A DNA stretch of 50,219 nt, taken from NCBI GenBank assembly GCA_902806415.1, contig CADCWN010000386.1, positions 1 through 50,219 on the forward strand, given 5' to 3'. Both the position numbers and the translations under genes were made by a program. Shown piece after piece: positions 1 through 50,219 of this stretch. The DNA is from an uncultured Thermomicrobiales bacterium. Lineage in GTDB: Bacteria > Chloroflexota > Chloroflexia > Thermomicrobiales > CADCWN01. The notes below the pieces were generated by a model. The model was given only the letters and a program-made list of their open reading frames with translations. It did not search any database and had not been told where the DNA came from. Position 1 is the first letter of the stretch. Every line of letters starts with the position of its first letter.

Positions 1-642
1 AAGGCGGTGACCGGCGACGCGGTCGGCCTGGCGCTCGACTGCGGCCCCGGCTGGACCGTCCCCGACGCGATCCGGCTGGCGCGGGCGCTGGAGCCGCTCA
101 ACGTGCTGTGGCTCGAAGACCTCCTCACCGGCGACTACACCCCCTACGTCAACGCCGATGTCTATCGCGACGTGACGCGCGCCACCACGACCCCGATCCA
201 CACCGGCGAGCAGATCTACCTGCGCCAGAATTTCAAGGAGTTGATCGAGACCCACGCGGTCAACATCGTCGGCCCCGACCCGGCGGATGTCGGCGGGATC
301 GCCGAGTTGAAGTGGATCGCGGAGTACGCCGACCTGCACGGGATCCTGATGGCCCCGCACGGCGTCGGCGACGGCCTGCTGGGCCTCGCGGCGCTCGTGC
401 AGGTCTCGGCCACGCTGCCGCACAACTACATCGCCTTCGAGTACCCGCTCGGCAATCCGCACGGCTTCGGCTACCCGGCGGATGCCCCGGCCTGGTGGTA
501 CGACATCGTGGCGGGACTGCCCGACCCGATCGTCCAGGACGGCTTCATCACCGTCTGGGACCGCCCCGGCATGGGCGTGGACCTGATCCCGGAGAAGGCG
601 CGGGCCTACCTGCGCGAGGAGGACCGGGACTTCTTCGCCTGA
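1..642 (+). CDS. Mandelate racemase/muconate lactonizing enzyme (enolase superfamily), 5'-truncated by window edge
   Basis: Frame 1 is open from base 1; LWLEDLL..., THTGEQIY-like, NIVGPDPADVGGI, APHGVGDGLLG segments typical of the MR/MLE C-terminal barrel. Confidence 0.85.
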   Translation, partial: KAVTGDAVGLALDCGPGWTVPDAIRLARALEPLNVLWLEDLLTGDYTPYVNADVYRDVTRATTTPIHTGEQIYLRQNFKELIETHAVNIVGPDPADVGGIAELKWIAEYADLHGILMAPHGVGDGLLGLAALVQVSATLPHNYIAFEYPLGNPHGFGYPADAPAWWYDIVAGLPDPIVQDGFITVWDRPGMGVDLIPEKARAYLREEDRDFFA

Positions 643-654
643 TTGACACAACCA

Positions 655-681
655 GCCGGGGAGAGGATGACACCATCCCCG
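655..681. terminator. Hairpin downstream of the enolase-superfamily gene (CCGGGGA-N13-TCCCCGG)
   Basis: Inverted repeat just after the stop codon; no clear U-tract. Confidence 0.4.
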
Positions 682-746
682 GCGGGTTCCTTGTATCCTG
701 GGGGCCGCTCTGTGGGGTGGTCGTTGGATGTCGCAAAGGAGGGGTG

Positions 747-2342
747 ATGAGCGCGGGGGAACGCGAAAAAGGGTTCGCCCTCGACTGGCTCGATAAGGAG
801 CGCGAGCGACTATCTATGTTCGACCTGGAGATCTGGCGCTACGCGGAGCCGGCCTGGCGGGAGTATCGGTCGGCGCGGGCCTATGTCGAACTCTTGCGCG
901 CCGAAGGGTTCACCGTCGAGGAGGGCTCGGGCGGGATGCCGACCGCCTTCTGCGCCACCTGGGGCGAGGGCGGGCCGACGCTGGCGAGCTACGCCGAGTA
1001 CGACGCGGTGCCGGGGAATTCGCAGCAGGTCGTGCCGCGCCGCGCGCCGCGCGAGGGGCTGCACCCAGCGGCGGCGGGCCACACCGATCCGCACTCGATG
1101 CTCGGCGTCGCGGCCCTCGCCGGGATCCTCGCCGCGAAGGCGACGATGGAGCAGTATGGACTGTCAGGCACATTAAAATTCTTCGGCGAACCGGCGGAGA
1201 AGGTCTGCGGCTCGAAGCCGATCCACGCGGCGAAAGGCTACTACGATGGCGTGGACGCCTTCATCGCCTACCACCCCTGGCCGCAGAACAGCGTCGCCTG
1301 GGAGACCCATTTCGGGGCCTATTGGAGCGCCGTCTACACCTTCGAGTGCCCCGAGCCGGAGACCTGGATCGATCGGACGCTGATGCCGCCGGGGAGCGGC
1401 AGCCACGCGATCGCCCGCGCCCCCGGCGCGCTCGACGCCCTCTGCCTGATGTACACGATGACCAAGTACACCAAGGAGGCGATGTTCCCGCACACCGGGA
1501 CCTGGACCCTCAACGAGTTCGTCCTGGCGGCGGGCGACGCGACCGCCGACAACCTCGCCCCGAAGTTCAGCCAGATCCAGTACGCCTGGCGCGCGCCGGA
1601 CCTGAAGATCGCCGAGCAGATCGGGCGCGTGCTGGACAACAACGCGCGCAACGCCGCCGCGACGACCGGCTGCCGCGCCTCGATCCAGTGGGTCACCAAG
1701 ACGCGCGTCGGCCTGCCGAATCTGGCGCTGGCCGACCTGACCTATCGCAACCTGGCGCGGGTCGGCCCGCCCGTCTGGGCCGAGTCGGCGCTGACCTTCG
1801 GGCGGGAGATGCAGCGCGAGCTCGGCTGGCCGCAGACCGACTTCCCCTTCCAGCCGCAGGGGCGCGCGCTGACGCCGCCGCAGGAGTTCGAGGCGGGGCT
1901 GCGCGCGATCCTGCCGCCGTGGCAGCTGCACCAGAGCGCCGACGATTATGTCGAATACTGCTGGCACGCGCCGACGGTGCGCCTCTTCACCGCGCGTCCG
2001 ACCCTGCTCTCGGCCGACCCGCGCCACGCGCCGCCCGCCTGGACCTACAACGCTCTCGGCGGCCTCGCGGCGGCGGTCGATCCCGGCATGTTCGTCGCCG
2101 CCAAGACGATCGCCGCCACCCTGCTCGATTTGCTGACGCAGCCCGAAGAACTGGCGCGCTGCCAGGACGAGTGGCGCGAGCGGACCGGCGGCGGGATCGG
2201 CGGCGACCGCTGGGTCGGCCCGCTCCTCCCCGCCGACTTCAGCCCCCCGATCGATCTCCACTGGCCGGAATACGTCAACACCCCGCGCGGCGAGGAATGG
2301 TTTCTGCCGACGCCGATCGCCGGGGCGAACCAGGCGCTGTGA
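747..2342 (+). CDS. M20-family peptidase/amidohydrolase
   Basis: GHTDPHSMLG and GEPAEKV motifs; ATG at 747 preceded by AGGAGGGG; upstream part of the 108..2342 ORF is spurious. Confidence 0.8.
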   Translation: MSAGEREKGFALDWLDKERERLSMFDLEIWRYAEPAWREYRSARAYVELLRAEGFTVEEGSGGMPTAFCATWGEGGPTLASYAEYDAVPGNSQQVVPRRAPREGLHPAAAGHTDPHSMLGVAALAGILAAKATMEQYGLSGTLKFFGEPAEKVCGSKPIHAAKGYYDGVDAFIAYHPWPQNSVAWETHFGAYWSAVYTFECPEPETWIDRTLMPPGSGSHAIARAPGALDALCLMYTMTKYTKEAMFPHTGTWTLNEFVLAAGDATADNLAPKFSQIQYAWRAPDLKIAEQIGRVLDNNARNAAATTGCRASIQWVTKTRVGLPNLALADLTYRNLARVGPPVWAESALTFGREMQRELGWPQTDFPFQPQGRALTPPQEFEAGLRAILPPWQLHQSADDYVEYCWHAPTVRLFTARPTLLSADPRHAPPAWTYNALGGLAAAVDPGMFVAAKTIAATLLDLLTQPEELARCQDEWRERTGGGIGGDRWVGPLLPADFSPPIDLHWPEYVNTPRGEEWFLPTPIAGANQAL

Positions 2343-2351
2343 GGACATGAT

Positions 2352-2421
2352 GGTGGCTGGCGGCTGAAGCCGCGCCTCGCGGGCGGCTCACGCCGCCACA
2401 AAGCCTCCCTACGGAGGCTGG
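2352..2421 (-). repeat. Modular hairpin element, copy A
   Basis: Minus strand reads CCCAGCCTCCGTAGGGAGGCTTTGTGGCGGCGTGAGCCGCCCGCGAGGCGCGGCTTCAGCCGCCAGCCACC. Confidence 0.8.
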
Positions 2422-2465
2422 GTGACATGAGAGCCAGGGGGGTACCGCCGACTCTCGTATTCCCT

Positions 2466-2561
2466 AACCCGCGAAGGCGGGTTTTGTGGCCGCAGGCCCG
2501 CGAGGCGCGGCTTCAGCCGCCAGCCGGGTTTATAGCAAGTTTTCTCCCGAAGTCAGTATTA
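2466..2561 (+). repeat. Modular hairpin element, copy B, with right-end motif AAGTTTTCTCCCGAAGTCAGTATTA
   Basis: AACCCGCGAAGGCGGGTTTTGTGGCCGCAGGCCCGCGAGGCGCGGCTTCAGCCGCCAGCC; right end shared with copy G. Confidence 0.8.
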
Positions 2562-3773
2562 GAACCCATGCCCAAAATCGCTCGACAGCACATACTCGTG
2601 CTCGCTCCAGGGCGCGAGCCAGCCGTCGTCCGCGAATCGTTCGAGGCGGAACGACGCCAGATCCACGATCGCTGAGCGCCCATCGATGATCTGCTCGGCC
2701 AGCGCCTGCCCGACCGCTGGACCTTTCTTGAACCCCGCGCCGCTGAACCCGACGCAAAGGTGCAGCCCCTCGACGCCCGGCGCGAGGCCGATGATCGGGT
2801 GGGCGTCGGGGGTCATGTCGTAGAGGCCGGCGTGGCCGCCGAGCGGTGTCGCGCCCGCCATCGCCGGCATCCGGCGCGCGAGGTTGCCGAGCGCCCGCGC
2901 GGGGAACGTCGGGTTGGGGCGCTCGTCATAGGCGTCGGGATCGACCGACTCGTGTCCCTCGCCGCCCCCGATCCCGACCAGCGTGCGGTTCGGCCCCCAG
3001 TTGCGGCAGAAATGGTTGGCGGAGGTATCGACATAGGCCATCGTCCCGCCGCGCGGCATCGCGTCCGGGCTATTGACGATCGCCACCTGCACGCGGATCG
3101 GATCCAGCGGCACGGCGACACCGGCGGTCGCCAGGATCGGTGCGGCCCAGGCCCCCGCCGCGCAGACGACGACCGACGCGTCGATCGGCCCATCGCTCGT
3201 CTCCACGCCGTCGATCCGCCCGCCGACCGCCCGCAGCCCGGTGACCGCCACCCCCTCGCGCAGTCGCGCCCCGCGATCGAGCGCCGCGTCCATCATCCCG
3301 CGCGTCGCGGCGACCGCATCGACGTACCCCGACTCGGCCTCGTACGCCCCGACCGCGACATCATCGAAGCGCGCGAACGGCTGCAACCGGCGCAACTCCT
3401 CGGCGGGCAAGACCTCCGAGCGGATACCGACGCTGTTCTGCAAGGCGACGTTCGCCCGCATCCGCGCGATATTCGGGTCGTCCGGCCCGCTCGTCGCCAC
3501 CGTCACGATCAGGCCGCACCGGTCGTAGCCGCAGTCGCCGCCGACGATCTCGCCCCAATCCTTGAACATCTGGAGGCTGCGATGCGCCAACGTCGCCTCG
3601 GGGCGATTGCTGTAATGCTGACGCAGGAGCGCGCCGCTCTTGCCACTCGCCCCGGACGCCACGGTGCGCTTCTCCAGGACCAGCACATCGCGCACGCCAC
3701 GCCCGGCCAGCGCAAACGCGAGGCTCGCGCCCATGATTCCGCCGCCGATAATCACAACCTCCGCGCGCTCCAC
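2559..3773 (-). CDS. FAD-dependent oxidoreductase (DAO / sarcosine oxidase beta-like)
   Basis: N-terminal VVIIGGGIMGASLAFALA dinucleotide-binding motif; C-terminal TPDAHPIIGLAPGVEGLHLCVGFSGAGFKKGPAVGQ; GTG start at 3773 with GGAGGCAGG upstream. Confidence 0.85.
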   Translation of the reverse strand: MERAEVVIIGGGIMGASLAFALAGRGVRDVLVLEKRTVASGASGKSGALLRQHYSNRPEATLAHRSLQMFKDWGEIVGGDCGYDRCGLIVTVATSGPDDPNIARMRANVALQNSVGIRSEVLPAEELRRLQPFARFDDVAVGAYEAESGYVDAVAATRGMMDAALDRGARLREGVAVTGLRAVGGRIDGVETSDGPIDASVVVCAAGAWAAPILATAGVAVPLDPIRVQVAIVNSPDAMPRGGTMAYVDTSANHFCRNWGPNRTLVGIGGGEGHESVDPDAYDERPNPTFPARALGNLARRMPAMAGATPLGGHAGLYDMTPDAHPIIGLAPGVEGLHLCVGFSGAGFKKGPAVGQALAEQIIDGRSAIVDLASFRLERFADDGWLAPWSEHEYVLSSDFGHGF

Positions 3774-3956
3774 CCTGCCTCCAATGACGAGTGACGAGTG
3801 ACCGTGGTCCCCTGCCGTGTCGGGGGAGAGTGACGAATATAAGGATGGTAGGCGACACGAGGCGTGAGGGCAAACGCGGCCTCTCGTCAACCGGCGATTT
3901 GGTATAGTTCCGAGACAAGTGGCGCGGCGCGGCAGTTCGCGGCGGGGGAGTACAGG

Positions 3957-4175
3957 GTGAGCGGGATTAAACCGAGCGATCTGACGGGGGGCGGGGCGTT
4001 CCGCTGGGTGATTCGCGCGGTGGTGATCGGCTCGCTGCTGCTCGTCTTCCTGCTGCGCTACGGCTTCGACATCAACATCTTCCTCGCCATCCTCGTCAGC
4101 TCGACCGTGCTGCTCCTCGGTCTGCTGATCATCTGGTTCCTGCTGATTAGCGGGCGGATGAAGGTGCGGCACTGA
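3957..4175 (+). CDS. Small membrane protein (~72 aa, two predicted TM segments)
   Basis: Hydrophobic stretches VIRAVVIGSLLLVFLL and IFLAILVSSTVLLLGLLIIWFLL; GTG start. Confidence 0.55.
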   Translation: MSGIKPSDLTGGGAFRWVIRAVVIGSLLLVFLLRYGFDINIFLAILVSSTVLLLGLLIIWFLLISGRMKVRH

Positions 4176-4222
4176 GCGCGTTCGGCCGGCGGACGGTTGG
4201 CGCACCAAGCCAGAGCGATAAC

Positions 4223-4259
4223 AAAGAGGGGGGCGGCAACACTTGCCGCCCCCCTCTTT
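4223..4259. terminator. Bidirectional intrinsic terminator
   Basis: Perfect 17-bp stem AAAGAGGGGGGCGGCAA-cac-TTGCCGCCCCCCTCTTT between convergent genes. Confidence 0.85.
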
Positions 4260-4273
4260 CTTGCCCGATGGTG

Positions 4274-5788
4274 TTACGCCGGAGCCCCCGCCCCTTCTTC
4301 CTTGTCGGCCAGGGGAGCCTTGTAGGCCCAGTCGAAGTAGACGGTCTTGACCTGGGTGAAGAAATCGACCGCCGTCTTGCCCTGCTCGCGCGAGAACGAG
4401 CTGGACGCCTTCATCCCGCCGAACGGCGCGTGCGGCTCGGCCCCCGCCGTCTCGGAGTTGACGTGGATGATCCCCGCATCGATGTCGCGGATGAAGCCGA
4501 ACGCGGTGGCGATGTCGCGCGTGAAGATCGAGGCGGAGAGGCCGTACTTGACGCTGTTCGCCAGCGCCAGCCCTTCCGCCGGGTCGTCGATCGGCAGGAC
4601 CGCCAGCACCGGCCCGAAAATCTCCTCCTGCGCCAGCCGCCCCGTCGGCGCGATCCCGGTGAAGATCGTCGGCTTGACGAAGTAACCGTCGCCCAACTCC
4701 TCGGGCGCGCCGCCGGTCACCATCTCGCCGCCCTCGGCCCGCCCGATCCCGATGTAGTCCATCACGCTGTCGCGCTGGCCGGCCGAGACCAGCGGGCCGA
4801 GATCGGTCGTCGCGGCCAGCGGGTCGCCGACGCGCAGGCTCCCGGCGCGGGCGATCAGCTTGTCCACGAACTCGTCGTAGACGCCGCGCTGTACGAAGGC
4901 GCGGCTGGTGGCGGTGCATTTCTGGCCGCTGGACATCATCGCGCCGTTGATCGTCTGGGTCAACGCCAGATCGAGGTCGGCGTCGTTGAGGACGATCACC
5001 GGGTTCTTGCCGCCCATCTCCAGCTGCACCTTCACGCCGCGCTCGGAGTCGAGCGCCCGGCGATAGAGCGCCTTGCCGACCTCGTTCGAGCCGGTGAAGG
5101 TGATCGCGTTGACCGCCTCGTGGCCGACGATCGCGTCGCCGATCGCCCGCCCGGAGCCGGTGACCAGGTTCAGCACCCCCGGCGGCAGCCCCGCCTCGGC
5201 CAGGCACTCGACCAGCAGGGTCGCGGTCAGCGGCGTCAACTCGGCGGGCTTGAAGACGACCGTGTTGCCGTAGGCGAGGGCCGGGGCGATCTTCCAGGCC
5301 GGGATGGCGATCGGGAAGTTCCACGGCGTGATCGCCGCGACGACGCCGAGCGGCACGCGCTCAGTGTAGAGGAAGGTCGTCGGGTTGGACGAGGGGAGGC
5401 GGTCGCCGACCGGCTGCGCCGTCTCGCCGGCGAAGAAGCGGAGGATCGCGGAGGCGCGCAGCGTCTCGCCCTTGCCCTCCTTGAGCGTCTTCCCTTCCTC
5501 GCGGGTCAGCGCCTCGCCGATCTCGTCGGCCCGACGCTCGACGATCTGCGACGCCTTGTAGAGGATATTGCCGCGTGCGATCGGCGACATCTTGCGCCAG
5601 CCGTCGAGCGCGCCGTGCGCCGCATCCATCGCGCGGTCCACGTCGGCGATCGCCGAGGACTGGAAGTGACCCAGGATCTCGCCCGGCCTGGCTGGGTTAC
5701 GATTCTCCCCGGTCGCGCCGCTCGACGAGTCGGCCCATTCGCCGCCGATATAGTTCTGGTAGGTCTTCGCGGTTGCCGTTGCGATCAT
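4274..5788 (-). CDS. Aldehyde dehydrogenase (NAD(P)-dependent)
   Basis: TPWNFPIAIPAWKIAPALAYGNTVVFKPAE, FTGSNEVGK, LEMGGKNPVIV, GQKCTATSR, EEIFGPVLAV; ATG with GGGAGGAACG upstream. Confidence 0.93.
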   Translation of the reverse strand: MIATATAKTYQNYIGGEWADSSSGATGENRNPARPGEILGHFQSSAIADVDRAMDAAHGALDGWRKMSPIARGNILYKASQIVERRADEIGEALTREEGKTLKEGKGETLRASAILRFFAGETAQPVGDRLPSSNPTTFLYTERVPLGVVAAITPWNFPIAIPAWKIAPALAYGNTVVFKPAELTPLTATLLVECLAEAGLPPGVLNLVTGSGRAIGDAIVGHEAVNAITFTGSNEVGKALYRRALDSERGVKVQLEMGGKNPVIVLNDADLDLALTQTINGAMMSSGQKCTATSRAFVQRGVYDEFVDKLIARAGSLRVGDPLAATTDLGPLVSAGQRDSVMDYIGIGRAEGGEMVTGGAPEELGDGYFVKPTIFTGIAPTGRLAQEEIFGPVLAVLPIDDPAEGLALANSVKYGLSASIFTRDIATAFGFIRDIDAGIIHVNSETAGAEPHAPFGGMKASSSFSREQGKTAVDFFTQVKTVYFDWAYKAPLADKEEGAGAPA

Positions 5789-5948
5789 CGTTCCTCCCTT
5801 TTCATACACCTTCTCCACTTCATACGCCCTTGCCACACGGTCACGGTTCACGAGGCGCTGGCGGGCCTGTCGCGGCCATTGTACTCTGTGTGGCGGGGCA
5901 AGGCTGGTATCCTGCCCCCTGACAACGGACGGATGGGAGCGGAGCGGG

Positions 5949-6800
5949 ATGCGGCGGATCGTCTATGGGGATAACTTGCCGGTCCTGGCGGCGTTGCCGA
6001 GCGGGTCGGTGTCGCTGATCTACATCGACCCGCCGTTCAACACCGGGCGTACGCAGGCGCGGGTGCGGGTCCGCACGGAGCGGGCGGCGGATGGCGACCG
6101 CGCGGGCTTCCGGGGTGAGCGTTACCGCACGACGCGGCTGGCGAGCGGGACCTATGCAGACTCGTTCGACGATTACCTCGGCTTCCTGGAGCCGCGCCTG
6201 CGCGAGGCGTATCGGATCCTGGCCCCGCACGGGTCGTTCTACTTCCACATCGACTACCGCGAGGTCCACTACTGTAAGGTGCTGCTCGACGGAATCTTCG
6301 GGCGCGACTCGTTCCTCAACGAGATCATCTGGGCCTACGACTACGGCGCGCGGACGACGAAGCGCTGGCCCGCCAAGCACGACAATATCCTCGTCTACGT
6401 CAAAGACCCGACGAACTATGTCTTCAACGCCGAGGAGGTCGATCGCGAGCCGTACATGGCCCCCGGCCTGGTCGGGCCGGAGAAGGCGGCGCGCGGAAAA
6501 CTCCCCTCGTCAGTCTGGTGGCACACGATCGTCAGCCCAAACGGGCGGGAGAAGACCGGCTACCCGACACAGAAGCCGCTCGGCGTCCTGCGGCGGATCA
6601 TCACCGCCTCCTCACGGCCCGGCGATCTGGTGCTGGACTTCTTCGCCGGCAGCGGGACGACCGGCGCGGCAGCCCTGGCGCTCGGGCGCGACTTCCTGCT
6701 GGTGGATGACAACGAGGCGGCGCTGACGACGATGGCCCGACGCTTCGGCGCGCAGCCCGAGGTCGAGTTCGTCGGCTTCGACCCCGCGCCACATCGTTGA
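5949..6800 (+). CDS. Site-specific DNA methyltransferase (beta-class N6/N4 type), no adjacent restriction gene
   Basis: IYIDPPFNTG (motif IV) precedes YPTQKP and LDFFAGSGTTGAAAL (motif I). Confidence 0.9.
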   Translation: MRRIVYGDNLPVLAALPSGSVSLIYIDPPFNTGRTQARVRVRTERAADGDRAGFRGERYRTTRLASGTYADSFDDYLGFLEPRLREAYRILAPHGSFYFHIDYREVHYCKVLLDGIFGRDSFLNEIIWAYDYGARTTKRWPAKHDNILVYVKDPTNYVFNAEEVDREPYMAPGLVGPEKAARGKLPSSVWWHTIVSPNGREKTGYPTQKPLGVLRRIITASSRPGDLVLDFFAGSGTTGAAALALGRDFLLVDDNEAALTTMARRFGAQPEVEFVGFDPAPHR

Positions 6801-6859
6801 GCCGATGCGCGCGGGTCGGTCTCCGTAAGCGTGGCGGGTGTACATTCGGAGGGCAAGCG

Positions 6860-8281
6860 ATGGAGCGACCACGGTTCCACTTCACGCCCGAGGCGGGCTG
6901 GCTGAACGACCCGAATGGGTTCGCCTACTTCGACGGCGAATACCACCTCTTCTACCAGTACGAGCCCGATAGCCTCCTGGGGACCGGCGCGGGGAAGCAC
7001 TGGGGCCACGCGGTCAGCGCCGATCTCGTGGGGTGGACCGATCTGCCGGTCGCGCTCGCGCCGGATGAACTGGGGGCGATCTGGTCCGGCTGCGCGGTCG
7101 TCGATTGGCGGGATACGAGCGGCTTCTTCGGCGGCTCGCCCGGCCTGGTCGCGCTGTTCACGCACTGGCGCGAGGGCGTGCAGGCGCAGAGCCTCGCCCA
7201 CAGCGCCGATCGCGGGCGGACCTGGACGAAGTACGCGGGCAATCCCGTCATCGTCGCGCCGGAGTTGCGCGTCTTCCGCGACCCGAAGGTCTGCTGGCAC
7301 GCCGCGACCGGGCGCTGGATCATGGTCGTCACGATCGGGCAGCGCGCGCGCTTCTACACCTCGCCGAACCTCCGCGACTGGCAGGAGGTGGGCGAGTTCG
7401 GCCAGGGCTACGGCTCGCAGTCCGGCGTCTGGGAGTGCCCCGACCTCTTCCCGTTGCCCGTTGACGGCGCGTCGGGCCGCGAACGCTGGGTACTCTTGAT
7501 CAGTGTCAACGGACCCGGCGGCTCGACGATGGAATACTTCGTCGGCGACTTCGACGGCTGGACGTTCACCAGCGACAACCCCGCCGCGACGGTCCTGCCG
7601 TTCGACTTCGGTCGTGACTGCTACGCCGCGATCACCTGGGCGGATCTGCCGCCGGACGATGGCCGGCGGCTGGCGATCGGCTGGATGAGCAACTGGCGCT
7701 ACGCCCACGATCTGCCCACCGCCCCCTGGCGCGGCGCGCTGACCCTGCCGCGCGAGTTGGTGTTGCAAGAGCGCCCGGAGGGAACCCGGCTGATTCAGCG
7801 ACCGGTCGCCGAGTTGCGAGAATTGCGCGGCCAAACACGGCAGTGGCCCGTGCAGACGATCGCGCCGGAGACGGCGCTCAATCCGGCGCTGACCGGCGAG
7901 GGCGTCGAAATCGTCGTCACGTTCGGCAACGTCGCGGCGCGCGAATTCGGGCTCAAGGTACGAGCGGGCGGCGGGCGCGGGGCCACGGTCGGCTACGACA
8001 CCGCGCGGCAATCGGTGTTCATCGAGCGCGGGGAGGAGGACAACGCGGGGCTGGCCCGGTTCGGCGGTCGGAGCGAAGCCCCGTTGGCGCTCGATGGCGG
8101 CCAGCTCACGCTGCACCTCTTCATCGATCGGTGCTCGATCGAACTCTTCGCGGACGGGGGCGCGGTCGTGCTGACCGACCTGTTCTTTCCCGCCGACCAC
8201 GGGGCGATCGCGCCCTACTGCGCCGCTGGCACCGTGGAACTCCTTGCCCTCACGACGTACGATCTCGCGCCGCCAGGCTGA
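6860..8281 (+). CDS. Glycoside hydrolase family 32 (invertase/levanase-like)
   Basis: WLNDPNG, FRDPKV and WECPDLF catalytic motifs all present; no signal peptide visible. Confidence 0.93.
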   Translation: MERPRFHFTPEAGWLNDPNGFAYFDGEYHLFYQYEPDSLLGTGAGKHWGHAVSADLVGWTDLPVALAPDELGAIWSGCAVVDWRDTSGFFGGSPGLVALFTHWREGVQAQSLAHSADRGRTWTKYAGNPVIVAPELRVFRDPKVCWHAATGRWIMVVTIGQRARFYTSPNLRDWQEVGEFGQGYGSQSGVWECPDLFPLPVDGASGRERWVLLISVNGPGGSTMEYFVGDFDGWTFTSDNPAATVLPFDFGRDCYAAITWADLPPDDGRRLAIGWMSNWRYAHDLPTAPWRGALTLPRELVLQERPEGTRLIQRPVAELRELRGQTRQWPVQTIAPETALNPALTGEGVEIVVTFGNVAAREFGLKVRAGGGRGATVGYDTARQSVFIERGEEDNAGLARFGGRSEAPLALDGGQLTLHLFIDRCSIELFADGGAVVLTDLFFPADHGAIAPYCAAGTVELLALTTYDLAPPG

Positions 8282-8311
8282 GGTTCGTCGGGGCCACGCG
8301 CGGCGCTCCCC

Positions 8312-8812
8312 CTACTCCGCCCGCCGCCCGAGTGGGGAAAGCGAGAGATCGAGATCGCCGGGCGAGGCGCCGTAGAGGGTGAGGAGGACGGCGGCCTCGC
8401 TGTGGTGCTGCGTGCCGTGATTGACGAGATGGACGAGGAGATGCCAGAAGGTTTGGGCGCGCGGCTCGCCGGTGAAGCGGGTGTAGCGGAAGTCGCGATC
8501 CAGGGCGACCCCGTCGAGCGTGTCGAGGAAGGCGCAGACGGCACGCTCGCTCTCTCGCCACCCGGCGACGATCGACCCGACCGTGGGGAAGTCTGCTTCC
8601 TCGAAGCGCGCGAGGGTCGGCTGCCCTTGCCAACGCGCCAGCCAGTTGCGCTCGGCCCAGAGCAGGTGGACGAGGGTAGCGCGCAACGTCCCGCACGGCA
8701 CCGGCGCGGGTGCGACGAACTGCTCGGGCGTGATCCGCGCCAGGGCGGCGAGGATGCGGTCATTGGCCCAGTAGTGGTAGTGGTAGAGGGTGCGGATATC
8801 GTTCGCGTGCAT
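8312..8812 (-). CDS. DinB-family protein
   Basis: YHYWANDRIL..., HLLWAERNWLARW, LVHLVNHGTQHHSEA His motifs. Confidence 0.85.
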   Translation of the reverse strand: MHANDIRTLYHYHYWANDRILAALARITPEQFVAPAPVPCGTLRATLVHLLWAERNWLARWQGQPTLARFEEADFPTVGSIVAGWRESERAVCAFLDTLDGVALDRDFRYTRFTGEPRAQTFWHLLVHLVNHGTQHHSEAAVLLTLYGASPGDLDLSLSPLGRRAE

Positions 8813-8884
8813 GGGTCACCTCTCGCTCGGATGGCGCACTGTCATAAGTGCAGAGAACACGCCCTCGCCCCCGCCTATGGGGCG

Positions 8885-9448
8885 TCAGCGAGCAGCCTCA
8901 CCCGGCAGGGCGCGCAACGCCGCCGCGAAGGCGGCGAAACTCTCCGCCGAGAAGAGGACGAAGCGAATCTCGGTGAAATCCTGCTCCTGCAGAGCGAAAT
9001 CGCGGGCCACACCGAGGGCGATGGTGGCAGCTCGATCGAGTGGGTAGCCGTAGATGCCGGCACTGATCGCCGGGAATGCGATCGTGCGCGCGCCGTGCGC
9101 CGCGGCGAGGGCGAGGCTGTTGCGGTAGGCGCTGGCGAGGAGATCAGGTTCGCCAGCGCCGCCGCCCTGCCAGACCGGCCCGACCGTGTGGACGACGTGG
9201 CGCGCCCCGAGGCGACCGGCCCCGGTGATCACCGCCTCGCCGGTCGGGCAACCGCCCTGCCGCGCGACGATCTGCCGGCACTCCGCGAGGATTTGCGGCC
9301 CGCCCGCGTGATGGATGGCGCCGTCCACGCCGCCCCCGCCGAGGAGGCCGCTGTTGGCGGCGTTGACGATCACATCGACCGCCTCGCGCGTGATGTCGCC
9401 TTGCTTCAAGATCAGATCGGTCGCGCCGAAGCGCCGCGTTGCCGTCAT
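8885..9448 (-). CDS. Macro-domain protein (ADP-ribose / O-acetyl-ADP-ribose processing)
   Basis: [71 protein letters not shown]. Confidence 0.93.
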
Positions 9449-9608
9449 CGCCCCACCTCCATGCGGATACCCTCGCCGCGCCATTGTGCCACACCTGACA
9501 CGAGTGGCAAGTGGCAAGCGGCGCAGTTCGCGGGGGTGAGAGCGCGGGAAAACACGGCGGCAGTAGGCGGCATAACGTGTCGAGAGGTAATGGCCGTAGC
9601 GAACTCAC

Positions 9609-9745
9609 CTAATCCGCGCAGGCCAGTCGTGGTCCCTTGCCGGGCCAGTGGATTCGTGGCGGCCGCAACCGCCCCCGGGCGCGGTTTATCCTGTGCATCG
9701 TCACAGGGCTTATCCCGAGCGGCGTCTCGGGGTTCAACCGCCCGC
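9609..9745 (+). repeat. Modular hairpin element, copy I
   Basis: CTAATCCGCGCAGGCC...GGATTCGTGGCGGCCGCAACCGCCCCCGGGCGCGG...TCACAGGG...GTTCAACCGCCCGC aligns to the reverse complement of copy D. Confidence 0.65.
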
Positions 9746-9792
9746 TACAACCCGATCGACCCCACCACCCCGGCCAGCTCCGAGGCAACCCA

Positions 9793-10719
9793 TCACGAGC
9801 CGAAAATCTGGCGCAGTGCCTCATCGCTCGTCCGGTACTTGAACTGGTAGCCGAGCTCCTGTGCCTTCTTCGGGATGACGCGCTGGCCGACCTTCAGCGT
9901 CTCACCGAACTCGCCGACGATCAGTTTCAGGGCGAAGCCGGGGACCGGCGCCCAGGAGGGCCGACCCAGCGCCTTGCCCAGGCTGGCCGAGAAGTCACGG
10001 TTGGTCTGCGGGGTCGGGCCGGTCGCATTGATCGGGCCGCGCACCGCCTCGTTCTCCAGCGCGAAGAGGATGACGCCGACCGCGTCGTCGCGGTGTATCC
10101 AGGAGAACCATTGCGTGCCGGGGAGGATCGGCCCGCCGACGAAGAACTGGAAGGGGAGCTTCTGTTGCGCCAGCGCCCCCTCGGTCTTGTCGAGAACGAC
10201 ACCGGTGCGGATGAGCGCGGTGCGGACACCCAGCCCTTCGGCCTCCTGCGCCGCCGCTTCCCAATCGCGCACCAGGCTCGCCAGGAAATCGTCGCCGGGG
10301 GCGGCGCTCTCGTCGAGCGGCGTGGCGTCGCGCGCGCCGTAGAAGCCGATCGCCGACCCGCTGATGAAGACCTCGGGCTTCCGCTGCGCCGACGCCATCG
10401 CTTTGACCAAGCCGCGCGTGCCGATGACGCGGCTGTCACGAATCTCCCGCTTGTACTGCTCGTTCCAGCGCTTGCCGGCGATCGACGCCCCCGCGAGGCT
10501 GATCACCCCCCAGGCACCGTCGAGGTGCGCCGCCCACGGCCCCGATTCGGCGGGGATCCAGGGGACGTACTCGGCGGCACCGGGCACTTTCGCCCGCGCC
10601 GAGTCGGGGTCTCGGCTGAAGACGACGACCTCGTAGCCGCGCGCGATCAGCTCCTTGCAGACTTCCTTGCCGATCAGCCCGGTCGCGCCGGTGACGATCA
10701 CTCGCTTGTTCGCTGTCAT
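9793..10719 (-). CDS. TIGR01777-type epimerase / SDR-family protein (YfcH-like)
   Basis: VIVTGATGLIGKEVCKEL, SLAGASIAGKRWNEQYKREIRDSRV, VFISGSAIGFYG. Confidence 0.9.
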   Translation of the reverse strand: MTANKRVIVTGATGLIGKEVCKELIARGYEVVVFSRDPDSARAKVPGAAEYVPWIPAESGPWAAHLDGAWGVISLAGASIAGKRWNEQYKREIRDSRVIGTRGLVKAMASAQRKPEVFISGSAIGFYGARDATPLDESAAPGDDFLASLVRDWEAAAQEAEGLGVRTALIRTGVVLDKTEGALAQQKLPFQFFVGGPILPGTQWFSWIHRDDAVGVILFALENEAVRGPINATGPTPQTNRDFSASLGKALGRPSWAPVPGFALKLIVGEFGETLKVGQRVIPKKAQELGYQFKYRTSDEALRQIFGS

Positions 10720-11020
10720 GGCCGCGCCTCCTGCCATATACACCCCATCGTTCCCTTACTCTAGCACAAGCAACAATCCTGCACAATGATTGAACACACA
10801 TTGACAAGTCATGACGATGGGTATTACGCATACTGTCCCGCCATCACTGTGCCATTCGCAGCGCCGATCGTAATAGGGATCAGCGTCAGGCAGCTTAAGC
10901 GCTGTCAGCCAGGCGACCCTGTACCATCGATCACCAACCCGCGCATTCCCTCCGTCACCCTCGCCGTTTGTGGTACAACAGGCGCGAAACGCCGAATAGT
11001 GGCGGCCACAGGGAGAGGCT

Positions 11021-11746
11021 ATGGCTACGATTCTGGTCGTCGAGGACGAACCCGATATTAATAACCTCATCCGCTCGCACCTGGAGGCGGAGGGACATAC
11101 AGTCCACCAGGCATTCGACGGGCTGACCGGGCTGGCGCTCGTCGGGCAGACCCGCCCGGACCTGCTGATCCTCGACTGGATGCTGCCGCGCCTCGACGGG
11201 CTGGCGGTCTGTCGCCAGGTGCGCCAGGATTATCTGGTGCCGATCATCATGCTGACGGCGCGCTCCGAGGAGATCGACCGCGTACTCGGGCTGGAGGTCG
11301 GGGCCGACGATTATGTCGTCAAGCCGTTCGGCATCCGCGAACTGATGGCGCGCGTCCGGGCGATGCTGCGCCGCGTGGCGCTCGACGCGACGGCATCCGA
11401 CGCCGCCCCGCTCGCCGCGACCGAAGGTTCGGACGACGCGATGCCCCCCGCCCCGCCGCCGATCGTGCGCGGGGGCTTGCGGATCGACCTCGCCGATCGG
11501 GTCGCTGCCCTCGATGGCACGGCGCTCGATCTGACGCTGAAGGAATACGAGTTGCTGGTCCTGCTCACCTCGCACCCCGGTCGGGCTTTCAGCCGCGATT
11601 TCCTGCTCGAACGGCTCTGGGGCGACGATTACGAAGGTTTCGATCGCACGGTCGATACCCACATCATGCGCCTCCGCAAGAAACTCGGCCCGCTCGGCGA
11701 GAAGATCGCCACCGTCTGGGGGGTCGGCTATCGCTTCGTGGAATGA
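11021..11746 (+). CDS. OmpR/PhoB-type response regulator
   Basis: Receiver (VVEDEPD, LILDWMLP, KPFGIREL) plus winged-helix (LTLKEYELLVLLTSHPGRAFSRDFLLERLWG...HIMRLRKKL); no histidine kinase alongside. Confidence 0.95.
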   Translation: MATILVVEDEPDINNLIRSHLEAEGHTVHQAFDGLTGLALVGQTRPDLLILDWMLPRLDGLAVCRQVRQDYLVPIIMLTARSEEIDRVLGLEVGADDYVVKPFGIRELMARVRAMLRRVALDATASDAAPLAATEGSDDAMPPAPPPIVRGGLRIDLADRVAALDGTALDLTLKEYELLVLLTSHPGRAFSRDFLLERLWGDDYEGFDRTVDTHIMRLRKKLGPLGEKIATVWGVGYRFVE

Positions 11747-11765
11747 CGACGGGGGAGACGGATCA

Positions 11766-11921
11766 CCGCAGAGGCGCGGAGGCGCAGAGGGCCGCAGAGA
11801 ACGGGATGGGAGAAACCACGAATAAAGCGGGGAGCGGATGATGAAACTTCTCCCCCTGATCATTTGCTCTTTCGTCCTCCCTTTCTCTCTGCACGTCTCT
11901 GCGTCTCTGCGTCTCTGCGGT
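11766..11921. repeat. Inverted pair of short tandem repeats (8-mer unit ~CGCAGAGR)
   Basis: Left ACCGCAGAGGCGCGGAGGCGCAGAGGGCCGCAGAG; reverse complement of right ACCGCAGAGACGCAGAGACGCAGAGACGTGCAGAG. Confidence 0.85.
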
Positions 11922-11947
11922 TCACTCGTCCCCCGCGAGGAGTTTTG

Positions 11948-13711
11948 ATGCGTCGTCGGTATGGGCCGCCGCGTCAGGATGAGGGGCCGCACGACGGTCG
12001 GCCTCGGTCGGCGGGGGAGTTGCGCGCGGCGCTGGCACGGCTCGATCGCGCGCCCTACCCGGCGTATAAGGAGTTACGCGGAGTTTGGGATCTCGGGGCG
12101 GTCACCCTGTTCATCGACCGGGTGCAGGGGGATCCGTTCGCCGCACCGTCGCTGGTGCGCGTGCGCGTGCCACGCGCCGCGCTCGACCCGGCGCTCGATG
12201 GCGATAGTCGGGCGCGGCGGGTCGCTCTGGCCGACTTCCTGGCGCGGCGCGGCGGGAGGGCCGTCGAGCAGCACGCGCGGCGGAGCCAGGGTTCCGGCAA
12301 ATCGGGCGCGGTGCGGATCGACGCGCCGGGGCAGGAGGTCTTGGAGCGCAGCGCCTGCCGGGTCGCCGACGACTGGGCCGAATTGCGCCTGAGCGCGGGC
12401 CTCCCGGCGGCGGGGCGCTCGATCCTCGGGCGCGAGGCGGCCGATTTGCTGCTGGAGACTCTGCCCGCGATCGCCTGGGAGGCGCTGCGCCTGGACGCGG
12501 ACGAGGCTGCGGCGGCGCGGGAACACCTCGACACGGTCGAGGATGCCCGGGCGCTGCGGGCGCAGTTGCGCGAGCGTGGCCTCGTCGCCTTCGTCGCGGA
12601 TGGCGCGATCCTGCCGCGCGCCAGTGGCGTCTCGCAGCGCCCACTCGTCGGGGCGATCCCGTTCGCCAGCCCGCCGGAGTTGCGCGTGACGTTGCACGCC
12701 CCGCACGCCGGGGAAGTCGCCGGGATGGGGGTGCCGGAGGGTCTGACGGTCATCGTCGGCGGCGGCTTCCATGGCAAATCGACCCTGCTGGCGGCGATCG
12801 CGCACGGCCCCTACGACCATCTGCCGGGTGACGGGCGCGAACGGGTCGTGGCGCGCGAGGACGCGGTCGTGATCCGCGCCGAGGATGGACGACGTGTGGC
12901 GGCGGTGGACATCTCGCCGTTCATCGGCACCCTGCCGTCGGGCGGCTCGACCGCGCGCTTCAGCACCGATAACGCCTCGGGCAGCACGTCGCAGGCGGCG
13001 AATATCGTCGAGGCGATCGAGGCGGGCGGCGGCGTGCTGATCATGGATGAGGATACCTGCGCCACCAATTTCCTCATCCGCGACGCCCGGATGCGCCTGC
13101 TGGTCCCGGCGGCGCACGAGCCGATCACCCCGTTCGTGGACCGCGTACGCGATCTCCACGCCGGGCTCGGCGTCTCCACGATCCTCGTCCTCGGCGGTTC
13201 CGGCGACTACCTCGGCGTGGCCGACACGGTGATCTGGATGGACGCCTACCGCCCGCGCGAGATCACGGCGCGGGCGCACGACATCGCCGCCGAGACCAGC
13301 GCGGGGCGCGAGACGGCAGCGCCGCGCCCGCTCGCCGCGCCACCAGCCCGCATCCCCGACCCCGCCAGCATCAATGCCGAGCAGCGCGGTCGCGACCGGG
13401 TGCGGGCGCGCGGCACGGAGGAGATCGCCTTCGGCCAGGAGGAGATCGATCTGCGCGCGGTCGAGCAGATCGTCGATCCGAGCCAGACGCGCGCGATCGG
13501 CGGGTTGCTGGCGCACGCGGTTGCGCGCGGTCACCTTGACGGCCAACGCACCCTCGCCGAGGCGCTGGCCGCGCTCGACGCCGACCTCGATCGCGCCGGT
13601 CTCGACCTCCTGGCCGAGCGACTGGGCGAGCATCCGGGCGAACTCGCCCGCCCCAGGATGCTGGAAGTCGCGGCGGCGATCAATCGGCTGCGGAGCCTGC
13701 GGGTGCGATGA
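11948..13711 (+). CDS. ABC-class ATPase domain protein (COG3044-like)
   Basis: GGGFHGKSTLL Walker A, GVLIMDEDTCATNFLIRD Walker B region, STDNASGSTSQAANIVEAIE. Confidence 0.88.
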   Translation: MRRRYGPPRQDEGPHDGRPRSAGELRAALARLDRAPYPAYKELRGVWDLGAVTLFIDRVQGDPFAAPSLVRVRVPRAALDPALDGDSRARRVALADFLARRGGRAVEQHARRSQGSGKSGAVRIDAPGQEVLERSACRVADDWAELRLSAGLPAAGRSILGREAADLLLETLPAIAWEALRLDADEAAAAREHLDTVEDARALRAQLRERGLVAFVADGAILPRASGVSQRPLVGAIPFASPPELRVTLHAPHAGEVAGMGVPEGLTVIVGGGFHGKSTLLAAIAHGPYDHLPGDGRERVVAREDAVVIRAEDGRRVAAVDISPFIGTLPSGGSTARFSTDNASGSTSQAANIVEAIEAGGGVLIMDEDTCATNFLIRDARMRLLVPAAHEPITPFVDRVRDLHAGLGVSTILVLGGSGDYLGVADTVIWMDAYRPREITARAHDIAAETSAGRETAAPRPLAAPPARIPDPASINAEQRGRDRVRARGTEEIAFGQEEIDLRAVEQIVDPSQTRAIGGLLAHAVARGHLDGQRTLAEALAALDADLDRAGLDLLAERLGEHPGELARPRMLEVAAAINRLRSLRVR

Positions 13712-13745
13712 GTGGCGCGAGTGGTGCGAGTGGCGCGAGTGGGTG
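13709..13745. repeat. Tandem 9-mer array (GAGTGGCGC-like)
   Basis: TGAGTGGCGCGAGTGGTGCGAGTGGCGCGAGTGGGTGA starting at the ATPase stop codon. Confidence 0.8.
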
Positions 13746-13780
13746 AGGAGGAATGAGCGGACAAGCGGAGCGATAGAGGA

Positions 13781-13875
13781 TGGGTGGGCGTATTGCATAC
13801 GCCCACCCACGCCAGGGCTAATGTACACATTTGTAGACACGGCGAGGCGGAGAGGGCGTATGCCATACGCCCCTA
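13781..13875 (-). repeat. Dual-hairpin ~95-bp repeat, copy H1
   Basis: Minus strand begins GTAGGGGCGTATGGCATACGCCCTCTCCGCCTC and ends CCTGGCGTGGGTGGGCGTATGCAATACGCCCACCCA. Confidence 0.75.
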
Positions 13876-13969
13876 CATCCCCCGCCACAGAAGTTTCCGG
13901 CAAAGCTGACCACGTCCCGCCTGTTCCACTCGGCCCACTGACCTATTCGTCATTAGCCAAGGAGCATTT

Positions 13970-16003
13970 ATGAAGCGCGGCATACGCCCGGACGATCTGT
14001 TCCGCATCGCGATGATCGGTGATGTGGCGATCAGCCCGGATGGCGGGACGATCTGCTTCGTGCGAACGACGATGGACCGCGAGGAGAACGCCTATCGCAG
14101 TGATCTTTGGGTCGTGCCTTCGGCGGGGATGGCGGGCGAGGCGACGCAGTTCACGCACGGGCCGCGCACCGTCGCGCAGCCGCGCTGGTCACCGAACGGG
14201 CGCTGGCTGGCGTTCCTGGCCGATCGCGAGCAAGGGGGACGGCGGCAACTCTGGATCATCCCGACGGTCGGCGCGGGCGGCGAGGCGCGCGCGCTGACGA
14301 GCGGTGACGACGGGATCAGCGACTTTGCCTGGTCGCTCGACAGCACCCGGCTCGCCTTCGTGCGCGGAGAGAAGTTCGAGGCCGGCAATGCCGGGACCCT
14401 CGCAGAGGGGGACACGGCGGGCGACGAGGGCCGCGTCACCGACGATGTGGTGACCGTCACGCGGATCCGCTACAAGGGGGACGGCGCGGGCTTCACCAAC
14501 GCGCGGCGCACCCACCTCTGGACGGTTGATTTGGAAGGGCAAGAGGTGCGGCTGACCGAGGGGGACCACAGCAACACCGCCCCCGGTTGGTCGCCCGATT
14601 GCCGCTCGATTGTCTTCGTCTCGAAGCGCGGCCCCGCCGACGAGGCCGACCACACCGATGGGACCGATCTCTGGATCATCGCGTCCGACGGGAGCACGGG
14701 CGAACCGCGCAAGCTGCCGACCGGCGACGGCCCCGCCGACGCCCCGGCCTGGTCGCCCGATGGGCGGCTGATCGCCTTCGTCGGCGACACCCGCGCCAAC
14801 ACGGCGGGGGGCAACGACAGCCTCTGGGTCGTCGCGGCGGATGGCTCGGGCGCGCCCAGGAACCTGACCGCCGCGCTCGACTTGAGCATGGGGCTGGGCG
14901 TCGGTGCCGATGTCCGCGCTGGGTTATCAGCCACGCGACCGATCTGGTCCCCGGACGGCGATGCCCTCTACACCCTCGCCTCGACGCGCGGCGACACCCC
15001 GCTCTGGCGCGTGCCGCTCGATGGCGAGCCGACGCGCGTTGTCGAGGCGCGCGGCCAGCAGGTGCAGTCGTTCGCCTTCTGCGCCGCCGGGACGACGCTG
15101 GCCGTGAACCTGGGCGACAATCTCAACCCTGGCGACGTCTACTGCGCCAACCCGCGCGACTCGCGAGGCACCCCGCGTCGTCTCACGGCGGTCAACGACG
15201 CCTTCTTTGCCGAAATCACGCTGGCGGAGCCGGAGGCGTTCGAGTATGCGGGGGCGGAGGGCTGGCCGATCGAGGGCTGGCTGATTAAGCCGATCGGCCA
15301 CCAGGAGGGCGAGCGCTACCCGCTGATCCTGGCGATCCACGGCGGGCCGCACGCGGCCTACGGCAACCTTTTCCTCTTCGACTTCCAACTGCTCGCGGCG
15401 CGCGGCTGGGGCGTGCTATTCACCAACCCGCGCGGCAGCACCAATTACGGTGAGAAGTTCACGCTGGCCTCGAACGACGATTGGGGTGGCGGCGACTATC
15501 ACGACCTCATCCTCGGGGTCGATGCCGCGATCGCCCGCGCCCCCTGGATCGATCCCGCGCGCCTCGGCGTCACTGGCGGCTCATACGGCGGCTACATGGT
15601 CAACTGGATCGTCACGCAGACCGACCGCTTCGGGGCGGCGGTGACCGAGCGCTCGATCTGCAACATGGTCTCGAAGTGGGGGACGAGCGACATCGGCTAC
15701 ATCGGCAACGACCTGCAATGGGGCGGCCCGCCGTGGGAGCGGATGGAGTTCTACCTCGACCGCTCGCCGCTCACCCACGTCAAGAATGTGCGGACGCCGC
15801 TCTTGATCATCCACTCCGAGCGCGACTTCCGCTGCCTCGTCGAGCAGGGCGAGCAGTTCTACGCCGCGCTGAAATATCTGCGGCGGACCGCAGAGTTCGT
15901 CCGCTTCCCCGACGAAGGGCATGAACTGTCGCGCAGCGGGCAGCCGCTGCACCGCCTGGAGCGGTTGCGCCGGATCGTGGGGTGGTTTGAGAAGTATCTC
16001 TAG
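13970..16003 (+). CDS. S9-family peptidase (acylaminoacyl-/prolyl oligopeptidase-like)
   Basis: TolB-like beta-propeller repeats (W-SPDG), GGSYGGYMVNWIVT nucleophile elbow, FPDEGHELSRSGQP. Confidence 0.93.
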   Translation: MKRGIRPDDLFRIAMIGDVAISPDGGTICFVRTTMDREENAYRSDLWVVPSAGMAGEATQFTHGPRTVAQPRWSPNGRWLAFLADREQGGRRQLWIIPTVGAGGEARALTSGDDGISDFAWSLDSTRLAFVRGEKFEAGNAGTLAEGDTAGDEGRVTDDVVTVTRIRYKGDGAGFTNARRTHLWTVDLEGQEVRLTEGDHSNTAPGWSPDCRSIVFVSKRGPADEADHTDGTDLWIIASDGSTGEPRKLPTGDGPADAPAWSPDGRLIAFVGDTRANTAGGNDSLWVVAADGSGAPRNLTAALDLSMGLGVGADVRAGLSATRPIWSPDGDALYTLASTRGDTPLWRVPLDGEPTRVVEARGQQVQSFAFCAAGTTLAVNLGDNLNPGDVYCANPRDSRGTPRRLTAVNDAFFAEITLAEPEAFEYAGAEGWPIEGWLIKPIGHQEGERYPLILAIHGGPHAAYGNLFLFDFQLLAARGWGVLFTNPRGSTNYGEKFTLASNDDWGGGDYHDLILGVDAAIARAPWIDPARLGVTGGSYGGYMVNWIVTQTDRFGAAVTERSICNMVSKWGTSDIGYIGNDLQWGGPPWERMEFYLDRSPLTHVKNVRTPLLIIHSERDFRCLVEQGEQFYAALKYLRRTAEFVRFPDEGHELSRSGQPLHRLERLRRIVGWFEKYL

Positions 16004-16017
16004 GGGGAACGGCCCTC

Positions 16018-16047
16018 ACCCCCTCTCCCCATCCGAGGAGAGGGGGT
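16018..16047. repeat. C-rich hairpin ACCCCCTCTCC-ccatccga-GGAGAGGGGGT (possible terminator)
   Basis: 11-bp perfect stem just after the S9 peptidase stop; similar C/G-rich hairpins recur at 19861 and 35168. Confidence 0.6.
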
Positions 16048-16102
16048 CCAGACGTGGCAGGTATTCGCGAACGCCGTTCTGGCTCGGATACTTCGTCACC
16101 TC

Positions 16103-16170
16103 AGTCCAGTTCACTGGACTTTGTGGCCACAGGCCACCTAGCCGGGGATTTCAATCCTCGGGCTATCGCC
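16103..16170 (+). repeat. Modular hairpin element, copy C
   Basis: AGTCCAGTTCACTGGACTTTGTGGCCACAGGCCACCTAGCCGGGGATTTCAATCCTCGGGC. Confidence 0.75.
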
Positions 16171-16232
16171 ACAACGAGAGGAGTTGGCGATCTCCAACAA
16201 CTGCCCTACCACGCTGAATGCCGCCGCGACCA

Positions 16233-17411
16233 TCACCCGTCACCCAGACCGCGCCCGGGCGCGGCACGCCCCTTCCAGTCGGCACCGGCGTCGGCCAGGA
16301 CGTGCCGCGTCGCGTCGAGGAGCAGGAGGCCCATGGTGGCCCAGCCGAGCGGGGTGCTGAAGGTCCAGCGCCACGGGAGGCCCGCGACGCGATCGAACGG
16401 GCGGCGCGTGGCCACCTGGCCGACGAGCGACACGATGGCGAGGGCCGCAGGGAGAAGATCGCGGCGGGCGAGCGCGCGCAAGAGGGCGAGCGGTGGGAGC
16501 AGGCCATAGACAAGGAGCGTCAGCCCCCCGGCCAGTCCGTAGAGCGGGCGATGGACAAGATCGCCGTAGATACTCTTGCGCCAGCCGCGCCATGCGGTAT
16601 CCCAGGTTGTCCACTGCTCGTTCGTGACCAGTCCGCGCCCGCTGACGAGTTCGAGCTTGCCGCCGCGCCGCTTCACCTCCTCGGCGAGGTGGACATCGTC
16701 GGCGAAGGTCGCGCGCAGGCGGGGGTTGGCGTAGCCGCCGACGCGCTCGTAGATCGCGCGGCGAATGAGGATGTACTGGCCGATCGCGATCGCCCCCGCG
16801 TGGAGCGGGTCGCGCAACTCGGCGGGGGTCGCCCGCTCCAGCAGCGCGATCCCGCCGAGCGGGGTGAGCAGGCGCATGCCGGGTCCGACATAGGCGATCT
16901 CGGGGATCAGCGAGAGCAAATCGTCACCCTGACGGGTCGCGTGGCCGAGCATCGCGCGCAGGGCTGCGGGGGCGTGGCGCGTGTCGGCGTCGGTGAACAG
17001 CAGCCACTCGGCGGTCGTCAGCTCGGCACCGATGTGCAAGGCATGCGCCTTCCCAGCCCAACCCGGCGGCAGGGTGTCGATCCGCTTGACGAGGAGTCGC
17101 GCGTCGCGCGCGGCCCAGGCGGCGAGCAGCGCGGGTGTCGCATCGGTTGAGCCGTCATCCAGGACGAGCAACTCGTAATCCACGCCCTCCTGAGCGAGCA
17201 ACGATGCGACCACCGCGTCGATATTCGCTGCCTCGTCGCGCACCGGCAGGATGATCGCGACGCGCGGGGCCGGGGACCGGAGCGGCAGATCCTCGGGGGT
17301 CACTGTTTCGGCGAAAGCGCGGCGCACGCGCGCCCATTGGCGCACGGCCATCAGAGCGCAGAGGGTGATAGCTAAGAGGGGCGTGGCGGATTTAGGGTGG
17401 GATCTCTCCAT
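16233..17411 (-). CDS. Glycosyltransferase family 2 (membrane-associated)
   Basis: VAIILPVRDEAANIDAVVASLLAQ, LLVLDDGSTDAT, WLLFTDADTRH; C-terminal hydrophobic segments. Confidence 0.88.
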   Translation of the reverse strand: MERSHPKSATPLLAITLCALMAVRQWARVRRAFAETVTPEDLPLRSPAPRVAIILPVRDEAANIDAVVASLLAQEGVDYELLVLDDGSTDATPALLAAWAARDARLLVKRIDTLPPGWAGKAHALHIGAELTTAEWLLFTDADTRHAPAALRAMLGHATRQGDDLLSLIPEIAYVGPGMRLLTPLGGIALLERATPAELRDPLHAGAIAIGQYILIRRAIYERVGGYANPRLRATFADDVHLAEEVKRRGGKLELVSGRGLVTNEQWTTWDTAWRGWRKSIYGDLVHRPLYGLAGGLTLLVYGLLPPLALLRALARRDLLPAALAIVSLVGQVATRRPFDRVAGLPWRWTFSTPLGWATMGLLLLDATRHVLADAGADWKGRAAPGRGLGDG

Positions 17412-17684
17412 CGGTCGGCGATTCCTTCCATAATCAACAAGAGTACGGATTGTGGCCGTGAGGCATTCTACCCCGGTGTCTGTAGGAGCATATTACATAC
17501 CCTCGACTCGCATGATCGGTGCTCCAGGAGTTTCCAGCTATCGCGCCTCAGCCTCTCGACCGAGTCGCCGCGGGCGGAAAACAAGGACTTCTGGCGGATA
17601 GCGCCCTTGCGCTCGGCGTCCTACCATAGATAGAGATGCGACACTCGCCTCTTTGTGCGCAATACTCACCATTCATGAGGGCAG

Positions 17685-18644
17685 ATGGGACCACTCGCGA
17701 TCGAGACAATCGGGTTGACGCGCCACTTCGCGGGGCGGGCGGCGGTGGACGACCTGACCCTGACCATCCCCGCCGGCAAAGTCTTCGGCTTCCTGGGGCC
17801 GAACGGCGCGGGCAAGACGACGACGGTGCGGATGCTGACGGCGCTTATCGCCCCATTGGGCGGCACCGCTTGCGTGGCGGGCTACCGCCTCGGGGAGAAC
17901 GACGAGGCGCTGCGCCGCGCGGTCGGGATCCTCACCGAGACGCCGGGGCTCTACGACCGCCTCAGCGCGCGGCAAAACCTCACCTTTTTCGCGCAACTCT
18001 ACGACCTCGACAGCCGCAAGGCGGCGATGCAGACCGAGCGCTATCTGCGGACGCTGGAGCTCTGGGGGCGGCGCGACGACCCGGTCGGCGGTTTCTCGCG
18101 CGGGATGCGCCAGAAGCTGGCGATCGCGCGCGCCCTCCTGCACGAGCCCGAGGTCGTCTTCCTCGACGAGCCGACCGTCGGGCTCGACCCCGAGGCGTCG
18201 AAGATCGTCCGCGATTTCGTGCGCGAGTTGCGTGCGGAAGGGCGGACGATCTTCCTGACGACGCACAACCTGGCCGACGCCGACGAGCTCTGCGATCTGA
18301 TCGGCATCTTCCAGGGGCGGTTGCTCCACCTCGACACGCCCGCAGGGCTGCGCGCCGAACTCTTCGGCGAGGGGACGCGGATCACCCTGGCGGGCGACGC
18401 GGCGCCCTGGGTGCCGACGACGGAGGCGCTGTCGTTCGTCCGCAGCGCCGCGGCGACCGGCGATCTCCTCACGGTGGCGCTCGACGCCCCGGATGACCAA
18501 AACCCGACGCTGGTGGCGGCGTTGGTGGCGACGGGCGCGCCGGTCCGCTACGTCACGCCACAGGAGCACACGCTGGAAGAGGTTTACTTACAATTACTCG
18601 GCAACGCGCGCGAGACGCGCCAGTTGGTGGGGGCGGGGCGATGA
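17685..18644 (+). CDS. ABC transporter ATP-binding protein
   Basis: GPNGAGKTTT, VGGFSRGMRQKLAIARAL, VVFLDEPTVGLDP. Confidence 0.95.
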   Translation: MGPLAIETIGLTRHFAGRAAVDDLTLTIPAGKVFGFLGPNGAGKTTTVRMLTALIAPLGGTACVAGYRLGENDEALRRAVGILTETPGLYDRLSARQNLTFFAQLYDLDSRKAAMQTERYLRTLELWGRRDDPVGGFSRGMRQKLAIARALLHEPEVVFLDEPTVGLDPEASKIVRDFVRELRAEGRTIFLTTHNLADADELCDLIGIFQGRLLHLDTPAGLRAELFGEGTRITLAGDAAPWVPTTEALSFVRSAAATGDLLTVALDAPDDQNPTLVAALVATGAPVRYVTPQEHTLEEVYLQLLGNARETRQLVGAGR

Positions 18645-19429
18645 GGCGCGTCTGGGTGATCTTGCAGAAGGAATGGCTGGAACTGCGGCAGGATCGGCTG
18701 ATCCTGATCGGCACCTTCGGCCCGGCGATCATGCTGACCCTCCTGCCGCTGCTCGGGATGTGGGCGGTGCGCCACGCCCCCGACAGCCCCCCACAGGACG
18801 ACAGCACCCTGGCCGCCGCGAACCCGGCGCTGCTCGGCCTCACCGGGCGCGAGTTCGGCCAGGCGATCCTGGGGCAGCAACTCTCGGTCCTCTTCTTCCT
18901 GCTGCCGCTGATCATCCCGAGCGTGATCGCCGCCTACAGCGTCGTCGGGGAGAAGGCTGGACGCACACTGGAGCCGCTGCTCGCCACGCCCCTCCGCACC
19001 TGGCAGCTGCTCCTCGGCAAGACCCTCGCCGCGCTCCTCCCGGCGGTGGCGGTCACCTGGACCCTGGGCGGAATCTTCGTGCTGGGCGTCAGGAGTATCG
19101 CCATCTCGCCGCGCGTGACCGACGCGATCGTCAGCCCCGGCTGGGTGATCATCCTGACCCTCTGCACGCCGTTACTGGCGCTAGTCACGATCGCCCTGAT
19201 GGTGGCGATCTCGGCGCGCGTGAACGACCCGCGCACCGCGCAGCAAGTCTCCGGCGTGCTGGTGCTGCCGATCGTGACCGTGGTCGCCGGTCAGGTGAGC
19301 GGGCGGCTGGTGCTCAACCCCCCGGCGGCGCTGGGGATCACCGCCATCCTGGCGCTGCTCGCCGCGCTCGCCCTCTGGGCGGCGACCCGCCTGTTCGGGC
19401 GCGAGGTCGTGCTGACCCGCTGGCGCTGA
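18641..19429 (+). CDS. ABC-2 type transporter permease
   Basis: Overlaps upstream ATPase by 4 bp (ATGA); WVILQKEWLELRQDRLIL, VVGEKAGRTLEPLLATPLRTWQLLLGK. Confidence 0.9.
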   Translation: MRRVWVILQKEWLELRQDRLILIGTFGPAIMLTLLPLLGMWAVRHAPDSPPQDDSTLAAANPALLGLTGREFGQAILGQQLSVLFFLLPLIIPSVIAAYSVVGEKAGRTLEPLLATPLRTWQLLLGKTLAALLPAVAVTWTLGGIFVLGVRSIAISPRVTDAIVSPGWVIILTLCTPLLALVTIALMVAISARVNDPRTAQQVSGVLVLPIVTVVAGQVSGRLVLNPPAALGITAILALLAALALWAATRLFGREVVLTRWR

Positions 19430-19445
19430 GCCAGCCGACACCAAA

Positions 19446-19482
19446 AAGCCGCCCCGCGCAACAGCGTTGTGCGGGGCGGCTT
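19446..19482. terminator. Intrinsic terminator after ABC permease
   Basis: AAGCCGCCCCGCGCAAC-agc-GTTGTGCGGGGCGGCTT, one G:U. Confidence 0.85.
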
Positions 19483-19489
19483 GCGACGA

Positions 19490-19813
19490 TCACGCACCTT
19501 GCCATTGCGGTTCATCGAGGACCGGCGGTCGCAAGTCCCAATCGCGGTTCTCGACCGCATCCTTGTGGACGTTGATGTGGACCCCTTGCGCGTCCACGGC
19601 GGTGATCTGGCTGAACGGGATGTAGAGTGTCCGGCCAAGGCCGGTGACTCGCGCGCCGACCTGCAAATAGCCGATGCCGAAGCGCGCTTCCCCGCCGACC
19701 GGTTCGGAACGCAGCGTCTCCCCTTCCGCCTCAAGATAGATCCGATCGACCGCGCCGATCTCGACCCCATCGAGATCGACGACCCGCTGCTGTGGTGCCG
19801 GTGACTGCTCCAT
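19490..19813 (-). CDS. PRC-barrel/DUF2171-like small protein
   Basis: VVDLDGVEIGAVDRIYLEAEGETLRSEPV...LYIPFSQITAVDAQGVHINVHKD. Confidence 0.6.
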   Translation of the reverse strand: MEQSPAPQQRVVDLDGVEIGAVDRIYLEAEGETLRSEPVGGEARFGIGYLQVGARVTGLGRTLYIPFSQITAVDAQGVHINVHKDAVENRDWDLRPPVLDEPQWQGA

Positions 19814-19860
19814 GAATCACACCTCCTGACGGGCGAGGCGCACGAGGCGTGCTAGGCCGA

Positions 19861-19907
19861 CCCCTCCCCCGGCCCCTCCCGCTTCAGGGGAGGGGCCGGG
19901 GGAGGGG
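19861..19907. repeat. Long C-rich/G-rich hairpin
   Basis: CCCCTCCCCCGGCCCCTCCC-gcttca-GGGGAGGGGCCGGGGGAGGGG, perfect stem. Confidence 0.7.
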
Positions 19908-19916
19908 TTATCAGCC

Positions 19917-21023
19917 CTACACAGTGCCCACCGCGACCGGTCGCGCCGCCAGCGTCGCGAGGAAGCGGGCATTCTCCTCGGCGCTGCGGACGGTGATCCG
20001 CAGGTGGCCGGGGATGAGCGGGTGGCGCGCGAAGTTCCGCACCACCAGGCCGCGCCCTTCCAGCCAGCTATAGACCGCCTGGGCGGTCGCCGGATCGGGC
20101 CAGCGGGTCAGCAGGAAGTTCGTGACCGAGGGGTAGACGTGCGCCCCAGCCCCGCGCAGGGCGGCGGCGAACGGCTCGCGCTCGGCGACGATCGCCGCGA
20201 CGTGGGCGCGCATCCCGGCAAGGTCGCGCAGGGCGGCGGCGGCGACGCGCGCCGTCACCACACTGACGCTATTCGGCGGGCGCACCCGGTTCATCATCGC
20301 GGCGACCTCAGGCTGCGCCACCCCCCAGCCGAGGCGCATCCCGGCCAGCCCGAACCCTTTCGACATCGTCCGGACGATGATCAGGTTCGGGTGCGCGGCG
20401 ACCAGCGGGATCGCCGACCAGCCGTGGAACTCCGCGTAGGCTTCGTCGATCGCCACCATGCATGGCGCGGCGGCGATCAGGCGATTGATCGCCGCCGGGT
20501 CGGCGGGGTTGCCGGTCGGGCTGTTCGGGTTGCAGACGAAGATCAGCTTCGCCCCCTCGGCGGCGGCGAGGACCGCGTCGACATCGAGCGCGAACTCCGC
20601 GCCGAGCGGGACGGCGCGGACGGTCGCGCCGAGTTGGCGGGCGCAGATGGCGTACATCGAGTAGGTCGGGACGGAGATCACCGCCGCGTCGCCGTTGTCC
20701 AGGAACGTCTTGGTGAGCACGTCCAAGATCTCGTCGGCCCCGGCCCCGATCACCAGTTGGTCCTCGCCCACCCCGCAATACGGCGCGATCAGCGACGAAA
20801 GTTCGGCGTAGGCGGTGTCGAAATACTCGTTGGGGATCCGCTCCAGGCGCGCGGCCTCCATCGCCCGGTCCCAGGCGGCGGGCGGGAACGGCGACGTATT
20901 CAGATCGAAGCGGATCACGTCGCGCGGGTCCAATCCGTGGCGTGCGGCGACAACCTCGCTGGAGGCTTCCCACTCATACGGATCGAGATCGCGCACCGTC
21001 TGCCGGGCTAGTCGTTCGAGCAT
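19917..21023 (-). CDS. hisC: Histidinol-phosphate aminotransferase-like class I/II aminotransferase
   Basis: IRFDLNTSPFPP, FVCNPNSPTGNP, VAIDEAYAEFHG, RTMSKGFGLAGMRLGW. Confidence 0.85.
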   Translation of the reverse strand: MLERLARQTVRDLDPYEWEASSEVVAARHGLDPRDVIRFDLNTSPFPPAAWDRAMEAARLERIPNEYFDTAYAELSSLIAPYCGVGEDQLVIGAGADEILDVLTKTFLDNGDAAVISVPTYSMYAICARQLGATVRAVPLGAEFALDVDAVLAAAEGAKLIFVCNPNSPTGNPADPAAINRLIAAAPCMVAIDEAYAEFHGWSAIPLVAAHPNLIIVRTMSKGFGLAGMRLGWGVAQPEVAAMMNRVRPPNSVSVVTARVAAAALRDLAGMRAHVAAIVAEREPFAAALRGAGAHVYPSVTNFLLTRWPDPATAQAVYSWLEGRGLVVRNFARHPLIPGHLRITVRSAEENARFLATLAARPVAVGTV

Positions 21024-21251
21024 CGCAGGCCCCTCCTCTTGCCGAAGGAGTATACACCGACATGGGGGACGAACGATGATAAATCAACGATCGCGCCCGC
21101 TGACACGCCCCATTGCTCTCGGGCGTACGCGGCGCGGGGCGGGCGGCTCGTGATGAGCTGCCCGGCCCGCGCCTTGGACCTCCCTTGATCGCTCACTAGA
21201 CCGATGCGCGCTCGGCGCGTCCACCGCCGCTGTAATCGCTCCAGCGAATGA

Positions 21252-22169
21252 TCAAGCTGCGGTCGCCACCGCCCGCACTTCCGCTTCGACCGTCACCTCG
21301 CGCGGCGCGCCCCCGCGCACGATGCGAATCGTCACCGGCGTGCCATCCGGCGCTTCCGACAGACCCCAGGCGAGGTCGCCCGGCTCCTCGATCGCGTGGC
21401 CGTCGACCGCCAGCACGATATCGCCGGGCAAGAGGCCCGCGCGATCCGCCGGGCTGTCGGCGGCCACATCGACCAGGATCAGGGCCGCCTCCTGCGCGAT
21501 CCCGAGGCGCGCGGCCAGGGCGCGCGGCGTGGCGATCGGCTCGACGCGCACGCCGAGGATTCGCCGCGCCCGCCCGCCGATCAACCGCACCACCGTCGCG
21601 CTCGGCACCGCCAGCGCCGTGCGCGGCCCCATCACCATCGCGTTGATCCCGATCGTCTCGCCGCGCGCGTTGACCAGTGGCCCACCCGAGTTGCCCGGTC
21701 GCAACTCGATGTCGGCCAGGATCGCCTCGCGGAAGTGTCGACCGCCGCGCTCCTGCCCCTCGATCGGCCCGGTGCCGCTGTAGATCCCGAGCGTGGCCGC
21801 GCCCGGCACCCCGAGCGGGTGGCCGACCGCCATCACGATCTCGCCGACCCGCAGTGCGGTCGAGTCGCCCACCGGCAGCGCCGGCAACCCCCTGGCCTCG
21901 ATCCGGATCACCGCCAGATCGCGCTCGGGCAGGTTGGATACGACCGCGCCGGGGAACTCGCGCCCGTCGGTGAGGGTGACCCGCGCCCGCTCGCCCGGCA
22001 CGACGTGGTAGTTGGTGACGATCAGGCCATCCTCGTGCCAGATCGTCCCCGAGCCCGCGCCGCGCCCGTTGGTGATTCGCACCACCCCCGCGCGCACCCG
22101 CTCGGCCAGCGCCGCCAGCTCGCCCGCCAGCGCCCCGCCGATGGCCTGTGTTAATGTTGATACCATCAT
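21252..22169 (-). CDS. S1C trypsin-like serine protease with PDZ domain (HtrA-like), no signal peptide
   Basis: IVTNYHVV (His), PERDLAVIRI (Asp), LRPGNSGGPLV (Ser), PDZ LPGDIVLAVDG; start at 22169 or 22166. Confidence 0.92.
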   Translation of the reverse strand: MMVSTLTQAIGGALAGELAALAERVRAGVVRITNGRGAGSGTIWHEDGLIVTNYHVVPGERARVTLTDGREFPGAVVSNLPERDLAVIRIEARGLPALPVGDSTALRVGEIVMAVGHPLGVPGAATLGIYSGTGPIEGQERGGRHFREAILADIELRPGNSGGPLVNARGETIGINAMVMGPRTALAVPSATVVRLIGGRARRILGVRVEPIATPRALAARLGIAQEAALILVDVAADSPADRAGLLPGDIVLAVDGHAIEEPGDLAWGLSEAPDGTPVTIRIVRGGAPREVTVEAEVRAVATAA

Positions 22170-22181
22170 TTACTCCAGTGT

Positions 22182-22244
22182 GAAGTACGAAGTACGAAGT
22201 AGCGTGAGAAAAGGCACCGCTGCGTACTTCGTACTTCGTACTTC
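22182..22244. repeat. Inverted pair of heptamer arrays (GAAGTAC)x3 / (GTACTTC)x3
   Basis: GAAGTACGAAGTACGAAGTA...TACTTCGTACTTCGTACTTC, 20-bp perfect stem with ~22-nt loop. Confidence 0.95.
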
Positions 22245-22247
22245 CGC

Positions 22248-23171
22248 TTACTTCGCTTCTCCCGGCGTCACGCTCAGGTCCGTCGGCTGGCCGCCGCGCA
22301 GGATGCGCACCGGGATCGCCTGGCCGACCGGCTCCGTCGCCAGACCGGTACGAAGGTCGTCGAGGCTTTGCGTCGGCTGCCCGGCTAGCGCCACGATGAT
22401 GTCGCCGACCGTCAGGCCGCCCCGGGCCGCCGGGCCGTCATCCTCCACTGTCACCAGCAAGAGGCCCTGGTCCTGGCCGACACTCGCCTTCAGCGCCCCC
22501 GGCAGGGCGACCGGCTGCGCCCCGACGCCGAGGTAGCCGCGCGCGACCTTGCCGTGCGTCCCCAGGGTGGCGGCGATCCGCTCGACTTCCTCATTCGGGA
22601 TCGCCAGCGTCATCCCCCGCCCGAGGTGCGAGGAGAGGAGCCCGACGACCCGCCCGGAGGCATCGACCAGCGGCCCGCCGGAGAAGCCGGGAAACATCGG
22701 CGCGTCGCTGCTGATCAGCTTCGCGAAGCGTCGCCCACGCCCCCCTTCCCACGGCCCGCCGAGCGCGCTGACGATCCCGATCGTCGCGGCCAACTCGCCC
22801 GCGCGCCCCAGCGCCAGGACGATCGCGCCGACCCGCACCGCCTCTTGCGGCGCGCGCGGGGCCGGGGTCAGGGCCGCGCCCTCCACCTTCAGCACGGCCA
22901 GATCGCTGCCCGGATCGCGCCCGACCAGCTTGGCCGGGAGTTCGCGGCCATCCGGCGCGACGACCGTAATCTCCTCGTCGCGCTCGATCACATGGTTCGC
23001 ACTGACGATCGTCGCGCCGTTCCCATCGCTCGCCCAGACAATCCCGGTCGCCGGGAGTCGCCGCCGCGCGTTGATCCGCACGATCGACTGCCCGGCGGTC
23101 TGCACCGCGCCGGCCATCTCATCGGAGAGTTGCTGCAAGATCCCGCTCGCACTCACTGTCCCACTCATCAT
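22248..23171 (-). CDS. S1C trypsin-like serine protease with PDZ domain (HtrA-like), no signal peptide
   Basis: IVSANHVIE (His), PGSDLAVLKV (Asp), MFPGFSGGPLV (Ser), PDZ TVGDIIVALAGQPTQSLDDL. Confidence 0.9.
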   Translation of the reverse strand: MMSGTVSASGILQQLSDEMAGAVQTAGQSIVRINARRRLPATGIVWASDGNGATIVSANHVIERDEEITVVAPDGRELPAKLVGRDPGSDLAVLKVEGAALTPAPRAPQEAVRVGAIVLALGRAGELAATIGIVSALGGPWEGGRGRRFAKLISSDAPMFPGFSGGPLVDASGRVVGLLSSHLGRGMTLAIPNEEVERIAATLGTHGKVARGYLGVGAQPVALPGALKASVGQDQGLLLVTVEDDGPAARGGLTVGDIIVALAGQPTQSLDDLRTGLATEPVGQAIPVRILRGGQPTDLSVTPGEAK

Positions 23172-23413
23172 TCGCTCCTTCTACTGCTGATCGGTGCGCC
23201 TCGTGGTGGCCACTGCCACACCCTTGCGCCCTCGGTAAATAGAATACGCCTCGCGGCACGACCATCACACCGCCGGAACAGACGGATCGGCGGGCGCAAG
23301 ATGGGTGGGTGAGATACCTACCCGGTCGAGTGGGGCGGGGGTGGGGATCGATGTTTGGTGAGCAACTGCTGGCAAGGTGGTGGTCGCCTACTGAAGTCGG
23401 TGGCGACCTTAAA

Positions 23414-23531
23414 CGGGCTACGGCAGGCGGTTGAACCCTGTGACCCGGCACAGGACGAGACCGCGCCTGGGGGCGGCTCACGCCGCCACGAATACCGATG
23501 AACGGCACAATGACCGGCCTTCGCCGGTTAG
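23414..23531 (-). repeat. Modular hairpin element, copy D
   Basis: Minus strand: CTAACCGGCGAAGGCCGGT...TATTCGTGGCGGCGTGAGCCGCCCCCAGGCGCGG...TCACAGGGTTCAACCGCC. Confidence 0.7.
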
Positions 23532-23571
23532 GTTCGCCGATAGTCCGATCAAGTTCGCCACCACCATAAGT

Positions 23572-23613
23572 CGGCGCTAGGTGGCCTGCGGCCACGAAGT
23601 CCCTATGGGACTA
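23572..23613 (-). repeat. Modular hairpin element, copy E
   Basis: Minus strand: TAGTCCCATAGGGACTTCGTGGCCGCAGGCCACCTAGCGCCG. Confidence 0.75.
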
Positions 23614-23663
23614 TGCTGCCAATCTATTGCTCTTGCATCACAATGCCTCTGCACCCGTAGCCC

Positions 23664-23721
23664 GGCCTACTTGAGTAGGCTTTGTGGCCGCAGGCCACCT
23701 AGCGCCGGTTTCAACCGGCGA
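23664..23721 (+). repeat. Modular hairpin element, copy F (inverted relative to E)
   Basis: GGCCTACTTGAGTAGGCTTTGTGGCCGCAGGCCACCTAGCGCCGGTTTCAACCGGCG. Confidence 0.8.
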
Positions 23722-23949
23722 CACCCACGCCTCCCGATCGCCACCTCGCCCGATCAAGTCCCCGTTCATTGCAGCGTACGTTCGCGCCCTTCAGACCTTG
23801 ACTCCGCAGCCCCACCGTGGCACAGTTAATCGCGGGACGCACCCATCCGAGTGACCCGCGCGTTGTGTCCTATGGCGAGAGCGCGCGAGGCGCGGCATTC
23901 GCGGCGTCCGCAAGACCGGCCTGGTCAACTATCCCCAACCACAGGGAGC

Positions 23950-26301
23950 ATGCCCGTGACCCACCGCTCACCCTACTCCGCCCGTAATTTGCGCCGCGCC
24001 CAGCGCCCGCCACTCTGGCCCAAACTGCTGGCCGGGCTGATCGTCGTGCTGCTCCTCGCCGCCGGGGGGGTGGCGATCTATGCCTCGGGGCTGCGAGTCA
24101 ATATCTCGCGCGGCGACGCCACTGCGACGACCGGGGCAGCGCTGGGGGCGGGTGTCCCGGCGGGTGGCACGCCGACGACGGGGGTCGCCGCCGGTGGGAC
24201 CGCCCCGGCGGGCAACAGCGGCGCGGTGGGGGCGGCCCCGCCCACCGCGCTCCCGCTCGGCGGCACACCGGGCACGCCTGGCACGCCCGGAAGACCGGGG
24301 GCTGGCACGCCGGTCGGGGCGCTCAACGCCAGCGATCCTCGCTCGGTCGCCCAGGCGTACGCCGATCGCTGGAACAACAAAGACTACAGCGGGATGTACG
24401 ACCTGATCGGCGCGACCGAGCAGGCCAGCATAGCGCGCGACAAGTTCACCGCGCGCTACCAGGCGATCGTCACAGAAGCGGGGCTGGCCGAGGTCAAGGC
24501 GACGATCGGCGACGTGCCGAGCGGCACGACCCAACTCCCCTTGCGCGTGCAGATGCAATCGGCGCTCGTCGGGCCGATCGCCGAGGACAACACGATCACC
24601 ATGCGGCAGGAAGCTGACGGCTGGCGCGTCGCCTGGACCCCGTCGCTGATCTTCAAGGATCTCGGCGACGGGCTGATCCGCTTCAAGCCCGACCTGCCGA
24701 CGCGCGGGCGAATCCTCGACAGCAAGGGGCGACCGCTGGCGCAGCAGGGCCTGGTCACCCTCGTCGGGGTGGTCCCCAAGGATATCAAGGATGAGCCGAA
24801 TTTCCTCGCCGGCCTGAGCAAGGCGCTCGGGATCCCGCCCGAGAAGATCAAGGCGCAGTATGCCACCGCCGATCCGTCCTGGTTCGTGCCGATTAAGACG
24901 TTGCCGGAGCAGATCCCGGCGGAGACGAACGCCGCCTTCCAGACGCTGCCCGGCCTCGCCGTCCGCAAGGTGCCGGGCCGGGTCTACCCGCAGGGATCGC
25001 TGGCCGCGCACGTCATCGGCTATGTCGGCGAGATCAACGCCGAGGAGCTGAAGGATCTCGCGCCGAAGGGTTACATCGTCGGCGACGAGATCGGGCGCGC
25101 CGGCGTCGAGGCGTGGGGCGAGCAGTGGTTGGCCGGCAAGAAGGGCGGGCAACTCACGGTCGTCTCACAGCAGGAGGCGGTCCGCAAGGTGATCGCCGAG
25201 CGGAAGAGCGAACCGGCGGCCGACATCACCCTCACCATCAATACCGACATCCAGCGGGCGCTGGAAGAGAGCCTGGGCGACCGCGCCGCATCGGGCGTGA
25301 TCCTCGACCCGGCCAGCGGCGGGGTCATCGCGATGGGGTCGCACCCGACCTACGACCCGAACGGTTTCACCCTCGGCTTCGATGACGTCGCCCAGGCACG
25401 GCTCAACGACGAGGGGCTGCGCCCGCTCTGGGACCGTGCCAGGCAGTTCACCTACCCCTCCGGCTCGATCTTCAAGATCATCACCGCGACGGCGGGGGTG
25501 ACGAAGTTGGGGATGAACGGCAACACGGTCATCCCCTGCCCGGCGCAATACTCCCTGCCGGGCGCGTCGAACGTCTGGCGCGACTGGGCCTTCCCGAACA
25601 CCCAGGGCAATATGACCCTGCAGAACGCGATCACGCAGTCCTGCAACACCGTCTTCTACGAGATCGGGCGGCAGTTGGACGACATCGACCCGAATATCTT
25701 GCCGGAACTCTCGCGCGCCTTCGGCCTCGGCAAGCCGACCGGCCTGGAGGAACTGCCCGAGGCGGCGGGGGTCATCCCCGATCCGGCCTGGAAGCGCCAG
25801 ACGCTCAATGATGGCTGGTCCACCGGGGATGCGGTCAACCTGTCGATCGGGCAGGGTTTCTTCCTCACCACCCCGCTGCAGATGGCGAATATGTACAACG
25901 CGATCGCCAACGGCGGCACGCTCCTGCGCCCCTTCGTCGCGGCGAAGGTCGCCACGCCCGACGGCAAGATCTTGCGGAACGGCGAGCGCAAGGAGATCGG
26001 CAAACTGCCGGTCCCGCCCGAGACGATGCAGATGATCCACACGGCGATGAAGAATGTGGTCGCGGCCTCCAACGGCACGGCGCTCGACGCGTTCGTCGGC
26101 GTGCCGATCTCGGTGGCTGGGAAGACCGGCACGGCGGAGGTGCCGCCGAAGCCCGACCACGCCTGGTTCGCCTCGTTCGCCCCCGCGGACGCGCCGAAGC
26201 TGACGATCGTCAGCATGGTCGAGAACGGTGGGCGCGGCTCGCAGATCGCCGCCCCGATCGCCCGGCGCGTTGTCGATGTCTACGCGACCCTGGGGCCGTA
26301 G
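23950..26301 (+). CDS. Penicillin-binding protein (transpeptidase, NTF2-like/MecA_N N-terminal domain)
   Basis: N-terminal TM; DPRSVAQAYADRWNNKDYSGMYDLI; YPSGSIFK (SxxK), QSCNTVFYE (SxN), AGKTGTAE (KTG). Confidence 0.93.
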   Translation: MPVTHRSPYSARNLRRAQRPPLWPKLLAGLIVVLLLAAGGVAIYASGLRVNISRGDATATTGAALGAGVPAGGTPTTGVAAGGTAPAGNSGAVGAAPPTALPLGGTPGTPGTPGRPGAGTPVGALNASDPRSVAQAYADRWNNKDYSGMYDLIGATEQASIARDKFTARYQAIVTEAGLAEVKATIGDVPSGTTQLPLRVQMQSALVGPIAEDNTITMRQEADGWRVAWTPSLIFKDLGDGLIRFKPDLPTRGRILDSKGRPLAQQGLVTLVGVVPKDIKDEPNFLAGLSKALGIPPEKIKAQYATADPSWFVPIKTLPEQIPAETNAAFQTLPGLAVRKVPGRVYPQGSLAAHVIGYVGEINAEELKDLAPKGYIVGDEIGRAGVEAWGEQWLAGKKGGQLTVVSQQEAVRKVIAERKSEPAADITLTINTDIQRALEESLGDRAASGVILDPASGGVIAMGSHPTYDPNGFTLGFDDVAQARLNDEGLRPLWDRARQFTYPSGSIFKIITATAGVTKLGMNGNTVIPCPAQYSLPGASNVWRDWAFPNTQGNMTLQNAITQSCNTVFYEIGRQLDDIDPNILPELSRAFGLGKPTGLEELPEAAGVIPDPAWKRQTLNDGWSTGDAVNLSIGQGFFLTTPLQMANMYNAIANGGTLLRPFVAAKVATPDGKILRNGERKEIGKLPVPPETMQMIHTAMKNVVAASNGTALDAFVGVPISVAGKTGTAEVPPKPDHAWFASFAPADAPKLTIVSMVENGGRGSQIAAPIARRVVDVYATLGP

Positions 26302-26391
26302 CGGGACGCTTATCCTACTGATTGGCGTGCGATGGCGGGGTAGATTCATCATCCGCCCCGCCCTCAATCACGTAGCTATTATGGGAATACC

Positions 26392-27387
26392 GTGAGCGAG
26401 ATTAACGAAGCGATCACGGCATGGATACGGACGCAACACGGTGAGGGAGTACACCTCCTCGCTGTGCAGCCTCACACGAGCGGAGAGCAGGGCTACCCCG
26501 GCGCGACGCTGCGCTACTACGATGTCGATTACACGCTCCGTAACGTCACCGAGCGGGCTGTGCTCGTTACCAAGGAGGCGTCGCTCGTCGAGCGTCGCAC
26601 ACTCGCCTGGCTCAACAGACGTGACTTGCCTGCGCCGTTCAGTCACACCACCGATTTGGAGACGGACGCCCCGGTGCTCGTCTACCTGGAATATGCTGGC
26701 GATCCGGCACCTACAGAAGGACACGTACAGGGGGTCGCACGCTCCCTGGCGGCGATCCACCACAGCGCCCTCGGGCGTGGCGACGACCTCGCGTGGCTGC
26801 CGCGCGCTGACGCCGCCTTCCTCGCGGAGCGCGTGATCGACATTTGCTGGCGCAGGCCCTGGCGGCATTTGCTGACCGGCGAGGGCTACACCGACTGGTT
26901 CGATCGCCCACACCAGGCGGTCGCGTCCGACGTCGGCTTCTGTGCGGCATTCGCCGACACCACAACAGCAATCGAGGCGGTCGCCGCGCGTTTCCCCCGT
27001 GCGCTGACAACTATCGGAGAAGAGGCGGCCACGCTGACGCTCGTCCATACCGATCTCCACGGCGAACACATCCGCTGGCGAGGGAGCCGCGCCCGGATCA
27101 TCGACTGGGATCAGGCACGCTACGGGTCGCGCTATCTCGACTTGCCCAACCTGTTCTCGCGCGAGGAAGCCTTGCTCTACCACGACGCGCTGGCCGACCT
27201 CGGCCATACTATCCCGCGCGATACATTTTTGGCAGGCTATGACGCGGCGCGTCCCTATCCCGGCTTCAAGTACTTTGGCATCGGCCTCTGGAACTGGCAG
27301 CACGGCGATCCAACGCGTCGCCATAAGAATGTTCAATACTGGATCGATCTGGTCCTTGGTTCAGGGCGATACGGGTCGGAGCGGTAG
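26392..27387 (+). CDS. Phosphotransferase of the APH/choline-kinase fold
   Basis: LVHTDLHGEHIRW and IIDWDQARYGSRYLDLPNL; GTG start. Confidence 0.82.
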   Translation: MSEINEAITAWIRTQHGEGVHLLAVQPHTSGEQGYPGATLRYYDVDYTLRNVTERAVLVTKEASLVERRTLAWLNRRDLPAPFSHTTDLETDAPVLVYLEYAGDPAPTEGHVQGVARSLAAIHHSALGRGDDLAWLPRADAAFLAERVIDICWRRPWRHLLTGEGYTDWFDRPHQAVASDVGFCAAFADTTTAIEAVAARFPRALTTIGEEAATLTLVHTDLHGEHIRWRGSRARIIDWDQARYGSRYLDLPNLFSREEALLYHDALADLGHTIPRDTFLAGYDAARPYPGFKYFGIGLWNWQHGDPTRRHKNVQYWIDLVLGSGRYGSER

Positions 27388-27439
27388 GGGTGGGTCACTG
27401 AACCGCCCCTACCGGATCAAGGCGCTGTCCCCTCAGCTT

Positions 27440-28186
27440 TCACTCCCAGCGGAAGGTGCGCGCGGCGACCACGAGCGCGCCGACCGCCCAGGCGGCGAGG
27501 ACGAGCAGGGCGGAGAGCGGGAACGCCACATCGACGGTCAGCGCGGCGCGCAGCGCCTCGGTGAGGGCGGCGGCGGGCGAGAGGCGCGCGAGAGCGGCGA
27601 GGGGGCCGGGGAGGCGATCGAGCGGCAGGACCGCGCCGCTGATGATCAGGAAGAAGAGGTAGAGGGCGTTGGCCCCGGCCAGGGTCGCCTCGGCGCGCAG
27701 CGCCCCGGCCATCGCCAGCCCGATCCCGGCGAACGCGACCGTGCCGAGCGCGACGAGCAGCAGGGCGACGAGCGGTGCGCCCGCCGGCCGCCAGCCGTAG
27801 ACGGTCGCCGCGATCACGACCAGGACCACGACCTGCGCGATCTCCAGCGCCAGCACCGCCAGCGCCTTGGCGATCAGCAGGCCGCCACGCGGCAGCGGCG
27901 ACGCGCCCAGACGTTTCAGCACGCCGTAGTAGCGCTCGTAGGCGGTGGCGATCCCCAGGCTGACCATCCCGTTGGCGATGATCGCCAGCGCCAGCATCCC
28001 CGGCAGCAGGAAATCGACCGGGCGATCCGTCGTCAGCCCCGGCACGCCGAGCGCGGTGAAGAAGACGAGCAGCGCCACCGGCACGATCAGCGTGATCAGG
28101 ATATTCTCGCCGCGCCGCGCGGTCAGGAGCAGTTCGGCTCGGGTCTGCGCCCCGATCGAGCGCAGCAGCAGGGCACGATCGCTCAT
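27440..28186 (-). CDS. ABC-2 type transporter permease
   Basis: Six hydrophobic segments; immediately downstream of an ABC ATPase on the same strand. Confidence 0.88.
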   Translation of the reverse strand: MSDRALLLRSIGAQTRAELLLTARRGENILITLIVPVALLVFFTALGVPGLTTDRPVDFLLPGMLALAIIANGMVSLGIATAYERYYGVLKRLGASPLPRGGLLIAKALAVLALEIAQVVVLVVIAATVYGWRPAGAPLVALLLVALGTVAFAGIGLAMAGALRAEATLAGANALYLFFLIISGAVLPLDRLPGPLAALARLSPAAALTEALRAALTVDVAFPLSALLVLAAWAVGALVVAARTFRWE

Positions 28187-28188
28187 GA

Positions 28189-29154
28189 TCACTCCTCGCG
28201 CCCGGTCAGCCGCAGGAACAGCTCCTCCAGCGACCCCTCCCCGACGCGCAACTCGCGCAGGGTCACGCCCGCATCGCGCAGCCAGGCGGTGATCGCCGCC
28301 AGCGCGGCGGGCAACTCGGCAGGGATGGCCTCGATCGCGTAGGAGCCAGGCTCGACCTCGCGCGCCGCGCGCACGCCGGGCAGCCCGGCCAGGGCGGCGA
28401 TCGGCAGACCCGGCGACGCCAGCAGCCGCACCGCCCCCAACTCGGTCGCGCAGGTCAACTCCTGCGGCGTCCCGAGGGCGACCAAGCGCCCGTGGTCGAT
28501 GATCACGACTCGGTCGGCCAGGCGCTCGGCCTCGTCCAGCAGATGGGTCGTCAGGATGACCGTCGTGCCGTCGTCGCGCAACTCGCGCACGATCTCCCAG
28601 GTCGCCAGGCGGGCCTGCGGGTCCATGCCGGTCGTCGGCTCGTCGAGGAAGACCAGGGCCGGGCGACCGACGATCGCCAGCGCCAGCGCCAGCCGCCGCT
28701 TCTGACCGCCCGAGAGGCGGCGGCAGCGCGTCCGCGCCGCCGCGCGCAGCCCGACCCGATCGAGCAACTCCTCCGGGTCGAGCGGGTCGGGGAAGAAAGC
28801 GGCGTAGAGGCGCAGCACCTCGCGCGGGGTGAGCATCGGCTGCACGCCATCGGCCTGGAGCATCACCCCCATCCGCAGCTTCAACCGCCGCGCCTCGCGG
28901 ATCGGGTCGAGGCCCAGGACGCGCACGCTCCCCGCGTCGGGCGCGCGATACCCTTCCAGGATCTCGATCGTCGTCGTCTTCCCCGCCCCGTTCGGACCGA
29001 GGAGCGCGAAGACTTCACCCGGCGCGACGGCGAAGCTGAGGCCATCGACCGCCCGCGTCGCGCCGTACACCTTCACCAAGCCATCCACGACCACGGCGGG
29101 GGCGGATAGTCCTATCGCCTGCCTCGCCACTGTCGTGTCTTGCGCGCGTATCAT
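28189..29154 (-). CDS. ABC transporter ATP-binding protein
   Basis: GPNGAGKTTTIEIL, LSGGQKRRLALALAI, LVFLDEPTTGMDP. Confidence 0.95.
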   Translation of the reverse strand: MIRAQDTTVARQAIGLSAPAVVVDGLVKVYGATRAVDGLSFAVAPGEVFALLGPNGAGKTTTIEILEGYRAPDAGSVRVLGLDPIREARRLKLRMGVMLQADGVQPMLTPREVLRLYAAFFPDPLDPEELLDRVGLRAAARTRCRRLSGGQKRRLALALAIVGRPALVFLDEPTTGMDPQARLATWEIVRELRDDGTTVILTTHLLDEAERLADRVVIIDHGRLVALGTPQELTCATELGAVRLLASPGLPIAALAGLPGVRAAREVEPGSYAIEAIPAELPAALAAITAWLRDAGVTLRELRVGEGSLEELFLRLTGREE

Positions 29155-29195
29155 CCTTATCCCAACATTGCTACTGAAAGGCACTACACCTGGTC

Positions 29196-29289
29196 GTAGG
29201 GGCACATTGTCGCGCCCTACCTACACCGAGGGGTATTCGCCAGGCGTGGGTGGCAGGACGACGGACGGGCGTATGCAATACGCCCCTAC
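29196..29289 (+). repeat. Dual-hairpin ~95-bp repeat, copy H2
   Basis: GTAGGGGCACATTGTCGCGCCCTAC...GCCAGGCGTGGGTGG...ACGGGCGTATGCAATACGCCCCTAC. Confidence 0.65.
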
Positions 29290-29378
29290 GCCCGACCGCG
29301 TCGCCTTGCCCCGCAGCCGGTCGGAATCCCTATCCTCAGAGTATGATCGCGTTTGCCGAACGCCGCCCACCGCCGGTT

Positions 29379-29468
29379 GTAGGGGCGTATTGCATACGCC
29401 CTCTCCACCTCACCTATCTACATACGCCCGTAGAAAACCCGGCGTGGGGCGGGTGCAGGCAATACGCC
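29379..29468 (+). repeat. Dual-hairpin ~95-bp repeat, copy H3
   Basis: GTAGGGGCGTATTGCATACGCCCTCTCCACCTCACC...CCCGGCGTGGGGCGGGTGCAGGCAATACGCC. Confidence 0.75.
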
Positions 29469-29532
29469 TCTCGAATTATTCCACAGCCCACCCGCGCCCG
29501 CATCGGCTTGCAAAAGTTCGCCGTTAAGCGGC

Positions 29533-29566
29533 GAGCGGGCCGGGGAAATATTTCCCCGGCCCGCTC
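29533..29566. repeat. Perfect 34-bp palindrome
   Basis: GAGCGGGCCGGGGAAATATTTCCCCGGCCCGCTC. Confidence 0.95.
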
Positions 29567-29578
29567 GGATAGAACGAC

Positions 29579-29730
29579 TCATACTGACTTTGGTTGGAAA
29601 TCTGCGATGTTAGCCCGCGTAGGCGGGTGTATCCTGCGCGGGTAGCAGGGCTTCGTGGCCACAGGCCCGCGAGGCGCGGCTTCAGCCGCCCGCCAGGTGC
29701 ATGCCAAGTTTTCTCCCGAAGTCAGTATCA
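29579..29730 (+). repeat. Modular hairpin element, copy G, with ~31-bp terminal inverted repeats (MITE-like)
   Basis: Left TCATACTGACTTTGGTTGGAAATCTGCGATG; right reverse complement TGATACTGACTTCGGGAGAAAACTTGGCATG (22/31 identical). Confidence 0.7.
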
Positions 29731-30009
29731 GCCCTCGACCGCGACCCCTTTCCAGAAAGCGACGTAGCCCTCGATGGGGTGCCCGGCGTCGCGCGTGGCG
29801 GCGTAGGACCAGGCGGCGTTGGGGTTCGTCTCCCCGCCGGCCTCGATCGTGTAGTAGCTCACCTCGCCGCGCAAGGTGCGGACCTTGCGCGCCGCGCTCG
29901 GGCGCAGATAGCGCCGATCGACCGCCTCGGGCGGGAAGTAGTACTGACCGTCAACCTGGATTGTCGAGTCGCTCTCTGCCAGGGTCGTCCCGTTCCACAG
30001 CGCTTTCAT
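29728..30009 (-). CDS. DUF427-domain protein
   Basis: MKALWNGTTLAESDSTIQVDGQYYFPPEAVDRRYL..., HPIEGYVAFWKGV. Confidence 0.88.
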   Translation of the reverse strand: MKALWNGTTLAESDSTIQVDGQYYFPPEAVDRRYLRPSAARKVRTLRGEVSYYTIEAGGETNPNAAWSYAATRDAGHPIEGYVAFWKGVAVEG

Positions 30010-30076
30010 CGGGAGCCTCCTCGCCGCCTCGCGCGGCCCGCTTCGTTGTGAAGGGCTCTCTCAACCCCTCGACATT

Positions 30077-30095
30077 CGTAACACACATTGTTACG
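30077..30095. promoter_or_regulatory. Putative Rrf2 operator CGTAACA-N5-TGTTACG upstream of the DUF427 gene
   Basis: Perfect 7-5-7 inverted repeat between DUF427 and Rrf2 genes; half-site shared with 30581..30597. Confidence 0.6.
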
Positions 30096-30127
30096 GATCT
30101 AGGCCAAAAAGTGTTCCCGGCGCGATC

Positions 30128-30559
30128 CTATCGTGGAGAACTCGACTGCGGCACCGCGTCGCGCAGCACATCGGCGATCGTCACGCGCGCCAGGCGCTCG
30201 GCCATCGCCATCTCGGCCTCGTGGAAAACCTCGCCGAGTGTGCCGCAGATCGTCCGCCCGACCGGGCAAGAGGCATTCGGCAACTTCGGCGGGAGAGCCA
30301 GGAGATCGTCGGTCTCGACAGCGCGGAAGACATCGCAGAGGGTGATCGCCTCGGGCGCGCCGACGAGCCGCCAGCCGCCGCCAGCACCCGGCTGCGAAAC
30401 AACCAGATGCGCCTCGCGCAGTCCGGCCATCGTGCGGCGGATGACCACGGGGTTGGTGTTCACGCTCGCCGCGATCACCTCCGAGGTCAGCGGCTCGTCG
30501 CCCTTGAGCGCCAGCAGCGTGAGGATATGTGTCGCGACCGCGAACCGACTCGATGTCAT
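30128..30559 (-). CDS. Rrf2-family transcriptional regulator
   Basis: SRFAVATHILTLLALKGDEPLTSEVIAASVNTNPVVIRRTMAGLREAHLVVSQPGAGGGWRL. Confidence 0.92.
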   Translation of the reverse strand: MTSSRFAVATHILTLLALKGDEPLTSEVIAASVNTNPVVIRRTMAGLREAHLVVSQPGAGGGWRLVGAPEAITLCDVFRAVETDDLLALPPKLPNASCPVGRTICGTLGEVFHEAEMAMAERLARVTIADVLRDAVPQSSSPR

Positions 30560-30580
30560 CGCCGACCAGCACCGCCTTTC

Positions 30581-30615
30581 GTAACCAGTATAGTTACAGA
30601 CAAGGGGCGTGTCAA
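30581..30615 (-). promoter_or_regulatory. Sigma70-type promoter (TTGACA-N17-TATACT) overlapped by GTAAC-N7-GTTAC operator, upstream of Rrf2 gene
   Basis: -35 TTGACA = complement of 30610..30615; -10 TATACT = complement of 30587..30592; spacer 17. Confidence 0.75.
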
Positions 30616-30661
30616 GGACTCGTGACCACTCGCTGACGCTGAATGCCCGACGGTCGGGGTC

Positions 30662-31468
30662 TTAATGCGCTCGTTCCTGCGCGTTGCGTACCATGACGGG
30701 GACAAGGCGGCGAGGGAGGAATTTGGGGACGAGCGCCTGCAAGCGATTCTTCAGGCCGGGGACGACGATCGGTCGCCCGCCCATCAGGGCGGCGTACCCT
30801 TCGCGCGCGACCGTCGCGGCATCCATGATCGCCCGATCGCGCACCAGCTTGGACTCTTCCATCCCCGCCCGCGCCTGGAAGCCGGTGCTCGTCGGGCCGG
30901 GGCAGAGTGCCGTCACCGTCACGCCGGTCCCGCGCAATTCTTCGCCGATCGCCTCGGAGAACGAGAGGACGAACGCTTTGGAGGCATAGTAGACCGCCAT
31001 CAATGGGCCGGGCATGAAGGCGGCGGTCGAGGCGACGTTCAAGATTTTGCCCCAGCGCCGCTCGGCCATCCCCGGTAACAGCCGCCGCGTCAACTCGGTC
31101 AGCGCGACGATATTGACCTGGAGCATCCGCATCTCGCCGGCGAGATCGAGATCCTTGAACTGGCCATAGGTGGCGAAACCGGCGTTGTTGATCAGCACAT
31201 CGACCGCGATCTCCCGGCGCTCAAGTTCGCCGACGAGCGTCGCCACCGCCCCGGCAGCGGATAAGTCGGCGGCGATGGCGGTGTAGCGGATACCCCAACG
31301 CAAGGTCAGGGCTTCGCCCACGGCATGCAACCGTGCCTCATCCCGCGCTACCAGCACGAGATCGCACCGATTGGCCGCGAACACCCCCGCCAGCTCCGCG
31401 CCGATCCCGCCCGACGCGCCGGTGATCAGCGCCGTCCGCCGCTGCTCACCACCATTCCCCGCCGCCAT
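30662..31468 (-). CDS. SDR-family oxidoreductase
   Basis: ALITGASGGIGAELA, NNAGFATYG, YYASKAFVLSFSEA. Confidence 0.93.
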   Translation of the reverse strand: MAAGNGGEQRRTALITGASGGIGAELAGVFAANRCDLVLVARDEARLHAVGEALTLRWGIRYTAIAADLSAAGAVATLVGELERREIAVDVLINNAGFATYGQFKDLDLAGEMRMLQVNIVALTELTRRLLPGMAERRWGKILNVASTAAFMPGPLMAVYYASKAFVLSFSEAIGEELRGTGVTVTALCPGPTSTGFQARAGMEESKLVRDRAIMDAATVAREGYAALMGGRPIVVPGLKNRLQALVPKFLPRRLVPVMVRNAQERAH

Positions 31469-31510
31469 CTTGTCTCAACTCCTGTTCATCAGACCACCCG
31501 AAACCCCGCG

Positions 31511-31720
31511 TCAGAGTGTCCCCGCCGCAGTGACTTCGTAGCGCATCACGCGCGGTGGGCTCGCCACCAATCCCGACAGCGCCCCGTTGAACTCGGCCAT
31601 GTGCGGCGTCCCGAAGTGGGCGCGTAGCGCCTCATCGCTCTCCCACTCCTCGAAGAGGAGGAAGGTATCGGGATCGGCGATGTCAGCATAAAAGCGAACG
31701 GTCCCCGCGACGATAATCAC
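31511..31720 (-). CDS. ABM-domain (antibiotic biosynthesis monooxygenase-like) protein, apparently internally deleted
   Basis: MIIVAGTVRF joined directly to YADIADPDTFLLFEEWESDEALRAHFGTPHMAEF; 69 aa versus the usual ~95-100 aa. Confidence 0.7.
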   Translation of the reverse strand: MIIVAGTVRFYADIADPDTFLLFEEWESDEALRAHFGTPHMAEFNGALSGLVASPPRVMRYEVTAAGTL

Positions 31721-32376
31721 GCTGCAGTCCTTTCCCGCTCCATCCCGAGCAACATGGCGACCAGTGCCGTTGTCAACGCCGGGCCGAAATCGACGCGCAA
31801 GGGGGCCATTTCCGGCAGCGCCAGCACCTCACGCACAATGGGGCCGGGATCGGCCAGCTGCCGCAGGCCGGTCACCAACGCGTGGACGCGGATCAAGATC
31901 AGCATCCCCTCCCCCGCCGCGAGGAAGGGTAGTCGCCGCTCCAGGCGTCTGCCGGTCGAGCCCGCCCGCGTCAGCGTCATCCCCTTGTAGGCTCGCGCCT
32001 GCGCCTCGCTGATGTTGTGCTCCAGGGTCCCCTCGCCGATCGCCAGCAGCCGCGTCAGGGCGGTGCGATACACCGTCACACCGCCGATCGCCCGCCCGAC
32101 GCGCGCGGCGTCCCAGTGGCCCGCTTCGTCGAGCACGCTGTCGAGGGCGTCGAACCAATCGGCGAGCAACTCCTCGAGCAGGGCGAGCAGCAACTCCTCT
32201 TTGGTCGTGAAGTAGAGGTAGAGGGTCCCCTTCGCCAGCCCGCAGCACGCGGCAACCTCCGCCATCGTCAGCGTCGCGAATGTCCGCTCGTCCCAGAGCG
32301 CCAGCGCCTCATCGAGGATCCGCCGCCGCCGCGCCAGCTTGTCTTCGTCTTTCCGCGCCCGCTGTTTAATGACCAT
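31717..32376 (-). CDS. TetR-family transcriptional regulator
   Basis: RRRRILDEALALWDERTFATLTMAEVAACCGLAKGTLYLYFTTKEELLLAL. Confidence 0.95.
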   Translation of the reverse strand: MVIKQRARKDEDKLARRRRILDEALALWDERTFATLTMAEVAACCGLAKGTLYLYFTTKEELLLALLEELLADWFDALDSVLDEAGHWDAARVGRAIGGVTVYRTALTRLLAIGEGTLEHNISEAQARAYKGMTLTRAGSTGRRLERRLPFLAAGEGMLILIRVHALVTGLRQLADPGPIVREVLALPEMAPLRVDFGPALTTALVAMLLGMERERTAA

Positions 32377-32405
32377 GGGTCATATAACAAATGACCCTTG
32401 GTCAT
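32369..32405. promoter_or_regulatory. Tandem TetR operators ATGACCATGGGTCAT and ATGACCCTTGGTCAT
   Basis: Two 15-bp near-palindromes, 22 bp centre-to-centre, the first covering the TetR start codon. Confidence 0.75.
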
Positions 32406-32617
32406 TCGTCAAGAGGCGAGGGTTACGCTGCGGCAAGTGTCCGGGATTTGGAGAAACCACCCGATCCCGCGATACGTGGCTTGCATCTTCTGCTCATCAC
32501 CGCACGTTCGCTTGCAACCCAGGCCACTCTCGCCTACTCTGTGCGATGCACGATGAATGGTGGGGTGGGGCGGCGCTGATGCGGCCCCACGATGACCAGC
32601 GAAGGGACAAGGGCAGG

Positions 32618-35143
32618 ATGAGTAACGGCGAGGAGTGGGCCGAGGCCCTGGGCTATCGGCGGCGTTATCGGGGCGTGATCGGCGTGGCGAGCAAGGTGCC
32701 GATCAGGGACCGCTCGGTCCTCAGTCTGGTCTACACGCCGGGCGTCGCGGAGCCCTGCCTGGTGATCGCGCGCGAGCCGGACACATCGTTCGATCTGACG
32801 TCGCGCGGCAACACCGTCGCGATCGTCACCGACGGCTCGGCCCTCTTCGGGCATGGCAACGCGCCGCCCGAGGCGGCCCTGCCGGTCCTGGAGGGCAAGT
32901 CAGTCCTCTTCAAGACGTTCGCCGGGATCGACGCCTTCCCGATCTGCCTCGACACGCGCGACCCGCAGCGGATCGTCCAGACCCTCTATAGCCTGACGCC
33001 GACCTTCGGCGCGATCGCGCTCGATAATATGACCGCGCCCAACTCGTTCACCCTGGCCGATCAGCTGGAGAAAGCGGCCAACATCCCGGTCTTCTCCAAT
33101 CAGCATCACGCGTCGGCGGTCGTCGTCCTGGCGGCCCTCTACAACGCGCTGAAAGTCGTCGGCAAGCGGATCGAGGATGTCACGATCGTCGTCAACGGCG
33201 CGGGGGTCACCGGGATCGGGGCCGCGCGCCTGCTGGTGCGCGCCAAGGCGAAGGAGGTGATCGTCTGCGATCGCGCCGGGGCGCTGGTGCCATACCGCAC
33301 CAGCGACATGCACTGGGCCAAGGCGTATCTGGCGAAGGAGACCAACCTCCGCCGCCGCACCGGCAGCCTAGCCGAGATGCTCGTCGGGGCCGACGTCTTC
33401 GTTGGCCTCTCCGCGCGCGAGACCCTGACGCCGGAGATGGTCCGCTCGATGGCCGACGACCCGATTATCTTCGCCTGCGCCGCCCCGGACCCGGAGATCG
33501 ACCCGGAGGATGCTCGCAAGGCCGGGGCGCGGGTGATCGCCACCAGCCGCTCCGACTACCCGAACCAGATGGACCCGGCGCTCGTCTTCCCCGGCGTCTT
33601 CCGGGGGCTGCTCGACGCGCGGGCGCGCAACATCAACATGGCGATCCTCGACGGCGCGGCGCGCGCCCTGGCCGATTGCGTCCCGGCGAATCGCCTCCAC
33701 GCGGAGAATATCCTGCCGCCGATCTTCGACTTCCGCGTCGCCCCGACGATCGCCGCGGCGGTCGTCCGCGCGGCCAGCGCCAGCGGCGAGGCCCGGCGCG
33801 ATGTTGCCCCGGAGGTCGAGGCCGAACGGACCCGCCGGATCGTCTACGAGGGGCAGATGACCAACTCCTCGGTCAATGGGGCGGAGCGGATCGGCCCCGA
33901 GGCGTCGCTGAAAGAGCGCGCCCTCGACCTGCGCCACCGCTACGGCGGGATGCTGGAGATCAAGAGCAAGATCCCGATCAAGGACCACCATATCCTGAAC
34001 ATGCTCTACGTGCCGCCCGCCGCCGTCGCGCCCGCCGAGGAGGTGCGCCGCGACCCGATGCAGGTCTACGAGCTGACCGCCAAGGGGAATCTGGTCGCGA
34101 TCGTCACCGACGGCAGCGCCGTCCTCGGGCTGGGGGACATCGGCCCGCAGGCGGCGCTGCCGGTGATGGAGGGGAAGGCGGTCCTCTTCTCGACCCTCGG
34201 CGGGGTCGAGGCGTTCCCGATCTGTCTCGCCGCGCGCGACCCCGATGAGATCGTGGAAATCGTCAAGAACATCGCCCCGACCTTCGGCGGCATCAACCTG
34301 GAGGACATCGCCGCGCCGCGCTGCTTCGAGATCGAGCAGAAGCTCCAGGCCCTGCTCGACATCCCGGTCTTCCACGACGACCAGCACGGCACCGCCGTCG
34401 TCACCCTCGCCGCGCTGATCAACGCGCTGAAGATCGCCGGCAAGACGATGGAGCAGGTGCGGATCGTCATCAACGGCACCGGCGCAGCGGGCGTCGCGGT
34501 CGCCAAGCTGCTGCTGCAGTACGGCGTCGGCGACATCATCCTCTGCGACCGTTCCGGCGCGGTCTACAGCGGCCGACCGGAGGGGATGAACAGCGCCAAG
34601 GACGAGATCGCCGCGATCACCAACAAGGACCGCCTCGCCGGGCGGTTGGAGCAGGTGATCACCGGCGCGGATGTCTTCATCGGCCTCTCCGCCCCCGGCT
34701 CGCTGACCCAGGCGATGATCGGCGAGATGGCCGAGGGGCCGATCGTCTTCGCCCTCGCCAACCCGACGCCGGAGATCGACCCGGCGCTGGCGAAGGAGGC
34801 GGGCGCGCTCGTCGTCGCCACCGGGCGCTCGGACTACCCGAATCAGGTCAACAACTCGCTCGCCTTCCCCGGCATCTTCCGGGGGGCGCTCGACGCCAAG
34901 GCGCGGGTCATCAACGACGCGATGAAGATCGCCGCCGCCGAGGCGATCGCCTCCCTGGTGACGCCGCAGGAGTTGGGGGCCGAGTTCATCATCCCCGACA
35001 GCATCAGCTACCGCGTGCCACCGAAGGTCGCCGCCGCCGTCGCCCGCGCCGCCGTGGCGACCGGCGAGGCCCGCGCCGAGGTCAACCCGGACGAGGTCGA
35101 GGCGCGCACCTTCGACCTGCTCTATGGCGGGGCGTCGCAGTAG
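32618..35143 (+). CDS. Tandem fusion of two malic-enzyme (MaeB-type small ME) domains, 841 aa
   Basis: Two full ME domains in one frame: copy 1 from [10 protein letters not shown] to [11 protein letters not shown]; copy 2 [16 protein letters not shown]-like, [19 protein letters not shown]. Confidence 0.92.
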
Positions 35144-35167
35144 GGTGTCCGGGGCCGCGCTACGGGG

Positions 35168-35296
35168 GGGGCGACGGACCCCTCCCCCTCGCCTCGGATG
35201 GGGAGAGGGGGTGCCGCCCGCACATTGTCCTGACTTGCGGCAGGATCAATCCGGTTCATCCGGAGGCGGCGGGGGTGAGGGCCGTCCCTCACCCCG
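35168..35296. repeat. C/G-rich hairpin cluster (imperfect C-rich hairpin plus GGGGTGAGGG-ccgt-CCCTCACCCC)
   Basis: Inverted repeats in the intergenic region after the malic-enzyme fusion. Confidence 0.6.
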
Positions 35297-35398
35297 CTTT
35301 GCCGAAAGAGCGCACTTTAGCCCGAACTACCATGGCCCGGTCGAGTTCGTCGGCACCGCGCGAGGCGGGCGAGCGCAACAGCAGCGAGAGGGAAACCG

Positions 35399-36412
35399 AT
35401 GGGCGTGGGTCGTGAGCAGGATGCGACACTGGGGGTGACGCTGGCCGATGTCGAGGCGGCGCGCGACCGGATCGCGGGGCGGATTCACCGGACGCCCCTC
35501 CTGTCGTCGCAGACCCTCGGGCGGGCGATCGGCCTCGGCGGTCTGGTCTGGCTCAAGGCCGAGAGTTTCCAGCGCACCGGCTCGTTCAAGGTGCGCGGCG
35601 CGCTGAACAAGATCGAGACCCTCTCCGCCGAGGAGAAGGCGCGCGGCGTGATCACCGTCTCCGCCGGCAACCACGCGCAAGGGGTCGCCTGGGCCGCCGC
35701 CGCCGCTGGGGTCCGCGCGACGATCGTGATGGCCGAGATCGCCTCGCCAACGAAAGTCGCCGCCACGCGCGAGTACGGGGCCGAGGTGATCCTCTTCGGG
35801 CGGGACAATATCGCCGCGTTCGCCGAGATGGAGCGCCTGCGCGCCGAGCGCGGCCTGATCCTCGTCCATCCCTTCGACGACCCGCAGACGATCGCCGGGC
35901 AGGGGACGATCGGCCTCGAAATCCTGGCGGATTTGCCGCTCCTCGGGACCGGCGCGGGGGCGGGGCGCGACACGATCGTCGTGCCGATCGGCGGCGGCGG
36001 GCTGATCGCCGGGATCGCGCTGGCGATCAAGGCGCAGCGACCGGGCGTGCGGATCATCGGCGTCGAACCGCAGGGCGCGCCGAGTATGCACACCGCGCTC
36101 GCGGCGGGGCGGGTCGTCCCGCTCACCAACATCCAGACGGTTGCCGACGGCCTGACTGCGCCGTTCGCCGGGGCGATCAATCTCGCCCTGGTGCAGCGCC
36201 ATGTCGAGGAGGTCGCCTTGCTCGACGACGAGACGATCCTGACCGGACTGCGCTTCCTCCTCGAACGAGCGAAGCTCGTCGTCGAGCCGGCGGCGGCGGC
36301 GGGCGTCGCCGCGCTCCTCAGCGGGGCGGTGCGGGTCGAGCCGGGCGCGACGGTCGTCGCGCTGATCGGCGGCGGCAACATCGATCTGGAGCGACTGAAG
36401 GGCTATCTCTGA
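35399..36412 (+). CDS. Threonine ammonia-lyase / serine-threonine dehydratase (PLP)
   Basis: ESFQRTGSFKVRGA, VSAGNHAQGVAWAA, PIGGGGLIAGIALA. Confidence 0.93.
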   Translation: MGVGREQDATLGVTLADVEAARDRIAGRIHRTPLLSSQTLGRAIGLGGLVWLKAESFQRTGSFKVRGALNKIETLSAEEKARGVITVSAGNHAQGVAWAAAAAGVRATIVMAEIASPTKVAATREYGAEVILFGRDNIAAFAEMERLRAERGLILVHPFDDPQTIAGQGTIGLEILADLPLLGTGAGAGRDTIVVPIGGGGLIAGIALAIKAQRPGVRIIGVEPQGAPSMHTALAAGRVVPLTNIQTVADGLTAPFAGAINLALVQRHVEEVALLDDETILTGLRFLLERAKLVVEPAAAAGVAALLSGAVRVEPGATVVALIGGGNIDLERLKGYL

Positions 36413-36517
36413 CCGCTCGCGCGAGCGACGCGACGTCTCATCGGCACAGGCCGAGGGCGGAGAAGTATCGCGCGCCTACCAATGGGTGCGCGCCCCACCC
36501 ATAAAGACGAACACCAA

Positions 36518-37177
36518 TCAGCCCTCGCGGCCCGCGACCCGCACGCGGAGCAGACGGAAGGCGAGGCCGACGGCGGGGCCGGCGCCGAGGGCGAAGATCA
36601 GGGTGCCGAGGCCGGCGGTGCCGCCGAGTAGGAAGCCGATCCCCAAGGCGGCGAGTTCGATCGCGCCACGCACGATGCTGACCCGCCCGCCGGTGCGGCG
36701 CGTGATCGCGAGCATCAGGCCGTCGCGCGGCCCGGCCCCGAGATTCCCTTTGATGTAGAGCGCGGTGCCGAAACCGACGACCAGGACGCCCAGCAGGTCG
36801 ATCGCGATCCGCACGACGAGCGGCGCGCCCGCGAAGTCGGGGACGAGGTCGATGGCGGTGAAGAGATTGACGAAGCCGCCGACGAGGAGCATGTTCAGCA
36901 CCGTCGCCGGGCCGGGCCGCGCGCCGAGCGCCCAGGCGAGGAGGAGGATCGCGAACCCGACGATGATGCTGGCGGTGCCGAACGCGATCCCGAGCTGGTT
37001 GGCGAGACCCTGGTGAAAAACATCCCACGGGCCGAGTCCGACGCGCGACTGGAGGGTTAGCATGATCCCCAGCGAGAAGCACGCCAGGCCGCTGACAACA
37101 ATCGCCAGGCGCAGGGCCATATTGCCCACCACCCGCGCCGCCCCTGGGCGACGGACCTCCGCAACCAGACCCGACAT
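36518..37177 (-). CDS. YczE/YyaS/YitT-like membrane protein
   Basis: LQSRVGLGPWDVFHQGLA, GNLGAGPRDGLMLAITRRTG; multiple TM segments. Confidence 0.8.
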   Translation of the reverse strand: MSGLVAEVRRPGAARVVGNMALRLAIVVSGLACFSLGIMLTLQSRVGLGPWDVFHQGLANQLGIAFGTASIIVGFAILLLAWALGARPGPATVLNMLLVGGFVNLFTAIDLVPDFAGAPLVVRIAIDLLGVLVVGFGTALYIKGNLGAGPRDGLMLAITRRTGGRVSIVRGAIELAALGIGFLLGGTAGLGTLIFALGAGPAVGLAFRLLRVRVAGREG

Positions 37178-37396
37178 CGACCGCTCCCCACAGTACGCCG
37201 CCGCAACACGTCATCGCTCGGTACAACGCCAACGAGGGCCAGTATAGTCCACCGGCGGGGGCCGAACTCGTGATCGCCGCTGTGCGAACAGGGTACAATA
37301 CCGCCGAGAGACGCCGCAGACGCGCCCACATCGGTGCCGGGATCGCCCCCGCGCCCGGTGTCGCCCATGATATCGGGATGAGCGAAGGAGCCCACG

Positions 37397-37891
37397 ATGG
37401 GACTTGTACAGCGCAGTGTGATGATCGACGCGCCGGTCGACAAAGTGTTCGGGCTGATGACCGATACGACGCGCTTCGGCGAGTGGGTCTTCGGCTTCGC
37501 CGGGCTCGACGAGGGGCCGACCAAGCTCACCCAGGACACGAAGTTCCGCTGGCGGATGCGGGGCCACGGCCTGACGCTGAAGCCGCGCAGCACCGTCACC
37601 ATCTTCGATGCCCCCGGCGGCTATGAGGAGGAGATTCGTATCCCCGGTATCCTCCGCGCGCGGCTGGCGAAGAAGGTGATGGCCGAGAAACGCCGGACGC
37701 GCCTGAGTTGGTCGCTCGAATATCGCCTGATCGGCGGGCCGCTCGGCGCGGCGCTCGACTGGGCGCTGGCACGGCGCGTCGCCGAGCGCGCGGTGCAGCA
37801 CAGCCTGAACAGGGCCAAGAAAGTCCTCGAAGCACAGAAGCAGCCGACCGCCACGCGCGGCGGCTACCGGCGCCAGACCGCCGTACGATGA
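37397..37891 (+). CDS. SRPBCC-family protein
   Basis: VQRSVMIDAPVDKVFGLMTDTTRFGEWV. Confidence 0.82.
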   Translation: MGLVQRSVMIDAPVDKVFGLMTDTTRFGEWVFGFAGLDEGPTKLTQDTKFRWRMRGHGLTLKPRSTVTIFDAPGGYEEEIRIPGILRARLAKKVMAEKRRTRLSWSLEYRLIGGPLGAALDWALARRVAERAVQHSLNRAKKVLEAQKQPTATRGGYRRQTAVR

Positions 37892-38871
37892 GCAACGCGG
37901 AGCGCGGAACGCGGAACGCGGAAGATACGGTCGAAGGCAAGCCGTCACCTCAGCCAAGTCCGCACCCCATTCCGCGTTCCGCGCTCCGCCTTCCGCGTTC
38001 AGAGGGTCGTCGCGACCCGCGCAATCGCCTCAACGACCTCACCGGCAGCGAATGGCTCTACTTCCTCTCCTCGGTCCTGACCACCGCCTACCCGGTCAAC
38101 GGGTCGGAATCATACGGGCACAACCTGCGGCGGGCGCACCCGTCACCCAAGCCGCCGCAGCTGATGGCGACGCTGATCGAGTTCTTCACGCAGCGCGGCG
38201 GGCGGGTGCTCGACCCGTTCGCGGGGGTCGGCGGCACCCTCCTGGGCTGCGCCTTGACAGAGAGAGATGGTGTCGGGATCGATCTCGCGACCGGCTACCG
38301 CGACATCTACCACGCCGTCTGCACGCAGGAAAACCTCGCGCCGCAGCCGTTCCTGATCGGCGACGCGCGCGCGGTCTTATCCGGTGCGGCGGATGATGCT
38401 GACCCTCTAGCTGCCCCGTTCGACCTCGTGCTGACCGACCCGCCCTACGGCGAGATGCTCTCGCGCCCGCAGGAGGGGGAGAAGCGCAAACGGACCGGGC
38501 GCGCCGACCCGACGCCATTCACCGATGACGCCGCCGACCTCGGCAATCTGACGCGCGCGGCATTCCTGGCGGCGCTGGTCGAGATCATCGGCCTGGCGGC
38601 GGCGCGCCTGCGACCGGGCGGCCATCTCATCCTCTTCGCCAAAGATTTGCAGCCGACCGCCGAGCACCACAATCTCTTGCACGCTGACATCGTCGCGCGT
38701 TTCGCCGCCGCGCTCCCCGCGCTCCGCTTCCGCGGCCTCAAGCTCTGGGTGGACCAGACGATCAACCTCTACCCGTTCGGCTACCCCTACAGCTTCGTCG
38801 CGAACCAGATCCACCAGTACATCTTGATCTGGCAGAAACACGCTGACCCGGAGGAGCGGCGATCACGGTGA
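37888..38871 (+). CDS. DNA/RNA methyltransferase-like protein
   Basis: RVLDPFAGVGGTLLGCAL and DLVLTDPPYGEML; first ~40 codons derive from a repeat array. Confidence 0.8.
   Translation: MSNAERGTRNAEDTVEGKPSPQPSPHPIPRSALRLPRSEGRRDPRNRLNDLTGSEWLYFLSSVLTTAYPVNGSESYGHNLRRAHPSPKPPQLMATLIEFFTQRGGRVLDPFAGVGGTLLGCALTERDGVGIDLATGYRDIYHAVCTQENLAPQPFLIGDARAVLSGAADDADPLAAPFDLVLTDPPYGEMLSRPQEGEKRKRTGRADPTPFTDDAADLGNLTRAAFLAALVEIIGLAAARLRPGGHLILFAKDLQPTAEHHNLLHADIVARFAAALPALRFRGLKLWVDQTINLYPFGYPYSFVANQIHQYILIWQKHADPEERRSR
37894..38001. repeat. Inverted pair of heptamer arrays (AACGCGG-type)
   Basis: AACGCGGAGCGCGGAACGCGGAACGCGGAA ... TTCCGCGTTCCGCGCTCCGCCTTCCGCGTTC. Confidence 0.92.
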
Positions 38872-38895
38872 TCCATCACCGATTCGCCGCCGCAC

Positions 38896-39285
38896 TCAGC
38901 GCTGCCCCTTGCCACGCAAGAATTTCGGCAGCCGGGAGTTTGGACAGGTATAGGTCGGCTCGAACGGCTCCGAGACCTGCGGGCGCGCCGGGTTGTAGCA
39001 GACCTTGGCCGGCTTACCGGACTGGAAACGATCCAGGCCCGTGTTCGGCCCGCGCTTCGTGTAGCGACCGTCGTATGTGCGCCCGTCGACCACATAGCGA
39101 TAATCGATCGTGGTCTGACGGTTCTGCTCCTTGCGCGTCCCACCGTTGTAGACGCGCACTACCTCCGCCGGTGCCGCTGCCGTCAAGCTGGTCTCGCGGT
39201 CCCAGGCCATGAAACCGAAGAACCCCGAGACCAGGCTCAGCAGCACCGCGCCCAGGCACCCGATCCGGCCGCCACGCCTGCGCAT
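38896..39285 (-). CDS. DUF3592-like protein with one TM segment
   Basis: N-terminal TM; ATVVRVYNGG-like, DYRYVVDGRTYDGRY, VCYNPARPQVSE. Confidence 0.6.
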   Translation of the reverse strand: MRRRGGRIGCLGAVLLSLVSGFFGFMAWDRETSLTAAAPAEVVRVYNGGTRKEQNRQTTIDYRYVVDGRTYDGRYTKRGPNTGLDRFQSGKPAKVCYNPARPQVSEPFEPTYTCPNSRLPKFLRGKGQR

Positions 39286-39465
39286 CGATCCACTCCCGTT
39301 ATAACATCGCCCGCCGTCACTGCCCGTGTGGCGCGCATCCGCCGCGCTGGCGCCAGGGTGACTATCCCCCTGGTAAACGGAGGCGAGCGCGCGGTCGTTT
39401 CACCACGCCCCGGCGGCGGCGACCCAATACCGGAAGATCTTGCGTTACCCCGCGCGTCGAACCGC

Positions 39466-42462
<2,997 letters not shown>

Positions 42463-42680
42463 CGCGAGGGAGTATCCTTTCCGCGCCCGGCTGTCACGCA
42501 CGACCGGGCCGCTCGGTGAACGGAGGGGGATCGGCCGACCCGGCGCGAGGCGCCCAGCATGGCCCGATCATAGAACGATCACGACGTTCATCCGTTTGAT
42601 CGATCGAGTATACGGCACGGGCAGCGTATAATAACCCGGTACGGTCGTGAAACGAGCGGAGGCGGGGGGGAAGACACGGG

Positions 42681-44057
42681 GTGGGACAGCGGAGCGATGC
42701 CCCAGTGGGGATCACACGCCTCACACGTCGCGGCGTGCTGCGCCTGGGCCTGGGCACGGCGAGCGCGACGCTGGTGAGCGGGCTGCTGGCCGCCTGCGGC
42801 CCAGCTCCCGCCGGCAACCCGCCGACCGCGACCGGGGCCACCGGGCGCGTACTCTTCCTCTCCACGCAATTCAAGCCGGTCGAGGAGGACGAGCGGATGC
42901 GCCGCGCCCTTCTCAACAGCTTCCCGGGGCGGGTCGAATATCGCCCGGATGATGTGACCCCGTTCAATGAGCGGATCAGGGCCGAGGGGCAAGCCGGCAG
43001 GCCGACGATCAGCCTGATCGGCGGGCAGCACGGCGACTTCGCCACCTTCGCTCGGGATGGGCTCTTGCAGGATCTCACCCCGCTCCTGGCGCGGCTAGGG
43101 GATCGCGGTTTCCCCACCGCCCTCACGGAGTTGGCCCGTTTCGGCACCCACAAACATTTCTATATCCCCTGGTTCCAGGCGACCTACCTGATGGTGGCGC
43201 GCAAAGAGGCGCTCCCCTATCTGCCGCCGGGGGCGTCGATCGACGCGCTCACCTATGCGCAATGGACCGAGTGGGGAGCGGCGCTGGCCCGCGCGACGGG
43301 CGGTCGCCGAGTGGGGCTGCCGGGCGGGCCGAAAGGGTTACTCGCGCGGTTCATCCACGGGTATCTCTACCCCGCCTACACGAGATCCGCCGGGGTGACC
43401 GCCTTCCGTTCGGCGGAGGCGGCGCAGATGTGGTCGGCGTTCAAGGAGCTGTGGGGCGTCGTCCACCCGCAATCGACCGGCTACGAATTCATGCAGGAGC
43501 CGCTGGCCTCCGGCGATGTCTGGATCGCCTGGGACCATGTCGCGCGCTTGGGCGGGGCGCTGAACAGTCGCCCGGATGACTTCGTCGTCTTCCCGGCACC
43601 GGTCGGCCCGCGCGGGCGCGGTTTCGTGACGATCATTGGCGGGCTGGCGATCCCGAAGGGGGCGCCGAATGTGGTCGGCGCGGAACAGTTGATCGATCAC
43701 CTGACGCGACCAGCGCAGCAACTCGCCATGCTGCGAGAGCTGGCCTTCTTCCCGGTGACCAATGCGAGCGTCCCGCCCGATCTGCCGGGCGCGGTGCAGC
43801 GCGAGGCCGACGCGGTGGCGCAGCAGGCGGCGTCCGCCGACGGTGTGCCGACGCTGCTGCCGGTCGGTCTCGGCACGCAGACGGAGGCGTTCAACCGCCT
43901 CTACCTCGACACCTTCACGCGGATCGTGCTGAAGAATGAGCCGATCGGCCAGGTGCTCGACGAGGGCGCGCGGACGCTGCAAACACTGCTGAATGCCGCG
44001 CAAGCCCCCTGCTGGTCGCCTGACCCGCTCACCAACGGTCCCTGCGTGGTGCAGTAG
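42681..44057 (+). CDS. Extracellular solute-binding lipoprotein (family 1), possible Tat signal
   Basis: LTRRGVLRLGLGTASATLVSGLLAACG (twin Arg plus lipobox), GTG start; no permease genes in window. Confidence 0.85.
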   Translation: MGQRSDAPVGITRLTRRGVLRLGLGTASATLVSGLLAACGPAPAGNPPTATGATGRVLFLSTQFKPVEEDERMRRALLNSFPGRVEYRPDDVTPFNERIRAEGQAGRPTISLIGGQHGDFATFARDGLLQDLTPLLARLGDRGFPTALTELARFGTHKHFYIPWFQATYLMVARKEALPYLPPGASIDALTYAQWTEWGAALARATGGRRVGLPGGPKGLLARFIHGYLYPAYTRSAGVTAFRSAEAAQMWSAFKELWGVVHPQSTGYEFMQEPLASGDVWIAWDHVARLGGALNSRPDDFVVFPAPVGPRGRGFVTIIGGLAIPKGAPNVVGAEQLIDHLTRPAQQLAMLRELAFFPVTNASVPPDLPGAVQREADAVAQQAASADGVPTLLPVGLGTQTEAFNRLYLDTFTRIVLKNEPIGQVLDEGARTLQTLLNAAQAPCWSPDPLTNGPCVVQ

Positions 44058-44067
44058 TCAAGGTCAA

Positions 44068-44640
44068 TTATCGCGGTTCGTCGCTCCCGCGCGCTGGCTC
44101 GCCGATCCACGCCGGCGGCACGCCGGTGGCGAGCCAAACCTGCTCATTGCCCTCATAGAAGGCGACACCATGCCGATGCGCCTCCGCTGCGGCGATCGTC
44201 AAGATGACCGCCGGGCCACGTTTACGCCCGGCGACCTGCCTGGCAGTGGCCTGATCGGTCGACAGATGGACATACTGCCGCCCCATTGGATGCAGCCCTT
44301 CGCGAGCGATCCTCGCGGCGGCTTCGCGCGTTGTGCCGTGGAACAGCAACGCTGGTGGGACGGCGGGCGTTTTGTGGAGCCGACCGGGGAGCGAATGCCC
44401 ATAGAGGGCGCGGATACGCCCGTCCCCGAGTTCGAAGCGGCGCTTGTCGGACTCGGCGATGATCCGCGCGATGTCACGCTCGGAGACGTCGCGCCACTGT
44501 GGGCGCTCATCGCGCAAGGCCGCGAGGAGTGCCTCGATCGGCACCCAACCCGCCCCATCCGGTTCGAGCTCGTAGACCCAGGGTTCGTGTCGCAGCGCAT
44601 GCGAAATCGTCTTACTCAGTTGCACCAGGCGGTGTTCCAT
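44068..44640 (-). CDS. kptA: RNA 2'-phosphotransferase (Tpt1/KptA family)
   Basis: LSKTISHALRHEPW, LFHGTTREAAARIAREGLHPMGRQYVHLSTD, VWLATGVPPAWI. Confidence 0.93.
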   Translation of the reverse strand: MEHRLVQLSKTISHALRHEPWVYELEPDGAGWVPIEALLAALRDERPQWRDVSERDIARIIAESDKRRFELGDGRIRALYGHSLPGRLHKTPAVPPALLFHGTTREAAARIAREGLHPMGRQYVHLSTDQATARQVAGRKRGPAVILTIAAAEAHRHGVAFYEGNEQVWLATGVPPAWIGEPARGSDEPR

Positions 44641-44672
44641 GGGTGATCCCCCCTATTCTGTACAATGATAAC

Positions 44673-44700
44673 GCCGCGCCCACCAATTGGCGGGCGCGGC
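44673..44700. terminator. Near-palindromic GC hairpin at the end of the che cluster
   Basis: GCCGCGCCCACCAATTGGCGGGCGCGGC between the CheW-like gene and kptA. Confidence 0.6.
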
Positions 44701-44746
44701 GCGAGGAGGCGGACGCAGGGCGACAATAGTCGCGGTGTCCCGGCGC

Positions 44747-45805
44747 TCAGGCGAACAAGGCGACCGGATCGAGCACGGCTATCGCCCCGTCACCGTGCCG
44801 GGTCCACGCGCTGAGGAGGGTCGGGTCGAGCGTTTCGGGGAGCGGCGGCTGCTCGTCTCGCGCGCTGGCGGTGAGCGTCTGGAGACCGTGCACGCCGGGG
44901 ATCACCAGCGCGCCGAGCGGATCGGCCCCCGGCCGCCCGACGATCAGCAAGCGTCGTCGAGGGTTGAGTTCGGCCCCCGGGATCCCGGTCAGGCGCTGCG
45001 CCAGGTCGATTACCGGCAATGTCCGCTCGCGCCAGACGAGCAGCCCGGCGAGCGAGGCCGGGGCGTGTGGCAAGGGGCGCGGCGCAGTCCAGGCCCGCAC
45101 CTCCTGCACCCAGGTCATCGGGAGGGCTGGCGCGAAGCCGCTGCCGCCGTCGGCGGTCTCCATCGTCGCCACGACGAGGGCTTGCAGTTCGCCTGTGAGG
45201 GGCTTGGTCGCGTGTTGCGGTCGTTCAACAGGTATCCGTCCGCCATTGCCTACCTCACGTCGGGGCAGGGCGCGCAGTTCGGTGATCCGACCATCCCCAC
45301 CGCGCGTGACCCCGGCGGCGAGGCGCTCACGGAGCGCATCGGCATCGAGGACAAGCAGCAATTCATCCCCCAGGATGATCGTCCCGCACACCAGTCCGGT
45401 CACCGTGGGCCGGGCGATCGGCGGCAAGGGCTGTAAGGCGGTGTCCCCGATCTCGCTCACCGTCGGGATCGCCTCGACCAGCACCCCCAGGAAGGGATCG
45501 TCGGCACCGCCGCGCAGGATCACCGCCCGCGCCTCGCGCCGGTTGACGGTCGTGGGCGCGAGGTCGAGGAGGAAGGTGAGGTCGCCGATCGGGGCGGGGC
45601 GCTCGTCACGTACGAGCGTGCCGATCCAGCCGCGCGGCGCGGGCGCGATCGTCGAGCCCAGGGCCACCACCTCGGCGACCCGCTCCAACGGCAGGGCGAA
45701 CGAACCGCCACCAACCCGGCAGCGGACCAGACGCCCGACCACGCTGGCGGGTGGATCGCCGCCAACCTGGCGTCGCCCCACCGGAAACGCAGCGATTTGC
45801 ACCAT
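44747..45805 (-). CDS. Protein with two CheW-like domains
   Basis: VRCRVGGGSFALPLERVAEVV...ILRGGADDPFLGVLVEAI; second unit SLAGLLVWRERTLPVIDLAQRLTG. Confidence 0.8.
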   Translation of the reverse strand: MVQIAAFPVGRRQVGGDPPASVVGRLVRCRVGGGSFALPLERVAEVVALGSTIAPAPRGWIGTLVRDERPAPIGDLTFLLDLAPTTVNRREARAVILRGGADDPFLGVLVEAIPTVSEIGDTALQPLPPIARPTVTGLVCGTIILGDELLLVLDADALRERLAAGVTRGGDGRITELRALPRREVGNGGRIPVERPQHATKPLTGELQALVVATMETADGGSGFAPALPMTWVQEVRAWTAPRPLPHAPASLAGLLVWRERTLPVIDLAQRLTGIPGAELNPRRRLLIVGRPGADPLGALVIPGVHGLQTLTASARDEQPPLPETLDPTLLSAWTRHGDGAIAVLDPVALFA

Positions 45806-45890
45806 GATAGACTCCTCTCCCACCTCATCGGCGGTATCCAGGCAAGTTCAAGGGCGAGACACCGTGCTGATGCGGGGTCGGCCAACGGCC

Positions 45891-47056
45891 TCACGCCCGC
45901 GCACCCTCGCGCTCATGCGGCTCCGACGCCACCGCCGCCGCGGGCGAAGGGAGCTTGAAGAGAGCGGCGATGATCGCGCCGAGGTCGGCGGGGGAGCCCG
46001 TGCGATCGAGGAGCCCGAGCTCGGCGGCGCGGCGCGGCATCCCGTAGACCTGGTAGGATGCCTCGTCCTGCCCGAGCGTCAGACCACCGCGCGTCCTGAT
46101 CGCCGCGAGGCCGCACACCCCGTCCTCGCCCATCCCGCTGAGGATCACCCCGATTGCCCCGCCCCCATACGCCGCCGCGACACTCTCCATTGTCTTGTCG
46201 ATCGCCTGCCCGTGGACCCCGCCCACCTCGGCATCGGGCAGCGCGGCGACGGCACCATCGGCGATCACCAACGCCTGGCGACCGGGGACGAGCAAGGCCC
46301 GGTCGGGCCTTGCTCGTCCCCGGTCGCCGCGATCGTCACCCCGAACGGGGTGAAGCGACTCAGATCGAGCGCCAACTGCGCCCCGAACGACGGGGGCAGA
46401 TGCTGGACGATCAGGATGGGCGCGGGCAGGGCGACGGGCAGGGCGCTGAGGAACTCGCGCAGCGCCGCCGGACCGCCAGCCGAGGCTCCGACGACGACGA
46501 TCGGCCCCGCGCCCTCGCCCAAACGTCGCCGCAGCCCGCGCCCCCCGCCCGCGCCGCGCGGCACCGGCGGCGCCGGTTCGCCAGCCCCACTCGGCCCGAG
46601 CGGACGCAGCACCTTGACCCGCGCGGCCGCGCCGATCCTCGCGCGCAGCGCCGCCCCATCGGCCATCCAGCGCTCGCGCGGTAGGTAGCCGACCGCGCCA
46701 ACCGCGCGGCAAGCGGCCTCAACCACCGTTTCGCTCGCCGGATCACGGCCCTGCCGCAAGCCGAGGACGAGGGTCGGCACCCGCCAGCCCCGGACAAGTC
46801 CCTCGACCAGACGCAGTTCGCGCGTCTGGTCGAGCGCACGAGCATCACCCGGATCGAACGGGACGAGGACCACGCGCGGCGCGACCAGCGGCATCATCGC
46901 CACCAACTCGCGCTCACGCGCCTCCGAGACGTGCAGCTGCAGCGCCGCGCCCCCCTCGCTCCCCCGCCCGAGCAGACCGGTGATCTCGGCGCGCAGGAGC
47001 GGCGAGAGGGTCAGGAGCAAGATTGGCAGCGGCAAGGGGTGAGGCTGCGTGGTCAC
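45891..47056 (-). pseudogene. cheB: CheB-like methylesterase, reading frame disrupted near 46280-46330
   Basis: N-terminal frame (46265..47056) carries IVVVGASAGGPAALREFL; C-terminal frame carries ALLVPGRQALVIADG and GVILSGMGEDGVCGLAAIR; frames differ. Confidence 0.85.
46277..46328. repeat. Perfect 24-bp inverted repeat, 4-nt loop, inside cheB
   Basis: GGCGACCGGGGACGAGCAAGGCCC-ggtc-GGGCCTTGCTCGTCCCCGGTCGCC. Confidence 0.97.
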
Positions 47057-47070
47057 AGGGCTCCTTTAGT

Positions 47071-47174
47071 AGTCGGCAGTCGGCAGTCGGTAGTCCGTAG
47101 AGGGTCGGCGGTGAGACAAGGTATTCTGCTTCCTCCGTAACTACTGCCGACTGCCGACTGCCGACTGCCGACTA
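47071..47174. repeat. Inverted pair of heptamer arrays (AGTCGGC / GCCGACT)
   Basis: AGTCGGCAGTCGGCAGTCGGTAGTCCGTAG ... ACTGCCGACTGCCGACTGCCGACTGCCGACTA, ending on the cheA stop codon. Confidence 0.95.
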
Positions 47175-50100
47175 TCCCACCGTCTGCTGTCGCGCCGCCG
47201 CGCTCAGCTCGCGCGCGGTGCGCAGGAGTTCGGCCTCCTCGAACGGCTTGACGAGGTATGCCGAGACGCCAAGATCGAGCGCCTTGCGCCGATGCTTCTC
47301 CCCAGCCCGCGAGGTCAGCATGGCGATCGGCAGCGAGTGGTGGTCCGGGTGGTTTCGCAGCAGGCTGGTCAGTTCGTAGCCATCCATCCGCGGCATCTCG
47401 ATATCGAGGATGAGGACCTGGGGCCGCGCCCAGGCGAGTATTTCGAGCGCTTCCACCCCGTCTTTCGCGCCGAGCACTTGCCAGCCATCGCGCTCCAGCG
47501 TGCGGGTCAGCACGCGGCGGACGCTGAGCGAGTCGTCCACGACCATCGCTACCCGGCCGCCATCGCCGGACAACGGTCGAGCGCTCGGGCCAATCGGCTG
47601 CGGCGCGGCGATTTGCGCGCTGCCGCGCACGCTGCGCCGCGCGCCGATGAGATCGAGAACATTGAGGATGAGGACGACCTGGCCGCTCCCGAGGATCGTG
47701 GCCCCGACCACCCCGGCGACCGACTGGAGATGCCGCCCCAGGCGCTTGACCACGACCTCCTGCTGCCCGACCAGTTCGTCCACGATCAACGCGACCCGGC
47801 GATCGGCGTTGCCGATGATCAGGGCGCGCGAGCCGCCAGCGACGTCGGTGTTCCCGCCCAGGCCGAGCGCCCGGTTCAGGTAGAGGATCGGGTACGCCTC
47901 GCCGCCGAGGTCGAACAGCTCGTTGCCGCCGACCGTGCTGACCAGTTCCTTGCGGAAGAAGGCGACCTGCTCGACAACCGGCAGCGGGATGGCGAAGGTC
48001 TGCGCCCCGGAGCGGACGAGCAGCGCACGGGTCACCGCGAGCATGATCGGCAGGCGGATCGTGAAGGTGGTGCCGACGCCGAGGGTCGAGTCGACATCCA
48101 ACGAGCCTTTCAGGCGGGTGACGTTGGTGCGCACGACATCGAGGCCGACGCCGCGACCGGAAATGTCGCTGACCGTCGGACTGGTGCTGAAGCCGGGGAG
48201 GAAGATCAGGTCAAGGATCTGCTCGCGCGTCAACCCGTCGCGGCGACGGATGATCCCGCGCGCCAGCGCCTTGTCGAGCACCCGATCGAGATCGATCCCC
48301 GCGCCGTCATCCTGCACGCGGATGACCGCCTCGTTCCCCTCGCGCGTCGCGACCAGCCGGATCGTGCCGCTCTCGGGCTTGCCGCGCTGGCGGCGCAGCT
48401 CGGGCGACTCTATCCCGTGATCGGCGGCGTTGCGGACGAGGTGCAGCAGCGGGTCGGTGATCTCTTCCAGCAGCACCTTGTCGATCTCGACCGTCTCGCC
48501 TTCAAGAATCAGCTCGGTCGCCCGGCCGCGCCGCGTCGCCACCCCGCGCACCGCGCGATAGAGCCGCGCCGCGAGGGTGGAGAACGGGACGAGGCGCACC
48601 TCCATCATCTTGTCTTGCAGATCGGTCGCGATTCGGCTCTGGCGAGAGAGGGTCTGGTCGAAGCTGTCGTAGAGCCCGTCGAGTTCGCCCCCCGCCGTGT
48701 TGATGTCGGCGGCGATCTCGACCAACTCGCGTGAGATACGGTGCAACTCGGTGTAGCGGTCCATCTCCAGGGCGTCGAACTCGTCGTCACCCTGACCGGG
48801 CGCGCCCGCAGCGGGGCCGACGAGGGTCAGGTGCGGGCGCGCGGAAGTCGGGCTGCGATCGGACTGCTGCGCGGCACGCGACCCCTCGCTGCGGAGGAGT
48901 TCGGCAACCTCGTAGCGGCTCTCTAGGTTGAAGCCGACACGGCGCAGGCGCTCAACGCTGAGCAACAACTCCGAGACGGTGCGCCCGAGCCGTTCCAGGT
49001 GCTGCTCCTGGCTGGTGCGGTTGATGACCAACTCGCCAACAAGGTTGAGGAGGTTGTCGAGATGGGCGATATCGACGCGGACGCTGCGCGGCGCGTTCTC
49101 CGCGCGCAACGGTTCCTCCACCGGCGGCGGCTGGGTGGCTTGCTCGCCGCGCCCCGCGACGGCGGTCGCCCCCAGGAGGGTGACATAGCGCCCGCGCAGC
49201 GCGTCGGCCCGCGCCGCATCCTCGCCGCGACCGGCGGCGATCCCGGCGACCAGCGCCTCCAGCGCCTCCGCCGACTCGAAGAAGAGGGTCAGCATCTCGC
49301 GCGACGGCTCGCGACCGCTGTCATCGAGCGCGCCGAACAGATCCTCGATACTGTGGCAGAGCGCCGCCGTGACCGGGTAGCCGAGCGCGGCCGACGCACC
49401 CTTGAGGGTATGGACGACGCGCTTCGCCTCGGCGAGTTGCGCGCTATCGGACGGTCGCCGGTCCAGGGCGACGAGCGCGCGATTGAAGCCGCCGAGATGC
49501 TCCTCGGCCTCCTGGACGAAGACTTCGAGGAGTTCGCCATCGACCAACTCCTCGAACATCCCCGCGCCTTGCTCGCCAGGCAGGGCGGCGGCGAGCGCGA
49601 GCACCGGATCGTCGTCGCGCGGCGCGGCGACGATCGCGCCCGACTCGATCTCGGCGGCGAGCGCGTCGTGGATCGTCTCCAGCGCGGTGCCTTCCTCCGC
49701 GAAGAACCGCGGGTCGGCGCTGGCATCGGCGCTCATCCGCCCGACGAGCGCGTAGGTGCTGTCGATGAATTCGAGGACCGGGGGGGCGGCGGTCAACCCG
49801 CGCTCGTCGAGCAGATCGAGCAGGTGCTCCACCCGCCACCCAGCCGCGCCGAGGGCGGTGAAGCCCATCATATTCGCCGCGCCCTTCAGGGTGTGGGCCG
49901 CGCGGCGCAAGTCGGCCATCGCTGCGGTATCGGCCGGCGCGCGGCGCAACTGTCGCGCGGTCGTGCCCCACTCGGCCAGCAACTCCTGGGCCTCCTGCAA
50001 GAAGACTTCCAGGATTTCCTGATCGAGTCCGAAGTTCGCCGCGTCGGTCGGCTCGGCGGAGATGAACTCGTCTTCCCCTTCCCTAGCGGGGGCGGGGGCC

Positions 50101-50219
50101 GCAATTTCCTGCGCGCTCGGCAGGCTGGTCGGCTCGATCGCCCGCACTTCGTCGGTCGCCTCGCCGGTGCGGCTCTGCAGGAAGGCCAACGCCGCGTCGC
50201 CATCGAGGGTCAGGAACAT
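47172..50219 (-). CDS. cheA: Hybrid CheA-type histidine kinase: Hpt, Hpt, HATPase, CheW, REC (possibly 5'-truncated by window edge)
   Basis: Two Hpt motifs (AAHTLKGAANMMG, VVHTLKGASAALG); HLVRNAADHGIE; DISGRGVGLDVVR; terminal receiver MVVDDSLSVRR...LILDIEMPRMDG...LVKPF. Confidence 0.95.
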   Translation of the reverse strand: MFLTLDGDAALAFLQSRTGEATDEVRAIEPTSLPSAQEIAAPAPAREGEDEFISAEPTDAANFGLDQEILEVFLQEAQELLAEWGTTARQLRRAPADTAAMADLRRAAHTLKGAANMMGFTALGAAGWRVEHLLDLLDERGLTAAPPVLEFIDSTYALVGRMSADASADPRFFAEEGTALETIHDALAAEIESGAIVAAPRDDDPVLALAAALPGEQGAGMFEELVDGELLEVFVQEAEEHLGGFNRALVALDRRPSDSAQLAEAKRVVHTLKGASAALGYPVTAALCHSIEDLFGALDDSGREPSREMLTLFFESAEALEALVAGIAAGRGEDAARADALRGRYVTLLGATAVAGRGEQATQPPPVEEPLRAENAPRSVRVDIAHLDNLLNLVGELVINRTSQEQHLERLGRTVSELLLSVERLRRVGFNLESRYEVAELLRSEGSRAAQQSDRSPTSARPHLTLVGPAAGAPGQGDDEFDALEMDRYTELHRISRELVEIAADINTAGGELDGLYDSFDQTLSRQSRIATDLQDKMMEVRLVPFSTLAARLYRAVRGVATRRGRATELILEGETVEIDKVLLEEITDPLLHLVRNAADHGIESPELRRQRGKPESGTIRLVATREGNEAVIRVQDDGAGIDLDRVLDKALARGIIRRRDGLTREQILDLIFLPGFSTSPTVSDISGRGVGLDVVRTNVTRLKGSLDVDSTLGVGTTFTIRLPIMLAVTRALLVRSGAQTFAIPLPVVEQVAFFRKELVSTVGGNELFDLGGEAYPILYLNRALGLGGNTDVAGGSRALIIGNADRRVALIVDELVGQQEVVVKRLGRHLQSVAGVVGATILGSGQVVLILNVLDLIGARRSVRGSAQIAAPQPIGPSARPLSGDGGRVAMVVDDSLSVRRVLTRTLERDGWQVLGAKDGVEALEILAWARPQVLILDIEMPRMDGYELTSLLRNHPDHHSLPIAMLTSRAGEKHRRKALDLGVSAYLVKPFEEAELLRTARELSAAARQQTVG

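What the first reader, a model, noticed from the sequence alone, without database searches (positions are those of the whole stretch)
32618..35143. Single ORF fusing two malic-enzyme domains, first copy with lost metal-ligand motifs
Sequence shows two complete ~415-aa MaeB-type domains in one frame. Copy 2 keeps [18 protein letters not shown] and NQVNN. Copy 1 has [18 protein letters not shown] and NQMDP at those places, yet keeps [10 protein letters not shown] and the EGK lysine. Copy 2 in turn has an unusual [10 protein letters not shown] at the tyrosine motif and VLFSTLGG instead of VLFKTFAG. Known hybrid malic enzymes fuse ME to a PTA-like domain, so an ME-ME fusion with one apparently dead copy suggests a built-in pseudo-enzyme regulator or a pseudo-heterodimer with a shared active site (inference).
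Basis: partly seen in the sequence, partly recalled or inferred. Interest (0 to 1): 0.78.

Follow-up and report, generated by a model that had tools for sequence, protein, structure and literature searches.

The report
One-active-site fused double malic enzyme
A bacterial malic enzyme that normally works as a pair of identical proteins has been fused into one chain whose two halves have lost complementary catalytic parts, so that by sequence only one of the two shared active sites can still work; the arrangement is old, found in several bacterial phyla, and we found no earlier description of it.

Summary
Window 32618-35143 (+) encodes one 841-aa protein with two small (MaeB-type) malic-enzyme units, the only malic enzyme found in its genome. 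It is not a local oddity: single matches of at least 800 residues occur in 43 of 61 genomes of its order (Thermomicrobiales), and a genome-wide scan found 64 complete fusions, also in other Chloroflexota, Methylomirabilota, Desulfobacterales, Nitrospirota and Gemmatimonadota. Copies 1 and 2 form one clade each, which points to one old duplication-fusion. Solved small malic enzymes are entangled dimers with composite active sites: Tyr comes from one protomer, Lys, catalytic Asp and metal ligands from the other. The halves have decayed along that line. Copy 1 keeps Tyr (YTPGV) in 66 of 66 fusions but never has the catalytic Asp. Copy 2 keeps Lys, acidic ligands and Asn residues in 66 of 66 but never has YTPG; five lost the Tyr itself. 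Copy 1 is under purifying selection as strong as copy 2. AlphaFold predicts a confident two-half assembly (pTM 0.92, two orthologues). Best reading: a covalent pseudo-heterodimer with one working composite site and one dead site. Whether the dead site is a regulator is open.

The parts
32618..35143 (+). ME-ME fusion gene, 841 codons plus stop
32618..33856 (+). Copy 1 (residues about 1-413): malic-enzyme unit predicted to donate the Tyr arm; its own site is predicted dead
32732..32746 (+). Copy-1 Tyr motif Y39-T-P-G-V43, intact in all 66 fusions
32897..32899 (+). Copy-1 K94 (EhME Lys120-equivalent), kept in 58 of 66 fusions, Arg or Asn in the rest
32912..32932 (+). Copy-1 K99 to D105 (EhME Lys125 and Asp131, inter-monomer contacts); both invariant in copy 1, changed in copy 2 (S525, E531)
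33023..33028 (+). Copy-1 D136-N137 in place of the metal ligands Glu-Asp
33095..33109 (+). Copy-1 S160-N-Q-H-H164 in place of H-D-D-Q-H; the catalytic Asp position is never Asp in 66 fusions
33197..33214 (+). Copy-1 nucleotide-binding GxGxxG (G194-G199), retained
33572..33577 (+). Copy-1 D319-P320 in place of Asn-Asn
33857..33907 (+). Linker, residues about 414-430 (low model confidence around 411-430)
33908..35140 (+). Copy 2 (residues about 431-841): malic-enzyme unit with all Lys/Asp/metal/Asn residues
34007..34018 (+). Copy-2 Y464-V-P-P467 in place of Y-T-P-G; Tyr itself is His, Cys or Phe in 5 of 66 fusions
34175..34177 (+). Copy-2 K520, catalytic Lys, 66 of 66
34301..34306 (+). Copy-2 E562-D563, metal ligands, 66 of 66
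34373..34381 (+). Copy-2 H586-D587-D588: catalytic Asp and main metal ligand, 66 of 66
34475..34492 (+). Copy-2 nucleotide-binding GxGxxG (G620-G625)
34760..34762 (+). Copy-2 N715 (ANPTPE), 66 of 66
34850..34855 (+). Copy-2 N745-N746 (NQVNN), 66 of 66

Best explanation
The gene encodes a covalently fused malic-enzyme pseudo-heterodimer with one working active site. As in other small malic enzymes, the two units entwine so that each sends an arm carrying the catalytic Tyr into its partner's site. The arm of copy 1 (Y39) completes the site formed by K520, D587, the metal ligands E562, D563 and D588 and N715, N745 and N746 of copy 2, which carries out ordinary oxidative decarboxylation of malate to pyruvate. 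The reciprocal site (copy-2 Y464 with copy-1 K94, D136, N137, N161, Q162) is catalytically dead. Shown here: the fusion, its single-origin tree, the complementary residue losses, purifying selection on both halves and a confident two-half model. Inferred from published dimer structures: the crossover and which Tyr serves which site. Not shown: activity, cofactor preference, and any role of the dead site beyond holding the partner's arm.
For: Published dimers: Tyr comes from the opposing protomer, Lys, Asp and metal ligands from the other. 66 distinct fusions: copy-1 Tyr 66/66 and catalytic Asp 0/66; copy-2 Lys, Glu, Asp, His, Asp, Asp, Asn, Asn, Asn 66/66, YTPG 0/66, Tyr lost in 5. Columns lost only in copy 2 are the Tyr arm (S36, T40, G42, V43) and two inter-monomer contacts (K99, D105); columns lost only in copy 1 include the catalytic and metal residues. 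Copy 1 and copy 2 form one clade each, also without motif columns. dN/dS of copy 1 is low and mostly equal to or below that of copy 2. AlphaFold pTM 0.92 over the whole chain for two orthologues of 53% identity; one half matches 5CEE at TM 0.96. It is the only malic enzyme found in this genome.
Against: No coordinates were available, so the crossover and distances were not measured. Copy 2 keeps a Tyr at position 464 in 61 of 66 fusions, so a role for it is not excluded. Lys94 is kept in 58 of 66, which a purely dead site would not need. No enzyme assay exists. Many relatives are metagenome bins.
Confidence: 0.84

Rival explanations
1. Copy 1 is a plain pseudo-enzyme regulator and copy 2 is catalytically self-sufficient, using its own Y464, in cis or by pairing with copy 2 of another chain.
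For: Copy 2 holds all Lys/Asp/metal/Asn residues and a Tyr in 61 of 66 fusions.
Against: Its YTPG is broken in every fusion and the Tyr is His, Cys or Phe in five. The copy-1 Tyr motif is invariant, which a mere regulator would not need. Small MEs take Tyr from the partner.
Confidence: 0.07
2. Both sites work, but copy 1 has acquired a different reaction or substrate (neofunctionalisation).
For: Copy 1 is strongly constrained, keeps Lys in 58 of 66 and the nucleotide motif, and the SNQHH motif is stable within Thermomicrobiales.
Against: The replacement residues differ between lineages (SNQHH, NNHG, HNHA, HNDQ, HTDQ), Lys is lost in some, and the partner Tyr (copy 2) is lost in five. A shared new reaction would be expected to share residues.
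Confidence: 0.06
3. The fusion is an assembly or annotation artefact, or a decaying pseudogene.
For: A few bins show frameshifts or an in-frame stop in the gene (G008, G055, G320).
Against: The same uninterrupted architecture occurs in dozens of independent assemblies, including isolates (Thermomicrobium sp. CFH 73360, Thermalbibacter longus) and MAG chromosomes; dN/dS of both halves is low.
Confidence: 0.01

Closest known systems
Small prokaryotic-type malic enzymes (Phytoplasma 5CEE, Thermotoga 1VL6/2HAE, Pyrococcus 1WW8/2DVM, Entamoeba EhME 3NV9)
   Same: Same fold and domains, same catalytic residues in total; composite site between two units is the known design.
   Different: They are homodimers with two equal sites; here the two units are one chain and have lost complementary parts, so one complete site remains by sequence.
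Hybrid malic enzymes MaeB (ME-PTA; Bdellovibrio 6ZNG/6ZNJ, E. coli 9KRW)
   Same: An ME unit fused to a second, catalytically inactive domain; the Tyr helix is swapped.
   Different: The partner domain is PTA-like and senses acetyl-CoA; here it is a second ME unit, and no PTA domain is present.
Eukaryotic phosphofructokinase-1 (duplication and tandem fusion; effector sites from former ligand sites, PMC2990764)
   Same: Internal duplication-fusion of a metabolic enzyme followed by divergence of the two halves.
   Different: In PFK-1 effector binding is documented; here it is untested. Here the halves also divide one composite catalytic site.
Tandem ACT-ME gene pair in Chloroflexota (L065)
   Same: Same family and phylum, two ME units side by side.
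   Different: Two separate genes, each with an ACT domain; the copy tested has all motifs intact.

Membership tests
Small prokaryotic malic enzyme (PF00390 + PF03949) | Both malic-enzyme domains over the curated cut-off | tested here: met
   PF03949 161.8 bits and PF00390 142.1 bits, two stretches each; fold match to 5CEE, TM 0.96
Small prokaryotic malic enzyme (PF00390 + PF03949) | Complete catalytic set Tyr, Lys, Asp and metal ligands Glu, Asp, Asp in one polypeptide type forming two equal sites | tested here: not met
   The full set exists only when the Tyr motif of copy 1 is combined with copy 2; copy 1 lacks the Asp and copy 2 lacks YTPG in 66 of 66 fusions
Small prokaryotic malic enzyme (PF00390 + PF03949) | Entangled dimer with Tyr donated in trans | tested here: inconclusive
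   Confident whole-chain model (pTM 0.92) and complementary losses, but no coordinates to measure
Small prokaryotic malic enzyme (PF00390 + PF03949) | Malate oxidation and decarboxylation with NAD(P)+ | not testable with these tools
Hybrid malic enzyme MaeB (ME-PTA) | C-terminal phosphotransacetylase-like domain | tested here: not met
   No PTA family in Pfam scan; NCBIfam PRK12861 653 bits against a cut-off of 1178
Fused enzyme whose former active site became an effector site (PFK-1-like) | Internal duplication and tandem fusion | tested here: met
   Copy 1 and copy 2 one clade each, together apart from single enzymes; the root was not proven
Fused enzyme whose former active site became an effector site (PFK-1-like) | Effector binding at the former active site | not testable with these tools
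   Only indirect hints: copy 1 keeps GxGxxG, the strand-2 Asp and mostly Lys

The most novel reading that the evidence does not exclude
The dead reciprocal site has become an effector sensor: copy 1 binds a dinucleotide, and perhaps malate or a related acid, without turnover and sets the activity of the single working site through the shared crossover arms. This would be a way of regulating malic enzyme without a PTA or ACT domain, arisen once and spread across bacterial phyla.
Probability: 0.3. Interest if true: 0.78.

Novelty: new variant of a known kind. Interest (0 to 1): 0.62.

Why it matters
Malic enzyme is a central-carbon enzyme, and the reason why small malic enzymes share active sites between protomers is called unclear in the EhME paper (PMC11944484). 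This natural fusion is an experiment on that question: evolution has separated the Tyr-donating role from the Lys/metal role within one chain, and the complementary decay across 66 fusions is independent sequence support for Tyr acting in trans. It offers a one-site malic enzyme in which each residue can be changed in one protomer only, and it shows that routine annotation as an ordinary malic enzyme hides a distinct architecture.

Tried and rejected
Hybrid MaeB: rejected, no PTA domain and NCBIfam score far below cut-off. Two separate genes or a stop at the junction: rejected. Recent tandem duplication: rejected, the halves are about 49% identical and form separate deep clades. Separate fusions in each lineage: not supported, one copy-1 and one copy-2 clade. 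Clades caused by convergent motif changes: rejected by removing motif columns and using a mixture model. Conserved operon: not found; the window's neighbours are a TetR regulator, a short-chain dehydrogenase and a PLP-dependent enzyme, and they differ in a Thermomicrobium relative. Literature on ME-ME fusion: five searches of open-access full text found none. Counting the fusion in other phyla with the genome search failed, because only genome handles are accepted as centre. Distances in the predicted model could not be measured, because coordinates are not released.

Full report
WHAT IS THERE. Window 32618-35143 (+) is one open frame of 841 codons with two malic-enzyme units: PF00390 and PF03949, two stretches each. 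The best solved relatives are Phytoplasma 5CEE, 2A9F, Thermotoga 2HAE/1VL6 and Pyrococcus 1WW8, all matched best by the second half. The DNA crosses the junction without a stop. A PF00390 search of the whole assembly (5.16 Mb, 92.6% complete) finds only this gene.

HOW WIDESPREAD. Of 61 genomes (the window's own, one of its family, 59 of its order), 52 have a match, 43 of them as one segment of at least 800 residues at 63-82% identity; the other nine are broken by contig ends or frameshifts (counted by hand from its table). Besides the fusion, a second malic enzyme was seen in only two of them (G050, G025). Named relatives show that the order is Thermomicrobiales (Thermomicrobium, Sphaerobacter, Thermalbibacter). 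A scan of 84,980 species genomes with a copy-1 alignment gave 242 confirmed stretches, of which the best 80 loci were kept. Of these, 64 hold two full units in one frame, 10 are cut or frameshifted members, and 6 are single enzymes, mainly Bacillota. Fusions outside Thermomicrobiota/Chloroflexota lie in records labelled Methylomirabilota, Desulfobacterales, Nitrospirota, Gemmatimonadota, Myxococcota/Deltaproteobacteria, Pseudomonadota and Cyanobacteriota. Most are metagenome bins, so single labels are soft, but several are long contigs or whole chromosomes. The list is a lower bound, since it was capped and seeded by two peptide patterns.

ORIGIN. Copy-1 sequences form one clade (100/100) and copy-2 sequences another (100/99), both separated from single malic enzymes (98/93). 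The same split appears with a mixture model after removing the motif columns (100/100, 100/98, 97/92). If the root lies among the single enzymes this is one internal duplication and fusion; the unrooted tree does not prove the root.

THE PATTERN. In solved small malic enzymes the dimer is entangled and the opposite protomer brings the catalytic Tyr (Y52' in Bdellovibrio MaeB, PMC7902834; Tyr65' in Entamoeba EhME, PMC11944484). Lys120, Asp193 and the metal ligands Glu168, Asp169 and Asp194 come from the other protomer. In 66 distinct fusions copy 1 has the Tyr in 66, but the Asp193-equivalent is Asn in 61, Ser, Thr or Ala in 5 and Asp in none; the Asp194-equivalent is kept in only 10, and Lys is replaced in 8. 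Copy 2 has Lys, Glu, Asp, His, Asp, Asp and three Asn in all 66, while its YTPG is always broken, usually to YLPP or YVPP (Gly to Pro in 45 of 45 non-redundant sequences), and its Tyr is His, Cys or Phe in five. Columns that single enzymes and copy 1 conserve but copy 2 lost are only S36, T40, G42, V43, K99 and D105: the Tyr arm plus two residues whose EhME equivalents Lys125 and Asp131 contact Ile49 of the other protomer. Columns lost by copy 1 but kept by copy 2 include N560, E573, H586, D587, D588, Q589, N715, N745 and N746, several of them known catalytic or metal residues. Each half has lost what the other half supplies to the same site.

CONSTRAINT AND STRUCTURE. Copy 1 is not decaying: pairwise dN/dS is about 0.02-0.24, mostly equal to or below that of copy 2 (Nei-Gojobori, pairs share branches, dS often near or above 1). 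It keeps GxGxxG almost throughout and the strand-2 Asp in 44 of 44. AlphaFold on 65 aligned fusions gives mean pLDDT 93.0 and pTM 0.92 over 841 residues; a 53%-identical relative (L140) gives 93.4 and 0.92. Such a pTM over two halves of about 410 residues means that their mutual placement is predicted with confidence. One half matches 5CEE at TM 0.96 and 1.5 A over 388 columns, so its arm probably has the conformation seen in that entangled dimer (inference).

MECHANISM. Most likely a covalent pseudo-heterodimer with one working composite site: Tyr39 of copy 1 with Lys520, Asp587, Glu562, Asp563, Asp588 and the Asn residues of copy 2, carrying out ordinary malate oxidation and decarboxylation. 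The reciprocal site is dead. In some lineages (L137-L141, L145) copy 1 still has Glu, Asp and the Asp194-equivalent and has lost mainly the Asp193-equivalent, which suggests that this loss came first and the metal site eroded later (inference). Three readings of the dead site remain: scaffold only, effector sensor, or a new activity. The retained nucleotide motif favours some ligand; the lineage-specific replacements argue against one shared new reaction.

VERDICT. The pseudo-heterodimer reading is well supported and the regulator reading is open. It is a new variant of a known enzyme family, with no description found in the open literature searched.

Noticed in passing
L065:3707-6759 (G384, same phylum): Two adjacent separate malic-enzyme genes, each with an N-terminal ACT domain; the ends of their open frames overlap. 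Many single malic enzymes of Chloroflexota have a similar N-terminal extension of about 100 residues.
   Followed up: partly
L134:2-4260 (Chloroflexi MAG, JAMCWQ010000069.1): A second, partial ME-ME fusion frame lies directly upstream of a complete one, so the fusion itself seems tandemly duplicated there.
   Followed up: no
L064 (G320, contig C334, same phylum): A fusion with an in-frame TGA in copy 1; copy 1 has also lost the catalytic Lys (LEDAYIH) and LEDI (LTSI) but keeps YTPGV, while copy 2 keeps all its motifs. Low-quality bin; it may be a sequencing error or a pseudogene.
   Followed up: partly
L034 = L154 (Chloroflexi bacterium GL140_3), frame 1597-4533: The two halves are joined by a linker longer by about 80 residues than in the window, low in complexity.
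   Followed up: no
window D105 and E531, all fusions: A strict split at an inter-protomer contact position: Asp in 44 of 44 copy-1 and 28 of 28 single sequences, Glu in 45 of 45 copy-2 sequences. A possible marker for this architecture.
   Followed up: partly
window 35399-36412 (+) and L082:6754-7800: A PLP-dependent enzyme of the threonine dehydratase type follows the fusion gene in the window and in its closest relative, not in the Thermomicrobium locus examined.
   Followed up: partly
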